Part shown: positions 1-64,000 of the stretch, piece after piece
Numbering within the stretch: position 1 is the stretch's first letter
Layout: each line of letters starts with the position of its first letter
Assembly (NCBI GenBank): GCA_021646465.1
Contig: SOET01000009.1
Coordinates: forward strand, 1-64,000
Direction: 5' to 3'
Origin: Candidatus Kuenenia hertensis
GTDB taxonomy: Bacteria > Planctomycetota > Brocadiia > Brocadiales > Brocadiaceae
Length of the DNA stretch: 64,000 nucleotides
Made by a program: the position numbers and the translations under genes
The notes under the pieces: generated by a model
Database searches by the model: none
Seen by the model: only the letters and a program-made list of their open reading frames with translations
Told to the model about the DNA's origin: nothing

Positions 1-110
1 CGACGGTAATATTTGCGATAAAAAAAATAAACGAAGAATTAAAAAACGATGACCAATTTAAATCGTTTCTTGATATGCTTACGGAAAAAATTAAAAAGCA
101 AAAAACATGA
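1..110 (+). CDS. C-terminal end of an unidentified protein (partial)
   Basis: An open frame runs in from the window edge and stops at TGA 108-110. The stop overlaps the proB ATG as ATGA, so the two genes are probably co-transcribed and translationally coupled. The visible 35 residues are lysine-rich and helical, ending in KKQKT, with no diagnostic motif. Obg GTPase genes often precede proB, and the tail could be the end of one, but I cannot identify it. Confidence 0.55.
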   Translation, partial: TVIFAIKKINEELKNDDQFKSFLDMLTEKIKKQKT

Positions 111-1249
111 AAGAAATAACAGATATACGATACGAATACATAAGAAAAGTTAAGAAGGTTGTTATTAAAATAGGGACTGGTGTCATAACTGATGATACGG
201 GATATTTGGATAAAAAACAGATAAAAAGACTCGCTGAACAGATCATTGAGTTAAAGAAAAGAAATTTTAATGTAACCGTGGTAAGTTCTGGTGCAATTGG
301 CTGCGGCATGAGTGAATTGGGATTGCAAAAGAGACCATGTACGCTTCCTGAATTGCAGGCAGTTGCGTCTATTGGTCAAAGTAAATTAATAAGTACCTAT
401 GACAGCTTTTTTAAATCGCATGGTTATCATGCGGCGCAAATATTATTTACACGGGAAGATTTTGAAAACAGAAAAAGATATCTGAATACGTTTAATACAA
501 TTCATACCTTATTTAAAATGAAGGCGATTCCAGTGGTAAATGAAAATGATACTATTTCAATCGAAGAAATTGCCTTTGGAGATAACGATGAATTATCCGC
601 ATTGGTAACGAATCTCATTGATGCAGAACTGCTTATCATTCTTTCTTCTGTTGAAGGATTGTACGATAAGCAACCCGAAGGGAAAAACGAAGCAAACGTT
701 ATCCCTGTAGTTGAGCACATTACACAGAAAACCAGACAAATGGCATATAATTCCAAGACGTTAAGAGGGGTGGGGGGGATGCACACAAAACTGGAAGCTG
801 CATCAATTGTAACGAGTGCCGGTGAAAAAGTAATTATTGCCAACGGAAGAAGGGAGAATATTCTACTGAAAATTTTTCAATATGAAAATATTGGCACACT
901 GTTTCTTCCGAAAAAGGAAAAACTTACAAGCAGGAAGAGATGGATAGGCTATTCAAAAAAATCTAAGGGTACGGTTTTAGTTGATGAAGGCGCCTGCTCT
1001 GCTTTATCGAAAAAGGGGAAAAGCCTGCTGGCGTCGGGAATTGTTTCCATCGAAGGAAATTTCGGGAAAGGGGACATTATTTCGATTTGCAAAAACGGAA
1101 GTCATGACATTTTTGCCAGAGGGTTAACAAATTATTCTTCAGAGGAGATTGAAAAAATCAGAGGTTGCAGCACTTCTTCTATTCACAAGTTACTTGGTTA
1201 TAAATCATATGATGAGGTGATTCACAGAGATAATATGGTATTGATTTAA
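107..1249 (+). CDS. proB: Glutamate 5-kinase
   Basis: Phosphorylates L-glutamate with ATP to gamma-glutamyl phosphate, the first step of proline synthesis in the cytoplasm. At 380 residues it has the usual two-domain length. The amino-acid-kinase fold fills about residues 14-265, with the N-terminal phosphate-binding KIGTGVIT, the VVSSGAIGCGM loop, the glutamate-site segment VNENDTIS and the GVGGMHTKLEAA segment. A C-terminal PUA domain covers about 285-360. The start overlaps the upstream stop (ATGA), which indicates an operon. No proA is visible here. The 3' end overlaps by 4 nt a convergent TPR fragment. Confidence 0.95.
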   Translation: MKEITDIRYEYIRKVKKVVIKIGTGVITDDTGYLDKKQIKRLAEQIIELKKRNFNVTVVSSGAIGCGMSELGLQKRPCTLPELQAVASIGQSKLISTYDSFFKSHGYHAAQILFTREDFENRKRYLNTFNTIHTLFKMKAIPVVNENDTISIEEIAFGDNDELSALVTNLIDAELLIILSSVEGLYDKQPEGKNEANVIPVVEHITQKTRQMAYNSKTLRGVGGMHTKLEAASIVTSAGEKVIIANGRRENILLKIFQYENIGTLFLPKKEKLTSRKRWIGYSKKSKGTVLVDEGACSALSKKGKSLLASGIVSIEGNFGKGDIISICKNGSHDIFARGLTNYSSEEIEKIRGCSTSSIHKLLGYKSYDEVIHRDNMVLI

Positions 1250-1560
1250 GGGGCATCAGGATTTGTATTCATAATTGATTGTATTATATTACTGATCTTT
1301 TCTTTTTCAGAAAGATTTGGCGCCAGGCGGAGTGATTCATTTAAATAATAAAGAGACGTATCGGTATCATGAAAGTGCTTATAATATAATATCCCCAGGT
1401 CTCTATGTGCAGAATAGTCATTTGAATTATGTTGAATGGAAACTTTTAGTTCTTCAGACGCTTCTTTAAAAAGACCTTTTGATACATAGGCCATTCCCAG
1501 AAGTTTAAAGTAACCCATAGTTGCTTCTGAACGAATACGGATATGAGGATGTATAGTCAA
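1246..1560 (-). CDS. Short TPR-repeat protein, probably a fragment
   Basis: About two tetratricopeptide repeats are readable (GMAYVSKGLFKEASEEL; LGILYYKHFHDTDTSLYYL), followed by a helical tail. The longest frame starts at a TTG (1560) without a ribosome site; an ATG at 1518 is the other choice. A stop lies just upstream in frame, and there is no signal peptide or partner domain. TPR units like this usually form the tail of larger proteins, for example the polymerase at 5081-6670, so this is likely a remnant. The neighbouring palindromic repeat at 1591 would fit local rearrangement. Real expression is uncertain. Confidence 0.4.
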   Translation of the reverse strand: MTIHPHIRIRSEATMGYFKLLGMAYVSKGLFKEASEELKVSIQHNSNDYSAHRDLGILYYKHFHDTDTSLYYLNESLRLAPNLSEKEKISNIIQSIMNTNPDAP

Positions 1561-1590
1561 ACAAATCTGGTTTTCGATGATTTATGAACA

Positions 1591-1663
1591 GTGGCGGCAG
1601 GAGTTACCTCCTGCCGCCTTGATATGGAGTAGACTGCTGTCAGGAGGAAACTCCTGACAGTAC
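1591..1663. repeat. Double-hairpin repeat, family A (copy 1)
   Basis: Two adjacent palindromes: GGCGGCAGGAG/CTCCTGCCGCC (about 1593-1618) and CTGTCAGGAG-gaaa-CTCCTGACAG (1637-1660), preceded by TTTATGAACA. The same two hairpins recur inverted at 22711-22790, at 27049-27137 and at 43331-43398, with a half copy near 30694. This is a genome-wide MITE- or REP-like element with no coding capacity. Confidence 0.85.
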
Positions 1664-1789
1664 AAAAATAGATATGTGAGGGTGGGACTTGCTAAGCCGA
1701 CAAGATTCTTTTATAGTAATGCAAGTTTTAATTCGTAAGAAATACAAGTATGCAGAATATTTAAACAATTTTTCCCGGAGACAGGCCAA

Positions 1790-3475
1790 ATGAGCAATCA
1801 ACCGAACAAGGTTATTTATTCCATGATCAGTGTGAGTAAATTCTATGAAAAAAAACCCGTATTGAAAGACATCTCGCTTTCTTATTTTTACGGCGCCAAG
1901 ATTGGTGTGCTTGGTTTAAACGGTTCGGGCAAGAGTTCTCTTTTGCGCATAATGGCGGGGGTGGATGAGAATTATAACGGACAGGTAACGCTTTCGCAGG
2001 GTTATACGGTAGGATTTCTTGAGCAGGAACCTTTGCTGGACGAAACAAAAACGGTGCGTCAAATTGTGGAACAGGGCGTCCAGGAATTAGTTGATCTCCA
2101 TAATGAGTATAACCGCATTAACGAACAATTTGCAGAGCCTATGTCAGAGGATGAAATGAATAGTCTCATAGAGCGGCAGGGAGAAGTGCAGGAAAAGATT
2201 GATTCGCTGAATGCATGGGACCTTGATTCACGTCTTGAGATGGCAATGGATGCATTGCGATGTCCCGAAGGAAGCACACCGGTAAAGGTATTATCAGGTG
2301 GAGAAAAACGCCGTGTAGCGCTTTGCCGGTTATTATTAAAGAAACCGGACATTCTGCTTTTGGATGAACCGACGAACCACCTCGATGCTGAAACGGTTGC
2401 CTGGCTGGAACAACATTTACAAAAATATGAGGGAACGGTAATTGCGGTAACACATGACCGCTATTTTCTCGATAATGTTGCCGGCTGGATATTGGAATTA
2501 GACCGGGGATACGGAATACCGTGGAAAGGCAATTATTCGTCATGGCTTGAACAAAAGCAAAAAAGGTTGCAACAGGAAGAAAAGCAAGAGACTGAACGGC
2601 AAAAGACGTTGCAGCGCGAACTGGAATGGATCAGGATGAGTCCGAAAGGCCGCCATGCCAAGTCAAAGGCGCGTATCAATTCTTATGAATCATTGTTGTC
2701 ACAACAAACCGAAAAACGAATAAAGGAATTGGAAATTTACATTCCACCAGGCCCAAGACTGGGGAATCTGGTTATTGAAGCGGATAAGGTTTCCAAATCA
2801 TACGGAGATCGCATTTTGGTGGAGGGGATGACGTTTTCCCTGCCACGTGGGGGAATTGTGGGAATCATCGGGCCGAATGGTGCAGGTAAAACGACATTAT
2901 TCCGCATGATTACCAAGCAGGAAAAACCGGATAGTGGAACAATCCGGGTGGGAGATTCAGTAAAACTTGCATATGTTGACCAGAGCAGAGAAACCCTTGA
3001 TCCCAAAAAAACGATATGGGAGGTAATATCCGGCGGAAACGATATTATTGAAATCGGCGGAAGAGAAGTGAACTCACGCGCGTATGTAGCGCGGTTTAAC
3101 TTTTCAGGAGCGGATCAACAAAAACCGGTAAGCGCCATTTCCGGCGGAGAAAGGAACAGGGTACACCTTGCCTGTATGTTGAAAGAAGGTGCAAATGTTC
3201 TTCTTTTAGACGAACCAACGAATGATCTTGACGTTAATACCATGCGTGCTCTGGAAGATGCATTGGAAAATTATTCTGGTTGCGCCGTGGTGATAAGCCA
3301 CGACCGCTGGTTCCTCGACAGAATTGCTACCCACATTCTTGCTTTTGAAGGTGACAGCAAAGTTGTCTGGTTTGAAGGAAACTATTCAGAGTACGAAGAA
3401 GATTGGAAAAGACGCATTGGCACTGCTGCTGACCAGCCTCATCGCATCAAATACAGGCACTTAACAAGGACGTAA
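1790..3475 (+). CDS. ettA: ABC-F translation factor EttA
   Basis: Energy-dependent translational throttle: a soluble twin-ATPase that binds the ribosomal E site and gates the first elongation cycle according to ATP/ADP. The 561 residues match the family length. The first nucleotide-binding domain has GLNGSGKSS (about 43-51), signature LSGGEKRR and LLLDEPTNHLD. A charged linker rich in K/E/Q (about 260-310) contains the 'arm' and SPKGRHAKSKAR. The second domain has GPNGAGKTT, SGGERNR and LLLDEPTNDLD, the tandem EQ2-type sites of ABC-F proteins. There are no membrane segments. GGAGAC lies 8 nt before the ATG. Confidence 0.93.
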   Translation: MSNQPNKVIYSMISVSKFYEKKPVLKDISLSYFYGAKIGVLGLNGSGKSSLLRIMAGVDENYNGQVTLSQGYTVGFLEQEPLLDETKTVRQIVEQGVQELVDLHNEYNRINEQFAEPMSEDEMNSLIERQGEVQEKIDSLNAWDLDSRLEMAMDALRCPEGSTPVKVLSGGEKRRVALCRLLLKKPDILLLDEPTNHLDAETVAWLEQHLQKYEGTVIAVTHDRYFLDNVAGWILELDRGYGIPWKGNYSSWLEQKQKRLQQEEKQETERQKTLQRELEWIRMSPKGRHAKSKARINSYESLLSQQTEKRIKELEIYIPPGPRLGNLVIEADKVSKSYGDRILVEGMTFSLPRGGIVGIIGPNGAGKTTLFRMITKQEKPDSGTIRVGDSVKLAYVDQSRETLDPKKTIWEVISGGNDIIEIGGREVNSRAYVARFNFSGADQQKPVSAISGGERNRVHLACMLKEGANVLLLDEPTNDLDVNTMRALEDALENYSGCAVVISHDRWFLDRIATHILAFEGDSKVVWFEGNYSEYEEDWKRRIGTAADQPHRIKYRHLTRT

Positions 3476-3510
3476 TTTCAGGAAATTTTTATTAAGAGAA
3501 AATACTTCGT

Positions 3511-4983
3511 ATGCCGATTGAAAATATTTTACTGTGGATTGCGATATTAATATTCGTGAGTGTCGTTTCAAGCAAGCTTTCCGATAAGTTTGGAATCCCT
3601 ATATTGTTGTTGTTTTTGACAATCGGGATGCTTGCCGGTTCAGAAGGAATAGGCGATATTTACTTTGATGATGCGCAATTAGCCAAATCTATTGGCGTTG
3701 TTGCACTCGTCTTTATTATTTTCTCCGGCGGGTTGGATACCAACTGGAAAGACGCCAAATCAGTTATTTTGCCAGGCTCTATCCTTTCTACAGCAGGGGT
3801 TTTACTGACAGCAATTATAACAGGGGTTTTTGCTGTTTATGTCCTGAAATTTTCTTTTTTGGAAGGAATGCTGCTTGGTTCTATAGTTTCTTCAACTGAC
3901 GCTCCTGCTGTATTTAGCATTTTACGGTCCAAACAAATAAGCCTGAAGCCGCCTTTGAAACCACTGCTTGAGTTTGAGTCTGGCAGCAATGACCCGATGG
4001 CTATTTTTTTGACTGTCGGATTTATTAGTATCCTGACGGTGAAAAATATGAGCATTGCCGCCTTGATTCCCAGATTTATGCTGGATATGAGTGTGGGAGC
4101 ACTTGTAGGCTATTTTATGGCGAAATTCATTGTATTTTTTATTAACCGTCTGAAATTAGGACACGAAGGACTTTATCCGGTAATGATGATTTCGTTCGTG
4201 TTACTGACGTACGTAATTGCATTTTTTCTCAAAGGCAACGGAATCCTTGCGGTATATATTGCCGGTTTGATGCTGGGGAAGGCTGGGTTTCCGAATAAAA
4301 AGATGATCATGAGATTTCACGATGGTTTAGCCTGGCTTGCGCAAATTGTTATGTTTGTAACATTGGGCCTGCTTGTTTTCCCTTCGCATTTTATTCCATT
4401 AATAGGGGTGGGATTTTTACTGACGTTTCTTCTTATGGTGGTTGCTCGCCCTGTTAGCGTATTGTTATGCCTGTTGCCATTTAAGATTAATATTCGAAAG
4501 AAAGTTATGGTAGCCTGGGTTGGTCTTCGGGGGTCGGTTCCGATTATCTTGGCAACATTTCCTTTTATAGCAGACATCCCGCAGGCGGATACTATTTTTA
4601 ATATCGTATTTTTTGTCGTTATTACGTCAGTTCTTATTCAGGGAACGTCTATTCCCTTCCTTTCAAAAATATTAAAGCTGGATGTTCCTTTGGCTAGAAA
4701 GATGAATTATCCCATTGAATTCGAAAAGACGGCCAGTATCGACGCTGAATTGATAGATGTTATTGTTCCCTTCGACTCAGAAGTGGTGGGTAAGAGAATT
4801 AATGAATTAAACATTCCGAAAAAATGTCTTATTGTGCTTATTTGCCGGAAAGGTAAATACCATATACCTACAGGACATATGGTTATAGAAAGTGGTGATG
4901 TTTTGCTGGTACTTGCAAATGCGGTTGATTTTACGGCTTTTCAACAAATGCTGATGCGTCTTAAAAAGGATGAGTCTCGGTGA
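3511..4983 (+). CDS. CPA1/NhaP2-type potassium (sodium)/proton antiporter with RCK_C domain
   Basis: Inner-membrane cation/proton exchanger. About 12 hydrophobic helices span residues 5-395, with the family motifs SDKFGIPILLLFLTIGML near the N-terminus, FSGGLDTNW and the ion-site segment FESGSNDPMA (about 153-162). A TrkA-C/RCK_C ligand-binding domain follows (about 405-485, DVIVPFDSEVVGKRI...). This architecture is that of E. coli CvrA/NhaP2 K+/H+ antiporters. It lies 35 nt downstream of ettA and may be co-transcribed. The exported cation (K+ versus Na+) cannot be told from sequence. Confidence 0.88.
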   Translation: MPIENILLWIAILIFVSVVSSKLSDKFGIPILLLFLTIGMLAGSEGIGDIYFDDAQLAKSIGVVALVFIIFSGGLDTNWKDAKSVILPGSILSTAGVLLTAIITGVFAVYVLKFSFLEGMLLGSIVSSTDAPAVFSILRSKQISLKPPLKPLLEFESGSNDPMAIFLTVGFISILTVKNMSIAALIPRFMLDMSVGALVGYFMAKFIVFFINRLKLGHEGLYPVMMISFVLLTYVIAFFLKGNGILAVYIAGLMLGKAGFPNKKMIMRFHDGLAWLAQIVMFVTLGLLVFPSHFIPLIGVGFLLTFLLMVVARPVSVLLCLLPFKINIRKKVMVAWVGLRGSVPIILATFPFIADIPQADTIFNIVFFVVITSVLIQGTSIPFLSKILKLDVPLARKMNYPIEFEKTASIDAELIDVIVPFDSEVVGKRINELNIPKKCLIVLICRKGKYHIPTGHMVIESGDVLLVLANAVDFTAFQQMLMRLKKDESR

Positions 4984-5080
4984 TATATCAGTTGAAGAGA
5001 AAAGATTCTTTGTTACCAGCAGAGAGGGAGGCAAAAATCAAGCGAAACTCAAACTAACATACGTGACCGTACTTTTAAAA

Positions 5081-6670
5081 TCATTTATGATTTGGCGTAA
5101 GCGTCAGCACTTTTCGATAATGTTGTTCTGCAAGTTCTTGCTGACCTGAATCTTCATATGCAATGCTTATTAAACGGTGATATTTTGAATCATACGGCTG
5201 AAATTCTATTGCTTTTAAGGAATACGCAATGCACTCCTGAGAATTTTCCTGAGTCAAAGAATTTAAGGCATTGTTATAATAATAATGACCTCTGATTTTT
5301 TTGTATTCTTCATACATTCCCCAAAGAGAAACGAAAACAACAGGAATAATAACAAGGATTTTTTTTGATAGTGAATTAAAGAAAGGTGTTTCTGTTTTTA
5401 TTTCTTCAATTTCACCGGAACAAATAATTCCCATTCCTATAAAAAAAAATACAGAAGAAGCAGATGAATGCAGATTGTAACTTACCATTGATTGAGACAA
5501 AGTGGCAATACATCCGGCGGCTGGAGCTAAAATCAGTAATGCTTCTTCCGTTGTAAATTTTTGCCGAAAGTTTTGTAAAGAACGTTTTGCTATAATAAAG
5601 AGGAAAACAATAACACCACATAAACCAACGATACCTGTTTCCGTAACCATGTGCAACAATTCGTTGTGTGCATAAATTGTCATCCATTTCCACTTCCCCG
5701 ACTTGTAACGTGGATATTCAATATAATAATTACCCAACCCCACTCCCCTGACAGGTTCCTGAATCAGCATTTTTGCAGAGTCTTTCCAAAGGGTAAAACG
5801 TAAATTGTCACTTCTGCTTATAATCTTTGAAATATGGCGTGATGTTTTTATGTGATAAACAGGAATTTTTCCCCATAAAGCGGCAACAGGCAGTGCAATT
5901 GCAAACGATAAAATACACAGAAAAAAGATTAATTTCTTTTTTGATGTGAATATTGAAATAGTGTGAGAAACAGGGATAGATTTTACTTTAATGGCAAAAT
6001 AACAAATAAAAAAGAATATGCCTCCAATGATAGTAGAAACCATTGCGCCTCTGCAAAAAGTAAAAAACAACGCAAGCGTAGTTAAAGCAATGCAAAAAAT
6101 GGTTAATATTTTCATTTTCATGGATGAACTATTGACCAGGATTCCAAGACTCCACAAAATCGTGATAGATAAATATTGCGCCAATATATTCTGATAACCG
6201 AAAAAAGAATATATTCTCCTTTTTGAGAGACTACATGGATAGAAAGCGATTATTCCAAAATATTCTAACAGGGCATATATTGCGATAAAACAACTTATCC
6301 CCATGCAAATAATGAACATCGACAAAAGTAAATTTCGGGTCCATTTTATCTGGGAGGCGGCCAGGAATAGAGTCAATAGGCATGCCCATCTTTTTAATTC
6401 ATCAAAACCTTCATGATGATTTGTACTGTAAGGAATGGTTACGGCAAAACAGGTAAGTAATAGTAACGATGCGAAAAAGAGTGAAGATGATAAAGTCGGT
6501 AATAATTTATCAGAAGGGAAGAAAACAAGGATGATTATTCCACATGTTAGAAAGATTGAAACAGCCCTTTTTGGAAGCAGAAAAGGGTCTTCCGGAGTAA
6601 ATGGTAAAAAGAATAACGGAATGATTACTAAAACACTTATCAGGAGGGAGTAATTAAATTTGTTGATCAT
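5081..6670 (-). CDS. O-antigen ligase/polymerase (Wzy_C) family membrane protein with TPR tail
   Basis: A polytopic membrane protein of 529 residues with about 11-12 hydrophobic segments. The large loop after the central helices holds the family-typical GVGLGNYYIEYPRY and the HNELLHMVTETGIVG motif (about 325-355), characteristic of the WaaL/Wzy_C ligase family that transfers or polymerises undecaprenyl-linked glycans on the periplasmic face. The last about 60 residues form one or two TPR units (ALNSLTQENSQECIAYSLKA; AYEDSGQQELAEQHYRKVL). No other glycan genes are next to it, so substrate and role (ligase or polymerase) stay open. Confidence 0.8.
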   Translation of the reverse strand: MINKFNYSLLISVLVIIPLFFLPFTPEDPFLLPKRAVSIFLTCGIIILVFFPSDKLLPTLSSSLFFASLLLLTCFAVTIPYSTNHHEGFDELKRWACLLTLFLAASQIKWTRNLLLSMFIICMGISCFIAIYALLEYFGIIAFYPCSLSKRRIYSFFGYQNILAQYLSITILWSLGILVNSSSMKMKILTIFCIALTTLALFFTFCRGAMVSTIIGGIFFFICYFAIKVKSIPVSHTISIFTSKKKLIFFLCILSFAIALPVAALWGKIPVYHIKTSRHISKIISRSDNLRFTLWKDSAKMLIQEPVRGVGLGNYYIEYPRYKSGKWKWMTIYAHNELLHMVTETGIVGLCGVIVFLFIIAKRSLQNFRQKFTTEEALLILAPAAGCIATLSQSMVSYNLHSSASSVFFFIGMGIICSGEIEEIKTETPFFNSLSKKILVIIPVVFVSLWGMYEEYKKIRGHYYYNNALNSLTQENSQECIAYSLKAIEFQPYDSKYHRLISIAYEDSGQQELAEQHYRKVLTLTPNHK

Positions 6671-6679
6671 ACATATTTA

Positions 6680-6741
6680 TATAAAAAAAACGCATAAGCC
6701 AAAAATTTCAACATAAATGTTAAAATTAGCTTATGCGTTTC
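6680..6741 (-). terminator. Rho-independent terminator for 6796-7194
   Basis: Arms AAACGCATAAGC (6688-6699) and GCTTATGCGTTT (6729-6740) pair perfectly around a 29-nt loop. On the minus strand the stem ends in a run of eight or more T, so it terminates the small exported-protein gene and insulates it from the downstream ligase gene. Confidence 0.7.
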
Positions 6742-6795
6742 TCTCTCTATTTGAGATATTCGGTATTAATTGTCTGCTAATAAATTATTTAATAT

Positions 6796-7194
6796 TTACT
6801 TCTTTTTTAATTCTAATTCAACAAACCTTGCTCTTCCACTATCAAGTTTAATTTTCACTTTATCATTTTTGTATTTATTCTTGCTTGCAGTTATTTTGTA
6901 AGTATCTGCTTTTAAATCATCAAAAACAAATTCGCCATCCCGGTTTGTATTCACTTTCTCCTTTACACCTGTCTTATTCCCTTTCAGTTCTATCTGAGCA
7001 GCCTGCATGTATTGCATGTAGCAGGATTGAAAATAAACAACCGTACCATAAATAGAGCCTCTGTTGCTGCACGCATTTTCAACGCTGTTTGTGAGGTCAT
7101 TTTCCCCACTCGTACCTGCTTTGAGCGACAACACTAGCGATACAATCAATACCGCTGCCGTAGGTACCACGAACAATAATTTACGCTTTTTCAT
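6796..7194 (-). CDS. Small exported protein with carboxypeptidase regulatory-like domain
   Basis: 132 residues. A basic start (MKKRK) and a hydrophobic stretch to about residue 27 form a signal peptide. The mature part begins with a cysteine-containing segment (ENACSNRGSIYGTVVYFQSC) and then a CarboxypepD_reg-like beta-sandwich: IYGTVVY opening strand, NTNRDGEFVFDDLKADTYKITASKNKY, typical of surface or TonB-associated proteins. Two cysteines near residues 42 and 57 may bridge. Function unknown; the fold suggests binding or structural use outside the cytoplasm. It has its own terminator and lies downstream of the TPR lipoprotein gene without a close link. Confidence 0.7.
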   Translation of the reverse strand: MKKRKLLFVVPTAAVLIVSLVLSLKAGTSGENDLTNSVENACSNRGSIYGTVVYFQSCYMQYMQAAQIELKGNKTGVKEKVNTNRDGEFVFDDLKADTYKITASKNKYKNDKVKIKLDSGRARFVELELKKK

Positions 7195-7351
7195 ATAACC
7201 GACTCTCCTTTATGTTATAGTAGGAAATAAAATAAACAGGTTAATTATCGGATCATTTACAAACCACCTTGATAAAAGCGGGGCAATTATATAAATCTGA
7301 TAGAAACAAGTCAAGGAGAAAAAAGAAGTTAATATAAAGCAGATTTTTTAA

Positions 7352-9058
7352 TTATTCTTTAATCTGTAAAGATTTTAATTTGTTATAGATTCTCAGTTCA
7401 GTTTGAGCTTCTAAATCCATGCCTTTTTCTCTATAGAGAAGCCACAAGTTTTTATGGGCATCGATGTCGTCCGGAGCGATATCTACCAGTTTTAAAAAGA
7501 CTTCGATCGCTTCATCCTGCTTTCCGATTTTTTTATAGACTTTTCCCATATTAAAATAAGCGTTTACAAATGACGGATCAATAGTAACCGCCTGTTCCCA
7601 ACAGGCAAGGGCAGAAGTATGCATATTCTTCTCTGCATATGCATTTCCTAATTTATAACATACAAGTGAATTATCCGGAGATAGTTCAATGATCCTTTCC
7701 CATAATTTTATTGCTTTGCTGATATTACCTTTGGTTTCGTGAGCGTCTGCAAGGTTATTCAGTGTTGTATAATCGTCAGGATTTACTTTGAGCGCTTTTG
7801 ACCACATGGAAATAGCGTTGTCAATTTTCCCCTTGTTATAAAATGCAACGCCCAAATTAAAATATGCGTCTGCATTCGTTGGGTTTATTTCTATAGTTTT
7901 TTTCCATGCAGTAATGGATTTGTCAATTTCTCCGGTGGTAGCGAATAGTTCGCCATAATTATAATATGCTTCGTCATAATTTGGATCATCGGAAATGGCA
8001 TTTTCATATTCTGACAGGGCTTTGTCTGGCATGTTGAATTCTGTGTAGATTTCTCCAAGTCGAAAATGAGCAGGAGCAATAGCATCGTTGATTGCTATTG
8101 CATGTTCAAGTGATTCTACGGCTTCTTTCGATTTACCTTCTTTACTGTAAATCAAGCCAAGATTGTAATGTGCTTCTGCAAAATCTGGTTTTAACCGCAG
8201 GGCAGTTGTAAAAGCATCTTTTGCTTCTTTCAGGTCATTATGAGCAAAAAGTGCGATACCCAGGTTGTTATAGGCATCTGTGTAATTTTTTTTCAGATGA
8301 ACGGCTGTTTTGTGTGAGGAAATAGATTTTTCGATTTGCTGCATTTCATAATAAATAATACCTGAATAGTTGTGTGCTTCAGCATCCCTTGGGTTCAGGT
8401 CAACTGTTTTTTGAAACTCCATAAGTGCATTTTTCAGCATATTTTTATTGTAAAATGCAAGCCCCAGACTAAAATGAAAGTCAGGATTGTTTGAGTCAAG
8501 TTTGATTGCTTTTTTTAAGAATTCAATGCATTCATTTATTTGGTTTGTTTCGAGGTACAAAAGCCCCATGGTATAATACGCCTCTGCCATAGAAGGATTT
8601 AATTCCAGACTCTCTTTTAAAGCGGAAAAAGCTTCTGTAAACTCATTTTTCTTTTTATACGCAAGCCCAAGGTCGTTGTAAGCCTCTGCTAACCCTGAAA
8701 TGTTTGATTTGTCGTAGTAAGAGATGGCGTTATTTAATTCATTAACCGCTTTGCCAGGCTGATTATTTTCAAGGTAGGCCTTGCCTAAATAATGGTGTAA
8801 TTCTCCATCCTGATGTAATCCATGCAGTGCAAAATTAAATTCATCAATGGCTTCCTCTGTCATCCCCTTGTTGAAATAGGTAATACCCAAAGATTTGTGT
8901 TCTTTTGCAGATAAAGCACCGGTCAATTTGCCGGTGATAGAACTCAGATATCCACCTTTTATGTTCTTTTTATCTTTTGTGTCGTACGAAGAACTACATG
9001 CTAATGGGAAAAAAAGAAGAAGATAAGCAACCCAGCAGAAAAAATTTTTTATGTTCAT
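7352..9058 (-). CDS. TPR-repeat lipoprotein
   Basis: 568 residues. The N-terminus is a lipoprotein signal (hydrophobic core then FFPLACSSS, lipobox cysteine about residue 21), so the protein is probably membrane-anchored outside the cytoplasm. From about residue 55 to the end it is a continuous superhelix of about 14-15 tetratricopeptide repeats of 34 residues (repeating YNLGLIYSKEGKSKEAVES, YYNYGELFATTGEIDKSI and so on). TPR superhelices are scaffolds for protein complexes. No enzyme domain is present. No partner is indicated by neighbours. Confidence 0.85.
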   Translation of the reverse strand: MNIKNFFCWVAYLLLFFPLACSSSYDTKDKKNIKGGYLSSITGKLTGALSAKEHKSLGITYFNKGMTEEAIDEFNFALHGLHQDGELHHYLGKAYLENNQPGKAVNELNNAISYYDKSNISGLAEAYNDLGLAYKKKNEFTEAFSALKESLELNPSMAEAYYTMGLLYLETNQINECIEFLKKAIKLDSNNPDFHFSLGLAFYNKNMLKNALMEFQKTVDLNPRDAEAHNYSGIIYYEMQQIEKSISSHKTAVHLKKNYTDAYNNLGIALFAHNDLKEAKDAFTTALRLKPDFAEAHYNLGLIYSKEGKSKEAVESLEHAIAINDAIAPAHFRLGEIYTEFNMPDKALSEYENAISDDPNYDEAYYNYGELFATTGEIDKSITAWKKTIEINPTNADAYFNLGVAFYNKGKIDNAISMWSKALKVNPDDYTTLNNLADAHETKGNISKAIKLWERIIELSPDNSLVCYKLGNAYAEKNMHTSALACWEQAVTIDPSFVNAYFNMGKVYKKIGKQDEAIEVFLKLVDIAPDDIDAHKNLWLLYREKGMDLEAQTELRIYNKLKSLQIKE

Positions 9059-9097
9059 GTAAGGAATTTCAAATTTTTTTAAAATACGTAATCAATA

Positions 9098-9167
9098 AAC
9101 CCACCCCTAACCCCTCCCAAGAAGGGAATTTGAGGAATCCCATTTTGGGAGGGGTTAGGGGTGGGTT
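9098..9167. repeat. Perfect 22-bp inverted repeat (family B)
   Basis: Arms at 9098-9119 and 9146-9167, beginning AACCCACCCCTAACCCC, are exact reverse complements around a 26-nt spacer that itself contains GGGAATTTGAGGAATCCC. It lies in the gap 9059-9533, which holds no convincing gene; the rest is AT-rich and carries a second palindrome at 9422. Confidence 0.8.
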
Positions 9168-9421
9168 AAAAATAAAAATAGCCGGGTTTTTGACTTTTAA
9201 AAACCCAACCTTAATTTAATTTGTTTTGTAAGGGGAAAAAGAAATCGAAACTAATGTGCGAGTTTTAATTTAAATTCTAATAAAAGAATATTACTGTACA
9301 AAAACAAAGGAAAATGGCACAAATTCAATCTAACAAAGTAGGTGATTATTGTCAAATAGATATTGAATGTGATTAATGTATATATTAGAATTTTGTTTTA
9401 CGTTTAATTTAATGTATAGGA

Positions 9422-9482
9422 ATTTCAATGTAGGGGTTCAAAATCTTGAACCCCCTACGATTTTCAACCCCTACGTTGAAAT
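9422..9482. repeat. Nested palindromic repeat upstream of leuA (family C)
   Basis: Outer arms ATTTCAATGTAGGGGTT (9422-9438) and AACCCCTACGTTGAAAT (9466-9482) flank an inner hairpin GGGGTTCAAAATCTTGAACCCC. The outer end AGGAATTTCAAT recurs at the edges of other elements (about 24959, 27267, 37985). It ends 51 nt before leuA and would sit in its leader if transcription starts upstream. Confidence 0.75.
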
Positions 9483-9533
9483 ATTTTATCCCGTAAAGCC
9501 GCCGAAGGCCTATTTAATATAATATTAGAGGTT

Positions 9534-11048
9534 ATGGATAATATCATTATTTTTGATACTACATTACGTGACGGAGAACAGTCACCGGGCGCCAGTCTCG
9601 ATATTGGGGAAAAGTTGCAGATAGCAAGGCAGTTGGCTTTATTAAATGTTGACGTTATCGAAGCAGGGTTTCCCATATCATCTCCCGGCGATTTTCAGGC
9701 AGTAAGTAAAATAGCAAGTGAAATCCGCGGCGTTTCCATTGCCGCTCTTGCCCGTGCAATGGAAAAAGACATAGACAGTGCGGCGAAGGCATTGGAAAAA
9801 GCAGAAAAACCGCGTATTCATCTTTTTCTCGCCACATCTGAAATCCACAGAAAATTCAAACTGCTCAAGGCAAAAGAAGAAATAATTCATTTGGCAACGA
9901 AGGCTGTTGCCTATGCCCGAAAATTTGTGGACGATATAGAGTTTTCTCCGGAAGATGCATCCCGTACAGAGTTAGACTTTCTTGCCCAGGTAGTTGAGTC
10001 TGTTATTGAAGCAGGCGCTACAACTGTTAATATACCCGATACTGTCGGTTACGCAGTACCGGAACACTATGCGTCAATAATTCGCGGTTTAAACGATAGG
10101 GTGAAAAATATTAACAAAGCAGTTATAAGTGTGCATTGTCATAATGATCTTGGCCTTGCGGTGGCTAATTCTCTGGCAGCGGTAAAAGCAGGGGCAAAAC
10201 AAGTGGAATGCACCGTGAATGGATTAGGGGAGCGGGCTGGTAACGCCGCATTGGAAGAGGTGGTAATGGCCATAAAAACACGTCAGGATTATTATAACTG
10301 TTCAATACGTATCAAAACAAAGGAATTAACGAATACAAGCAGACTCGTGAGCGTGCTGACAGGTCTGCGCGTACAGAGAAATAAAGCTATTGTTGGTGAG
10401 AATGCCTTTGCTCACCAGTCGGGAGTCCACCAGGATGGCGTGCTTAAGGAGAGAACTACCTATGAAATTATGCATCCCGAAGACGTAGGGCTTCAGAAAA
10501 CAAAGATTGTGCTCGGAAAATTATCGGGCAGGCATGCTTTCAGAGAACGTATAAAAGAATTAGGATATGAATTGACAGAAATTGAATTTGAAAAGGCTTT
10601 TGAGGAATTTAAACGGCTTGCTGACAAGAAAAAAGAGATATTTGATGAAGAAATTGAAGCGATTATTGATGCGGAAAAGATGGAAATTCCTCATGTCTTC
10701 CAGTTGGAGAGTTTGAGCATTAATTGCGGACCAAATGTTGTGCCAACAGCCGCTGTTCGGATCAAATTAAAAGATGGGAGCCTAGCAGACAATGCGACAA
10801 TAGGAGACGGCCCCATAGATGCGCTTTTTAAGGCTATTGATCTGACCACGGGAATTCCCGGTAAGTTGCTTGATTATCATATTCAAGCGATTACAAGTGG
10901 AAAGGACGCCATGGGTGAGGTTTACGTGAATATTGATATAAACGGGAAGAACGTGAAAGGCCGAGCGGTAAGTACAGATATAATAGAAGCAAGCGCAAAG
11001 GCATATTTAAATGCAATTAACAAAGTGGCGGCAAAGGTAAATCTATGA
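9534..11048 (+). CDS. leuA: 2-isopropylmalate synthase
   Basis: Condenses 2-ketoisovalerate with acetyl-CoA, the committed step of leucine synthesis. At 504 residues it is the standard bacterial LeuA type 1. The TIM barrel carries [15 protein letters not shown] near the N-terminus, the metal-binding [17 protein letters not shown] (about 201-217) and [15 protein letters not shown]. The flexible middle ([16 protein letters not shown]) and the C-terminal regulatory LeuA-dimer domain (about 375-500), which confers leucine feedback inhibition, are present. The stop overlaps the aroDE start (ATGA), so the two are translationally coupled, an unusual leucine-shikimate pairing. Confidence 0.95.
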
Positions 11049-12532
11049 TCTGTGTCCCAATTGTTGCTGACAATATGAAAGACGCGCTTCGTGATATGGA
11101 AAGTGCATCAAAAGTTGCTGATGTTATTGAACTGCGTATTGATTACATTTCTGATGTAAATTTGCCGCAAATCATGGAAAAGCGTACAAAGCCGGTAATT
11201 GTTACAAACCGTCCAGTGCGTGAAAGGGGGAAATTCAGCGGTTCCGAAGAAGAAAGACTCCTTCTGTTGAAACAGGCGGTACAACTGCAAGCCGATTATG
11301 TCGATATCGAACATGACAGCATGCAGGGAGTGAAAACATCCATAGGTGGTCTCTTAACCTACAGCAAAACAAAGATAATTGTCTCGTATCATAATTTTAA
11401 GGAAACACCTGACAATCTTTTGGAAATATACAATACTTTGTTTCAGAGTGGTGGTGATATTGTAAAGATTGTTACCCATGCGAATTCCATAACGGATAAT
11501 ATAAAAATATACCAGCTTCTCCAGCAGTCAAAAACCCCCACGATTTCATTTTGCATGGGTGAGTATGGAATAATTAGCCGTATATTATATAAGATATTTG
11601 GGAGTTATTTAACGTTTGCATCACTTCAGAAAGGAAAAGAATCGGCCCCCGGACAAATCAATATAGAAGAACTTTTAAATCGTTATCATGTCAAAAGCCA
11701 AAATAAACATACCAAAGTATATGGTTTAATCGGCAATCCTGTCTCTCATAGTATTAGTCCTGTTATTCATAATACGCTTTTTAAAGAAATGGGAATGAAT
11801 TGTGTTTACGTCCCTTTTAAAGTCGATGAAATTGATACATTTATTTCTGAATTTAAAAAACTAAACATTTTGGGATACAGTGTTACTATTCCCCATAAAG
11901 AATCGATACTCCATTGCCTTGATGACGTTGATCCGATTGCCGGAAAGATCGGCGCAGTAAATACGGTAGTAAATAAAAACAACCGTTTAGTAGGGTATAA
12001 TACTGATCTGGAAGCAGCTATCACGACGCTTGCGGATGTGGTAAATGTGTCTGATCCCGGCTTAATAGGTTCTTATTTTAAAAATAAGAACGTTACCATC
12101 ATTGGCGCTGGGGGGGTTGCCCGTACGATTGCCTTCGGGTTAAAAAGGTATGACTCCAATATTACATTCGTTAATAGAAATACAGAACGAATGAAATCGC
12201 TTGCCAGGGAAGTTGGCTGCTCTTTTGCCAGTATGAACAACCTGCAAAATTTAGAAACGGACATATTAATTAATGCAACGCCAGTGGGTATGTATCCGTT
12301 AATAAACGAAACACCAATCGATGCAAATCTTCTGAATTCAAAAATGGTGGTATTTGACACAATTTACAACCCTGCCGAAACGAAATTAATAAAAGACGCA
12401 AAAGAAAAAGGGTGTAAAACGGTAGGGGGGCTGCCGATGTTTGTATATCAGGCTGCGGAGCAATTCAGACTATGGACAGACAAAACCCCTCCCATCGATG
12501 CAATAAAAACCATTGCATACGCCAATCTTTAA
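11045..12532 (+). CDS. aroDE: Fused 3-dehydroquinate dehydratase (type I) / shikimate dehydrogenase
   Basis: One 495-residue protein carries two consecutive shikimate enzymes. Residues 1-215 are a type I dehydroquinase barrel: ELRIDY, the Schiff-base lysine segment DIVKIVTHA and FCMGEYG. Residues about 225-495 are AroE: GLIGNPVSHSISP (shikimate site), GYSVTIPHKE with catalytic lysine, GAVNTVV and GYNTD, then the NADP fold GAGGVARTIAFGLKR and the C-terminal GGLPMFVYQAAEQF. It therefore converts dehydroquinate to shikimate without releasing dehydroshikimate to solution. Such fusions are known in plants and some bacteria. It overlaps leuA by 4 nt; aroK follows. Confidence 0.95.
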   Translation: MICVPIVADNMKDALRDMESASKVADVIELRIDYISDVNLPQIMEKRTKPVIVTNRPVRERGKFSGSEEERLLLLKQAVQLQADYVDIEHDSMQGVKTSIGGLLTYSKTKIIVSYHNFKETPDNLLEIYNTLFQSGGDIVKIVTHANSITDNIKIYQLLQQSKTPTISFCMGEYGIISRILYKIFGSYLTFASLQKGKESAPGQINIEELLNRYHVKSQNKHTKVYGLIGNPVSHSISPVIHNTLFKEMGMNCVYVPFKVDEIDTFISEFKKLNILGYSVTIPHKESILHCLDDVDPIAGKIGAVNTVVNKNNRLVGYNTDLEAAITTLADVVNVSDPGLIGSYFKNKNVTIIGAGGVARTIAFGLKRYDSNITFVNRNTERMKSLAREVGCSFASMNNLQNLETDILINATPVGMYPLINETPIDANLLNSKMVVFDTIYNPAETKLIKDAKEKGCKTVGGLPMFVYQAAEQFRLWTDKTPPIDAIKTIAYANL

Positions 12533-12629
12533 TAACCCTTCCTTTTACCTTAAATTAATTATGGAAAGTTGACTTTCTCATTTATTTTATGTATTTTTGT
12601 GAAAAATGTCATTAAATTTAGGAGAAGAA

Positions 12630-13172
12630 TTGAATATATTTTTAATTGGCTTTCGGGGTACCGGAAAAAGTTTTATAGGCAAAATACTTGCTCAACGATT
12701 AAATAGAAAATATATTGATGCTGATGAGTATTTGGAACAAAAAGAAGGAAAAACAATAAAAGACATATTTGCGGAAAGCGGAGAAGAAACATTTCGGGAA
12801 ATCGAATCGCGCGTTATTGCCGAATTATGTATGCAAAATAACCTGATAGTTGCTACGGGAGGAGGAGTTGTTCTTAACGCTGAAAATGTAGGCAGAATGA
12901 AAAAATGCGGAGTTGCCATTCTCCTGGAGGCGGACGCTGATACTTTATTCGAACGAATAAAAGGGGATGTTGGCACGAAAACAAAAAGACCGAGTCTCAC
13001 ACAGTATGATGGATATCAGGAAATTAAGTATCTTTTAGAAAAAAGAAAACCATCGTATGGCAAGGCAGCTGATTTCGTTGTAAATACTGCACAGATTTCA
13101 GCAGATGAAACGGTAAATAAAATAATGTCTTTTATTGAAAATTATGTAAAAGATACGAAAGATGAGTTATAA
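12630..13172 (+). CDS. aroK: Shikimate kinase
   Basis: Phosphorylates shikimate at O3. Walker A GFRGTGKS is near the N-terminus, the shikimate-binding DADEYLE and ATGGGVV motifs follow, and the lid region KTKRPSL is present. I prefer the TTG at 12630, which has AGGAGA five nt upstream and gives the usual kinase N-terminus (LNIFLIGFRGTGKS). The ATG at 12606 would add eight residues encoded by the ribosome site itself. The gene lies 97 nt after aroDE and completes three consecutive shikimate steps. Its 3' end overlaps a convergent gene by 6 nt. Confidence 0.92.
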   Translation: MNIFLIGFRGTGKSFIGKILAQRLNRKYIDADEYLEQKEGKTIKDIFAESGEETFREIESRVIAELCMQNNLIVATGGGVVLNAENVGRMKKCGVAILLEADADTLFERIKGDVGTKTKRPSLTQYDGYQEIKYLLEKRKPSYGKAADFVVNTAQISADETVNKIMSFIENYVKDTKDEL

Positions 13173-13469
13173 CCTGGCGCTATTTATTTCCTTAATTAAT
13201 ATTCGAATTAATTTTTCGTAGGATTTAAAGACACTTTCTCTTTTTTCTTTGTCAACGAGTTTTAACGGGTTCTTTTCGATTTCTGCCAGGAGAGTATTTA
13301 TCATACTTGAAATTGCCGAAGGAGAGGTTTTATCAGGCAAAGGAGATTTTGAGAGATTTAATTCCGGAGTTTTTTCTTTTACCACCCGGCTTTTTTTTGC
13401 GGAAGATTTTTCGCCCGAAGCGGATTTTTTAGATTGCCCACCTGGTGTTGATTTATTTTTTTCACCCAT
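13167..13469 (-). CDS. Small lysine/serine-rich hypothetical protein
   Basis: 100 residues. The first half is low complexity and basic (GEKNKSTPGGQSKKSASGEK), the second half helical and charged (about 54-100). A strong ribosome site (GGGGGAGAG) precedes the ATG by 6 nt, which supports real translation. There is no recognisable domain. The basic disordered N-terminus resembles that of the small proteins at 38084 and 38678, which suggests nucleic-acid or protein contact, but this is only a compositional hint. Confidence 0.6.
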   Translation of the reverse strand: MGEKNKSTPGGQSKKSASGEKSSAKKSRVVKEKTPELNLSKSPLPDKTSPSAISSMINTLLAEIEKNPLKLVDKEKRESVFKSYEKLIRILIKEINSARL

Positions 13470-13624
13470 ATTTATCTCTCCCCCTGAAAATTTTTAGCCA
13501 GTTCTTCAAATAAATATTATTCTATCATGACATTGTTTTTAATTTATTTTTACTGAAATAACTTTTTGTAATTAATAAAACCTTCCATAAGTGTACATGT
13601 ATACAGATATTAATCGCCAAAATC

Positions 13625-13975
13625 AACATATTTTTCCCTTGATTTCACTCATGTATTCTGTTTATTGTTAAATTTACTTAGGAGGTAAAGAAAATGCTAA
13701 AAGCTATAAAAGGTGATATGAATCCGGATGGCAAGATTGATCTGGACGAATTTGAATTGCCGTGTCATCCTGTGCAGGTAGTGGTAACAATACTGGAGGA
13801 AAACACATCGGATGACGCAAGACGTACAGATATTGGAGACTATATCACAAAATTAGAGGATTATGAAGACCAACTGTCTATGGGTCTAATACAATGGAAA
13901 TGAAACGGGGTGAAATTTGGTTGGCGAATTTGTCTCCTGTGAAACATATTTTTCCCTTGGTTTCACCGATGTATT
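13625..13975 (+). repeat. 33-bp direct repeat flanking the broken toxin-antitoxin locus
   Basis: AACATATTTTTCCCTTGATT... at 13625-13657 recurs at 13943-13975 with three mismatches. The first copy lies just upstream of the antitoxin-like gene, the second replaces the body of the mazF-like gene after codon 14. Recombination or slippage between such copies would explain the toxin's loss. Confidence 0.75.
13694..13903 (+). CDS. Antitoxin-like small protein
   Basis: 69 residues behind a consensus AGGAGG site. It opens MLKAIKGDMNPDGKIDLDEF and continues with a beta segment QVVVTILEE, a pattern seen in short antitoxins of MazF- or VapC-type pairs, and ends in an acidic helical tail. Its stop overlaps (ATGA) the start of a truncated mazF-like frame, the classic antitoxin-toxin coupling. 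With the toxin destroyed it is either an orphan immunity gene or a relic; the reading frame itself is intact. Confidence 0.6.
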   Translation: MLKAIKGDMNPDGKIDLDEFELPCHPVQVVVTILEENTSDDARRTDIGDYITKLEDYEDQLSMGLIQWK

Positions 13976-13977
13976 AA
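13900..13977 (+). pseudogene. Truncated MazF/PemK-type toxin fragment
   Basis: The frame starts ATG at 13900 inside the antitoxin stop and reads MKRGEIWLANLSPV, the unmistakable N-terminus of MazF-type endoribonucleases (usual form MKRGEIWLxNxDP). After residue 14 the frame enters the second copy of a 33-bp direct repeat and stops at codon 26. The family normally has about 110 residues, so all catalytic parts after the first strand are gone. No remainder is found before dgkA. Confidence 0.7.
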
Positions 13978-14077
13978 ATACAATTAGGGAATATATTATA
14001 TACATTAAGGAAAATCGATGTTATAGGTATCAATTAATTAATTCTTAATAGTTTGCATTGCACTTAACTGAAAAAAT

Positions 14078-14431
14078 ATGAAGCGTTTATGGATGGCATT
14101 GGCGTATTCACTTTGCGGATTAAAAGATACCTTCAACGCTGAACGCGCTTTTCGACAGGAGGTAATTGCTACGTGTATATTGCTGCCTCTTGCGCTATAC
14201 ATACCGGTTCCACTCTATTTAAAACTTCTGTTAATCGTTTGTAATATTATCGTACTCATTGTTGAACTCTTGAATTCCTCCCTGGAATTAATAGCCGATA
14301 TTGTTTCTCCCGAATTTAACGTCAAAGTGAAACGTGCGAAAGATTGTGGGAGCGCGGCCGTTTTTTTGAGTCTGGCAAGTTGGTTTATTGTATGGATGGT
14401 AGCTTTTTCCAAATTGTTATATCCTATATAA
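14078..14431 (+). CDS. dgkA: Diacylglycerol kinase (prokaryotic DgkA type)
   Basis: Small inner-membrane kinase that phosphorylates diacylglycerol to phosphatidic acid. 117 residues with three transmembrane helices. The family signature is clear: an N-terminal amphipathic stretch with GLKDTFNAERAFRQE, then ELLNSSLELIAD and RAKDCGSAAVFLS. The gene is followed at 130 nt, on the same strand, by a phosphoglycerol-transferase-like sulfatase-fold protein. Enzymes of that class release diacylglycerol, so DgkA may recycle its product. Confidence 0.93.
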   Translation: MKRLWMALAYSLCGLKDTFNAERAFRQEVIATCILLPLALYIPVPLYLKLLLIVCNIIVLIVELLNSSLELIADIVSPEFNVKVKRAKDCGSAAVFLSLASWFIVWMVAFSKLLYPI

Positions 14432-14561
14432 TTATAAACAGATAGGTATGATTATGAATGCATAGGAAAGGGGAAACGATAAGTATAAATGTCAACATTT
14501 TTTCCCATTTTGTCATTGCCACAGTTTATGATAAACCTTATTCCATTTCGTTGATTTAGTT

Positions 14562-16718
14562 ATGAAAAGGCATTATTTCAATAAAGCATTTATTACCCCA
14601 ATAATATTTTTGTGGATATTTATGAGTGTACCAAGGATTTGGTATTTTTACAGGGGTGGGTTGCCTGCGGATACTACGATAATTACCGGAGGAGTTTATC
14701 CGTTTATTCTGGGTTTTGTACGGGACGGCGCTTTCGCCAGTTCTTTGCTTATTCCCATACAGCTTTTATATCTGCTTAAAATCGCAGAGATAATGCCGGA
14801 TAATATAATAAAATCTTTAGGGGTATCATTAAAAATATTTTTCTCTTTACTCCTTGCAATCATGATGGCCGATGTAGAGTTCTTCAGATATTTTGGCTTT
14901 CATTGCAACATTACACATCTTAATTTCCTCAACTATACCGGCCATATTTCAAGTTCTTTTTTTGAGTTTTCTCATCCTTTGTCCATGGTTTTTGAACTTC
15001 TTATTTTTCCCGGATTATTTCTTTTTGTTAATTTGATTATTTCTATACAAAAATTTGAAAAAGTATTTTTGTCACGCTACTCTTTCTGCATTTCATTATT
15101 TATTTTGACTGTCGGAATAGTTGTTCAATATGTTCCATTAAAAACAGCACTTATTACGAACTTGACTGAAAATTATAATATCGCTTTTGTCAAACATCTG
15201 GTTTTTGGAGATGAAATAAAAAGCAGTTATTCCCGATCTATTGAAAAAATATTGGATACTCTCCCGCTTGACGATGAACGCAAAAACAATCAACAATGGA
15301 TGTATCCTGACCCTGAGTATCCGTTATTAAAAGCTACAACACATCATTTGGGTAAACTAGGCAAACTGCCCGATGCTGTCTGCAATGAGGATAAAGATGA
15401 TGATGGTTATGCTTTGAAGGACGATTGTAATGATCTTGATGAAAATATTTATCCCGGTGCGTATGACATTCCGAGAAATGGAATTGATGAAGATTGTTCC
15501 GGATGTGATGCGGAACCGCCAAACGTTATATTGGTTCATTGGGAAGGCGTGCGCGCGGTTAATGTGGATTGCATCGGCTATTCTGTACCGTCAACCCCAA
15601 GATTTTGTGATATTTGTGAAGAAAATGGCGTACTCTTTACGAATGCTTATTGTAATGGTACTCAAACAAGATGGTCTCTCATTTCCGTGTATTGTTCAAT
15701 ACTTCCTCGTCTTTCGACTGAATGGATATTTCAATATAACCTTGATTTGAATTTGTTATCTTTTCCAGAAATCTTGAGGAGGCGGGGATATGAAACGATC
15801 TATGTTCATGGTGGTAATATTGGATTCTCAAACAAATTGAGCCGGTTTGCCGGATGGTTTGAAACAAGGTACGACCGTACAAATGCGCCGATAAAAGATA
15901 TGGAAATGTTTAACTGGGGATTAAAAGACAGAGATTTATTTGAATTTGCATACAGTGTTATGGAGAATCGTAATGATCCAAGGCCATTTTATATGACGAT
16001 TGCAACGCTTTCCATGCATCATCCATTTAAATTGCCGGAAAAGGAATTTGAAATGAATGAGCATGGTGATGTGAAGAATCAATTATCAAATATTGCAAAT
16101 TATTCTGACGATGCGTTGGGTGTTTTTTTAGAAAAGGTATTATCAAATGATAAGTTAGAAAATACCATTATCATTGTCGCAAGCGATCATGGTATAAATT
16201 GGTTTTATCCTCATCCGGAAAGAGAACAGAATATGTTGTGGGAAGATCTCGTGTGGATACCAATTGCCCTTATTGGGAAAAATTGGAATATTGAACCTGG
16301 ACAAAAAATTGATGAAATCAGACAATTGGCAGATATCGGGCCAACAATTCTTGACAGATTAGGCATAGAAGTTCCAAATTCATTTATTGGACATTCTCTT
16401 CTGAGGCGTTTTGATAATCGCGACTCAAGGGCGTTTTTCGCAACGGCGAATGGCGGAGTATCGGCGGGAATTCGGTTTAGAAATCATAAATATTTTACCC
16501 ACTTCGATACAAAAAAAGAATATTTATACGATATAGAAAATGACCGTGAAGAAAAATTTAATTTATCTGAAGATCCTGATTACAAAGAACAAAGGGAATT
16601 ATACAACAGCATGGTATCAGATGTTTACTCGCAAAGTACAGAGCTTATCAAAGAAAACAGGATCTGGAATTGGGAGTATTGGATAGAATACGAAAACAAC
16701 GACAGGAACAACAATTAA
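14562..16718 (+). CDS. Membrane sulfatase-fold transferase (LtaS/MdoB-like) with MopE-type metal-binding segment
   Basis: 718 residues. Five or so transmembrane helices occupy about 1-205. A periplasmic linker then carries a cysteine/aspartate-rich segment (about 274-315: [34 protein letters not shown]), the MopE-type putative metal-binding motif. From about 319 the alkaline-phosphatase/sulfatase fold begins ([12 protein letters not shown]) with the likely nucleophile threonine in NGTQTRWS (about T369) and the metal site ASDHGINW. This pattern resembles LtaS/MdoB phosphoglycerol transferases more than arylsulfatases, which need CxPSR. The substrate is unknown. dgkA directly upstream fits a lipid-headgroup transferase. 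Confidence 0.8.
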
Positions 16719-16784
16719 TAACAATGTACCACAAATCTGTTTTCTTTGTATATGATTGTAATGTTACTCTGTGTGATCTACGAA

Positions 16785-17525
16785 TCAGATACCCGAACCA
16801 TCTGAAAAATTGATATTGCAGTATTTTGGACCTGTATCGGATGATTCATTCAGATGCCTCCAGCGGCCGGCTCTGGGATCTTCTCCTGGTTGTACAGGGG
16901 TCGTGCAACATTCACAACCAATACTGGGGTAATTTCTATTATGCAATGGGTGAATGGGCACATCATTTTCGAGTAAGTAGGATTCTATTTGTTCATCAGA
17001 CCAGTCAAAGATCGGATGGAGGGTATACCCATCTATTCTGGGGTCCCGCAATAAAGGTTCTAATTTTGCGCGTTTTCCCCCTTCAGTTTGCCGTAAACCA
17101 ACCATTGCCAGCTTTAAGCCATTGTTTTCCATATGACTGAGATAGGGGACTTCTTTTCTTAAACGACAACATTCTTTTTGGCCGTCAATGTATTGATACA
17201 ATTTCTTGCCGTATTGGTTTTCTTGCTGTTCTATGGTAAGACCTGGATACAATGTGACTATGTTTAATTTGTATCGTAAAATGAATTCATCACGGAGTTG
17301 CAGGGTTTCCATGAAATGGTATCCCGTATCGACAAAAAGGATACTATTTTCGAGTCCCATGGTGTAAAAGTAATGCATTAAAACCGATGCAGTCTTTTGC
17401 ATACTGCTTAATAAAATTGCATCTCGTCCAAAATTGTCAACTGCCCATTGTATTCTCTCCCTGGCAGAAAAATTCCTCAGTTTTTTATTAATTGAGGTAA
17501 TATCTGGCTGTATTGTTTGTTCCAT
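16785..17525 (-). CDS. cysH: APS/PAPS reductase
   Basis: Reduces adenylyl sulfate (or its 3'-phospho form) to sulfite in assimilatory sulfur metabolism. 246 residues. The PP-loop fold has LLSSMQKTASVLMHYF and FVDTGYHFMET; a conserved VGLRQTEGGKR and the C-terminal catalytic cysteine (GPKYC, about C236) are present. A CC pair at 119-120 and C204/C206/C207 provide the CC...CxxC ligands of a [4Fe-4S] cluster, as in APS-preferring bacterial enzymes. It stands alone here, with no cysDN or sulfite reductase nearby, convergent with the sulfatase-fold gene. Confidence 0.9.
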   Translation of the reverse strand: MEQTIQPDITSINKKLRNFSARERIQWAVDNFGRDAILLSSMQKTASVLMHYFYTMGLENSILFVDTGYHFMETLQLRDEFILRYKLNIVTLYPGLTIEQQENQYGKKLYQYIDGQKECCRLRKEVPYLSHMENNGLKLAMVGLRQTEGGKRAKLEPLLRDPRIDGYTLHPIFDWSDEQIESYLLENDVPIHPLHNRNYPSIGCECCTTPVQPGEDPRAGRWRHLNESSDTGPKYCNINFSDGSGI

Positions 17526-17593
17526 TCGTTTTGCATGACTCCTAGTATAGTTCTTACAAAAGTTGTTTACTGTGTTAAGGAATTACAAAGTTA

Positions 17594-17672
17594 AGATTCT
17601 TCGGTCGTTCCTTCCTCAGAATGACAAGTTAAAAATGTCATTCTGAGTGGAGCAAAGCGGAATGAAGAATCT
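17594..17672. repeat. Inverted repeat, family D (AGATTCTTCGGTCG type)
   Basis: AGATTCTTCGGTCGTTCCTT... at 17594-17626 is mirrored by TGTCATTCTGAG...GAATGAAGAATCT at 17636-17672. A half copy is at 60692-60725 and a related palindrome at 38440-38511. The rest of the 350-base gap between cysH and acpS (17526-17875) shows no gene; it is AT-rich and should hold the acpS promoter. Confidence 0.75.
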
Positions 17673-17875
17673 AATTAAAAAGTATAGCGTATTTTGCTGA
17701 AAAAAGAACAATTTCTGTTTCAGTTTATTCTCGATTGAGCAATGAGTCAAGCAATAAGTAAGGTGTTTTTCAAATTGTCATTGACTTTGCATTTGTTAAC
17801 TTGTAAAATGCAAAATCTATATTAGATACTTACATTATAAGTAGTTACGATTGTTTTGCCTGATGTGAATACACT

Positions 17876-18268
17876 ATGTTTATAGGCATTGATATAATAG
17901 AAATAAACCGAATAAAGAAACTGTGTGTTTCCAACGAAAGGTTCTTAAATAAAATTTATACAAAAAAAGAACTGGAATATTGTTTGTCTAAAAAAAACAG
18001 ACATCAACATTTAGCTGCTCGTTTTGCAACAAAAGAAGCTATGTTTAAGGCATTGGGCACCGGATGGACGGGTAAAATCAGATGGACAGATGTTGAGCTA
18101 TTGAATGATGAAAAAGGGAAACCGTACTTAAATTTTTACGGAAATGTGAAAGAATTGGTTGAAGAAAAGAATATTAATGCTGCTGAGGTTTCAGTATCTC
18201 ACTGTAATGACTATGCCATTGCCCAGGTGTTATTGGTGGCAGGAGCGAAATCAGTAGCAGCTTTATAA
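17876..18268 (+). CDS. acpS: Holo-[acyl-carrier-protein] synthase
   Basis: Transfers 4'-phosphopantetheine from CoA to apo-ACP. 130 residues, standard length. The two family motifs are present: IGIDIIEINRI with the metal-binding aspartate near the N-terminus, and RFATKEAMFKALG (about 50-62). The C-terminal VSVSHCNDYAIAQV strand-turn is also typical. It lies 27 nt upstream of a radical SAM gene and leads a same-strand run with two ketosynthases, so it may serve a dedicated fatty-acid or polyketide line. No carrier protein is encoded beside it. Confidence 0.93.
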   Translation: MFIGIDIIEINRIKKLCVSNERFLNKIYTKKELEYCLSKKNRHQHLAARFATKEAMFKALGTGWTGKIRWTDVELLNDEKGKPYLNFYGNVKELVEEKNINAAEVSVSHCNDYAIAQVLLVAGAKSVAAL

Positions 18269-18295
18269 TTGTAAACGATTTAAAAGGGTAACTAC

Positions 18296-19777
18296 ATGAA
18301 AAAACTTGTGCTTATCAACCCACATCCGATTGGCAATGTGGGGGAAGAAAATGTTTCCGTATTAAATCAGATGCCGGTAAATCTTGGTTATTTGAAAGTT
18401 TTGACGCCGAAAAACTGGGAGGTTGACATCATTGACGAAACACAAGAATATGCGATTGATGAAACCACCGGAGACATTACTTTCGGAGGTGCTGACCTTG
18501 TGGGGATTACGTCTGTAAGTTATCAGGCAGACCGTGCATACAAAATAGCAACAGCCTGTAGAAAAAAAGGAATTCCCGTTATCATGGGGGGGATACATGC
18601 TACAAGCAATCCTGATGAGGCTGCAGAATATGTTGACAGTGTGGTAATCAGAGAGGCTATCACTCTTTGGGCAAAAATTATTGATGATTTCGAGAAGGGG
18701 TGTCTCCAGAAACGATATGATGGCGGCCTTACTCCTATGGAAATTTACTGCAATTTATATTCAGACAGAAAGTTTTTGAAAGATAAATACAAATACCGGT
18801 ATTCCGGGATCATTACCACCGCTGGGTGTCCGTTTGCCTGTGAATTTTGCTCCGTACCTCAGTTTCATGGCCAAAAATACAGGGAACGGCCTATAGATGA
18901 TATATTAAATGAATTTGAGTCCATAAAGGGTCAATACCGCGGTTTAATACTAACGGATGAAAATTTTTATGGGCATAGTAAGAAATCAAATGAACGTGTC
19001 CGCAATCTTTTTAAAAGAATGGTAGAGAGAGGTATCTATCAAAATTGGTTTGGCTTTACTTCTCTCAATATATACAAAGATGATGAAACTCTTGAGTACA
19101 TGGTAAAAAGCGGATGTGTTGGGGTGTTGATCGGTATAGAATCTATAGAAGAAGAATCTCTCAAATCCATGAACAAAAATGTGAATTTAAGGATATCCGT
19201 TGAAAGCTATTATGAGGCAATTGCCAATATCAGAAAGCACGGCCTTGCAGTATGGGGGACAATGGTCTTTGGAAACGATGCTGACACGCCTCGTACTTTT
19301 GAACGGGTGGCTGATTTTATCCTGGATTCTCATATAGACATTATGACATGCGGCATACTTTGCCCTTTTATCAATACACCGCTCTATCACCGTTTAAACA
19401 GGGATAACAGACTCTTTCGATTGAATTTCCCCGAAGACTGGAAATATTATACATCGCATCATTTGACATACGTATTGAAAAAACTTTCCCTGCAGGAAAT
19501 GATTGACGGGTTTCAATACCTCTACAACAGGATTTACGCTACGGATGTGTTGCGAAAGAGATTTCACAGTGCTAAGGATGAGTTAAACAATAACATGAAT
19601 GCCGCTATGTTCGCGTTTCGGGTGAATCTGGATTGGCAGAATGTATATCAGCATTTGATTCAAAATCTGAAAGATTTGCAGGCATCAGGAGATTATGAGG
19701 CAGCCTTAAAACGATACAATAACACAACAAAGCAGAACAAAGAGAAAAAATTTGCATCAGTTGAAGCAATTCCTTAA
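18296..19777 (+). CDS. B12-binding-type radical SAM enzyme
   Basis: 493 residues. Residues about 1-145 form a Rossmann-like cobalamin-binding-type domain (LVLINPHPIG, VGITSVSYQADRAY, IPVIMGGIHATSNP). The radical SAM core begins about 168 with the cluster motif CPFACEFC (C178, C182, C185) and continues through LILTDENFYG and GVLIGIESIEEESL. A C-terminal domain of about 130 residues completes the class B layout. Relatives methylate or rearrange unactivated carbons in lipids and natural products. It sits between acpS and a ketosynthase pair, so an acyl chain or acyl-ACP is the likely substrate. The reaction is not predictable from the sequence. Confidence 0.85.
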   Translation: MKKLVLINPHPIGNVGEENVSVLNQMPVNLGYLKVLTPKNWEVDIIDETQEYAIDETTGDITFGGADLVGITSVSYQADRAYKIATACRKKGIPVIMGGIHATSNPDEAAEYVDSVVIREAITLWAKIIDDFEKGCLQKRYDGGLTPMEIYCNLYSDRKFLKDKYKYRYSGIITTAGCPFACEFCSVPQFHGQKYRERPIDDILNEFESIKGQYRGLILTDENFYGHSKKSNERVRNLFKRMVERGIYQNWFGFTSLNIYKDDETLEYMVKSGCVGVLIGIESIEEESLKSMNKNVNLRISVESYYEAIANIRKHGLAVWGTMVFGNDADTPRTFERVADFILDSHIDIMTCGILCPFINTPLYHRLNRDNRLFRLNFPEDWKYYTSHHLTYVLKKLSLQEMIDGFQYLYNRIYATDVLRKRFHSAKDELNNNMNAAMFAFRVNLDWQNVYQHLIQNLKDLQASGDYEAALKRYNNTTKQNKEKKFASVEAIP

Positions 19778-19879
19778 AAGACTGTAAAGGAATTTTGCTT
19801 AAAATAGAAATTATTTGGGTCAACTTGTTCACATCATGAAGGTGAATAGTTGGCCTCTCTTATTTATGAGAACTGAAAA

Positions 19880-21091
19880 ATGACAAAAGTCGTCGTTACG
19901 GGATTAGGGTTGGTTACTCCGGTTGGAACGGGGTTAAAGAAAAGCTGGGAATCTTTTATACAAGGACGAGATGGTGCAAATGAAATGAAATCATTTGACA
20001 CCGCCTTATACAAGGTGCACCGATCGTGTGAGGTAGAGGATTTCCATCTCGATGTTGAACTGGAAAATCAGATCAGCGAAAATACCATTCACAAATATGT
20101 TTATTATGCGGCAAGAGAGGCGTTGAGGGAAAGCGGATTGTTGGACGATAAAGAATCAAACAGAGAACGATTCGGAATTGCCATCGGAACACTTGCCGCA
20201 GAGTTGACTCCTTTCGAAAGACTATTAAGAAAAGACACCTCTTTAAAAGATAACGGATTCGACAAGATAGTGGCTGCCGTATATCCACCAAATTCCATTA
20301 CCAATATACTGGCAAAATATTTTAACTTTGAAGGCCCCACAATGATCTCCCTTAATGCGTGTTCTTCTGGGAATCATGCTATTGCCTGGGCGTATGATCG
20401 TCTGGTTAGCAATAAGCTTGATGTGGTAATGGTGGGGGGGGGAGATATGATCCCTCAAACAGAATTTACCCACTTCCACAACCTTAAGGCCCTGGCGCCC
20501 GATAAATGTCAGCCTTTTGACAAAAACCGGAAGGGACTCATGATTGGTGAAGGTGCAGGTATCCTGATTATGGAGCGTTATGATTACGCAAAAAAACGCG
20601 GCGCCACCATTATTGCTGAAATGGCAGGGTACGGACTGAGCTGTGACGGGTTTCACATGACTGCCCCGCATCCGGAAGGGGAGGGGGCAGTAAAATGCAT
20701 GAGTGACGCTCTTAAAATGGCAAAAGTTAATCCTGCGGACATCGGGTATATTAATGCTCACGGAACGGGTACACCCCATAATGATAAAACGGAGACTATT
20801 GCAATAAAAAAAGTATTTGGCGATCACGCGTATAAAATTCCATGCAGTTCCACGAAGTCTATGGTAGGACACCTCATGGGCGCAGCAAGTGCGGTGGAGT
20901 CGGTAATATGTTGTTTAGTATTAAGGTATGGAATAATACCCCCAACAATTAATTATGAGACACCAGACCCCGAATGTGATCTCGATATAGTGCCAAATAA
21001 AGCCCGCGAGGTAAAAATATCGCGTATCGTTAATAACTCATTTGCCTTTGGAGGCAATAATGCAACTACAATCTTTACAAAATTAGAGTAA
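19880..21091 (+). CDS. 3-oxoacyl-ACP synthase (FabF-type, KS-alpha)
   Basis: 403 residues, a complete condensing enzyme. The Cys-His-His triad is intact: C161 in NACSSG, H294 in NAHGTGT and H331 in SMVGHLMGA. The substrate-gating loops typical of FabF are present (SFAFGGNN at the C-terminus). It catalyses decarboxylative Claisen condensation of malonyl-ACP with an acyl chain. A catalytically dead paralogue follows after 22 nt, which is the KS-alpha/KS-beta arrangement of type II polyketide systems rather than that of housekeeping fabF. The gap of 102 nt to the radical SAM gene holds no gene. Confidence 0.93.
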   Translation: MTKVVVTGLGLVTPVGTGLKKSWESFIQGRDGANEMKSFDTALYKVHRSCEVEDFHLDVELENQISENTIHKYVYYAAREALRESGLLDDKESNRERFGIAIGTLAAELTPFERLLRKDTSLKDNGFDKIVAAVYPPNSITNILAKYFNFEGPTMISLNACSSGNHAIAWAYDRLVSNKLDVVMVGGGDMIPQTEFTHFHNLKALAPDKCQPFDKNRKGLMIGEGAGILIMERYDYAKKRGATIIAEMAGYGLSCDGFHMTAPHPEGEGAVKCMSDALKMAKVNPADIGYINAHGTGTPHNDKTETIAIKKVFGDHAYKIPCSSTKSMVGHLMGAASAVESVICCLVLRYGIIPPTINYETPDPECDLDIVPNKAREVKISRIVNNSFAFGGNNATTIFTKLE

Positions 21092-21113
21092 ATAACCTAT
21101 AACAATAGAAAGC

Positions 21114-22346
21114 ATGAGAAAAAGAGTCGTCATAACAGGAATGGGGATAGTTTCGCCCCTTGGAAATACGAAAGAAGAATTTTGGAATGGTCTTATCGGG
21201 GGCAGGTCGGGCATTGCTCCGATGGCTTCTCTTGATCTTTCTCCGTACAAATCAAAATTGGGCGGGGAGGTTCGGAATCTCCAACCGGAAATTCATTTGG
21301 GGAAAAAGGGGTTGCGCTATTTAAATAAGGGGACTCATTTCCTGGGTTCTGCCACAAAAATGGCTTTCGATGATTCAAAATTGCCACAGGATGGTTCTCT
21401 GGGGGATCAGATAGGTATTGTTATTGGATCATCCCTGGGAAATTTTTCTGAAACTACAGATTATTTTCATGAAATAATAAGGAACAACCCGTCAGAATTG
21501 TCTCCCATGCTCAGTTATGATGTGGCGTTAAATTCATCCATAAATTATGTATCCGTAATATTTAAAGTGAAAGGACCTGTACGTACCGTTTCAGCAGGAT
21601 TTACGTCAAGCATTGACGCCATAGAAGATGCGTCAAGAATGATACAGAACGGCTTTGCAAAGGTTATGATAGCAGGTGGTGTTGAGCAGATATCCATTGA
21701 TTTGTATTTGATATTTTATTTGAGAAAATACCTTTCCGGTATCAATAGTGAGCAGGAAATCAGTGCTCCATTCGATGTAAAACGAAACGGATTTATTATG
21801 GCTGAAGGGAGCTACGTAATTATTCTTGAAGAGCTTCAACACGCGCTGGAAAGAGGCGCTACTATTTATGCAGAAATAAAGGGGTTTGGAAATACCTATG
21901 TAGGAGCAAAAAATTACTCAACCCTTGAAAGGGTAAGCAGCGTTGAAAAAGCAATGCAGGAAGCCTTGCGGAATGCCGGGATAAAAAAAGAAGATCTGGA
22001 CTGCATGAGCGCGAATGCGAATGGATGTCAGATTCAGGATCCGATAGAGGCAAACGCTATACAATTCCTGTATGGTGAAGACGTAAAGCACATCCCCATC
22101 TCAGCAATTAAATCAAACGTGGGAGAGTCTTATGGTACAGCAGGCGCCGCACAGCTTGTTTCAACGGTAATGTCTATTAATACAGGCATCATACCACACA
22201 TCATTAATCACGCGGAAAAAGAACCGGAGAACAACCTTAATCTCGTCCTCGACAAACCACTTCATAAACAAATCAACCATGCAATGGTCAACAACATGGA
22301 TTATGAAGGAAATAATTCGTGTATGGTAGTGAGCAGATTCAGTTGA
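21114..22346 (+). CDS. Catalytically dead ketosynthase paralogue (KS-beta/chain-length-factor-like)
   Basis: 410 residues with the full thiolase fold (MRKRVVITGMGIVSPLG start, GTAGAAQL near the end), but every catalytic position is changed. The nucleophile cysteine is replaced in SAGFTSS (about F163), the first histidine by asparagine in SANANG (N301) and the second by glutamate in SNVGESYG (E338). In type II polyketide and aryl-polyene systems such a partner forms a heterodimer with the active KS and sets chain length. There glutamine usually replaces cysteine; phenylalanine here is unusual. Tight spacing to KS-alpha (22 nt) and to the next gene (9 nt) supports one complex. Confidence 0.85.
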   Translation: MRKRVVITGMGIVSPLGNTKEEFWNGLIGGRSGIAPMASLDLSPYKSKLGGEVRNLQPEIHLGKKGLRYLNKGTHFLGSATKMAFDDSKLPQDGSLGDQIGIVIGSSLGNFSETTDYFHEIIRNNPSELSPMLSYDVALNSSINYVSVIFKVKGPVRTVSAGFTSSIDAIEDASRMIQNGFAKVMIAGGVEQISIDLYLIFYLRKYLSGINSEQEISAPFDVKRNGFIMAEGSYVIILEELQHALERGATIYAEIKGFGNTYVGAKNYSTLERVSSVEKAMQEALRNAGIKKEDLDCMSANANGCQIQDPIEANAIQFLYGEDVKHIPISAIKSNVGESYGTAGAAQLVSTVMSINTGIIPHIINHAEKEPENNLNLVLDKPLHKQINHAMVNNMDYEGNNSCMVVSRFS

Positions 22347-22355
22347 TGACATAAT

Positions 22356-22631
22356 ATGCAAATAACACAGGAAGATAGAGAACGATCTAACAGGTTTCGA
22401 TTCCTCAGAAAATGTATCGAAAGGAAATTGGAGCTGTACGGGCCAGGCATCGATTACGGATTAAAGGAAAGGTTTGTCGATTTCGGGAAAAACACGATCT
22501 TAGTTATCTTGAAAAAAAATACAATAAATGTAACACGTACCACACGGTATGATGAAATCGAAGGCATGAAAAATATTGCCTGGTTAAAAGAAATGGTGGA
22601 TGCATTCGAGAGCATTCCCGATTTTTTGTAG
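22356..22631 (+). CDS. Unknown 91-residue protein of the ketosynthase operon
   Basis: Begins 9 nt after KS-beta, so it is almost certainly co-translated. A charged N-terminal helix (EDRERSNRFRFLRKCIERK) is followed by a compact alpha/beta segment (RFVDFGKNTILVILKKNTINVTRTTRYDE would be three strands) and an amphipathic C-terminal helix. There is no DSL phosphopantetheine motif, so it is not an acyl carrier protein, and there is no signal or membrane segment. Position suggests an accessory subunit or dehydratase/cyclase-like helper, but no family is recognised. Confidence 0.7.
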   Translation: MQITQEDRERSNRFRFLRKCIERKLELYGPGIDYGLKERFVDFGKNTILVILKKNTINVTRTTRYDEIEGMKNIAWLKEMVDAFESIPDFL

Positions 22632-22710
22632 TTCAACATTGTATTATGCTTCGAGGTAGCCCTGTCAGGGTTAACACTCCGTCCACAAAAATTAAGCTGA
22701 AGTTTTTGTG

Positions 22711-22790
22711 CTGTCAGGAGTTTCCTCCTGACAGCAATCCACGCCGTGTCAAGGCGGCAGGCGGCAACTCCTGCCGCCACTGTTCATAAA
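22711..22790. repeat. Double-hairpin repeat, family A (copy 2, inverted)
   Basis: CTGTCAGGAGTTTCCTCCTG... (22711-22734) and GGCGGCAGGCGGCAACTCCT... (22753-22778) followed by TGTTCATAAA. It is the reverse complement of the element at 1591. A further short palindrome, TAGCCCTGTCAGGGTTA, lies at about 22657-22673. The element separates the ketosynthase operon from the ferredoxin-like gene and ends just before that gene's ribosome site. Confidence 0.85.
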
Positions 22791-22805
22791 TATTGGAGGA
22801 ATGCA

Positions 22806-23411
22806 TTGAAGCAATACGCAATGCTCTTTGACGCAGACAGATGCGTTTCCTGCAAAAGGTGCGTAGCCGCATGCAGGGAAGAAAATAACATTACGGGCGA
22901 ATGGAACAGGATATTTGTAAAAATGAAGGAATCTGAACGGGAATTTGCTCCGCCGGAACCATTCGTACAGATGTGTAATCAATGTAAAAACCCGGGTTGC
23001 GTTACCGCATGCCCTGTGGATGGAAAGGCAATTCATAAACGGGCAACAGACGGCATCATTCTTGTCGACCATGAAAAATGCACTGGTTGCGGAGAATGCG
23101 TCAAGGGTTGTCCTTACAATCTCATTCATATGAGTGAATGGAAGAATGCGAGAGGACAATGTGTTGCTGATAAATGCACGTTATGTTCTCATCGTTTTGA
23201 TTCATTCAATGAAGTTCCCGATGACTACGATCCGCCATGCGCACAGATTTGCCCGGTAGGAGCCCTCAAATTTGGAGAAAAAAAAGAACTTGACGAACTG
23301 GTAGAATGGAAAGGGAGGAAGGATGACGTTTTACGGAATGAAAAAAACAGTATCATTCCCAGCAACATTTCGCTGAAAAAGAGAAGGGTAGACCGGCAGG
23401 TGAGTTTATAA
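22806..23411 (+). CDS. Four-cluster ferredoxin-type electron-transfer subunit (NrfC/PsrB-like), orphan
   Basis: About 201 residues from the TTG at 22806, which has GGAGGA five nt upstream; the frame can be read further upstream only through the palindromic repeat. Sixteen cysteines are arranged for four [4Fe-4S] clusters: CVSCKRCVAAC, CNQCKNPGCVTAC, CTGCGECVKGC and CTLC...CAQIC. This is the beta-subunit type of molybdopterin oxidoreductases (DmsB, PsrB, NrfC). No catalytic or membrane partner is adjacent. There is no signal peptide. It may deliver electrons to the neighbouring radical SAM enzyme or to a distant partner; the sequence does not decide. Confidence 0.85.
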   Translation: MKQYAMLFDADRCVSCKRCVAACREENNITGEWNRIFVKMKESEREFAPPEPFVQMCNQCKNPGCVTACPVDGKAIHKRATDGIILVDHEKCTGCGECVKGCPYNLIHMSEWKNARGQCVADKCTLCSHRFDSFNEVPDDYDPPCAQICPVGALKFGEKKELDELVEWKGRKDDVLRNEKNSIIPSNISLKKRRVDRQVSL

Positions 23412-23423
23412 CCACTACATCAA

Positions 23424-24896
23424 TCAGAGAGAATAATCTCTGCTGCAAATGCCATATTTTTTGACTTTATAATACATTGTTTTATAATTAATGTTAAGAA
23501 TCTTTGCCGCCTGCCTCTTGTTTCCCCGTGTTTTTTTTAATGTTTCAGTAATGAATTTCTTTTCTGCATCTTCAATGCATTTGTTTACCATGTTACGAAG
23601 TGACTGGTTTTCATCGAAGTTCATTGCAAAATCTTTTGAAAATGCATTTTCACCCGTCTGTTGATGTATAAAATCGGGTTTATTGTTTATCACTTCTACG
23701 GTAGTTATTGATCCTAAATATCTTTTATCGATAATAAGATGCTTTGGTTCAATAAAGACTTCCGCTAAAAGCACAGCACGGCTGATTACATTTTTCAATT
23801 CCCTGACGTTGCCGGGCCAATCATATGAAAGCAATATTTCTAATGCTTCTTTCGTAATTGCACGAATATTTTTATTAAGTTCATTATTTGTTAAAGATAT
23901 GAATTTATTACAGAGAAACTCCACATCTCCTTTTCGTTGTCTTAAGGGCGGTATTTCAATAAAAAATTCGTTTAGCCTCTGATAAAGGTCCATTCTGAAC
24001 CGTCCGGCTTCTACTAAAGATTCTAGTCTTTCATTTCCCGCCGCAACGATGCGTACATCAACCTCTATTTCTTTGTTGCTCCCTATTGGTGTAATACGTT
24101 TTTCTTCAACAATACGCAGGAGTTTGCTTTGTGTGGACCAAGGTAAATTACCAATCTCATCAAGAAATATTGTTCCTCCTGATGCATGCTCGAATCGACC
24201 GATTTTCTTAAGGTGAGCACCGGTAAATGAACCCTTTTCGTGGCCAAAAAGCTCGCTTTCAACCAACGTATCCGGAATAGAGCTACAGTCAACAACTACA
24301 AATGGTTTGCTGCCTCTTGCACTGCGCTGATGGATGCAACGAGAAACCAATTCTTTCCCGGAACCTGTTTCTCCGAAAATGATTACGGTAAAATTTGTTG
24401 GTGCAACGCAGTTAATTTGTTCATTTAATTTTTCAATCACTTCGCTATAACCCATTTGTTCTGACAAGGGCATGGATTCTTTAAGTTGTGTTTTTAACAC
24501 AAATATTTCCTGACGCATTGCGTTTTCCTGGATCGCCCTTTTTACCGCCAGCAAAATATCATCATTACTAAATGGTTTTTTTATATAATCATATGCGCCA
24601 AATTTAATAGCATCTACTGCAAGTTTTACGTCTTCCTGCGCAGAAACAATGATGATTGGTATTTCTTTATTCATTAGTTTAATTTGCTTCAGTATTTCTA
24701 TGCCACTTATGTCCGGTAAATTAATATCGAGAATAATAAGGTCCGGTAGCTCTTTCTTATATGTTTCAATCCCGGAAGCACCATCGTATGCCGTATTTGC
24801 CGGGTATCCTGAATTTGTGAGAATACGCGCTATCATATTGCAAATACCAAAGTTGTCTTCAATTACCAAAATATTTATTTTACTGTTAAATGTCAT
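23424..24896 (-). CDS. Sigma-54-dependent response regulator (NtrC family)
   Basis: 490 residues: receiver domain about 1-125 (phospho-aspartate in LIILDINLP, conserved lysine in KKPF), AAA+ domain about 155-380 (GETGSGKE Walker A, FLDEIGNL Walker B, arginine-finger region), and a C-terminal FIS-type helix-turn-helix (GNKRQAAKILNINYKTMYYK). The sigma-54-contacting loop is GSFTGA instead of GAFTGA, a tolerated variant. It activates sigma-54 promoters when phosphorylated. The divergent kinase gene at 25413 has a sigma-54-like promoter and is a plausible partner and target. It is convergent with the ferredoxin-like gene (12 nt). Confidence 0.92.
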   Translation of the reverse strand: MTFNSKINILVIEDNFGICNMIARILTNSGYPANTAYDGASGIETYKKELPDLIILDINLPDISGIEILKQIKLMNKEIPIIIVSAQEDVKLAVDAIKFGAYDYIKKPFSNDDILLAVKRAIQENAMRQEIFVLKTQLKESMPLSEQMGYSEVIEKLNEQINCVAPTNFTVIIFGETGSGKELVSRCIHQRSARGSKPFVVVDCSSIPDTLVESELFGHEKGSFTGAHLKKIGRFEHASGGTIFLDEIGNLPWSTQSKLLRIVEEKRITPIGSNKEIEVDVRIVAAGNERLESLVEAGRFRMDLYQRLNEFFIEIPPLRQRKGDVEFLCNKFISLTNNELNKNIRAITKEALEILLSYDWPGNVRELKNVISRAVLLAEVFIEPKHLIIDKRYLGSITTVEVINNKPDFIHQQTGENAFSKDFAMNFDENQSLRNMVNKCIEDAEKKFITETLKKTRGNKRQAAKILNINYKTMYYKVKKYGICSRDYSL

Positions 24897-24977
24897 TGTA
24901 AATTTTAATTATGGAAATTCTGTGGTGAAAGTTCTGAAAATAATTACAAATACGGAATTTCAATCGTAAGGGTAGGC

Positions 24978-25044
24978 GTAGAGACGCATTGCAATGCGTC
25001 TCTACAAAATGTGTGGGCGTTGTTTTTGGTTGGCATTGCCAACC
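24978..25044. repeat. Two palindromes in the 24897-25412 gap (families E and F)
   Basis: GTAGAGACGCATTGCAATGC... (24978-25005) is a perfect 28-bp palindrome; the same sequence is at 30666-30693 and a near copy at 37169-37194. GGTTGGCATTGCCAACC (25028-25044) follows. Both are framed by GTAAGGGTAGG and CCCTACGATC, so together they make one nested element of about 90 bp. The remainder of this 516-base divergent gap is AT-rich and contains the putative sigma-54 site at 25316. Confidence 0.8.
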
Positions 25045-25315
25045 CTACGATCAAAAGCTGCCGTAAGATCTAATTAAAACAGCTTAAGATACCACATACA
25101 ATGAGTATTATCAATAAATTACTTAAAAATAGGGCATGTTTACCATAATAGTAAATATCATTTGTAGAAATTCTTAGGGTAATCAAACCATATTTTTTTG
25201 TTTGTTTTTAAATAGAATCTTTAAAACAAAAATTATTAATAAAAAGAAATTACGTATGTTATTATTCTTTAAATAGATACTGCATTTCTGCGAATTAACA
25301 AATAACAGTTTGAAA

Positions 25316-25332
25316 TTGGAACAGGTTTAGCT
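25316..25332 (+). promoter_or_regulatory. Candidate sigma-54 (-24/-12) promoter of the kinase gene
   Basis: TTGGAACAGGTTTAGCT matches YTGGCACGN4TTGCW at the essential GG and GC, spaced exactly 12 nt apart, with three mismatches elsewhere. It lies about 80 nt upstream of the ATG at 25413 and faces it. A divergent NtrC-type activator gene next door makes the assignment more credible. Seen by eye only. Confidence 0.4.
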
Positions 25333-25412
25333 TTTGGTTCGCAATGATTGTTAAAAAATTTTAACCAAATTGGTAAAACTTTTGAGACCGTTTTTGGGAA
25401 AAAAACAGTACA

Positions 25413-27134
25413 ATGCCTTTGAAAATAAATATTAACGAATTGTCTATAGGTGAAATATTTTTACTTTCAAAGCATATTAAGGAGCAGTGTAAAGATTTAA
25501 CATGTATGGAAGAAATTGCTCAGAACATGATGAGAATATTATACTGTTCATTTACTATGGAAAAGGAAATGAATCCCGTCGTATTGGCGCGTTTTTTCAA
25601 AGTATGTCAATATGAGCATCTTCCTGAAAATATTCAACATTACATAATGCGAAAGGAAAACAGGGAATATATTTCACCGGAAAATAAATACCTCACGCTA
25701 CTGGGGACATGGGGTGACATGAAGGAATGGAGAGAGAGAACCAGATCAACGAACTGCCAGGCATTCTCCATGAATAACCCTGATTTATTAAACAATTTTC
25801 CAATGATTTCAGCACTATTCAGCCAAATAGGATTCGAATTCCCCGAAGCTGCGTTACCGGATAAAAGTATTATGATTGAAGGCATGCATAAAAAATATGG
25901 AATTTTTTGTGTTGAAGAAGCAAGGGGAAGTAGTTTTATTCCAAAACAGGACGAATTTGTAAAACCGTATGATGTTCAATCGGTCATTGGTTTTGGCGGT
26001 ATGTATTCTACGGGCAACATCTATGCAGTAGTAGTATTTACACGAAAGAAGTTGAACAGAGAAAAGGCAAAATTGTTTTTGAGTATAAATCCTGCCATCA
26101 AGTGGACAACAATAGAACATGAGTTGTGCGGGAATATTTTTATTGGAAATAATAAAACTCTCTCCATGCAAGATAACAATAATGCATTTATTCCTGATTC
26201 CGAATCAAGCGGGCAAAGACAACACTTGAAGATCAAATGTGAAAATGAAAAAGCAGTTACCGCGGCTGAAGAATTAGATATGGCAAATGAGTACTTGATC
26301 GAAATGACTGCTGAATTGCGCGAATCAATTAAGAATAATGAAGAAATTATCCTTCGGCTTGAAGAAGCCAGCAGGGCAAAATCGCGTTTTTTATCAACGA
26401 TGAGCCATGAATTGCGTACTCCGCTTAACGCAATAATCGGGTTTAATGATTTGCTTTCTAATCAGTTTTATGGAAATCTAAATAAAAAACAGGTGGAATT
26501 TGTACGGCAGATTGGAGAAAGCGGCTTACATCTTCTTTCACTCATTAATGATTTACTCGAAATATCAAAGATTGATTCAGGTGCTATGTCCCTTGAGATG
26601 GAAAAAATTAACCCGGTAAATATGGTAAATGAAGTGTGTATGATGATGTGTGAACAGTTTTACAAAAAAAATATTGAGTTAAACATTCAGGTAATTTCAT
26701 CACTGCCTTCAATATATGCTGATGTGAAGAAATGCAAACAAATTATGTTTAACTTGCTGTCTAACGCACTCAAATATACACCTCAATGCGGTAATGTTGA
26801 TGTTGTTGTCTCAAAATCAGAGGGACCTTCGATTAAAATAGAGGTAAGAGATACCGGAATTGGGATAGAAGCGGATAAAAAAGGTGCAATATTTTCTGAG
26901 TTTTTTCAATCAAAACGTGTAAGAGATGAACAACGTGGAGGAGCTGGAATTGGGCTTCCGCTTACAAGGCGGTTAGTAGAATTACATGGGGGAATGATCG
27001 GTTTAGAGAGTAGGGTTGGCAAAGGAAGTGTGTTTTGGTTTACATTGCCAGTGGTGGCAGGAGTTTCCTCCTGCCACCCGAATTCCTGTGGACATAGGGG
27101 AGGTAAGCAGTTGCAGTCAGGAGGAAACTCCTGA
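25413..27134 (+). CDS. Soluble sensor histidine kinase with uncharacterised N-terminal sensor domain
   Basis: 573 residues, no membrane segment. Residues about 40-230 form a sensor domain seen in cyanobacterial and proteobacterial kinases (VVLARFFKVCQYEHLP; LTLLGTWGDMKEW; EEFVKPYDVQSVIGFGG; NIYAVVVFTRKKL). A coiled coil (about 275-325) leads into HisKA (MSHELRTPLN, phospho-histidine about 332) and HATPase_c (NLLSNALKYT, DTGIGIE, GGAGIGLPLTRRL). The domain ends at WFTLP. The remaining 27 residues are encoded by repeat family A, with the stop codon inside its second hairpin. No receiver domain is attached. The divergent NtrC regulator or the downstream response regulator may be its partner. Confidence 0.88.
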   Translation: MPLKININELSIGEIFLLSKHIKEQCKDLTCMEEIAQNMMRILYCSFTMEKEMNPVVLARFFKVCQYEHLPENIQHYIMRKENREYISPENKYLTLLGTWGDMKEWRERTRSTNCQAFSMNNPDLLNNFPMISALFSQIGFEFPEAALPDKSIMIEGMHKKYGIFCVEEARGSSFIPKQDEFVKPYDVQSVIGFGGMYSTGNIYAVVVFTRKKLNREKAKLFLSINPAIKWTTIEHELCGNIFIGNNKTLSMQDNNNAFIPDSESSGQRQHLKIKCENEKAVTAAEELDMANEYLIEMTAELRESIKNNEEIILRLEEASRAKSRFLSTMSHELRTPLNAIIGFNDLLSNQFYGNLNKKQVEFVRQIGESGLHLLSLINDLLEISKIDSGAMSLEMEKINPVNMVNEVCMMMCEQFYKKNIELNIQVISSLPSIYADVKKCKQIMFNLLSNALKYTPQCGNVDVVVSKSEGPSIKIEVRDTGIGIEADKKGAIFSEFFQSKRVRDEQRGGAGIGLPLTRRLVELHGGMIGLESRVGKGSVFWFTLPVVAGVSSCHPNSCGHRGGKQLQSGGNS

Positions 27135-27137
27135 CTG
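27049..27137. repeat. Double-hairpin repeat, family A (copy 3), inside the kinase gene
   Basis: CAGTGGTGGCAGGAGTTTCC... (27049-27078) and CAGTCAGGAGGAAACTCCTG... (27114-27137), separated by 35 nt. The kinase frame runs through the first hairpin and stops (TGA 27132-27134) in the second. Confidence 0.85.
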
Positions 27138-27210
27138 CACGAGGATGATGCCAATATGAAGCAATTAGCAGCAGAAAAAATGGCACAATCTGTCAGAACA
27201 CATTAATTCT

Positions 27211-27290
27211 GGTAGGGGCAATTTATGACTTGTAGAGAGAGCGAAGCGCATTGCCTCTACAAGATTGAAATTCCTTAACGTTAAATTACT
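27211..27290. repeat. Inverted repeat upstream of the chemoreceptor gene (family G)
   Basis: GTAGGGGCAAT (27212-27222) pairs with ATTGCCTCTAC (27250-27260), and the element ends ATTGAAATTCCTTAACGTTA (27266 on), the reverse complement of the edge at 37972-37990. This links families C, E, F and G by a common end sequence. Confidence 0.65.
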
Positions 27291-27342
27291 TAATAGCAAT
27301 CATTAAATAGATTTGTGTTATGTAAGAAAGGAGCATTCTCAC

Positions 27343-29370
27343 ATGTGGTTTTTGAATTCACTGAAGGTCGGAAAAAAACTATTGGTATTAACAATTTTTT
27401 TTCTTTGTGTTATAGCGGGAATAACCGCTTACACCGTTATTACCATGCAGAAACAGAAAGCCGACTCCAATGTGATCAATCTGGCCGGAGCGCAGAGAAT
27501 GCTTATACAGAAAATGTCAAAAGAAGTAAATCAGGTCGCTCAGGGAGATGGCGCCTCGATCGATGTATTACGTAAGACAAGCGAAGAATTTAATAAAGTG
27601 CTGAAGGGATTAGTTGATGGAGACCCTTCGCTTAATTTGCCAAAAGCAGAGACTCCCGATATCGCTAAAGCATTGCAAACGGTATCGGAAAAGTGGGAAC
27701 CATTCTATAGTAATCTTAAATACATAGTTGATAGTTCTCTTTCTCTCATTAAAAGCAAGGATTATGTACTAAAAAATAATGTCAAATTGTTCAATCTGGC
27801 AAATGATACGGTAATGGCTATGGGAGAAGAGCAATCTTCTCCTGAAGCAGTTGCTGTTGCAGGCAGATTGAGAGCCCTTTCTCAAAGAACGGCGAAAGCT
27901 GCAATGGCTTCTGCAATAATGGGGGATGGCAAGGATGAAGCTTTGGAAGAGTTGAGTAATTTCAGCAATTTATATTCAGATATTCTTGATGGTTTGTTGA
28001 ATGGGTCAGCCGAATTAAACCTGCAGGCTGAAACGTCTGAAAAGGTAAGAACAAAACTTATGGTATTAAAGGAAAATTCTCATCAATTTCTGCAAAGTAT
28101 AGAGCGGATTTTAGAATTGTCTCCAAACATCAACAAAAACAATGATTATGTAAATGCCAATAACTTAGATTTATTAAAGATAATGAATGAAGCGGTAATG
28201 ACTATGGCATTAAATTCGGAGTCGAAGGCCAGGAGCATGATCCTCATCGAATTTATTATTTTTCCGATAATACTTGCTATAGGTCTGGTTGTTTCGTTTG
28301 CTATTTCCCGCCAGATAACCGTCCCCCTCCGCAAAACGGTTAATGTTTTAAACAATCTGTCTAAGGGTGATTTAACACAAAAAGAGCTGGAGATCCGATC
28401 AAAGGACGAAATAGGGGATATGGGTATTTCGATTAATGCGGTACTGAATAACTTGAAAAGTGCATTGACACAGGTAAAGATGTCTGCTGGCCAGGTTGCT
28501 ACTGCTGCCAACCAAATTTCCTCTGCCAGCCAGGAACTTGCAGAATCTTCCCATTCACAGGCGTCAACGTTAGAAGAAATTTCAGCTACGATAGAGGAAA
28601 TGAGTTCAATGACCAGCGCCAGTGCGGATAATGCTCAGCAGGCAAATGCCCTTGCCCGAAGAACAAGGGAAGCGGCAGAGAATGGAAATCAGTTGATGAA
28701 TGGCCTCGTCTGTTCTATGGAAGATCTGGTAGAGAGCAGCTCCCAAACATCGAAAATAATCAAAGTAATAGACGACATTGCTTTTCAGACGAATCTCCTT
28801 GCTTTGAACGCGGCAGTTGAAGCTGCACGCGCCGGAGATTACGGTAAAGGTTTCGCCGTTGTTGCGGAAGAAGTGCGTAATTTAGCGCAAAGAAGCGCAA
28901 GTGCTGCGAGGGAAACATCGGAACTTATTGAAAAAACTATTAAACAGGTGGAAAAAGGACGTGATATGTCAAATCAGACGGCTCAGGCGTTTTTACAAAT
29001 AACGGAAGAAAGCAAGAAAACAGCGGATATCGTTAGTGAAATAACCTCTGCTTCTCAGGAACAGGCGCAAGGGCTCTCCAATATCAATATTGCAATGACA
29101 GACCTGGACAAAGGTACTCAAAAAATAGCCGCCAATTCGGAAGAAAGTGCGAGTGCCAGCGGGGAATTAAGCGATCAGGCAAGAGAATTAGATCAAATGC
29201 TAAATAAGTTTAAAATAACAGAGGGCGAAACAAAGTACACACAACCACGTCCGGCAAAGGCATTAAAAACCGCTAAAAATCTCATGCTCCCTCGTGCTTC
29301 AGGCAGGGCAATGGAACAAGGCCATGAAGAACTCATTCCGATGAATAAAGAGGAATTTGAAGATTTTTAA
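27343..29370 (+). CDS. Methyl-accepting chemotaxis-type receptor with PilJ/NarX-like sensor
   Basis: About 675 residues from the ATG at 27343, chosen for AAAGGAG nine nt upstream; a TTG at 27313 is the longer alternative. TM1 (about 10-32) and TM2 (about 305-325) enclose a periplasmic region with two PilJ-type helical modules. Their motifs [13 protein letters not shown] (46-58) and [12 protein letters not shown] (171-182) resemble the nitrate-binding P-box region of NarX/PilJ sensors. HAMP (about 326-380) and a full signalling domain follow, with hairpin tip [18 protein letters not shown] and [14 protein letters not shown]. Nitrate or nitrite is a reasonable ligand guess for this lifestyle, not shown. 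It lies upstream of a response regulator and hemerythrin. Confidence 0.9.
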
Positions 29371-29433
29371 TGTAAATGACTAGAGCGAAAATGTTACTAT
29401 CCCCTTATCGTTTGAATTTAATGAGGCAAAATA

Positions 29434-30117
29434 ATGACTGACAAACAAAATATCCTGGTACTTGATGACGAAGCAATTATAACGAATCTTCTCCAGACAA
29501 TTCTTGAAATGGCAAATTATTCGGTGACCGTATTTAATGATTCAGAAAAGGCATTAGAATATTTTCTGAAAAATGTCCATTATTTTCAAATGGCAATAGT
29601 TGATTTTCAAATGCCTAAGCTGAATGGTTTGGATTTTATTAAAAGGGTGAGGAAAGAGAATAAGACGATGCCGGTTATGATGCTGACTGCATATTCCAAT
29701 CCCTTTCTGATAAATAATGCAGCAGACCTGAATATTTGTGAGTACATTGTTAAACCTTTCAGAGATATTAAATCATTCGTTGCTTCAGTACAAAAAAACA
29801 TGGGACAAAAAAGTACTGAACAACGACTTGCAAACTTTTACCAGCAATTTCTTGAAATAATAGACCTTGTAATGCAAGATCATATTCCTCTGGGTTATAC
29901 ATCTGCAAACTTTATCATAAAGACCCTGGAAATAAACCAATTTGATCCCAAAAAACTTGAAGTAATGAAAAAAATTCTCCCGCACCTTTCGGAGCAGATA
30001 AAGTTCCTTGAAACCCAGGAAAGTTATCTTTCTTTAAAAAGAAGTAACGATTTGAGAAAAGAAACGTTAGAAAAATTACTAAGAGAAATTAAAGAAGGGA
30101 AAAAACATTCGTTATGA
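29434..30117 (+). CDS. Response regulator with receiver domain and helical C-terminus
   Basis: 227 residues. The receiver domain (about 1-125) has the acidic pair in VLDDEA, the phospho-aspartate in AIVDFQMP and the lysine in IVKPF. The C-terminal 100 residues are helical (QRLANFYQQFLEIIDLV; LLREIKEGKKH) and match no output domain I know; there is no DNA-binding helix-turn-helix. It follows the chemoreceptor gene by 63 nt and precedes hemerythrin by 48 nt, so it probably belongs to the same signalling unit and acts by protein contact. Confidence 0.85.
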   Translation: MTDKQNILVLDDEAIITNLLQTILEMANYSVTVFNDSEKALEYFLKNVHYFQMAIVDFQMPKLNGLDFIKRVRKENKTMPVMMLTAYSNPFLINNAADLNICEYIVKPFRDIKSFVASVQKNMGQKSTEQRLANFYQQFLEIIDLVMQDHIPLGYTSANFIIKTLEINQFDPKKLEVMKKILPHLSEQIKFLETQESYLSLKRSNDLRKETLEKLLREIKEGKKHSL

Positions 30118-30165
30118 TACTTATATTTATGTCTTATTATATTTGTTATTTACAGGAGGAAAATA

Positions 30166-30573
30166 ATGGCGTTAATGACGTGGAAAGATGAGTTTAGTGT
30201 AAAAGTCGCTGAATTTGACGGACATCATAAACAATTAATCAGTATGATTAATAATCTTGACGAAGCGATGAGACAAGGAAAAGGAAAAGATATTGTAGGT
30301 GATATATTAAAAAAATTGGTAAATTACGCAGGTTTTCATTTTGCCGCCGAACAGAAGATAATGCAGCAGCACGAATATCCGGGATATGCCGATCATAAGG
30401 ACAAGCACGATAAAATGACTGCGAAAGTAATGGCGCTTCAAAACGATTACCAGTCGGGAAAAGCAAGTTTGACTATTGAAGTATTTAAATTCCTGACCGA
30501 TTGGCTGAATAAACATATCATGGAAACTGATAAAAAATATAGTGAATATCTAAACAGCAAAGGAATAAAATAA
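30166..30573 (+). CDS. Bacteriohemerythrin
   Basis: Non-heme diiron protein that binds O2 reversibly. 135 residues, standard single-domain length. Iron ligands are visible in order: the histidine in FDGHHKQL, histidine and glutamate in GFHFAAEQKIM, two histidines in YADHKDKHDK, and histidine and aspartate in NKHIMETDKKY. AGGAGG precedes the ATG by about 6 nt. It follows a chemoreceptor and receiver protein and precedes bacterioferritin. In a microaerophobic anaerobe this set fits oxygen sensing, delivery or scavenging. Confidence 0.93.
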   Translation: MALMTWKDEFSVKVAEFDGHHKQLISMINNLDEAMRQGKGKDIVGDILKKLVNYAGFHFAAEQKIMQQHEYPGYADHKDKHDKMTAKVMALQNDYQSGKASLTIEVFKFLTDWLNKHIMETDKKYSEYLNSKGIK

Positions 30574-30665
30574 AAGGATATTTTCCAGTGCAAAATACTT
30601 TTGTTCAATGGTATAATGATTCCACATGTTTTATAAAGGGATAATCAACAGCGACGGTATAGATT

Positions 30666-30706
30666 GTAGAGACGCATTGCAATGCGTCTCTACTCTCCTG
30701 ACAGTA
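30666..30706. repeat. Palindrome family E (copy 2) fused to a half copy of family A
   Basis: A perfect 28-bp palindrome GTAGAGACGCATTGCAATGC... (30666-30693) runs directly into CTCCTGACAGTACG, the right end of the family A hairpin at 1651-1663. One repeat has evidently landed in another. The rest of the 30574-30770 gap shows no gene. Confidence 0.75.
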
Positions 30707-30770
30707 CGAAAAAATGAGAACATTATCCCTTTTTTATACAATCTTTTATTAATGTGAACGGAGGTAGTCT

Positions 30771-31247
30771 ATGGAAGGTAATCCAAAGGTTCTCGATGCA
30801 TTGAACGAAGTATTAATGGCTGAACTTACCGCAATTAATCAATACTTTGTACACGCCAAGATGTGTGAAAACTGGGGCTATAAACGTTTATATGAATTTA
30901 ATGAAACAAACTCCATAGAAGAAATGAAGCATGCGGAAAAACTTATTGAGCGCTTGTTGTATCTGGAAGGCATACCGAAAATGACACTGGACAAAATTAA
31001 TGTTGGAAAAACAGTGAAAGAGCAAGTGGAGAATGATTACAATCTGGAAAAAACAGCAATCCAAAGATTGCAAAAGATAATTACCTTGTGCGCTGAGGTA
31101 GGGGACGCCGGTTCCAGAGAGTTGCTTGAACATATTTTAACCGATGAAGAAAAACACGCAAATGACTTAGAGGAGCATTTGCAGCAAATTAAGGACATGG
31201 GAATTGAAAATTATTTGTCTATCCAGGTAGTCAAAAAAGATGAATAG
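30771..31247 (+). CDS. bfr: Bacterioferritin
   Basis: Heme-containing ferritin that oxidises Fe2+ and stores iron as a 24-mer. 158 residues. The ferroxidase ligands are present: ELTAINQYF (E18 region), EEMKHAEKLIER with E/H, and TDEEKHANDLEEHL near the C-terminus. The heme-ligand methionine is the M of SIEEMKHAE. GGAGGT lies 7 nt upstream of the ATG. It is 197 nt after hemerythrin, separated by a palindromic repeat, so it probably has its own promoter. Confidence 0.94.
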   Translation: MEGNPKVLDALNEVLMAELTAINQYFVHAKMCENWGYKRLYEFNETNSIEEMKHAEKLIERLLYLEGIPKMTLDKINVGKTVKEQVENDYNLEKTAIQRLQKIITLCAEVGDAGSRELLEHILTDEEKHANDLEEHLQQIKDMGIENYLSIQVVKKDE

Positions 31248-31257
31248 ACTGTTAATT

Positions 31258-32325
31258 TTATTTAAAATTATTGCAGCCGGTGTCTACAATAGCCAGTTTT
31301 TCACGCCAATTTTTATCTTGTTTTGGCAGTTTCAATACTTGAAATTTGTCGAGAGGTATTCCGCTGAGTTCCGGGTAATCTTCGTCAGGCAGCAAACCCT
31401 CGTAAGGATTAGTAAGCACACTGCGAGAATCAACGGCATAAATACTTATGCCACTTTCACCGCCATTATCCACCAAGTACATGCCATACTTTTGTAATGC
31501 TTTTGCAATTGTTTTTTCAGCAGGCGTTAAGCCGAGAGAATCTAAATCAAGTGAAGGATCCAGCCGCAGCCTTGCTCCTTCAGGCAAGGCTTTCTTCCCT
31601 TTCACCTCGCCATCGGAATCGGTCGCTGGTTCAACGGGCCCCCCACGTTTCGTATAAGGATATGCAAAAACAAGAGCGTGGTTGATCTCGCCTTTTTTCA
31701 ATTCGTCAGGCCAAATAAGCCCGCCCAGAAATGCAAAACCGGAACCTCTTGTAGATAAACCGGCGGGATAAATTCCAGTAGAATCCATACTGATTGCATT
31801 CGCCCAGCTTGCTACCCATTTGCCGTTTTCCGAACGCATTTGCCAGAAATCATATTCGCAACGTGTATCCAAATCCAACACTACCATATGGTTATCCTGA
31901 TCGGAATCTTCACCACATCCCCTTGGCGGAATGACTCCATCTGTATCGTTGGACGGCTCAGCCCAATCAGGGATTGGTACATTGAGGAGTTTACTAACAC
32001 CCATTTCCCAGTATATTCCACAAGGTATTTCAACATCGTATCGGGTAGTAGATGACCCAGCGATATACACAGGAGAAGTATATTGTTTTAAAAGTATCAC
32101 GAAAGGAGCTGCTTTTTTAAATTTCTTGATATATTTGCTGCTTTTCGGGTCAATTTCAGCATCTTCCTCTATCGGTTGATTAAGGGGACTATCGCTGGAA
32201 TATAAACTCAACCCGGAAAAATCAGGTAATGAAGCGGGTTTCTGCGCATAAACAGAAATTATGCCAGAAAAGAAAAATACCAACACGGTTACGGTTATGG
32301 TTATTTTTCCCAAAATTGTATGCAT
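31258..32325 (-). CDS. Secreted conserved hypothetical protein
   Basis: 355 residues with a signal peptide cleaved near VYAQK (about residue 28). The mature protein contains conserved blocks that I recognise from a widespread but unnamed family of exported proteins, mostly actinobacterial: DNHMVVLDLDTRCEYDFWQ, the INHALVFAYP segment, LPEGARLRLDPSLDL, and IAKALQKYGMYLVDNGGE. A histidine and aspartates in the first blocks could bind a metal or a sugar. It is the last gene of an operon with GH15 and debranching enzymes (26 nt gap; AAAGGAA site), so a role with extracellular glucan is possible but unproven. Confidence 0.75.
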   Translation of the reverse strand: MHTILGKITITVTVLVFFFSGIISVYAQKPASLPDFSGLSLYSSDSPLNQPIEEDAEIDPKSSKYIKKFKKAAPFVILLKQYTSPVYIAGSSTTRYDVEIPCGIYWEMGVSKLLNVPIPDWAEPSNDTDGVIPPRGCGEDSDQDNHMVVLDLDTRCEYDFWQMRSENGKWVASWANAISMDSTGIYPAGLSTRGSGFAFLGGLIWPDELKKGEINHALVFAYPYTKRGGPVEPATDSDGEVKGKKALPEGARLRLDPSLDLDSLGLTPAEKTIAKALQKYGMYLVDNGGESGISIYAVDSRSVLTNPYEGLLPDEDYPELSGIPLDKFQVLKLPKQDKNWREKLAIVDTGCNNFK

Positions 32326-32351
32326 ATTTATTTCCTTTCATATTTTATATG

Positions 32352-34361
32352 TTACGGAAGGCATCTGTATATTTTGTAAAGCGAGCTGCCACATTTTTCA
32401 CACACGGATAATTCCTCACGTTTTTTCATGTATTTTAAAACAGCGGTAACATAGGCGGAATGGCTCCAGGTAAGCGGCGATACTGATATCGGTTCGTTTG
32501 TATAAGGATGTATTTGTTCTGCAAGCACACCGGAAGCAAGTGATTTTTCAATAACCCAGTCTAACAAGGTCAATGCCTTGTTCAGTTCATTTAAATTTTT
32601 CGACCTCATAATTTCATATTCAGCAAGCCAGACAGTACATACAATCCATGGGTTTCCCGGAACATTGACAGGATCAAAAACGACCTGATGATAATAATCG
32701 TTTGTATATCGCGCTATGCCTCCAACGTGAGTTTTTACCCATAACGTTTCCTTTATCGTATTCATGGTGGAAACAACCATGGGTTGATCAGGGTCAAACA
32801 CGTCAAACGCTACAATGCCTGACAAACTGGCGTCAACTGTCATATCCAGATCATATCCAGCGGCAGTCCTTTTTCCCATCCTTGCAAATCTGCCTGTGTC
32901 TTTATTATAAAAGTAAGCGATTAACGCTTCTTTAATTTTACCAGCCGCATCATGATACATCTTTCCATATCCGGTTTCCCCAAAAATATTTGCAAAATTT
33001 CCCGCCGCCTGTAAACCTGCAATTACGGCAGATACTGTAAAGGTATGGACGCCGTAACGTTCTTCCCAAAGGTCGTAAGATTCAAGAGGCAGGCCTGTTT
33101 CTTTATCCCTAAACTTCAGCATAAATTCTGCCGCATTAATAATAAGCTTTCTATATAATGATTTTACAAATTCAATGTCTTTAAATACGGCATAGTGATG
33201 CCACAATGCCCACAAAACAAGTGCAATTCCATCTTCCTGTATAGGAAGACTTTTTTTCGCATCCTTATACCAAGGATGCCATGAACTGGCAAAAGACCTA
33301 TCCGGATTATACTTATGAAGCAAATAGCCTTCTTTTGAAATAACATCTGCACAAAATTGAAAAAAATTCTTTGCTGTATCGATATATCCAGACTTAATGA
33401 GAGCGTAAGCCACCAAAGCACCATCCCTCGGCCACATGTATGAATAGGTATCTCTTCCGAATTGAACAATATCGGAATCATTTGCGGCAATAATTGCGCC
33501 CTTGTTATCAATTTGAGACCGTATAATCAGTAAACTTTTTTTAAATAAAGAAATATATTTGTCCGGCATGTCATGGAAATTAAAATTTTCCTTATTCACC
33601 CACAATTTCCAATAATTTTCCGTGCGTTCCATGATCTCTTCCGGTGTTTTATTCCATATGGTCTTATTTAAATTTACTACTTCATGGTAGTTCATCCCCG
33701 CTGCAATCCAATAATGTGCAACGGTCTCACTGTTTGCTTTGACATGTATATTAATACCAAGTGTTGAGTCCACTGAGCCCTGAGATATCGGATTACCGCT
33801 CAGCAATCCATCTTCAGCATCTTTCCAGGTTCCTTCAGCGCCGTGCAATTCCTTTATGCCGGTGGCAAAATGGTCAACTCCGCACTTATTGGGATCGCAA
33901 CAGTTTATGAGAAAATATCGTTGTGATTTATAATGGATAATTGCCATAGTGTCGGGATCGTAATATGCCGTGTCGCCAATTTCATTTTCATAGATGTGAA
34001 AATCATGATTAAAAAAAAGCCGGACTTCACGGTCCTTTCCAAGAAGATTTCTGATAATTATTTTTTTCACAAATATATTCAGATAAAAATCAACAACATC
34101 ATACATCTGCAGTTCGATTTTTAATTTATTATTCATAGCGGCTACTTCCGTCACCAAACAATCTTTCTTATAATTTAACGTTAATTGCCATTCACTTCCT
34201 ATCCAGCTAAATTCACCATCAACCCAAACTCCCATTCTGGAAGGATGTCCCAGGGTGTGATTTTCTTTTCCCACATAAGGAAAATAAATATCTCTGATTT
34301 GATATTTGCTATCAAAAGTTATTAAAAGCGAACCATTTCCAACAGGTATGTCTCGCGGCAT
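32352..34361 (-). CDS. GH15-family glucoamylase-type glycosidase
   Basis: Hydrolyses alpha-linked glucose units from glucan ends. 669 residues. An N-terminal beta-sandwich (about 1-260; DIPVGNGSLLITFD, DIYFPYVGKENH) precedes the (alpha/alpha)6 barrel with GRDTYSYMWPRDGALVAYAL (about 300-320), the catalytic-acid segment LPIQEDGIALVLWALW, and LTWSHSAYVTAVLKY near the end. No signal peptide, so it is intracellular. The last 20 residues carry CEKCG plus another cysteine, a zinc-ribbon-like tail that is unusual for the family. The operon order is debranching enzyme, GH15, secreted protein, consistent with glycogen breakdown. Confidence 0.88.
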   Translation of the reverse strand: MPRDIPVGNGSLLITFDSKYQIRDIYFPYVGKENHTLGHPSRMGVWVDGEFSWIGSEWQLTLNYKKDCLVTEVAAMNNKLKIELQMYDVVDFYLNIFVKKIIIRNLLGKDREVRLFFNHDFHIYENEIGDTAYYDPDTMAIIHYKSQRYFLINCCDPNKCGVDHFATGIKELHGAEGTWKDAEDGLLSGNPISQGSVDSTLGINIHVKANSETVAHYWIAAGMNYHEVVNLNKTIWNKTPEEIMERTENYWKLWVNKENFNFHDMPDKYISLFKKSLLIIRSQIDNKGAIIAANDSDIVQFGRDTYSYMWPRDGALVAYALIKSGYIDTAKNFFQFCADVISKEGYLLHKYNPDRSFASSWHPWYKDAKKSLPIQEDGIALVLWALWHHYAVFKDIEFVKSLYRKLIINAAEFMLKFRDKETGLPLESYDLWEERYGVHTFTVSAVIAGLQAAGNFANIFGETGYGKMYHDAAGKIKEALIAYFYNKDTGRFARMGKRTAAGYDLDMTVDASLSGIVAFDVFDPDQPMVVSTMNTIKETLWVKTHVGGIARYTNDYYHQVVFDPVNVPGNPWIVCTVWLAEYEIMRSKNLNELNKALTLLDWVIEKSLASGVLAEQIHPYTNEPISVSPLTWSHSAYVTAVLKYMKKREELSVCEKCGSSLYKIYRCLP

Positions 34362-34410
34362 GTGTATTCCTTTTTTCTCTGATTACTGAATGTATTAATA
34401 AACGAAACGC

Positions 34411-36441
34411 TTACTTTACTAAATATTCAAATACTAATCGCAGCAATTCACCAACACTCCATGCCTGGGAGATACATCCTCGCGGTATGTGGGGATAATC
34501 ACCATCAAATATTTCCGATACTGTGCCAATCCCCGCATCGTAAATATGATTGAAAAGCGGTTGGAGTAATTCAACAGCCGTTTTTTGCGTATGAATATTT
34601 TTGCCATGAATCTTAAAAAATGCATCAAGATATGGGCCTATGAGCCACGCCCACACCGTGCCCTGATGGTATGCCTTGTCTCTGCTATAAAGATTTCCAA
34701 TATAAGCGCCAATGTATTCCTTGTCGGAGGGAGAAAGACTTCTCAACCCGTAAGGAGTTAATAAATGTCCTTTTACCACCTCAAAGGTTGCCTGTTGTTT
34801 TTTAAAAGGCAATGACACGAATGGCAAACTTACGGCAAATATCTGATTTGGGCGAATAGAAGAATTCCTGATTTCGCCATCAATAGAATCGTAGAGATAG
34901 CCGCCTTCTTCAAACCAAAACATTTCATTAAATGAACGACCTGCCAGCTTGTTCAAAGCAGCATAACCGCTGAAGTCGTTTTCTAAACGCAGCAATTTAG
35001 CGAAAAAAGACATTATCACCAAAGCATTATACCAGAGCGCATTAATTTCGACTGGCTTGCCTATGCGGGGAGTTACTACCAAATCGCCAACTTTTGCATC
35101 CATCCATGTTAACTGAACTCCTTCCTCACCTGCAAAAATCAAACCATCCCTATCCATATGAATATTATAACGAGTGCCATTTTTGTAATAGGATATAATT
35201 TCCTGCAATACTGAATACAGTTTATTTTTGATTAGCAGCGCATCTTTTGAAAAGAGGTAATACTGATACACCGCATGAATATACCACAATGAAGCATCCA
35301 CGGTATTGTATTCAGGCGATTCCCCTGAGTCAGGGAATCGATTGGGAATCATGCCTTTGTTAACGTAGTCAGCATACGTCAGTAAGATTTCTTTTGCCGC
35401 GTCATATTTTCCTTGAACAAGAGTTAATCCCGGCAGAGAAATCATCGTATCCCTTCCCCAATCAGAAAACCAATGGTATCCGGCAATAATACTTTTTTTA
35501 TTATTACCTCTCCTGACAATAAAAGTATCAGAAGCAGAGAGTAAATAATTCAGCATGCACGCATTGAGGGAATTATTGCCTTCTCTCATCGGAAACACGG
35601 GAGAAGGTATTATTTGATGGTTTCTGGCTTTTTTATACAATGCATTTCTGCGTACAATTTCCTTTTCATATAATTCATTAATATCTATGGAATCATAGTG
35701 TTCCGTTGACGCCACAATATAATAGGCTGCGTTATTTTGTTTCAAATCAAAATTGATTGCAAAGGGGCTGAAATGATCTTCATGGGCTTCCATTCCCCGT
35801 TCAATTTCTTTAGGGTATTCCATATTTTTATACCAAAAGCAATCTGAATTAATTAATTTTGTATTAAAATAAAGGTACATGGAGGGAAGTCCCTGATATG
35901 GTGATAAACAAACACCATTGTGCAGGCTCTTATAACGAGTATTTAAATAAGGGTTTTCATAAGTAAGGCTGTGGTAATCACGAAAAGAAATCATAAAACG
36001 AATTGATAAAACAGGGGGGAGGCATATGTTATTTTCACACTGTGTTTGATACAGAATCACTGTAGTATTTTCACCATAAACCATAAAGACCGTTTTCTTG
36101 AGAAGCATCCCTTCTATAGAATACGCCCACACAGGAAAAGGATCTAATTGGAACTGCACAAGATTTTTGTATCCTTCCGGATAGATTGTATTAGGATAAA
36201 TGTTTGTTGACAAAGAATATTCCCGGTTGCCGATGCGCAACGATTCTTCTAATTTGGACAGCATTAAAATTCTTCCAAGGGGAGGTTTTGTGGAAGCCAG
36301 GAGCAATCCGTGATAACGTCTTGTATTTGCCCCGATAATGGTTGATGAGGCATAACCCCCGATTCCGTTTGTTTCCAGCCATTCTTTCTCCAATGAAAGA
36401 GAAACAGTATGAGAAACATTTTTTTTGAAGATTATCTTCAT
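34411..36441 (-). CDS. Glycogen debranching enzyme (amylo-alpha-1,6-glucosidase, GH133-type)
   Basis: Removes alpha-1,6 branches of glycogen. About 677 residues. The N-terminal GDE_N domain has the hallmark WLETNGIGGYASSTIIGANTR followed by RYHGLLLA. The C-terminal (alpha/alpha)6 domain has HWFSDWGRDTMISLPGL (catalytic aspartate region), DASLWYIHAVYQY, LTWMDAKVGD and YHQGTVWAWLIGPY. I use the ATG at 36441 because it places the TNG motif at the family's usual distance; a TTG at 36507 with AAAAGG upstream would add 22 residues. First gene of the glucan operon, 49 nt before GH15. Confidence 0.9.
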   Translation of the reverse strand: MKIIFKKNVSHTVSLSLEKEWLETNGIGGYASSTIIGANTRRYHGLLLASTKPPLGRILMLSKLEESLRIGNREYSLSTNIYPNTIYPEGYKNLVQFQLDPFPVWAYSIEGMLLKKTVFMVYGENTTVILYQTQCENNICLPPVLSIRFMISFRDYHSLTYENPYLNTRYKSLHNGVCLSPYQGLPSMYLYFNTKLINSDCFWYKNMEYPKEIERGMEAHEDHFSPFAINFDLKQNNAAYYIVASTEHYDSIDINELYEKEIVRRNALYKKARNHQIIPSPVFPMREGNNSLNACMLNYLLSASDTFIVRRGNNKKSIIAGYHWFSDWGRDTMISLPGLTLVQGKYDAAKEILLTYADYVNKGMIPNRFPDSGESPEYNTVDASLWYIHAVYQYYLFSKDALLIKNKLYSVLQEIISYYKNGTRYNIHMDRDGLIFAGEEGVQLTWMDAKVGDLVVTPRIGKPVEINALWYNALVIMSFFAKLLRLENDFSGYAALNKLAGRSFNEMFWFEEGGYLYDSIDGEIRNSSIRPNQIFAVSLPFVSLPFKKQQATFEVVKGHLLTPYGLRSLSPSDKEYIGAYIGNLYSRDKAYHQGTVWAWLIGPYLDAFFKIHGKNIHTQKTAVELLQPLFNHIYDAGIGTVSEIFDGDYPHIPRGCISQAWSVGELLRLVFEYLVK

Positions 36442-36601
36442 ATAAGGAGTGATAATAACGGCTTCTTTTGATTTTACGCGTATTAATAATATAATAACCT
36501 GAAACAAATTGTACCTTTTATTTACCGCAGAAATCTATAGATTTTAAAAGGAAATGTTCTTTATTATTGGAAAAAAACATTGCAGTTAATACATTAAATG
36601 T

Positions 36602-37102
36602 ATGATAATACAAAACACTATGTCTAAATATCATTTGTACAAAAAAGAAAGAGAAATAAAGGAGCATGATGAATTACTCGATATTATCGGAAAAGGAAAA
36701 TATATCACCATAGCAATGTGCAGAAACAACGAACCTTACATCGTAACCCTGAGTTATGGGTTTGACAAAACGAAAAATGCCTTTTATCTTCACAGCGCAT
36801 TAAAAGGATTAAAATGTGAATTTCTCAGTGAAAATACTACTGTTTGCGCCACAATCATAGACGATAGGGGCTACATCATGGATGAATGCGCGCACGCATA
36901 TCGCTCACTTGTCATATGGGGAAAGATGCGTTTCGTCGAAGACAGAGATGAAAAGGTACACGGCATGAACATACTTTTGACACACCTGGAGGATAACCCT
37001 GACCGGATAAAAAGGGGGGCTTTGTCTGATACCGTTTTGTACAATTCATTTGGAATATTTAGAATAGACATTGATGAAATAAAAGGAAAAAGCGGAAGAT
37101 AG
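36602..37102 (+). CDS. Pyridoxamine 5'-phosphate oxidase-fold flavoprotein (NimA-like)
   Basis: 166 residues of the split-barrel FMN-binding fold: ITIAMCRNNEPYIVTLSYGF, AFYLHSALKGLKCEFL, TVCATIID, and AYRSLVIWGKMRFVED. These are the motifs of the NimA/PNPOx-like group, which bind FMN or heme and reduce small molecules such as nitroimidazoles in some members. The substrate is unknown. It stands alone, divergent from the glucan operon. The start could also be the ATG at 36620. Confidence 0.8.
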   Translation: MIIQNTMSKYHLYKKEREIKEHDELLDIIGKGKYITIAMCRNNEPYIVTLSYGFDKTKNAFYLHSALKGLKCEFLSENTTVCATIIDDRGYIMDECAHAYRSLVIWGKMRFVEDRDEKVHGMNILLTHLEDNPDRIKRGALSDTVLYNSFGIFRIDIDEIKGKSGR

Positions 37103-37168
37103 CACAATTCATTTGAATTTATCGGTATACGTGAATTTAAAATTGTTACTAATAAGGGGGCAAGGATA

Positions 37169-37194
37169 TAGAGACGCATAGCAATGCGTCTCTA
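37169..37194. repeat. Palindrome family E (copy 3)
   Basis: TAGAGACGCATAGCAATGCG... is the 26-bp core of the family E palindrome with one changed base at the centre. It is preceded by AAGGGGGCAAGGATA and lies 12 nt upstream of the TauE-like gene, where it could form a hairpin in the mRNA leader. Confidence 0.7.
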
Positions 37195-37206
37195 CGTTGA
37201 AATAAA

Positions 37207-37971
37207 ATGGAATTGTGGAAATGTCTCATTATGTTTCCCATTGGAATTGTTGCGGGGATAATCAACACCATTGCAGGGGGAGGGTCGCTTTTTACATTGC
37301 CAATACTAATTTTCATTGGATTACCTCCCTCAATTGCTAATGGAACAAACCGGCTGGCTATTGCCGCCCAAAATGTATCTGCTGTTGCAGGTTTTAAATA
37401 TAAAGGTATTTCCAACTTCAAGCTTAGTATATTGATGGCTGTGCCTGTTTTATTTGGAACAATTGTAGGCGTAAATATTGCCGTAGAAATTTCTGACGTA
37501 TTGTTTAAAAGAATTTTGGCAATAGTAATGTTGCTTGTTTTTTGGCTTATGATGTGGGATTCAATTGCGAAAAAGACAGGCTGCGTTTTATTTGATTATT
37601 CAGCGAAAAAAATAAGTTTTTTTCATAGAATCATCACAGTGGCGGTATTTTTTTTCGTCGGACTTTACTGTGGTTTTATACAGGCAGGAGTGGGGCTCGT
37701 TATAATAGCAGTATTAGCTTCCATTAGTAGTTTTCGCCTTGTTGAAATTAACAGTCACAAGGTATTTATTATCGGAGTAAGTGCATTGTTTTCATTGTTA
37801 GTTTTTATCTATCATAATAAAATCTGCTGGCCGGTCGGTATCTCATTGGCAGCCGGTAACGGGCTGGGAGGATGGCTGGGAAGCTATCTGGCAGTTAAAA
37901 GAGGAGATCGTTTGATCAAAACAATATTGTGTGTTATGATAATTTTTATGGCAATAAAACTGTTACTATAA
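37207..37971 (+). CDS. TSUP-family membrane transporter (TauE/SafE type)
   Basis: 254 residues, about eight transmembrane helices. The family's N-terminal glycine-rich motif GIINTIAGGGSLFTLPIL and LPPSIANGTNRLAI are clear, and the second half repeats the pattern (GFIQAGVGLVIIAVL). Relatives export sulfite, sulfoacetate or other organosulfur anions. The cysH gene at 16.8 kb makes sulfite, but there is no physical link. Substrate unassigned. Confidence 0.88.
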   Translation: MELWKCLIMFPIGIVAGIINTIAGGGSLFTLPILIFIGLPPSIANGTNRLAIAAQNVSAVAGFKYKGISNFKLSILMAVPVLFGTIVGVNIAVEISDVLFKRILAIVMLLVFWLMMWDSIAKKTGCVLFDYSAKKISFFHRIITVAVFFFVGLYCGFIQAGVGLVIIAVLASISSFRLVEINSHKVFIIGVSALFSLLVFIYHNKICWPVGISLAAGNGLGGWLGSYLAVKRGDRLIKTILCVMIIFMAIKLLL

Positions 37972-38018
37972 TTTAACGTTAAGGGATTTCAATCTTAGGA
38001 GGGTGGGCATTGCCCACC
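37972..38018. repeat. Palindromic element with shared end sequence
   Basis: TTTAACGTTAAGGGATTTCA (37973 on) followed by the hairpin GGTGGGCATTGCCCACC (38002-38018). The end sequence is the reverse complement of 27266-27290. It belongs to the nested element group and sits between the TauE-like gene and the ribbon-helix-helix-like gene. Confidence 0.65.
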
Positions 38019-38083
38019 GTCTCACGTTGCTTACCTTATTAAAACATTAATCTTCAAACCCTTTGATAACATTGGAGGTAATA

Positions 38084-38365
38084 ATGGCAAAAAAACAGAG
38101 CATGGATAAACCTGCTAAAAAAGCAAAAAAAACAGAATCGCAAAATAAAGATCAAATGAAAGTTGGTAGTGACATTAAAGGCATTTTTGGTAAAAGAAAT
38201 GCTACAAGCGATACAACTAAAATGACTTTTTACGTTAAAAATGAATTAATAGAAAAATTGTATAATTTTGCTTACTGGGACAGGTATAGTGTGACCGAAG
38301 CGTTTAATATAGCTTTGTCTGACGGTTTAAAAGGAAAAACTACAAAACCGATAAAAAGAAGTTAA
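38084..38365 (+). CDS. Small basic protein with ribbon-helix-helix-like C-terminus
   Basis: 93 residues from the ATG at 38084, which has GGAGGT five nt upstream. The first about 40 residues are disordered and lysine-rich (AKKQSMDKPAKKAKK). The C-terminal part reads TKMTFYVKNELIEKLYNFAYWD then RYSVTEAFNIALSDGLKG: a beta strand and two helices in the manner of ribbon-helix-helix DNA-binding proteins such as ParG or CopG. The partner and operator are unknown. The divergent context with other small basic proteins is notable. Confidence 0.65.
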   Translation: MAKKQSMDKPAKKAKKTESQNKDQMKVGSDIKGIFGKRNATSDTTKMTFYVKNELIEKLYNFAYWDRYSVTEAFNIALSDGLKGKTTKPIKRS

Positions 38366-38439
38366 TTAAATCAATTAATCCTTTGACTTTCGTATGTTTG
38401 CACTGTACATACAAATGTGCCAGGGCAGGACAATTGAAG

Positions 38440-38511
38440 GCTTTCGACTCCGCTCAGGATGACATGCTTTTTCATAGATGACAGAGGCGTCTTGCTGAGC
38501 GGAGTCGAAGC
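38440..38511. repeat. Inverted repeat related to family D
   Basis: GCTTTCGACTCCGCTCAGGA at 38440 is complementary to CTGAGCGGAGTCGAAGC at 38495-38511. The 312-base gap 38366-38677 contains this element and otherwise no gene; two hairpin arms are separated by about 35 nt. Confidence 0.7.
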
Positions 38512-38677
38512 ATAAAAATGCTAATGCCAATATAAATATTCAAAAACCAGAAAAGAAGTGCTTTTGTCTTTCTATGACATAAAAATTTAACGTCTGATAA
38601 TATATATTATGTTGTGTTGGCGGTGGATTTTCCAAGTAAATCCTGGTTTTTGCTTTTGTTTTGCCAAGCGTTAAATT

Positions 38678-39277
38678 TTACTTGGTTTTTTTTGTTCCCT
38701 TTTTTTCTTTTTTTGTTTCCTGTTGTTTTGCTTTGCGCAATTCTCTCAGCGCCAGATAGAATTGTCTTTCCAGAGATGATTCATACTTTATTATTTCATC
38801 AATTTTATCTTTTTCTTCAATTATTTTTAATGCCTTTAATTGCTGCAATTCTTCTTTTGTTCTTTTCCTGGAGGTAAAAAACCCTTGTTCATATTCCTGA
38901 ATACAAGATGATGCATGTTCGATAATTTGTTGTTCCATTTTTAAGCATCTTTTCATTCGCCATATACTCGACACCATCCTGTCCACGAAAAAGGTTTCAA
39001 CTTCATTAGACGGCTTTAACTCCCTGGAAAGTGTCGACCTTAACTCGTCAAGTTCAGAATCACTTTCTCCTGCAATTAATATCTCATCACTAAATATATT
39101 TTTTTTTAATGGATTGCTTTTTGCTGCTGACGGTTGTTCTTTTTTTGGTACTTCCTTTTCTTCAGTTTTTGCTATTGGTTTTTCAATTATGGCGCCCACA
39201 ATTTTATCCACTTTACCTTTACTAACACTCTTTTTCTTTTTTTCCTGCAAAACGTTTTCTTTTAATATGGCCGACAT
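38678..39277 (-). CDS. Conserved helical protein of unknown function
   Basis: 199 residues from the ATG at 39277, chosen for GGAGG seven nt upstream; the frame could be read 29 codons further upstream. The N-terminal 70 residues are lysine-rich and disordered. From about 75 the pattern KNIFSDEILIAGESDSELDELR, ELKPSNEVETFFVDRMVSSI plus WRMKRCLKMEQ, and YESSLERQFYLALRELRK matches a family common in planctomycetes and acidobacteria, usually with an STGPRT-type N-terminal motif that is missing here. Function unknown. The C-terminus is a lysine tail. Confidence 0.65.
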   Translation of the reverse strand: MSAILKENVLQEKKKKSVSKGKVDKIVGAIIEKPIAKTEEKEVPKKEQPSAAKSNPLKKNIFSDEILIAGESDSELDELRSTLSRELKPSNEVETFFVDRMVSSIWRMKRCLKMEQQIIEHASSCIQEYEQGFFTSRKRTKEELQQLKALKIIEEKDKIDEIIKYESSLERQFYLALRELRKAKQQETKKEKKGTKKTK

Positions 39278-39595
39278 TAATCTTCCTCCATGGTAAAGGT
39301 TAGTATCTGATTTTACGTAATAGCATGCCAATACGAAAGATACATACGGTGGATAATATCTCATAATTTTAGAAAATATTCAATAAATATTTTGCCAACA
39401 AAATACACATAATCGTAACATAATATTATATAAACAGATACGTCGATTCAAATATTCTGTTATCATAATTAAGTTATACGATATCAATTCTTGATTTATT
39501 GAGATATCACAGATACTATATACAGTACCAATTACATCTTAATGTTTATAAACTTTGATGAAATGTATTAAAATTTTCTAAAGAAAGAGGGCTTT

Positions 39596-39925
39596 ATGGG
39601 TGATGGAATGAAAAGAAAGGCTGTGTTTACTATATCTTTTGGGGATGAGGATCGTATTCCTTTGCAGATGAAAAACAAATTATCAAAGCAACTCGAGAAA
39701 GAGGGAACTGACAAAAGGCCTGTTGATATTGGTTGGAATTTTGGAATGACCAATGCAGTAGATTTGCAAACTACAAAATACATTACGAAAATAACATACC
39801 AAATAGAGGGAAATGATCTTGAAAACCTGGAATCAGAGGCAAAAAAAATTTATGAACAGCTAGAAATGACATTGGCCGCACACGATCAGGATTTAAAGAT
39901 TCAAAATTACAAAATACTGGATTAA
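39596..39925 (+). CDS. Hypothetical cytoplasmic protein
   Basis: 109 residues behind AGAGGG. It is soluble and mixed alpha/beta: KRKAVFTISFGDED, a basic helix (MKNKLSKQLEKEG), a strand TKYITKITYQIEG and a long final helix ending in DLKIQNYKILD. There is no known motif and no close neighbour on its strand. A strong bidirectional terminator follows at 39946. The 318-base gap upstream (39278-39595) holds no gene and is very AT-rich, and it should contain two divergent promoters. Confidence 0.6.
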   Translation: MGDGMKRKAVFTISFGDEDRIPLQMKNKLSKQLEKEGTDKRPVDIGWNFGMTNAVDLQTTKYITKITYQIEGNDLENLESEAKKIYEQLEMTLAAHDQDLKIQNYKILD

Positions 39926-39945
39926 ACATCCCTTATTATATTTAA

Positions 39946-39985
39946 AAAAAAGGCGTTCTCATTTTTAGAATGAGAACGCCTTTTT
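39946..39985. terminator. Bidirectional rho-independent terminator
   Basis: AAAAAGGCGTTCTCATT pairs perfectly with AATGAGAACGCCTTTTT around a 5-nt loop, with A- and T-tracts on both sides. It ends 39596-39925 on the plus strand and 40031-40339 on the minus strand. Confidence 0.9.
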
Positions 39986-40030
39986 AAATTGGTATTTGTA
40001 ATTTTAAAATGTACTTCTATACTTCAATTA

Positions 40031-40339
40031 TTAATCATGTTGCACTTTCCTTTTGTCACATTTTTCATCCTGACAGTATTTGCAAGGGTCCTTTTTAAAT
40101 GCAGCAGCACACCCTTCACAACACAAAGTAACTGATTTTTCCTCACATTTTACGGTAACCGCTTTTCCCGGTTCGTTTGTTTTACCGCAAACTGCACATT
40201 TTGCATTAACGATATCAGCCGCCGCTGCCTTTTTTGATCCGCAGCAGCTAGACGACGCATCTGACGTATTCATCGCAGAATACGACACTAATGTAAATAC
40301 AATTGCCAGCGCTCCGAAAAGTAATCCGATACGTTTCAC
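40031..40339 (-). CDS. Exported cysteine-rich TRASH-like metal-binding protein
   Basis: 102 residues, starting at GTG (40339) with AAAGGAG seven nt upstream. A signal peptide runs to about residue 28. The mature protein has a CC pair, then VNAKCAVCGKTNEPGK, VTLCCEGCAAAFKKDP and CKYCQDEKC. The C-x2-C...C-x-x-C-x3-F pattern is that of TRASH/YHS-like heavy-metal domains, which carry Cu, Zn or Fe. It is monocistronic with its own terminator. No metal transporter is adjacent. Confidence 0.75.
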   Translation of the reverse strand: MKRIGLLFGALAIVFTLVSYSAMNTSDASSSCCGSKKAAAADIVNAKCAVCGKTNEPGKAVTVKCEEKSVTLCCEGCAAAFKKDPCKYCQDEKCDKRKVQHD

Positions 40340-40442
40340 TAATTTGCTCCTTTCTTAAGAATATAACTGATAATAATTACAATAAACAATATATGATTAA
40401 AACAATATACCTATTGAGAATGTTTCATCAATTTAAAAAAAA

Positions 40443-41198
40443 TCAAACAATAAAATGGTTAAGAAATTCTTTTGTACGACCGTTTTGGGGATTGCAAAAA
40501 ATCATTTCAGGACTTCCTGATTCGACAATCCTTCCGTGTTCAACAAAAACCACCTGTCGGGAAATATTTTTTGCAAATCGCATTTCATGCGTCACAATAA
40601 TAGTCGTCATTCCTTCCGATACTAATTCCCTTATAACAGAAAGGACATCATCTATCATTTCCGGGTCTAACGATGATGTCGGTTCGTCAAACAGCATAGC
40701 CTCCGGTTTCATGGCAAGAGCACGCGCAATTGCAACCCGCTGTTGCTCTCCTCCGGATAACTGGCCAGGATAGCTCTTTGCCTTTTTTCCCAGACGCACC
40801 TTCTTAAGCATGCTTATTGCTCTCGATTCAGCTTCATCATGGCCAATCTCCATAACATGCATAGGCGCTACCATTAAATTATTCAATACTGTCATATGTG
40901 GAAAAAGATTAAACTGTTGAAAAACCATACCGATTTTCCCACGTATATCTTTTATTGCAAGGCTGTTTTTTCCCTGGTTATAATCATGCTCCAGTATTCC
41001 ATATATGGTATGCCCATTAACAGAAATGTATCCTTTTTGAAAATTTTCAAGTCCGTTTACACAGCGCAAAATAGTACTTTTCCCGCTTCCCGACGGTCCA
41101 ATTATCGAAATAACATCACCTTTTACAACATTAAGATGGAAATCTTTTATAAGAGGCTCATGGTCATAGTGTTTTGTTAAATTAGAAATTTTAATCAT
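40443..41198 (-). CDS. Polar amino-acid ABC transporter ATPase (GlnQ-type)
   Basis: 251 residues: Walker A GPSGSGKST, Q-loop VFQQFNLFPHMTVL, signature LSGGEQQRVAIARAL, Walker B MLFDEPTSSLDPE and switch histidine VTHEMRFA. All fit the PAAT-type amino-acid importers. The start overlaps the upstream stop (ATGA), so it is translationally coupled to the fused binding-protein/permease gene and forms its motor. Only one permease is present, which implies a homodimeric channel. Confidence 0.92.
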   Translation of the reverse strand: MIKISNLTKHYDHEPLIKDFHLNVVKGDVISIIGPSGSGKSTILRCVNGLENFQKGYISVNGHTIYGILEHDYNQGKNSLAIKDIRGKIGMVFQQFNLFPHMTVLNNLMVAPMHVMEIGHDEAESRAISMLKKVRLGKKAKSYPGQLSGGEQQRVAIARALAMKPEAMLFDEPTSSLDPEMIDDVLSVIRELVSEGMTTIIVTHEMRFAKNISRQVVFVEHGRIVESGSPEMIFCNPQNGRTKEFLNHFIV

Positions 41199-42700
41199 AA
41201 CACTTTCAACTTTTTCTCTAATCTTCTGGAGTATAGAGAGAGCGGATAACTCATTCCAAAATACAATAACGCAGTAATGATTCCCAGCTGGAAAAATTTC
41301 ATCGATGACGCTGCAAGTATAGAATAACTCTTCGTAAGCTCTACCAAAGCAATTACAGAAACCAGAGAGGAATCCTTAAGTAACGATATAAAATCGTTAG
41401 TGATTGGCGGCAACGTAATCCTCAGAGCCTGCGGCAAAATAATTTTTTTCAATGTAAGACGCCTTGACATTCCTAATGATAAAGCCGCTTCGGTTTGCCC
41501 TCCCGGAATTGCCTGTATTCCCGCACGGTAAATTTCCGCTTCGTACGCAGCGTAATTCATTCCCAAACCTAATATTGCCGCCGTAAATGCAGTCAAGGTA
41601 ATACCAATATTAGGAAGACCGTAATATAAAATGTAGAGTTGTATCAACAACGGTGTTCCACGGTAGATCTCAATATAAGCGGTAGATAATTTTTTTACCC
41701 ATTTGTTGCCGTACAACCGCATGATTGCCAGTATGATTCCTAAAGAAACAGCGATCATCATTGATAAAACTGAAATGCCAATGGTAATACATGCTCCTTT
41801 TAACAAAGTAGGCAGGAATGTCGTCACTACTAAAGGAACACGTTTTTCCGGAGACGGAGGGATTTCGGCATATTTTTGCAACAAATCTTCATGTAAATAG
41901 AGTTTTTCCTGCGCCAGGTTCCAGATACCCCATTTCTGACATATTTTTTTAATTTCACCCGACCGCAAAAGTTTTTCAATAACGCGGTTCAACTCTTCTG
42001 CAAACCGTGTATCTTCTTTCCGTACCGCAATACCATAATATCCCTCCCCTACCGGTTCTCCCACTAATCTTAACTGGGGATTTGGTTTTGCGTAATAGGA
42101 AGCAATAGGCAAATCTATAAAAACGGCATCCAATCGATTGTCCAACAAATCTTTAAAAGGTTCTACCTGGCCGCTGTATATCTTTATTTTTACATCTCCC
42201 ATTTCCTCCAACATTTGTTTTGCAACGGTATTGTACAGCGTTCCGACACGTTTGCCGTGAAGGTCTTCGAATGTATTGATTTTGAAATCGGAAGCACGGA
42301 CAACGATTTGTTCGCTGTAAACATAATAAGGGCGAGTAAACAATACTGATTGCTGTCTTTCAGAAGTGATTTCGATGCCATTCAATGCCATGTCGAAATC
42401 ACCACGCTGAAGTGAGAGAAGGATGCTATCCCATTCATTTTGAAAATAATGAACTTTTACCCCAAGTTCCTTCGCAATTGCCTCTGCAATTTCTACTTCA
42501 AAACCAATAAGTTTTTTAGGATGTTTTTGATCAGTAAATACATACGGAGCCCCCCCCTGCGCATCAAATCCCCACGTTAATGCACCCGTTGTTCGGATCT
42601 TTTCCAGCGTATCCTGAGCCGTACAAACATTATTGTCCGTATGGAGTAACACTGACAGTGCAATTGCTATGATTGATAGTATGAAAAAATGTCGTTCCAT
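41195..42700 (-). CDS. Fused amino-acid-binding protein and ABC permease
   Basis: 501 residues in one chain. A signal/anchor (about 1-28) is followed by a type II solute-binding domain (about 30-265: GALTWGFDAQGGAPY, GFEVEIAEAIAKELGV, FDMALNGIEITSERQ, GKRVGTLYNTVA). After a short linker comes a PAAT permease with about five helices (295-495), containing IYRGTPLLIQLYILYYG and the EAA loop EAALSLGMSRRLTLKKIILP. Such fusions tether the receptor to its channel. The ligand is probably a polar or basic amino acid. It lies 8 nt after a flavin-reductase gene. Confidence 0.9.
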   Translation of the reverse strand: MERHFFILSIIAIALSVLLHTDNNVCTAQDTLEKIRTTGALTWGFDAQGGAPYVFTDQKHPKKLIGFEVEIAEAIAKELGVKVHYFQNEWDSILLSLQRGDFDMALNGIEITSERQQSVLFTRPYYVYSEQIVVRASDFKINTFEDLHGKRVGTLYNTVAKQMLEEMGDVKIKIYSGQVEPFKDLLDNRLDAVFIDLPIASYYAKPNPQLRLVGEPVGEGYYGIAVRKEDTRFAEELNRVIEKLLRSGEIKKICQKWGIWNLAQEKLYLHEDLLQKYAEIPPSPEKRVPLVVTTFLPTLLKGACITIGISVLSMMIAVSLGIILAIMRLYGNKWVKKLSTAYIEIYRGTPLLIQLYILYYGLPNIGITLTAFTAAILGLGMNYAAYEAEIYRAGIQAIPGGQTEAALSLGMSRRLTLKKIILPQALRITLPPITNDFISLLKDSSLVSVIALVELTKSYSILAASSMKFFQLGIITALLYFGMSYPLSLYSRRLEKKLKVL

Positions 42701-42708
42701 GTCCCCTT

Positions 42709-43275
42709 TTAAATATTCTTTCCTATAGAGAATGCCTTACCAAGGCAAGCGCCAATTCCATAATACGCACGTGTTTCAGGAGCATAGATCATTGGTCTGA
42801 TCTTCTCGATATCAGGTACGCCATCGTTGTTTAAGACTGATTCTTCAACCTTAACATCAACGATCTCTCCGACAAACTGTGTGTGTAATCCTATTTCATA
42901 GGTATGAAGCAGTTTGCATTCCAGTATTACCGGGAATTCATTTATATAGGGAGCATCAACAAACTCTCCCCGAACCGCCGTAATTCCAGATTCGGAAAAT
43001 TTATCCACATCTTTCCCCGACACAACGCCGCAATAATCCGCTTGTTTTGCATATGCTTCAGAAGGAATATTAATCGTATAAGCTTTCCTTTCCACAATAC
43101 AATCATAAGAATAAGTAGCCTTTCTCAATGATACCGTTACACATGGCGGATTCGAACAGCATATACCGCCCCATGCTACATTCATTGCGTTTGGTTTCCC
43201 TTTCTTATCATACGAACAAACAATAAAGACAGGCGTTGGGTATGCAATGGTTTTTGCGCCTAAAGATTTTTTCAT
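42709..43275 (-). CDS. Flavin reductase-like (FMN-binding split barrel) protein
   Basis: 188 residues. The fold markers of the flavin-reductase-like family are [30 protein letters not shown]-type strand [24 protein letters not shown] and [20 protein letters not shown]. Close relatives (FlaRed/HtrB type) bind FMN and are often electron carriers in anaerobes. It is the first gene of a probable operon with the amino-acid transporter, 8 nt apart, but a functional link is not obvious. Confidence 0.85.
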
Positions 43276-43330
43276 TAATAGACTCCCAAATAAGTATGTA
43301 ACACTATTTTTCCAAATAAACTATTTCGTG

Positions 43331-43398
43331 CTGTCAGGAGTCTCCTCCTGACAGCAACCTGGGCACTATCAGGGCAGCAGGAGGAAACTCCTGCCGCC
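43331..43398. repeat. Double-hairpin repeat, family A (copy 4)
   Basis: CTGTCAGGAGTCTCCTCCTG... (43331-43354) and GGCAGCAGGAGGAAACTCCT... (about 43373-43398), spacing and order as at 22711. It fills most of the gap between manC and the flavin reductase gene. Confidence 0.85.
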
Positions 43399-43432
43399 AC
43401 TTGGAATGGGAATGCTCCCCTTGGAATTGTAG

Positions 43433-44869
43433 TTATTCATATGTTGTATACCGTACAATGTCATCTTCTCCGACGTAGCTACCAATCTGTACCTCTATAA
43501 TTTTTGCAATCTTATCTGTTGGATTGTAAATCCTGTGTTTGGCATTCTGAGGGACAAAGACGCTTTCATTTTTTTTAATCTGCTTCTTTGTTTCGTCTAT
43601 GTATATATCAATCTTTCCCTCAACAACATTCCAATGTTCACTTCTGTATTTATGTTTCTGCAACGAAAGCGTTTTTTTGGGATAGACGCCAATTTCCTTT
43701 ACCTTGTAATTGTTTTGCTCATACAACACCATATAGTACCCCCACGGTCTGTATACTGTACTGCCATTCTTTGTTTGTTTAAATCCTTTTTTGTTAATCA
43801 CCGATACAAGTTCTTTTACATTATCAGAATAGCCCCTTTTGACGATTAGTATGGAATCCGCAGAATCAATAGCCATTGTATCATTCAAGCCTAAAAGACA
43901 CACAAGCCTGTTATCAGAGTATGCAAAACAATTTTTTGAATCCAAAAATTCAGCATTGCCAATATTAAAATTTTCCTTTCCATTGGTATAAAATTGCAAA
44001 TAACTATCCCAACTTCCCAGATCTGACCATTTAAGGTTAAATTTGATGAGTGCAGCATTTTTTGTTTTTTGCATTATTCCATAATCAATAGAATCCGCGG
44101 TTATATTTTTAAACTTTTTACATAATTCATCGTAAGAATACTGGTAATATTTGTACATAGACGGCTTACATTTTAAAAGCTCTTTTGAAAAAGTTTTTTT
44201 ATTAAAACAAAAAATCCCGGAATTCCACAAACCACCCCTATTTATGAGAGATTCCGCCTTTTTGACCGAAGGCTTTTCTACAAATTTATCAACCAGATAT
44301 CCGGCGCCGAATTTCTTTTTCAGGAGAATATATCCGTATCCTTCTTTGGGAAAGGTTGGTTTTACACCAAATACGATAATTTTGTCTTGTTTTGTAAGAG
44401 TTTCTGCCTGTCGTATGCTTTTTTCGAAATTGCTCACCGGCTCAATTATATGATCAGATGGCAAAATGCAAATAAGTTCGTTGTCTTTTAAACTATATCT
44501 GTCCTCAATATGTTTAATTGAAAGCATTATGGCAGGGAGCGTATTTTTGGGAATGGGTTCAAGGATAATATTTTCCTTGAGCGAATTCTTGATTGTATTT
44601 TTTACCCCAGGTAACAATTGAAGCTGATTCAGTACGGTGAACTTATAATTTTCCTGAGAAATAACAAAAATATTTTTGGGAGAAAAACAGGGCAAAAGTC
44701 TTTTTATCGTGAGCTGAAATAACGATAACCCATCTTTAAACTCAACAAATTGTTTCGGATGCTCTTCCCTGGATAAGGGCCACAACCTGGTTCCCTTCCC
44801 ACCTGCAAGAATGATTGCCTTCCCGTCTATTTTGCCGTTGTCATTCGCAGCGATTGTTTTTTTATTCAT
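43433..44869 (-). CDS. manC: Mannose-1-phosphate guanylyltransferase / mannose-6-phosphate isomerase
   Basis: Makes GDP-mannose for glycan synthesis. About 478 residues. The nucleotidyltransferase part has ILAGGKGTRLWPLSREEHPKQF near the N-terminus, ICILPSDHI, WNSGIFCF and the FVEKP motif. The C-terminal cupin (about 370-478) contains RPWGYY, KTLSLQKHKYRSEHW and VPQNAKHRIYNP, as in bifunctional ManC/AlgA. I start at the ATG 44869; the frame can be extended upstream to 45007 only by reading through a GTCGGGTAAG repeat. No other sugar genes are adjacent. Confidence 0.92.
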   Translation of the reverse strand: MNKKTIAANDNGKIDGKAIILAGGKGTRLWPLSREEHPKQFVEFKDGLSLFQLTIKRLLPCFSPKNIFVISQENYKFTVLNQLQLLPGVKNTIKNSLKENIILEPIPKNTLPAIMLSIKHIEDRYSLKDNELICILPSDHIIEPVSNFEKSIRQAETLTKQDKIIVFGVKPTFPKEGYGYILLKKKFGAGYLVDKFVEKPSVKKAESLINRGGLWNSGIFCFNKKTFSKELLKCKPSMYKYYQYSYDELCKKFKNITADSIDYGIMQKTKNAALIKFNLKWSDLGSWDSYLQFYTNGKENFNIGNAEFLDSKNCFAYSDNRLVCLLGLNDTMAIDSADSILIVKRGYSDNVKELVSVINKKGFKQTKNGSTVYRPWGYYMVLYEQNNYKVKEIGVYPKKTLSLQKHKYRSEHWNVVEGKIDIYIDETKKQIKKNESVFVPQNAKHRIYNPTDKIAKIIEVQIGSYVGEDDIVRYTTYE

Positions 44870-44918
44870 CTTGTATGCATTTCTAAAAATATTATACGTA
44901 ATATAGAGAATTGGTATT

Positions 44919-45426
44919 GTCGGGTAAGAAACCCGACAAGATGAACTGTTTGCAAATTTTAGTATTATAATCACGCATGTAATATCTTTCAAGATATTTA
45001 GAAACATACGACGAGTTTATGTGGTACTTGTACTTTGCACAAATACGGGAAAAATAAGGTTTTTTAAAAACAGGGATTGAGTTTCAAATCAGACGCAGAG
45101 ACAAGGTGGAAGAGAGCGAACGTACATAAGGCCTGGTTTCTTACCCTGCAATACCAATTCGGATTAGAAAGATGTCGGGGGGAGCATTCCCAAATTTTTG
45201 TAAATCCATCATTGTGATGGAAGCCCCTTGCGGGTTCAGATTTGTAATCTGAACCCAATAGTTTATCTGATTAATAGCGATATATACATTTCATGGCTAA
45301 ATTGCCACATATGAAACGTGGGGTTCAGGTCACAGACCTGAACCCGCCTGGGGGAGTTCCAAATCAGACACAGAAACAAGGGGGGGGAGGGCGAACGTAC
45401 ATATATTGTCGGGTAAGAAACCCGAC
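44919..45426. repeat. Cluster of palindromes in the 44870-45497 gap (family H and others)
   Basis: GTCGGGTAAGAAACCCGAC occurs at 44919-44937 and 45408-45426, with a decayed copy near 45134. Between them are GGGTTCAGATTTGTAATCTG... (45232-45256) and GGGTTCAGGTCACAGACCTG... (45321-45345), both perfect 25-bp palindromes sharing their outer six bases. The 628-base gap contains no credible gene; frames here run through the repeats. Confidence 0.75.
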
Positions 45427-45497
45427 CTTACAGGAACTTTCAAATCCGAATTGGTATTATTGTTTTAATGGATGTTGACAAATTAAAAGCCGTACTT

Positions 45498-46043
45498 TTA
45501 GAAAGAGGCGTTATTTGAACTGTCAGTTTCCTTGTTAAATAAGACTATACTATTGGCACCCTTGTTTTTTGCCTGGCACAGTGCTTTTTTTGCAGCCTCA
45601 ATTAATGGATATGTTTCCGTTGCATGATCCGGAAATATTGATATTCCGATACTTGTTTTTATCGGGATACGTTTTTTTATTGAATGATTGATAAATGCAT
45701 TCTTATTAATTAATTTACCAAGCATTTCCGCTTGTTCAATGACAGTTGCAGTATTTGTATGCGGCATAATAATGCCAAACGCATCGTTATCATATCTTGC
45801 CAGAATATCAGATGGTCTGGTATATCTTTGTAATAACGTTGCTGTTTGCTGTAAAATTTCATTTCCTGCATTGTGTCCGTACAAAACATTAATATTTTTC
45901 AAATCAAGCAATTCTGCAATGACGATTCCTAATTGGCCATTGTTATTTTTTTCAAGGTCTATGAGTTTTTCCAACATGTCATACATAAATCTTTTATTGT
46001 ATGCCCCGGTCAACTCATCATTTATTATGTCTCTTGTAAGCAT
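45498..46043 (-). CDS. Stand-alone degenerate GGDEF-domain protein
   Basis: 181 residues consisting of a diguanylate-cyclase fold alone: DELTGAYNKRFMYDML at the start, then LKNINVLYGHNAGNEIL, the active-site loop, and SIGISIFPDHA. The signature GGDEF is replaced by YDNDAF (ARYDNDAFGIIMP), so the essential glycine and acidic residues are lost and cyclase activity is unlikely. Such relics can bind GTP or c-di-GMP or act as protein-interaction domains. It lies downstream of a small cysteine protein and a PAS protein on the same strand, as the last gene of a small signalling group. Confidence 0.8.
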   Translation of the reverse strand: MLTRDIINDELTGAYNKRFMYDMLEKLIDLEKNNNGQLGIVIAELLDLKNINVLYGHNAGNEILQQTATLLQRYTRPSDILARYDNDAFGIIMPHTNTATVIEQAEMLGKLINKNAFINHSIKKRIPIKTSIGISIFPDHATETYPLIEAAKKALCQAKNKGANSIVLFNKETDSSNNASF

Positions 46044-46112
46044 AACTATAACTACCTGTACTGGTCCCCCCCCTGCTAATTGTTTTCAATGAACATCCAT
46101 TGTTTGTATTCG

Positions 46113-46310
46113 TTACGATAAAAATTTTTTCTGAATGTCGGTATTTTCTTTATAGATATCGCAAATTTGATAGTTTTTAGCGCAATAAGCAATTGCTAGT
46201 TGCACACTCATACTATCCATTTTTATGCAATAACAATCATTGCTGGGCGGATCTTTAATTAAAGGACACAAATGCTTCTGATCTGTGCGATCGCCACCAT
46301 TAGATTTCAT
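46113..46310 (-). CDS. Small cysteine-containing protein
   Basis: 65 residues from the ATG at 46310, with AAGGAGGTG directly upstream; the longer frame to 46367 lacks a site. Five cysteines are spaced HLCPLIKD...NDCYCIKMDS...AIAYCAKNYQICDIY. Proteins with this CxC...C(x)nC pattern occur beside signalling genes in delta-proteobacteria and anammox bacteria and may bind a metal or FeS cluster. No family function is known to me. It sits between a degenerate GGDEF gene and a PAS gene. Confidence 0.65.
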   Translation of the reverse strand: MKSNGGDRTDQKHLCPLIKDPPSNDCYCIKMDSMSVQLAIAYCAKNYQICDIYKENTDIQKKFLS

Positions 46311-46383
46311 TTTCACCTCCTTCTTATGAATAAGGCTGCCTTTTGGCAACACCTTTTTAAATAGCAAAACGTATGCAGTTGAT

Positions 46384-46440
46384 CCCCTCTAAAAAGAGGG
46401 GTGGCCGCGTAAGCTGACGGGGTGTGTAGCACACGCTGAA
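46384..46440. repeat. Palindromic repeat at the 3' end of the truncated HD-GYP gene
   Basis: CCCCTCTAAAAAGAGGGG (46384-46401) followed by GTGGCCGCGTAAGCTGACGG and GTGTGTAGCACACGC. It begins 8 nt beyond the stop of the PAS/HD-GYP-fragment gene and probably marks the truncation point. Confidence 0.7.
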
Positions 46441-46447
46441 CAGAGAG

Positions 46448-47143
46448 TTACAGTTTTTTACTGATCACATCAATTTGTTCTCTTGAAACTGAGATTTTTT
46501 CTGCAATGTTACTGGTAAGTTTGGTTACGGAATTATGATCTCCGATAGAATAAATACCTCTTGATTCAACTAATAACGCCAAAAACTTCATAAAATCAGT
46601 AAAAACATCATGTAATTTCCGGATATCGTTTTCTATTTCCTCTTCCAGACGCTTCCTGCTTTCCATTTCTTCTGTTAATTCAGCATTTACCTCCATCAGT
46701 TTTGTTGTATAATCGGCTACACGTTGTTCCAGAGATTTATTCAATATCTTAAGTTTTTGTTCAGACTGTTTACGCAGGGTAATATCCCGTGCAATTCCAA
46801 TAACTCCTATAATATTTCCTGTTTCGTCTTTCAGAGGATTATTCCTTACTTCACACAAAATGTTTCTCCCTGTACCTGCCAAACAACACTCATGCTTAGA
46901 GTTATTTCCCTGCAAGGCGTTTACATGTCCATGCACTATTTTATTTCTGTCTTTGTCGTGAAATAAATTGATAAAAGGTTTTGTATAATACACTTCCGGT
47001 TTGCTGCCTGTATATCTTTCAACAATAGTGTTAACAAATAAAATATTTCCCACCGTATCCGAAATATAAGTAAGATCAGTTACTTCAGAAAAGGACAATC
47101 TCATCGTTTCGCTTTCAATAAACCTATAAATATTTTTTGACAT
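46448..47143 (-). CDS. PAS-domain protein with truncated HD-GYP domain
   Basis: 231 residues. A PAS domain (about 20-130) contains YISDTVGNILFVNTIVERYT and the typical PAC end GNIIGVIGIARDITLRKQ. A coiled coil (about 130-178) follows. The last 45 residues, FLALLVESRGIYSIGDHNS plus VTKLTSNIAEKIS, match the beginning of HD-GYP c-di-GMP phosphodiesterase domains (usual form RDPYTAGHQRRVAxLA) but the protein stops before the HD pair and GYP motif. It is therefore a sensor with a broken output. A palindromic repeat begins directly downstream. Possibly co-transcribed with the two genes that follow. Confidence 0.75.
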   Translation of the reverse strand: MSKNIYRFIESETMRLSFSEVTDLTYISDTVGNILFVNTIVERYTGSKPEVYYTKPFINLFHDKDRNKIVHGHVNALQGNNSKHECCLAGTGRNILCEVRNNPLKDETGNIIGVIGIARDITLRKQSEQKLKILNKSLEQRVADYTTKLMEVNAELTEEMESRKRLEEEIENDIRKLHDVFTDFMKFLALLVESRGIYSIGDHNSVTKLTSNIAEKISVSREQIDVISKKL

Positions 47144-47453
47144 TTCTTACAAACGCTCCCGAAAAAAACGGCATTTATAAAATCAGATGCTATTAACTAA
47201 AATTAACTTTTGGAATAATTTTAGTTATCTTTCAGACTATTAGCACAAATAGCATGCCATTATCGAAATATTTCATATACGAAAAACGTATTTAGGCGAC
47301 AGGAAATTTCTGTGCAAATACATAACAAGTTATAAGTACTATTGATACATATTTTTAGGTAGCTATTTTATTTTTGAATGAGTGAATTTTTTGACTAATA
47401 AATATTTTTTTATTTTGAAAATTAATTGAAACTACTTTTTAGAAGTCCATAAA

Positions 47454-47505
47454 AAAGTGTGTCATGACACACTTTGTGCCACACTTGTCACAGTGACACA
47501 CTTTT
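47454..47505. promoter_or_regulatory. Tandem GTGTCA/TGACAC palindromes
   Basis: AAAGTGTGTCATGACACACTTT, cut here to its halves AAAGTGTGTCA and TGACACACTTT (47454-47475), is a perfect 22-bp palindrome. A second, imperfect one (GTCACAGTGAC core, centre 47492) lies 27.5 bp further, about 2.6 helical turns. This looks like a pair of operator sites rather than a dispersed repeat, since no other copy is seen in the window. It lies about 310 bp upstream of the PAS gene. Confidence 0.5.
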
Positions 47506-47681
47506 GCACTTAGAGGATTTTACTGTGAAAAATTTTAATGATTTTATGTGAAAAACGTTGTTTTAATGTGGCGAATTGTGGTGTGAATATTTTGAAAAGA
47601 ATGGAGAAGTGGGCACTCCCGATTTTTTGTAAAAACCAATTATCGTTTTCATATTGTATTGTCGGGAAAGTTTGGAAGTAG

Positions 47682-47741
47682 GTCGGGTTTCTTACCCGAC
47701 AATCCGTTTTCATAATTGTATTGTCGGGTAAGAAACCCGAC
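47682..47741. repeat. Two inverted copies of palindrome family H
   Basis: GTCGGGTTTCTTACCCGAC (47682-47700) and GTCGGGTAAGAAACCCGAC (47723-47741). They lie in the 784-base gap 47144-47927, which shows no gene and is otherwise AT-rich with the operator-like palindromes at 47454. Confidence 0.8.
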
Positions 47742-47927
47742 CTACAGACTGAGCCTGCGAATGTACTCAGATGACGATAAGCGCCATCTGAACGGAGCTC
47801 CTATCTGCCGACAGGCAGGGAAGAATAATAAATGATGAGTGTTGCAAAAAATCAGGAATGCTCCCCTCATTCTTCATTCTTTCATTCTTCCCTACAGGGC
47901 TAATTTTTATCTTTTATTAGCACAGGC

Positions 47928-49673
47928 TCAAGTAATTTCTGAGTCAGTGTCATTTGAATGGTTGTTCGCTTGCTCATCTGTATATATTTTATGTTCTTTC
48001 ATTTTACGATATATTGTGCGACGGCTCATACCGAGCATTTCCGCGGCAATCGATTTATTCCATTTCGCTTTTTCAAGTGCTAAAATAATTGACTGCCGTT
48101 CAGTTTCAAGCCAGTTATTTTTTAGAATCGGGTGAGTTTCCCTGATTTTCATTGCAAAGTTATCCGGCAGGTGTTCAACGTTAATGACATTTTGTTTGCA
48201 CACAACAAATGCGTGTTCGATAGTATGTTTTAATTCTCTTATATTACCGGGCCAGTCATAATCCAAAAACAATTCATTTACTTCATCAGATACACATTCA
48301 ATCTCTTTGTGCATTTTTTTATTAAACTCATTGATAAAATGCTGAATGAGAAGTGAAATATCCTCTTTCCTGTTCCGTAAAGGCGGCAGGTGAATTTCCA
48401 CAACATTGAGGCGGTAGTAAAGATCCTCTCGAAATTCACTGTTTTTAATCTTGTTTTTTAAATTTTGATGAGTGGCCGCAATAACCCGGACGTCAACTTT
48501 TATTGGAGTTGAATCCCCCACGCTCTCAAATTCCTTTTCCTGTATAACTCTTAAAAGTTTCAGTTGTAATTTTGGCGATAAATCGCCTATTTCATCTAAA
48601 AAAATAGTACCTCCGTCGGCCTTTTGAAACCGGCCAATTTTTTTCTGCACTGCCCCTGTAAATGCACCTTTGACGTGCCCGAAAAGCTCACTTTCAAGCA
48701 AACTTTCTGATAAAGCGGAACAATTAACCTTAACCAACGGTTTATTTTCACGAATCCCTTTGTAATGTATTGCTTCTGCAACCAGTTCTTTTCCTGTACC
48801 GCTTTCACCGGTAATTAATACTGTGGTCTGAACATTCGCCAGGTTTTCTATTGCTGCTAAAACCGATTGCATTTTTCTTGATTTAGTGACAATGTCGCAA
48901 AATTTATTTGTTGCAGAATGGTTCTTTTTTGCTGCTTCTGAAACGGATTTATCTTTCACCACCATTACTACCCCGATAACAGCGCCCTTTTCGCTACGAA
49001 GCGGATACGTCGTAATATTAACTACCTGATCCATTTTCCTGTTTTTCCGGCATTGCACATAAAACATCTCTTGTGTTTCTTTATTTTTCAGGGTTTTGGC
49101 AATCGCCAGAAGGCATTTTCCTTCACAATGTCCTGTATACATGTTGAATTTTTTACCTATTGCCCCGTCCGGCAGTTCACAGATTCTTTGGGACGCTTCA
49201 TTTGCTTCCAATAAGTTCAGGTCTTTATCCATAGTAATAATTGCGTCATGAACGCTTCTGAATATTGCCTTCATGTTGGAATAATTGTTTTTCTCTCTCT
49301 CAAGAGCTGATTTTTTTTCCAGTGCTCTCTTTGTAAGACTTAACAATTGTTCATGCATTACAGGCTTGGGAATGTAATCGAATGCGCCGAGTCTCAATGC
49401 CGATGCGGCGCTTTCAATTTCCGGAACGCCGGTAATAATAATAACCGGGCAATCAATGTTTTTACACCGAATGGTTTCAAGAACCTCTATACCCGTTTTT
49501 CCTTTTAAAATAATATCGGTAAATACAACATCATAGTCTGTGTTTTTTAAAGCAGACACCGCATCTTTGTAACTCTCAGCGGTATCAACATCATATCCCT
49601 CATCGGTAAGAAATTCTTTGAAGGTATACCGTATACTTTCTTCATCATCAATAACCAATATTTTTGCGTTCAT
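47928..49673 (-). CDS. Sigma-54-dependent response regulator with PAS domain
   Basis: About 581 residues from the ATG 49673 (AGAGGA nine nt upstream). The GTG at 49748 overlaps the kinase stop and would add 25 residues. Receiver (ILVIDDEES; phospho-aspartate in VVFTDIIL; KPVM), a PAS domain (about 140-255: DKDLNLLEANEASQRICEL), AAA+ with GESGTGKE, GAFTGA and FLDEIGDL, then a FIS-type helix-turn-helix (NKSIAAEMLGMSRRTIYRKM). It is the last gene of the binding protein-kinase-regulator operon and should switch on sigma-54 promoters for that signal. Confidence 0.92.
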   Translation of the reverse strand: MNAKILVIDDEESIRYTFKEFLTDEGYDVDTAESYKDAVSALKNTDYDVVFTDIILKGKTGIEVLETIRCKNIDCPVIIITGVPEIESAASALRLGAFDYIPKPVMHEQLLSLTKRALEKKSALEREKNNYSNMKAIFRSVHDAIITMDKDLNLLEANEASQRICELPDGAIGKKFNMYTGHCEGKCLLAIAKTLKNKETQEMFYVQCRKNRKMDQVVNITTYPLRSEKGAVIGVVMVVKDKSVSEAAKKNHSATNKFCDIVTKSRKMQSVLAAIENLANVQTTVLITGESGTGKELVAEAIHYKGIRENKPLVKVNCSALSESLLESELFGHVKGAFTGAVQKKIGRFQKADGGTIFLDEIGDLSPKLQLKLLRVIQEKEFESVGDSTPIKVDVRVIAATHQNLKNKIKNSEFREDLYYRLNVVEIHLPPLRNRKEDISLLIQHFINEFNKKMHKEIECVSDEVNELFLDYDWPGNIRELKHTIEHAFVVCKQNVINVEHLPDNFAMKIRETHPILKNNWLETERQSIILALEKAKWNKSIAAEMLGMSRRTIYRKMKEHKIYTDEQANNHSNDTDSEIT

Positions 49674-49744
49674 ATTAACCAATCCTCTACATAAGGAAAC
49701 TTTTATACCATGTAATCCTTTGATTCCTAAATTTTTATACGTCT

Positions 49745-52700
49745 TCACAAAACTGCCGGCAGCATGATTATTGCTTTGGTAAACTTTCCTTTCACACTCT
49801 CAATAGTAAACTTTCCTCCGTGTTCAGTTATTATCTTATGGCAAATGCTAAGTCCCAGCCCTGTTCCGACGCCTTTTGGTTTTAAAGTGAAAAAGGGATC
49901 CATGATTTTTTCTAACATATCGGAAGGGATTCCAATCCCGTAGTCGACAAATGCAATCTTTGCAAAACGAACATTGTTTTCTACAATATTCTCACCCGTT
50001 ATCTCAATAATTTTATTTTCGTGTCCCGCCTTATATTTTTCATTTAAAGCATACCGTGCGTTACTTATGACGTTTAAAAAAACCTGCTGAATTTGTTGCG
50101 CATTTACCAGAACTTCCGGAAGAGTTTTCGGGAGATTTAATTTTATTTTAATGCCCTCTTTATGCATTTGTGCTTCAATTAACGTAAAGGTATCGAATAG
50201 TATTTCATACACATGAACAAGTTTTTTTACATTATGACTTTCACCAGGACGGGCAAACGAGAGAAGGCTTTTAACGATATTAGCGATCCTGATACTTTCT
50301 TTTTTTATACGTTTTGCTATCTCATATTCTTTACTTTGTTTGTTGTTCTTATTTGCTAATATCTGTGCGTAATTAATAATCCCATTTATGGGATTATTAA
50401 TCTCATGTGCAACGCCTGCCGCTAATTCACCCAATGACGCCATATGCCTTGAGCGTGCAACCTCCATCTGAAAATGTATTTTCTCGGTAATGTCCCAGAA
50501 TATGCCTAAAATACCCGTTATTTCACCTTTTTCATCTCTAATCGGGGTCTTCACCGTTTGTATAACATATTCTTTGCCCTCCACCACATATTTTTCCTCC
50601 AATTCTTCAGGTATTCCTGAGTTCATAATTCTTCTATCGTCTCTTCTGTATTTCTCAGCAAGTTCATTCGGAAAAAACTCATAATCCGTTTTTCCTTTAA
50701 TATTTTCTGATGTAATTCCTATGTCCCTGGCATAGTTTTCGTTGCAAGATACGTATACAGAATTTCTATCCTTATGAAATACTTTTTGCGGAAGATTTTC
50801 CAGCAGCATTCTATATTTATATTCGCTGATACGTAATGCTTCTACGTTTTTTTCACGGTCAATACCCAATGAAACAATATCAGTAACAGACGCCATTGCC
50901 CGCACTACAAAATTGTTTAGTTCTCTTTTGGTAAACAATGCGACAACGCCGAACACTTTGCCTTCTATTGCAAGAGGGAATCCCGCAAATGAAATAATTT
51001 CTTTTTTATCTTCTAATTCCTTACTGCGAATGCGTAAAGCATCGATAAAATTATTCGTGATATAAGGTAGTGTGTTTTTGGCAATGAGTCCAATATCTGT
51101 CTTGCCAAAAGGTATACGATCATATTTACTTTCAATACCGATGAGATTACCGGATAATGATCTTAATTCCAACACATTGTCCGTTTCATTCAGCATCCAT
51201 AGTCCGGAACAATCTGCGTCTAAATTCGTAATAATTGTTTCCGTACATTTTTTAAGTTTCTCCGGTAATTGAATACTCTGATTAAATATCATACTGATGT
51301 CTTTTATTATAGAGGTGAGGCGCATTCGTTCCACCAGGGTGTTCATTAACTTTTGATCAGTAATATCAATACCAAAGGAGATGGACCCAATAGCAACGCC
51401 ATGTTCGATAATTTCAGAATTCTGCCATGAGATATATCTTTCAAGCCCCGTTTTTGTAACGATAGGATTTTCGATTACTTTTAGTAAAATCCCCTTCCCT
51501 TGACGCCACCTTTGAAAGTTATCCCAAAAATAATGATAGCGTCCTTTAGGCACCAGGACATCAAAGAAATTTTTCCCAATAAGTTCTTTTTTCGTATAAC
51601 CGGTCAACTCTTCCGCCGCTTTGTTAATAATATGAATAGTTCCGTCCATCCTTAATCCCAATACCATCACATTTGCCGTTTCTATCAAATTTTCCGCAAA
51701 ATTCTTAGCCTGCTCCAACGCATTGATCATATTCTTACGTTCGGTAACGTCCCTTGCGGTACCGATCACGCCGATTATGTTTCCTTCTTCATCTTTCAAA
51801 GGAAGGTTTTTGTATTCACACAGAACGCCGGTATCTTTAAAATACAACTCAAAGTTCGGGCTTTCTCCCCGTAGCGTTTTTGTAAATACTTCATTGGCTA
51901 ATTTCAGATTTTCTTCATCGAATAAAGGTGCAAATGATTTCCCCATGAACTCTTCGGGTTTGTGGCCGGTAAGCCTTTCAAAAGATTTGTTTACAAATAA
52001 TATATTACCTTTATCATCACATATATAAGGCAAATCATGGATTTCTGAAAATAATATTTCATACTTCTTTAAACTCTCCTCTGCCCTTTTTCTCTCTTCA
52101 ATCTCTTGTTCCAATTGCCTGTTAATATTGAGAAGGTCAAACGTTCTCTCTTTTACTTTGTTATCCAATTCATCATACGCCTGCTGCAGCATATCTTCTT
52201 TTCTTTTATGTTCAATGGCATTGGTTAATATCTCACCCACTGTTTTTAGCAGCATCACATCCTGGTTGCTCCATTCTTTTTTCCTTGCTACCAGATCAAA
52301 ACCTATGAAACCCATTAATGTGTTGTGGTATACCAAAGGAACAACTACCAATGATTGTATATCCTGCGCCTGAAGTATTTCTTTTTCTGCAGAGGCGGAG
52401 TCTGGCAGGTCTGCAACATTGGGAACATGGATGACTTCATGCCTGTTTAACTGTTCCATCCACCAGTTAAATGCTGTGCTGGGCAAATTTTTCAGATTAT
52501 CAATCTGCCGCTGTATGCCGTCCGCACACCACTCATGGGTATTTTCTATCATAGCGCCGTTACTATAAAATTGGAATATGTTGCACCTGTCAACACCGGC
52601 AAACTCACCGATAATTTTCAGGGAACGATCTATTACCATATCAATACTCTCTGGCGCATAATTAATGAACTGTGTTGAAATTGAAGCGACAATCTCTTCC

Positions 52701-53557
52701 ACATCCAGTCTGTACCGCAACATTTCAGACGTGTGTTTGTGCTTTAATATTTCCGTTTTAAGCTCTGCGTATGATCTTTCAAGTGAAAGAGTCATCTGGT
52801 TAAAATTTTTTGTCAATATCCCAATTTCATCATCCGAATAAATTTTAATTCTTCTGCTGAGATTTCCCCCTGCAATTTCCAGTGAAACATCAGTAATATT
52901 TTTAATTGGTCTTACAAAATATTTATTCAAAAAGAATACAATACAAAAACCGCCAAACAAAATACACAACCCAACCGGAATAATTACAGAAAGAAATGAG
53001 TTATTCAGTTTTTCATTTAATACATGAGTAGATAACCCTATTTGGACAAAACCAATAATAGTTTTAGAATACTCTTCACCAAATACCTGAGCGGCAAATT
53101 CTTCTTCCGTCAGCATTCTTTTTTCTCTCACAGGCAATGAAATATCATAAAATGTATCACTACTATCAGGAAGGTTTATAACTTTTATTTTTATTCCTTC
53201 AGTTTCACTATCATCTATTCTGCAGGGAATATTTTGCACCTGAAATTCCAAAAAGGATATTTGCCCTTCTTTTATAATGCTGTTTCTATTCATTACTTTC
53301 CAATATGCAACTTCTTTGTCGATATCATATGAATTGATGTTCCTTATCGGCGCTTCGAGAAATGCCGGCTGATTTGCAGTTATTGCAAGTTTTACGTCAT
53401 TATCCTGCGCCAACAGAGATGCAAGTGAAGAACCAAATTTAACTAATTGCTCAGAATGTTCTTTCCTGTCATGCAGATAAAATATCGTGCAGCATATGGC
53501 GCTAACGATTAAAATAAGCAGAGCCATAAAGGTAGTAAGTTTTGCTTTAATACTCAT
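49745..53557 (-). CDS. Large multidomain sensor histidine kinase
   Basis: 1270 residues. TM1 about 7-27, periplasmic domain about 30-185, TM2 about 187-208 and HAMP about 210-262. Inside: GAF (about 285-455), PAS1 (about 495-610, ending IIGVIGTARDVTERK), PAS2 (about 625-735), a second GAF (about 755-905), PAS3 (about 915-1030), then HisKA (GELAAGVAHEINNPINGIIN) and HATPase_c (NVISNARYAL, DYGIGIP, GTGLGLSICHKI). It receives an external signal and modulates it by several cytoplasmic inputs. The start follows the binding-protein stop by 4 nt and the stop overlaps the regulator gene, so the three form one operon. Confidence 0.93.
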   Translation of the reverse strand: MSIKAKLTTFMALLILIVSAICCTIFYLHDRKEHSEQLVKFGSSLASLLAQDNDVKLAITANQPAFLEAPIRNINSYDIDKEVAYWKVMNRNSIIKEGQISFLEFQVQNIPCRIDDSETEGIKIKVINLPDSSDTFYDISLPVREKRMLTEEEFAAQVFGEEYSKTIIGFVQIGLSTHVLNEKLNNSFLSVIIPVGLCILFGGFCIVFFLNKYFVRPIKNITDVSLEIAGGNLSRRIKIYSDDEIGILTKNFNQMTLSLERSYAELKTEILKHKHTSEMLRYRLDVEEIVASISTQFINYAPESIDMVIDRSLKIIGEFAGVDRCNIFQFYSNGAMIENTHEWCADGIQRQIDNLKNLPSTAFNWWMEQLNRHEVIHVPNVADLPDSASAEKEILQAQDIQSLVVVPLVYHNTLMGFIGFDLVARKKEWSNQDVMLLKTVGEILTNAIEHKRKEDMLQQAYDELDNKVKERTFDLLNINRQLEQEIEERKRAEESLKKYEILFSEIHDLPYICDDKGNILFVNKSFERLTGHKPEEFMGKSFAPLFDEENLKLANEVFTKTLRGESPNFELYFKDTGVLCEYKNLPLKDEEGNIIGVIGTARDVTERKNMINALEQAKNFAENLIETANVMVLGLRMDGTIHIINKAAEELTGYTKKELIGKNFFDVLVPKGRYHYFWDNFQRWRQGKGILLKVIENPIVTKTGLERYISWQNSEIIEHGVAIGSISFGIDITDQKLMNTLVERMRLTSIIKDISMIFNQSIQLPEKLKKCTETIITNLDADCSGLWMLNETDNVLELRSLSGNLIGIESKYDRIPFGKTDIGLIAKNTLPYITNNFIDALRIRSKELEDKKEIISFAGFPLAIEGKVFGVVALFTKRELNNFVVRAMASVTDIVSLGIDREKNVEALRISEYKYRMLLENLPQKVFHKDRNSVYVSCNENYARDIGITSENIKGKTDYEFFPNELAEKYRRDDRRIMNSGIPEELEEKYVVEGKEYVIQTVKTPIRDEKGEITGILGIFWDITEKIHFQMEVARSRHMASLGELAAGVAHEINNPINGIINYAQILANKNNKQSKEYEIAKRIKKESIRIANIVKSLLSFARPGESHNVKKLVHVYEILFDTFTLIEAQMHKEGIKIKLNLPKTLPEVLVNAQQIQQVFLNVISNARYALNEKYKAGHENKIIEITGENIVENNVRFAKIAFVDYGIGIPSDMLEKIMDPFFTLKPKGVGTGLGLSICHKIITEHGGKFTIESVKGKFTKAIIMLPAVL

Positions 53558-53561
53558 TGTT

Positions 53562-54551
53562 CTAATTATCCAAATACCATTTTACGTCTTTACGCAATTG
53601 TAACTGACTGATGTCGACAGCGTACTTCTCCGCCAGTTTTTTATTTATGGTAATAATCACATCATCAGGTTGCACGATCCCCAGTGAATTACCTGTTGAA
53701 TTCTTCAAAACACTATTTGATATTTCGGCGGCTTGAAGTCCTGTGTTGAAATAATCAGCGGAGACAGAAAAAAGCGCCCCGTATTTCACAAGAGAATCCG
53801 ACGTACAAAATACAGGGATATTATTATCCAGCGCCGTTTTAAATATGATACTGAGTGATTTATGAGTAATTATTGTGCTATCCGGCAGTAACCATAATGC
53901 ATTGATTCGTTTCTGTACAAGATTTTTAAGCGCCCGGGAAATTTCTTCTGTAGAATATACTTCTTCTTTAATAATAGAGATATTCCTAATTCCCGTTGAA
54001 TAGTCCAATGCGTATGAAACACTGTGTCCCGTCTTATAGGGATCATACAACACCCCAATGTTCAGTTTATCACCAAGTATCTCTGTTAAAGTATGAAATT
54101 GTTTCTCTATCGATGATTCCGCAGATATACCTGATATATTTGGTCTTTTTAAATCGAATCTATCGTAGTTAATCACCATTGAGAAAATAATGGGAGTTTC
54201 CGGAAATTGCTCTTTCGCAAGTGAAGTGGCAAGAATGCCTATGGTAAAAATTAAATCCGGATGATTTTCTTTTTTTGCGATACTGGTCACTATTTCCTTT
54301 CCTTCGTCCGGATAACCTTTTAAGTCATATATTTTTTCAACAGTGATATTGTTTTTTTTACATCCGCTTTTAAATCCTTTAACAACCTGATTATATGCTT
54401 CAATATTCTGGCTTTGAATGACAATAACAGATTTTTCACCTGCGCTTGTTTTCGGTGTATGAGTCAATAACTGAACGACAAAGATGCCGGTAACCCAGTA
54501 TATGACGGATAGTATGGAATTAAAATAAATATTTTTGTTATATATTTTCAA
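53562..54551 (-). CDS. Periplasmic ABC-type substrate-binding protein (DUF534 type) linked to a kinase
   Basis: 329 residues with a hydrophobic signal region (about 10-36). The two-lobed fold of the TrpX/ABC_sub_bind family is seen in VIVIQSQNIEAYNQVVKGFK, DLIFTIGILATSLAKEQ, PIIFSMVINYDRF and LNIGVLYDPYKTGHS. No permease or ATPase genes are near; instead the sensor kinase follows after 4 nt. It therefore most likely acts as a ligand receptor that docks on the kinase's periplasmic domain, as in other binding-protein-dependent two-component systems. The ligand is unknown. Confidence 0.87.
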   Translation of the reverse strand: MKIYNKNIYFNSILSVIYWVTGIFVVQLLTHTPKTSAGEKSVIVIQSQNIEAYNQVVKGFKSGCKKNNITVEKIYDLKGYPDEGKEIVTSIAKKENHPDLIFTIGILATSLAKEQFPETPIIFSMVINYDRFDLKRPNISGISAESSIEKQFHTLTEILGDKLNIGVLYDPYKTGHSVSYALDYSTGIRNISIIKEEVYSTEEISRALKNLVQKRINALWLLPDSTIITHKSLSIIFKTALDNNIPVFCTSDSLVKYGALFSVSADYFNTGLQAAEISNSVLKNSTGNSLGIVQPDDVIITINKKLAEKYAVDISQLQLRKDVKWYLDN

Positions 54552-54634
54552 AGTTTATACGATAGGCTGCGCCTACCCTTATATGTTAAATTACTTATTT
54601 GACACAAATTAGAATTTATGGTAATTTTTGAAGC

Positions 54635-55123
54635 ATGCCTATTATTACTATTCCCAAAATACTACAGGAAAAACTTACCGAAGAGGGTGCAAAGGCCCTT
54701 GTAGACATCCTGGACAAGGTGGAGGTGCAAGGGACATCCCATACCCTCGAAATAGTTGAAGAACGCTTCGAAAAACGTTTAACAATCGAGATTGCAAATG
54801 TAAGGAGCGACATAAAAGACCTTGAAGGACAATTTAACAAAAAACTCGAAAATGAAATTACGGGTATAAGGGCCGATATAAAAGTCTTTGAAGGGCAATT
54901 TAACAAAAAACTTGAAAATGAAATTACGAGTATAAAGGCCGATATGAAAGTCCTTGAAGGGCATTTTGATAAAAAGATTGATACCAATATTGCCAATCTC
55001 AGAATGGAGCTCAAGTCCGATATTGCAAATACAAAAGCCGAACTTATAAAGTGGATGTTCATATTCTGGATAGGCCAGGTAGCTACAATCATTGGCATAT
55101 TATTTATCTTTTTTAAGAAGTAA
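54635..55123 (+). CDS. Coiled-coil protein with 22-residue repeats and C-terminal membrane anchor
   Basis: 162 residues. After an N-terminal 35 residues (IPKILQEKLTEEGAKALVDI), three near-identical units of 22 residues follow (IANVRSDIKDLEGQFNKK..., ITGIRADIKVFEGQFNKK..., ITSIKADMKVLEGHFDKK...), then a fourth decayed unit and a single transmembrane helix (about 138-160). The 22-residue period equals two hendecads, which makes a nearly straight coiled coil. In DNA the unit is 66 bp and the copies are alike, so copy number may vary. Such proteins resemble DUF1640-type anchored coiled coils. Function unknown. Confidence 0.7.
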   Translation: MPIITIPKILQEKLTEEGAKALVDILDKVEVQGTSHTLEIVEERFEKRLTIEIANVRSDIKDLEGQFNKKLENEITGIRADIKVFEGQFNKKLENEITSIKADMKVLEGHFDKKIDTNIANLRMELKSDIANTKAELIKWMFIFWIGQVATIIGILFIFFKK

Positions 55124-55140
55124 GCCATCATACCATTGAA

Positions 55141-57342
55141 TTAAAACTTATAACTCAACCCAATAAAATACGTACGCCCTGGCCTTGGCAAATCATTCTC
55201 TACTGATATAGGGCCGGGATCATCATAGTCCTTATCCAGCAGATTATAAACAGTCCCCTGAATTTCCATTGTTTTAAAGAATTCTTTGGCAATGAGTGAA
55301 AGATTCACTAATGAAAATGAAGGCATATCGTCCCTGCCGTCGCCTTCTTCCCGGTAACGCTTACCACTTACAAACGTGCTGGCGTTTACATTGAGGTATT
55401 TCCAGGGTTGTGCGTTAAAACCAATATTCCCCTTGTGTTTTGCGGAAAAAGGAAGATTCTTTCCATTATCATCCTGTGCGTCCTGAAACGTATAATTCAA
55501 GAAAACATAGTTTCCCTTTGAAATATCAATTCGGGATTCAAATTCAATCCCATGAACATGGACATTGCCGTAATTATCATACGTTTGAATTCTGCTTGTT
55601 CCTTCCAACACACTTCTTAAGGAAATAAGGTCTTCGATATCGTTGTAAAAGTAATTAACTGCGGCTGAGATATATTTGTTGAACGTATGTTGAATTCCTA
55701 TTTCATACGTTTTTATTTCTTCGGGATCCAAATTCTCGTTTCCATGTATAACGGGGTGTTCAGGATTTGCATACATAGCTGCAAAATCAGGCGGGCGGAA
55801 TGCCTCACCGTAAAGTAGTTTTAACGAAGTATTTTTTGTAAATTGCCACGTGATACCAGTTCTCGGATTCACTGTGCTTCCAAAATCATCATAATAATCA
55901 TATCGTAATCCCAACGTAAGGTTTATAGTACTGGTGATATCCCATGTATCCTGAATATACACAGACCAGATATTTCTCTTCGCCTCGTCTATTTGAGGAT
56001 ATGAGTCAGAAAAGTTTTGCATAAAACCAACATATTCAAGGGTAACCGGATGCACATTACTGATATGATGAATATTATCCTGACCAATCCATCGGTATTC
56101 AAATCCAAGCGTAAACATATTACCTTCAAATAATTCATACGTGGCAGGAATTTCCGTTCCCGCTATCCTTTCAATAACCTTGCTGTATATCTCATAGCCG
56201 TCGGGATATGTTTCTAATGTATCAGAGACGCCGTTTCCATCAGGATCAGTGTAAACAGTTGCTCCATCCGGAAGTGAATCAAAAAAGCCGTTCCTGTCAA
56301 ATTGATCATAATATGCCCTCGGTTTTAATACGCCGTTTTCTCCAAACATTTTTTCATAGCCAATTTCACAGAAAACATAATTGTTTTCTATGTTTGTATC
56401 GTCATTCAGGGCGTATTGCTGGCCAATGAATGGTCCACGGTTTTTATTGCTGTAGAATCCTCTGAAATAAAAACCTTCATATTTAATCAGTAAATCCATA
56501 TCGTATTCACGCCGCCAGTCATCAACACTTCCGGGAGCAAGAGAAGATGGCGAATATCCCGGCGAAGAAAGCTCGTTATCAAGAATTGTCTGGCTGTCGC
56601 TTACTACAGTGCCGTCATATCCATCTGAATCAGTATAATTCAACATGCCGGATATCTCAAACTTGTCCAGCTTCTGCCCGAATACAATATTTCCTGATAC
56701 GGTATCATAACTCCCGTAACCGCTGCTTATTATTACACCGTCAATGTCGTCCGCATTCTTTGTTATAATATTTACCACTGCCAGAAATGCATTTTCTCCA
56801 TAAAGAGCGGAACCTGGCCCTCTGATTATTTCGATTTTTTTAATATGTTCTACCGGATAACCATCAAAATTCACAAACGCATCGCCGCGCAAAGGGTTAT
56901 TCACCAGATGACCGTCAATCATTACCCGTACTCTGTTTGCAGCGGAAAGCCCGCGCACCGTTGGATAGGTATCGCCAATTGCGCCGTTTTTCAAAATCTC
57001 GAAACCGGGAACGATTCTCAGTATTTCTGAAAACGTCCGGAATCCCATACGCCGGATATCCTCTCCGGTTAACACGGTGATAATACCCGGAGCTTTTTCT
57101 ACCGGCGATTCTATCTTTGTAGCAATAGACGCTTTTCCCCCTTCGCCAAACCAGATGGACTCAAGTAACACAATATCATCCAGTTCAGCGACAACGTAAT
57201 CCCGTCTTTTTTGCGGCAATCCCTCTGCTGCATATGGATTATCAGCAATTTGGCCTGTTTCTGCATTTACAGAAGCCATTAAGAGCCTAAAAATAATAGC
57301 GGCATAAAAAATTTGCAGGATATAATTCGTTTTTACAAACAT
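55141..57342 (-). CDS. TonB-dependent outer-membrane receptor (paralogue 1)
   Basis: 733 residues, signal peptide ending near SVNAE (about 27). Before the plug lies the segment LESIWFGEGGKASIATKIES shared by all four paralogues. The plug (about 75-190) has APGIITVLTGEDIRRMGFRT, GLSAANRVRVMIDGHLVN and IKKIEIIRGPGSALYGENA; the 22-strand barrel follows and ends in GRTYFIGLSYKF with the terminal aromatic. An extracellular loop contains the calcium-like DPDGNGVSDTLE. It imports or senses a large ligand with TonB energy. Last gene of the receptor operon, 17 nt after paralogue 2. Confidence 0.92.
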   Translation of the reverse strand: MFVKTNYILQIFYAAIIFRLLMASVNAETGQIADNPYAAEGLPQKRRDYVVAELDDIVLLESIWFGEGGKASIATKIESPVEKAPGIITVLTGEDIRRMGFRTFSEILRIVPGFEILKNGAIGDTYPTVRGLSAANRVRVMIDGHLVNNPLRGDAFVNFDGYPVEHIKKIEIIRGPGSALYGENAFLAVVNIITKNADDIDGVIISSGYGSYDTVSGNIVFGQKLDKFEISGMLNYTDSDGYDGTVVSDSQTILDNELSSPGYSPSSLAPGSVDDWRREYDMDLLIKYEGFYFRGFYSNKNRGPFIGQQYALNDDTNIENNYVFCEIGYEKMFGENGVLKPRAYYDQFDRNGFFDSLPDGATVYTDPDGNGVSDTLETYPDGYEIYSKVIERIAGTEIPATYELFEGNMFTLGFEYRWIGQDNIHHISNVHPVTLEYVGFMQNFSDSYPQIDEAKRNIWSVYIQDTWDITSTINLTLGLRYDYYDDFGSTVNPRTGITWQFTKNTSLKLLYGEAFRPPDFAAMYANPEHPVIHGNENLDPEEIKTYEIGIQHTFNKYISAAVNYFYNDIEDLISLRSVLEGTSRIQTYDNYGNVHVHGIEFESRIDISKGNYVFLNYTFQDAQDDNGKNLPFSAKHKGNIGFNAQPWKYLNVNASTFVSGKRYREEGDGRDDMPSFSLVNLSLIAKEFFKTMEIQGTVYNLLDKDYDDPGPISVENDLPRPGRTYFIGLSYKF

Positions 57343-57359
57343 TATGAGTAATCCTGTAA

Positions 57360-59579
57360 TTAAAACTTATAACTCAAGCCAACAAAATACGTTCTCCCTG
57401 GTCTGGGAAGGTCTTCCGGAATTACGGACGGAACCGGATCTTCATAGTCTTTGTCGAGCAGGTTATAGACCGATCCCTGAATCTCCATTGTTTTAATAAA
57501 TTCTTTTGCGATAAAGGAAAGATTCAACAATGTGTAAGAGGGAAGATCGCTCCTGGAATCATCATGCGGGCGTTTACGCTTCCCATTAAAGTACATATTC
57601 AAGTTGGTATTTATGTATTTAGGATAATTAATATTTACGCCAAAATTACCCTTATGCTTTTCCGTGTATTGTATTTCTCGACCCTCATCATCATTAGTAT
57701 CCTGAAAGGTATAATTCATATAAACGTAATTACCACGAAAGATGTATATTTTTGTCTCTACTTCTATGCCCTGAACACGGGCATTATCTTCATTTTTAAA
57801 CGTTAAAATATCAATACCATCTTCTACCGTACTTCCAATGGTAATCAAATCGTCAATATAATTGTAAAAATAGGTAATATTACTTGTTATATAATTATTA
57901 ATCTTATAGAACAATTCAACCTCATAGGAATCAATAATTTCCGCCTTTAGGTCTTTATTGCCCCGTAAAAGTATATCATTGGGATTTGCGATCATCGAAC
58001 CAATATCCGGAGCACGAAACGCTTCCCCATAAAGCATCTTTAAAGAACCTTTATCTGAGAAATTCCATACTAAACTGGTTCTTGGGCTAAATTCATCTTC
58101 ACTATCTGTATAATAGTCATACCGTCCGCCCAGCGTAACTTGCAATGTGTCGGAAATATCCCATATATCCTGCAGGAAAACAGAATATATGTTTCGTGTC
58201 GCTTTCGGGAAAAGAGGGTGAGAATCAGATAAATCAATAAGAGTGTCAAAGCCTTCAAATGTAACAGGATCAACATTACTCTTGTAATGAATATTGGTAA
58301 GATTATTCAGCCGGTATGATGAACCAAGAGTTAATAAATTATTTTCAAATATTTTATAATCAATAAGCAATTCGGCCCCGGCAACTCTCATTGTATTTTC
58401 AGATTCGATAAGGTAGCCTTCCGGATATGTTTCAGAAAAATCAGCAATTCCGTCGTTATCATAATCAAATACGGTAGTTGCTCCATCAGGTAAGAATTCA
58501 TTTAAACTGGCATTATCAAATTGATCATAATAGACTCTCGGTTTTATCGTTACTATATCCTCAAATGTCTTTTTGTATCCTACCTCAACAAACACATAAT
58601 TTGATTCCAATTCAGTTTGTTCATTCAACGCAAGCAGGGGCCCTATATAGGGCCCCCTGTTTCTGTTTGAGTAAAATCCTCTCAGGTAAAGATCTTTGTA
58701 ATCAAATTTAAAATCCATATCAAACTCTCTCTTCCAGTCTTCTACTTCTCCAGGCGCCAGTGAAACAGCCGGAAATCCGTAAGAAGAAATATTGTTGTCG
58801 GCAATTGTCTGGCTATCGCTTTCAATAGTGCCATCATAACCATCTGTCGATGTGTAATGAATAAAACCTGATATGCTTACATCGCCAAATGTTTTCCCAT
58901 ATAAAATGCTTTCATCTTTTGTATCATAACTTCCATAGCCACTGCTTATTTTAATGCCATCTATATCATCTGCGCCATATGTGATAATATTAATTACCGA
59001 CAAAAAAGCATTCTCTCCGTACATTGCAGAGCCTGGACCACGTATTATTTCGATTTTTTTTATGTTTTCTAATGGAAAATCCTCATAAAAATTAGAAAAT
59101 GCAGCCCCGGTTATAGGTTCATTAATAATGTGGCCATCTATCATTACCAGTATTTTATTATTTGCAAGGATGCCGCGCACATAAGGCTCCATATTTCCAA
59201 AATTTGCACCTTTTATAAACGTAAAACCTGGTATTGTCCTTAATACTTCATACGTAGTACGAAATCCAAGATTTTTAATTTCATCAGCCGTTATAACATT
59301 AATAACACCAGGCGCATTTTTAATTTTAGTTTCTTGCCTTGACGCAAGGCTAACAGTTTCATCTAAACCAAACCATATCGATTCGGTTTGAATCATTTCA
59401 TTCACATCCAAACTGGTATGATTCGAATAATTATCATGGATATCTTTTGAAAATTCCATTTCTGATGAAAAGACTGATAGCTGAAAAATAAAATAGTTAA
59501 GAAAGAGGAAATGGCAATAAATAAGAATATTTTTATAAGTATTCATAATATTTTTTGTAAAAAAGAATTTATTCAGCAC
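57360..59579 (-). CDS. TonB-dependent outer-membrane receptor (paralogue 2)
   Basis: 739 residues at the longest frame (GTG 59579, overlapping the hydrolase gene by 11 nt); the ATG at 59546 gives a more typical signal peptide. Same architecture as the neighbours: IQTESIWFGLDETVSLASRQ, plug with APGVINVITADEIKNLGFRT, MIDGHIINEP and IKKIEIIRGPGSAMYGENA, then a barrel ending in F. The loop DYDNDGIADFSE is the calcium-like motif. It is closer in sequence to the partial receptor at 62211 than to paralogue 1, indicating recent duplication. Confidence 0.92.
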   Translation of the reverse strand: MLNKFFFTKNIMNTYKNILIYCHFLFLNYFIFQLSVFSSEMEFSKDIHDNYSNHTSLDVNEMIQTESIWFGLDETVSLASRQETKIKNAPGVINVITADEIKNLGFRTTYEVLRTIPGFTFIKGANFGNMEPYVRGILANNKILVMIDGHIINEPITGAAFSNFYEDFPLENIKKIEIIRGPGSAMYGENAFLSVINIITYGADDIDGIKISSGYGSYDTKDESILYGKTFGDVSISGFIHYTSTDGYDGTIESDSQTIADNNISSYGFPAVSLAPGEVEDWKREFDMDFKFDYKDLYLRGFYSNRNRGPYIGPLLALNEQTELESNYVFVEVGYKKTFEDIVTIKPRVYYDQFDNASLNEFLPDGATTVFDYDNDGIADFSETYPEGYLIESENTMRVAGAELLIDYKIFENNLLTLGSSYRLNNLTNIHYKSNVDPVTFEGFDTLIDLSDSHPLFPKATRNIYSVFLQDIWDISDTLQVTLGGRYDYYTDSEDEFSPRTSLVWNFSDKGSLKMLYGEAFRAPDIGSMIANPNDILLRGNKDLKAEIIDSYEVELFYKINNYITSNITYFYNYIDDLITIGSTVEDGIDILTFKNEDNARVQGIEVETKIYIFRGNYVYMNYTFQDTNDDEGREIQYTEKHKGNFGVNINYPKYINTNLNMYFNGKRKRPHDDSRSDLPSYTLLNLSFIAKEFIKTMEIQGSVYNLLDKDYEDPVPSVIPEDLPRPGRTYFVGLSYKF

Positions 59580-60636
59580 GTATTAATTCTATAATAGCCT
59601 CAATAAAAACATCACTCTCCGCCAATGAACCGGGCAAGTAGTGCGGTCTATCATTATAATGGTATGTTTTATTTACAGAATTTCCCTGCTCTATAAGATT
59701 TATTCTCACCCATGGAACACCTCCTTTAACCGCAGCATTAACCATTTCTACAGCGTGCTTGTTTTGCCACCATAAAGGATATTGCGTAAATTCTTTAATA
59801 TCACGTTCTCTTTTGGGTGGTAAAATATGGTCCCATGTACCCTGGATTCTCAAATAATTACCTCTGTATTTACCTATATAACGAACCGCCTCCCGTTCTG
59901 CCCAGAATCTCATATTTTCTTCTGAATTGTCCCTCGAGAGACTATAGTGACCAAATACTCTATACACCTTATCAGACATATCATTAGTAACATCCCGATC
60001 TAAAGTCCAAGGTTCCAAACATACGGCAAAACTGTCCGAAGGGCCTTCAATGTCGATTATATACTTAACGGATATCTCAGGGCGCCTTGCTACACACCCG
60101 GCTACCATTGAAATACCATATGATTGCGAATAAATCCCTATATTCTCATCAATTACATAATCAAGATTTTTTACATATTTAATAATTTCAGCAAGTCCAT
60201 CCTGATGACGAAAACCGTTATAATCTTCATTTCCTTCTGACGTAATATCATTAGAACTGTTACTGACACGTCCTTCCGCATTAAAGCATACCACAACAAT
60301 ACCTGCTTCGCTTATTGATTTTGCTTTTAAACCATATGCATGCATTCTTCCCGGTTCAAGAGCTCCCGGGATTATTATCAACGCCGGAAAACATTGATTT
60401 GGATATACTCTTGGGCTGGGACAACGAATTAGGCCGTAAACCTTATTTCCCGATGGCGCTACAATATGGAATGGTTTAACTAGTGTTTGATAACGATGTT
60501 CTATAGAACATCCATGCGGGATAACAGGCAAACAATTATCATTCTGATTCTTATTATTAAAGGTAATAGTACTGCATGATAACCCATAAACAAAAATCAA
60601 ATACATTAAAAACAATAAGAAATGTTTTTTGATCAT
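59569..60636 (-). CDS. Lipoprotein alpha/beta hydrolase
   Basis: About 355 residues from the ATG at 60636 (the frame extends to a TTG at 60687, inside a repeat). The N-terminus is a lipoprotein signal ending in YGLSCST. The fold shows LIIIPGALEPGRMHAYGL (oxyanion strand), GFRHQDGLAEIIKYV and the nucleophile elbow IYSQSYGIS, where SxSxG replaces GxSxG; a GTWDHILPP segment carries the aspartate/histidine region, and YHYNDRPHYLPGS near the end a further histidine. It would process a substrate in the periplasm or at the membrane. Embedded in the TonB receptor operon, it may act on the imported ligand. Confidence 0.78.
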   Translation of the reverse strand: MIKKHFLLFLMYLIFVYGLSCSTITFNNKNQNDNCLPVIPHGCSIEHRYQTLVKPFHIVAPSGNKVYGLIRCPSPRVYPNQCFPALIIIPGALEPGRMHAYGLKAKSISEAGIVVVCFNAEGRVSNSSNDITSEGNEDYNGFRHQDGLAEIIKYVKNLDYVIDENIGIYSQSYGISMVAGCVARRPEISVKYIIDIEGPSDSFAVCLEPWTLDRDVTNDMSDKVYRVFGHYSLSRDNSEENMRFWAEREAVRYIGKYRGNYLRIQGTWDHILPPKRERDIKEFTQYPLWWQNKHAVEMVNAAVKGGVPWVRINLIEQGNSVNKTYHYNDRPHYLPGSLAESDVFIEAIIELIRAE

Positions 60637-60691
60637 AATTTGTCTGACTATATATTTTGAAATTATTTTAATGTTTAAGAATTTCAAAGTC

Positions 60692-60725
60692 GAGATTCTT
60701 CGGTCGTCCCTCCCTCAGAATGACA
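60692..60725. repeat. Family D half copy interrupting the receptor gene
   Basis: AGATTCTTCGGTCGTCCCTC... (60692-60725) matches the left arm at 17594 with few changes. Homology of the dead receptor ends at about 60750, next to this element. Confidence 0.75.
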
Positions 60726-60737
60726 CTTTTATTGTCA

Positions 60738-62178
60738 TAATGTCATTAAGATCTTCAATATCTCAGTAATGTTCCAGATATCCTGAACATACCAGGACTA
60801 TATTCTGCGCGTTACTTCTTCGATATAGGGAAGTGTATCCGAGAAATTTTGTATGCTGCCAAGTGACTCATAGGTAATAGGGTCAAAATTTGTTTCGTAG
60901 CGTATATTTGTCTGATTTATCAGCCGGAATTCCATGCCGAGGGTAACGGTATTTTCGTCAAATATCTGATAATCAACCGGAAGTTCTGCTCCGGCAATTT
61001 TTTGCGTTCCCCACGTTTGTCCGATTAATCCATCTGAATATAATTCCAAGGTTTCTTTTGCACCGTCTCCATCGAGATCGAGCGGTAAAATACCTTCCTC
61101 CGAAATTAACTCAAAATAACCGTTTCTTTCAAACTGGTCATAATAAATCCTTGGGCGAAAGGTAAGTATTTCTTCAAATGTTTTTTTGTATCCTGCCTCT
61201 ACGAAAACATAATTGAGTTCGATATCCGATTCATCAGAAAGAACGTATTGTGGCCCCAGATATGAACTGGTGTCCTTGTTGATATATAACCCTTCTATAT
61301 AAAAATCTTTGTAAATTGTTTTCAGGTTGAGATTATATTCACGCCTCCAGTCTTCAACACTTCCTGGCGCCTCGGATGTCTTTGCGTATCCAAGAGAAGA
61401 AATGCTGCTATCTACTAACGTTTGCGTATCACTATTGATCGTACCTTCATGTCCATTTGTGGTACGATAATGAAGAAGTCCTGAAAAAGCAATATCCCCA
61501 TATCGTTTCCCGAACGTAATATTTTCTTCGATAGTATCAAAGCTTCCGTATCCGGTGTTCACACGCACGCTATTAATATCTTCTGCATTATTTGTTATGA
61601 TATTAATAACCCCCTTAAATGCATTTTCACCATACATTGCAGAACCCGGCCCGCGAATAAATTCTATTTTTTTAATGTTTTCTACAGGAAAATCGTCAAA
61701 ATACATAAAGGCGTCTCCCCATAACGGAAAATTCACTAAATGACCATTTAACATTACCCGCACCTTATTTGCGCCATCAATGCCGCGAACAACAGGGACA
61801 ACATTTCCATAATCCCCCATTTTCCTTATCTCAAACCCTGGAACAGTTCTCAGGACATCGGCAAAGGTGCGAAACTCCATATTCTTTATTTCTTCGGCAG
61901 TAATCACACTCACAATACTTGGGGCTTCATTTATTGAGGTTTCCTGACGTGATGCAATGGATACTTTTTCTTCAAAGCCATACCAGATATTTTCTATTTC
62001 CATTGCTCTCTCAATTTCTAAATTATCATTATATGGAAGGGAGGTATCATTACTTTCTTCAGAGTGCAAATTTTCCGTTTGCCCCGATAGAAGCGCAGAA
62101 TGGTTAAAACATTGCAAAAGGCTTACAAATTATAATATCTAAAGTAATAAAATGAATGCCTTTATATATATTCACCAT
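60738..62178 (-). pseudogene. Broken TonB-dependent receptor (paralogue 3)
   Basis: An open frame of 439 codons (60798-62117) gives plug and half barrel: IENIWYGFEEKVSIASRQ, APSIVSVITAEEIKNMEFRT, MLNGHLVN and IKKIEFIRGPGSAMYGENA. Three lesions are visible. At the front there is no usable signal peptide in frame; an ATG at 62178 with a plausible leader is in another frame, which implies a frameshift near 62120. At 60798 a TAG stands where paralogues have tyrosine, and homology continues past it (WYVQDIWNITEIL). After about 60750 the family D repeat takes over and the last about 240 residues are missing. Confidence 0.85.
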
Positions 62179-62210
62179 TTTCTCTAGCGAAAAATCACAT
62201 TGAATGATTC

Positions 62211-64000
62211 CTAAAATTCATAACTCAGGCCGGCAAAATATGTTCTCCCTGGCCTGGGAAAATCTTTCGGAATTACAGAAGGGGCAGGATCTTCATAATC
62301 TTTGTCAAGCAGGTTATAAACTGATCCCTGAATCTCCATTGTTTTAAAAAATTCTTTTGCGATAAAGGAAAGATTCAACAATGCATATGAAGGAAGTTTA
62401 TCTCTGGAGTCATCTTCCAATCTGGTACGTTTTTCGTTAACATAAACGTTTAGATTGGTATTTAAATATTTAGGATAATTAATGTTTACGCCAAAGTTGC
62501 CCTTGTGTTTTTCTGTATATGGCAATTCATGGCCGTCGCTATCATCTGTATCCTGATAGGTGTAATTCATATAAACATAATTTCCGTGAGAAATAGTTAT
62601 TTTTGTTTCAAATTCAATACCCTGAACGCGGGCACTGTCTTCGTTTTCAAAGGTTAAAACGTTAATTCCATTATCATTTTCCAAAGCAAAAGTAATCAGG
62701 TCTTCAATATCATTGTAAAAATAAGTGATATTGCTCAACACATACTTGTTAAACTGATACTGCAAACCAACCTCATAGGTATCAATTATTTCGGCATTCA
62801 GGTCGTTATTGCCACGTAAAAATGTTTGACTGGGATTTGCATTCATCGAACCTATATCCGGCGCACGAAACGCTTCTCCGTACAGTATCTTTACTGAGCC
62901 TTTTTCCATAAAATTCCAGGTAAGGCCAGTTCGGGGACTGAATTCATCCCCAAAGTCAGTATAGTAATCATACCGCCCCCCTACTGTTATGTGTAATGTA
63001 TCGGTGATATCCCAAATATCCTGTAAATAGAACGAGTATATATTTCTGGTAACTTCAGAGAGTAACGGATAGGTATCTGAATAATCGGTAAACGTATCAA
63101 AACCTTCCATGGTAACAGGATGAACATTACTTTTGTTTTGAACATTGGTAAGATAGTTCAACCGATATCCCATGCCTAATGTCAATATATTCCTTTCATA
63201 AATCTTATAATCAAATAGTAACTCAGTTCCTGCAATTCTCATAGTATTGCCGCTATCAACAAGATAACCATCAGTGTACGTTACAAAACTTTCCGATACG
63301 CCGTCACCATTGCTATCCCAAAGGGAAGTAGCTCCGTCGGGATATAATTCATTAAAACTGTGATTATCAAACTGATCATAATAAATTCTTGATTTAACCG
63401 TAAAGATATCTTCAAAGGTCTTTTTGTATCCCGCCTCCACAAAAACATAATTTGATTCCAGTTCAGTGTCTTCTGTTAAAGCAAGCCTCGGCCCAATAAA
63501 CGGTCCACGGTTTCTGTTAGAATAAAAGCTATTTAAGTAAATATTTTCGTATTCAATTTTTAAATGTGTATCAAATTCCCTTCTCCAATCTTCCACTTCT
63601 CCGGGAGCTAATGATACCGCTGGAAATCCAAAACCAGTGTAAATACCGTCTGAAATCGTTTGGCTATCGCTTTCAATCGTACCGTCATAACCATCTGTTG
63701 AAGTGTAGTGGATAAACCCTGATACGTTTACTTTTCCGACTTCTTTGCCAAACAGAATGCTTCCTTCTTCTGTATCATAACTTCCGTATCCATAACTGAC
63801 CCTTGCACCGTCGATTTCTTTTGCATCAAAAGTAATAACGTTAATAGCCGCTAAGAAAGCATTTTCACCATACATTGCAGAACCGGGACCACGAATAATT
63901 TCCAGTCGTTTAATATTTTCCAAAGGAAAATCTTCATAGAAATTCGAAAATGCAACACCATTTACCGGGTCGTTTATTACATGCCCGTCAATCATTATCT
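62211..64000 (-). CDS. TonB-dependent outer-membrane receptor (paralogue 4, partial at window edge)
   Basis: The frame is open to the window end, so the true start and the signal peptide lie beyond 64000. The visible part begins inside the plug (MIDGHVINDP, then IKRLEIIRGPGSAMYGENA) and contains the complete barrel ending in GRTYFAGLSYEF. The loop DSNGDGVSESF is the calcium-like motif. It is closest to paralogue 2. It is upstream of the dead paralogue by 32 nt and probably in the same transcription unit. Confidence 0.9.
   Translation of the reverse strand, partial: IMIDGHVINDPVNGVAFSNFYEDFPLENIKRLEIIRGPGSAMYGENAFLAAINVITFDAKEIDGARVSYGYGSYDTEEGSILFGKEVGKVNVSGFIHYTSTDGYDGTIESDSQTISDGIYTGFGFPAVSLAPGEVEDWRREFDTHLKIEYENIYLNSFYSNRNRGPFIGPRLALTEDTELESNYVFVEAGYKKTFEDIFTVKSRIYYDQFDNHSFNELYPDGATSLWDSNGDGVSESFVTYTDGYLVDSGNTMRIAGTELLFDYKIYERNILTLGMGYRLNYLTNVQNKSNVHPVTMEGFDTFTDYSDTYPLLSEVTRNIYSFYLQDIWDITDTLHITVGGRYDYYTDFGDEFSPRTGLTWNFMEKGSVKILYGEAFRAPDIGSMNANPSQTFLRGNNDLNAEIIDTYEVGLQYQFNKYVLSNITYFYNDIEDLITFALENDNGINVLTFENEDSARVQGIEFETKITISHGNYVYMNYTYQDTDDSDGHELPYTEKHKGNFGVNINYPKYLNTNLNVYVNEKRTRLEDDSRDKLPSYALLNLSFIAKEFFKTMEIQGSVYNLLDKDYEDPAPSVIPKDFPRPGRTYFAGLSYEF

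Follow-up and report, generated by a model that had tools for sequence, protein, structure and literature searches.

A histidine kinase gene of Candidatus Kuenenia hertensis runs, at its 3′ end, into a palindromic repeat and stops there. This raises two questions: what the repeat contributes to the encoded protein, and how the gene came to end in this way. The gene lies in a 64,000-nucleotide stretch of contig SOET01000009.1; this whole stretch is referred to here as the window. Hydrazine synthase alpha was detected in the genome (PF18582, E 1.7e-25) and in 0 of 14 control genomes, and its presence identifies the host as an anammox bacterium. The features of the locus are collected in Table 1.

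The kinase and its repeat-encoded end

Pfam searches and a 25-sequence alignment identify the gene product as a histidine kinase, with HisKA and HATPase_c domains and conserved H, N and G boxes. Every residue that the alignment shows as invariant in the H, N, G1 and G2 boxes is present in this protein. No other Pfam domain was found at E 0.001; Response_reg is absent, and the protein does not have the receiver behind the HATPase domain that marks a hybrid histidine kinase. From its motifs, the kinase appears to be still active. The N-terminal region (25413 to about 26340) has no Pfam match. Related sequence heads other proteins at 43–50% identity, recurring in genomes G032, G010 and G002 and on contig C42 of the same genome, and the region is an unnamed module, with a role that is probably sensory.

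Table 1. Features of the kinase gene and its 3′ flank
Feature	Position	Strand	Remarks
Histidine kinase gene	25413-27134	+	573 aa; ORF and Pfam
N-terminal region	residues 1 to about 310 of the kinase		no Pfam assignment
HisKA	residues 322-390 of the kinase		Pfam
HATPase_c	residues 437-547 of the kinase		Pfam
Two-hairpin palindromic element, REPIN-like dimer	about 27046-27145	+	G-type hairpin, then inverted T-type
Element-encoded codons	27051-27131	+	n=27; VVAGVSSCHPNSCGHRGGKQLQSGGNS; predicted disordered
Hairpin 1	27053-27078	+	11 pairs, loop 4; within coding frame
Hairpin 2	27112-27139	+	12 pairs, loop 4; stop codon in 3′ arm
TGA stop	27132-27134	+	in 3′ arm of hairpin 2
Same-frame continuation past TGA	27135-27206	+	23 codons, then TAA; LHEDDANMKQLAAEKMAQSVRTH
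Second dispersed repeat	27212-27260	+	other copy L112:1586-1635, 90% identity
Third dispersed repeat	27261-27288	+	copy at window 37969-37996, 96%

The HATPase domain of the kinase ends in the residues FWFTLP, and the DNA of the element begins at the next codon. The final residue of this motif, Pro546 (P546), is invariant in 25 of 25 aligned kinase sequences. The open reading frame ends as FWFTLP-VVAGVSSCHPNSCGHRGGKQLQSGGNS-stop, so that everything past Pro546, 27 residues including two cysteines, is encoded by the repeat, as is the stop codon. The preliminary description had proposed exactly this, a cysteine-containing tail and a stop in the second hairpin, and the reading frame and the copy survey below bear it out. 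Downstream of the element lie about 70 bases that are unique among the collected loci, followed by two further dispersed repeats and a chemoreceptor gene.

The element region has a folding energy of −54.3 kcal/mol. Dinucleotide shuffles average −33.7 kcal/mol (s.d. 3.9), which corresponds to z −5.3, and none of 200 reached so low a value. The kinase copy matches covariance model R1 with E 1.8e-15, a value that is not independent because this copy was among the 12 training sequences of R1. Independent support is provided by the element copy at C55, which matches positions 27110–27145 at 92% identity (E 7.4e-7). Most two-hairpin copies have 40–47 bases from the start of one hairpin to that of the next; the distance is 59 bases in the kinase copy and 64–69 bases in four others. 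No intrinsic terminator was found at the end of the kinase gene, and the window gave no Rfam match at gathering scores.

In a single low-depth structure prediction (25 sequences, pTM 0.42), tail residues 550–573 received pLDDT values below 50, as would be expected of any homologue-less sequence and hence also of this tail; most blocks of the ATPase domain scored 79–91, with a low stretch at residues 497–512. In this model, the tail is outside the ATPase fold. The tail is probably neutral, and the element a tolerated neighbour that happens to be translated.

A dispersed, REPIN-like family

The hairpin core pattern CAGGAGKNNNCTCCTG matched the 4.17-Mb genome 56 times in forward and 60 times in reverse orientation, whereas a reversed-pattern control gave 0 matches. 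Most places count on both strands because the core pattern is itself palindromic. Merging the core matches with those of a 12-copy covariance model (the kinase copy included) gave 51 places, one of which, C33:10694, yielded no hairpin core. This list supersedes an earlier one of 55 clusters and 79 hairpins, which held chance palindromes inside genes. Within the window, three further copies lie at 1586–1668, 22703–22785 and 43323–43405; the preliminary description had noted hairpins of this family (family A) at three intergenic places.

The hairpins are of two types, AGTGGYGGC-AGGAG... and GTGCTGTC-AGGAG..., and are mostly paired in inverted orientation, the outer ends of the pair being GTG/CAC; some hairpins stand alone, and in a few pairs both run in the same direction. 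Among 81 listed hairpin cores, at least two of which arose by chance (one at C89:66140 and a false third core at C59:1586), stem position 2 is T-A in 40 and G-C in 26, position 4 is T-A in 53 and C-G in 19, and position 5 is C-G in 32 and G-C in 29. This mixture of Watson–Crick pairs indicates that the stems remain palindromic as their bases vary, although part of the variation reflects the two hairpin subtypes.

A survey for other genes ending in the repeat found that only one of the 51 places, the kinase, gives a gene a believable C-terminus, in surveyed DNA of which about 80% is coding; both the coding share and the overlaps were derived from longest-ORF picks, not from annotation. The other overlaps involve spurious-looking ORFs of 89–124 amino acids and two genes that overlap a copy only through an early GTG or TTG start (window 22746 and L106:3032). 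A gene at L124 has its own TGA just ahead of an element copy. If its GTG start is used, a ferredoxin-type ORF (22746–23411) begins within the copy at 22703–22785. The real start of this ORF is probably downstream, and automatic annotation could give its product a false repeat-encoded N-terminus.

In several respects, the family resembles REP/REPIN sequences, which the available text of PMC3733652 describes as short palindromes with many, mostly intergenic copies and head-to-head dimers. Here too, a short imperfect palindrome is dispersed in many, mainly extragenic copies, and the typical unit is an inverted dimer of a G-type and a T-type hairpin. However, neither a GTAG nor a CGTC stem tag was found in the 81 hairpins, the conserved outer tag being GTG, and no transposase gene adjoins a copy: the genome has nine Y1_Tnp genes, and no family A hairpin lies within about 1.5 kb of any of them. 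The core matches near these genes are all weak, with two substitutions. Because it lacks both the stem tag and an adjoining transposase gene, the element is called REPIN-like and is not filed as a REPIN. A resident RAYT adjoining the repeat was likewise rejected, the Y1-transposase flanks being devoid of family A hairpins. Three of eight scanned transposases passed the NCBIfam cut-off for REP-associated transposases, and the palindromes beside those three belong to other families.

Other palindromes also recur. The palindrome TGTCGGGTAAGAAACCCGACA is found in the window at 44915–44939, 45404–45428 and 47678–47745, and at L023:2001; GTAG precedes at least one copy (window 47678), and in L023 the palindrome adjoins a REP-associated transposase gene. 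It may represent a genuine RAYT-linked REP of this genome. At L023:2050–2164 and L024:1310–1423, two different REP-associated transposase genes have common flanking hairpins, GGGTTCAG...CTGAACCC. A near-perfect palindrome, GTAGAGACGCATTGCAATGCGTCTCTAC, has three copies in the window (24978–25005, 30666–30693 and 37168–37195) and is also present in G002, a congener of the host.

The exact core CAGGAGTTNCCTCCTG of the kinase-associated family occurs 55 times in this genome, six times in G002, once in a second congener (G001) and one to five times in each of nine further family genomes. None of 15 genomes from other families contains it, and in all it is present in 12 of 39 genomes. At C55, both flanks are 35 bases apart in G001, where the element is absent, and 106 bases apart with the element in the present genome. 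Taken together with the core counts across genomes, this element-free site indicates that the element multiplied in this lineage. As regards the terminal inverted repeats and target-site duplication that mark a MITE, the outer ends of the element are inverted repeats, and the one element-free site compared, C55 in G001, is too diverged for a duplication to be read. The two flanks of C33 lie on different contigs in G002, and the left side alone was found in G001, so that this place does not serve as an empty site.

Related kinases and the origin of the present gene end

Distant orthologues carrying the same tail without the repeat, which the preliminary description had named as counter-evidence, were not encountered: the loci yielded 36 distinct kinase cores, and the tail is missing from all 35 relatives, whose sequences diverge from the codon immediately after Pro546. 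In the phylogenetic tree, the window core forms a clade of eight with seven other kinases (54–61% identity; support 100/100). In all seven, Pro546 is followed by a linker of about 25 residues and then by a receiver-like part with a VEDN, VDDN or AEDN start, giving tails of 144–152 residues. The receiver labels were assigned from tail length and the visible VEDN/VDDN motif, with Response_reg confirmed by Pfam in all three of the seven that were scanned. Five full-length homologues (544–552 amino acids, 34–35% identity) stop 7–8 residues past Pro546; the short kinases, these five among them, end 5–8 residues past it and form a clade of their own (10 rows, support 100/99). The earlier expectation that orthologues would stop right after the HATPase domain thus holds for distant relatives, but these belong to the separate clade, and the close cores run on.

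As the nearest cores are hybrid kinases, the ancestral gene probably did not end at the site of the element. Sequence comparison further suggests that the window kinase probably lost its receiver at the junction where the repeat now sits. The window kinase is a long branch in the tree (0.6), which weakens its exact placement. No close full-length orthologue was found in the 33 family genomes searched, the host's own included, where the best full-length match has 35% identity; the state of the gene before the element was therefore not seen. A contig search with the kinase returned a single result, a 39% relative in a Lentisphaeria genome.

The neighbours of the kinase are conserved in G002 at 80–86% DNA identity. 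By sequence reading, a sigma-54-type regulator gene lies on the left, and on the right are genes for a chemoreceptor, a response regulator, a hemerythrin-like and a ferritin-like protein. The kinase gene itself is absent from the syntenic place. At the corresponding site in G002 (L144), the segment at about 25242–27320 has as its counterpart a cheW-like gene and a response regulator gene, the latter with a C-terminal half that reads as HD-GYP-like. The difference is a one-site replacement of signalling genes, the kinase in one genome and the cheW-like and response regulator genes in the other.

The account that we favour, and consider likely as a whole, is that a REPIN-like, lineage-amplified palindromic dimer came to sit directly behind Pro546 of a hybrid-derived kinase core. 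In this orientation, one frame of the kinase copy is open for 27 codons before reaching the TGA in the second hairpin, leaving the gene with a disordered, probably neutral tail and without the receiver of its close relatives. The element would have arrived in or beside the gene, and the position of the tail outside the ATPase fold would explain why it was tolerated. A weaker proposal is that the receiver was lost in the same event as the element arrived. A single-step conversion of a hybrid into a free kinase by arrival at the HATPase–receiver junction, with a REPIN-like element rewiring a phosphorelay, seems unlikely.

A competing explanation, clearly less probable than the favoured account, is that the kinase was already a short, non-hybrid protein, and that an element at the 3′ end removed or displaced a stop codon a few codons past Pro546 and so extended the protein. 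The short kinases, including the five full-length homologues, end at just such a distance, and there are printed cases involving other repeats, Coxiella EnhC and the Erwinia amidase; however, these kinases form their own well-supported clade, and the window core groups with the hybrid kinases.

It is also conceivable, if somewhat doubtful, that the receiver was removed by deletion or recombination ending in pre-existing repeats, in which case the element would be a breakpoint and not the cause. Three dispersed repeats lie within 240 bases past Pro546, and the whole kinase segment stands in place of the G002 cheW and response regulator genes, both in keeping with a breakpoint. Against this, a receiver remnant was not found and the junction is known from one copy only, which makes such an event impossible to reconstruct.

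More doubtful still is that insertion of the element within the coding sequence truncated a protein with an older C-terminal tail, of which the stretch past the TGA would be the remnant. The kinase frame remains open beyond the TGA (the run-on reads EDDANMKQLAAEKM...) until a TAA at 27204–27206, so that the element may have cut off such a tail and this stretch is a possible older gene end; the sequence from the element to the next repeat is also unique among the collected loci. Yet it is not unusual for 23 codons to stay open by chance, and the best match of the peptide elsewhere in the collected loci, its own gene excluded, reached only E about 1.7, with none to receiver linkers. The peptide was also rejected as a remnant of a receiver linker: a frameshift-tolerant alignment to seven hybrid linkers scored 23 against a mean of 23.3 for shuffles (plain base shuffles, not dinucleotide-preserving), 30 of 60 of which did equally well. 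Recruitment of the hairpins for mRNA-end protection or pausing, or of the cysteine tail for a function of its own, is very improbable despite the very stable hairpins and the paired stem changes across copies, since the same hairpins occur at 50 other places unrelated to the kinase gene, stem pairing characterises the whole family and not the kinase copy in particular, there is no terminator-like tail, and the kinase tail is unique and predicted to be disordered.

The initial view stands insofar as a dispersed palindromic element supplies the tail and stop codon; its proposal of an insertion at the 3′ end of the gene is less secure, as the nearest cores are hybrid and the frame runs on past the TGA.

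Comparison with other repeat-written protein ends

Small repeats that write the ends of proteins have been described before. According to the available text of PMC3733652, ORFs that adjoin a REP often take their stop codon from its end, and REPs also occur inside ORFs; REP-derived COOH-end residues may not affect function, and Planctomycetes are among the carriers of REPs. In the Erwinia amidase gene ECA3499, an RU-1/ERIC fusion at the 3′ end replaced the normal stop after the conserved domain (PMC2759123, in the part available). As in the window kinase, the added tail ends at a stop codon inside the repeat. However, RU-1 is unrelated and measures 127 bp, and the amidase orthologues plainly end earlier, whereas the ancestral end here may have been a receiver domain.

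Similarly, QMITE2 gives Coxiella EnhC about 33 C-terminal residues, as far as the accessible portion of PMC5896051 describes, and these too are repeat-encoded. There, the stop codon lies immediately downstream of the repeat and another Coxiella strain displays the state without the extension, whereas the stop of the kinase is inside the element. Rickettsia palindromic elements (RPEs) of 105–146 bp are found in 19 reading frames, many of them of conserved proteins, in the account given by the available part of PMC2229807. By this description, RPEs resemble the present element in being palindromic repeats translated in frame within proteins; they differ in that only one gene among 51 copies is affected here, and only at its very end.

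No mention of this repeat was found among the titles and abstract openings seen on palindromic, MITE or REP repeats of anammox bacteria, or in the available part of PMC5854607. The repeat-made end of the kinase is a clean new example of an already described event, in another repeat family and another host. With it, an anammox planctomycete joins the bacteria whose small palindromic repeats write protein ends. It is also a clear case of repeat tolerance, the element following the final conserved residue and thus lying behind the fold. Should the loss of the receiver belong to the same event, a selfish repeat would have altered a signalling architecture, going beyond the decoration of a protein.
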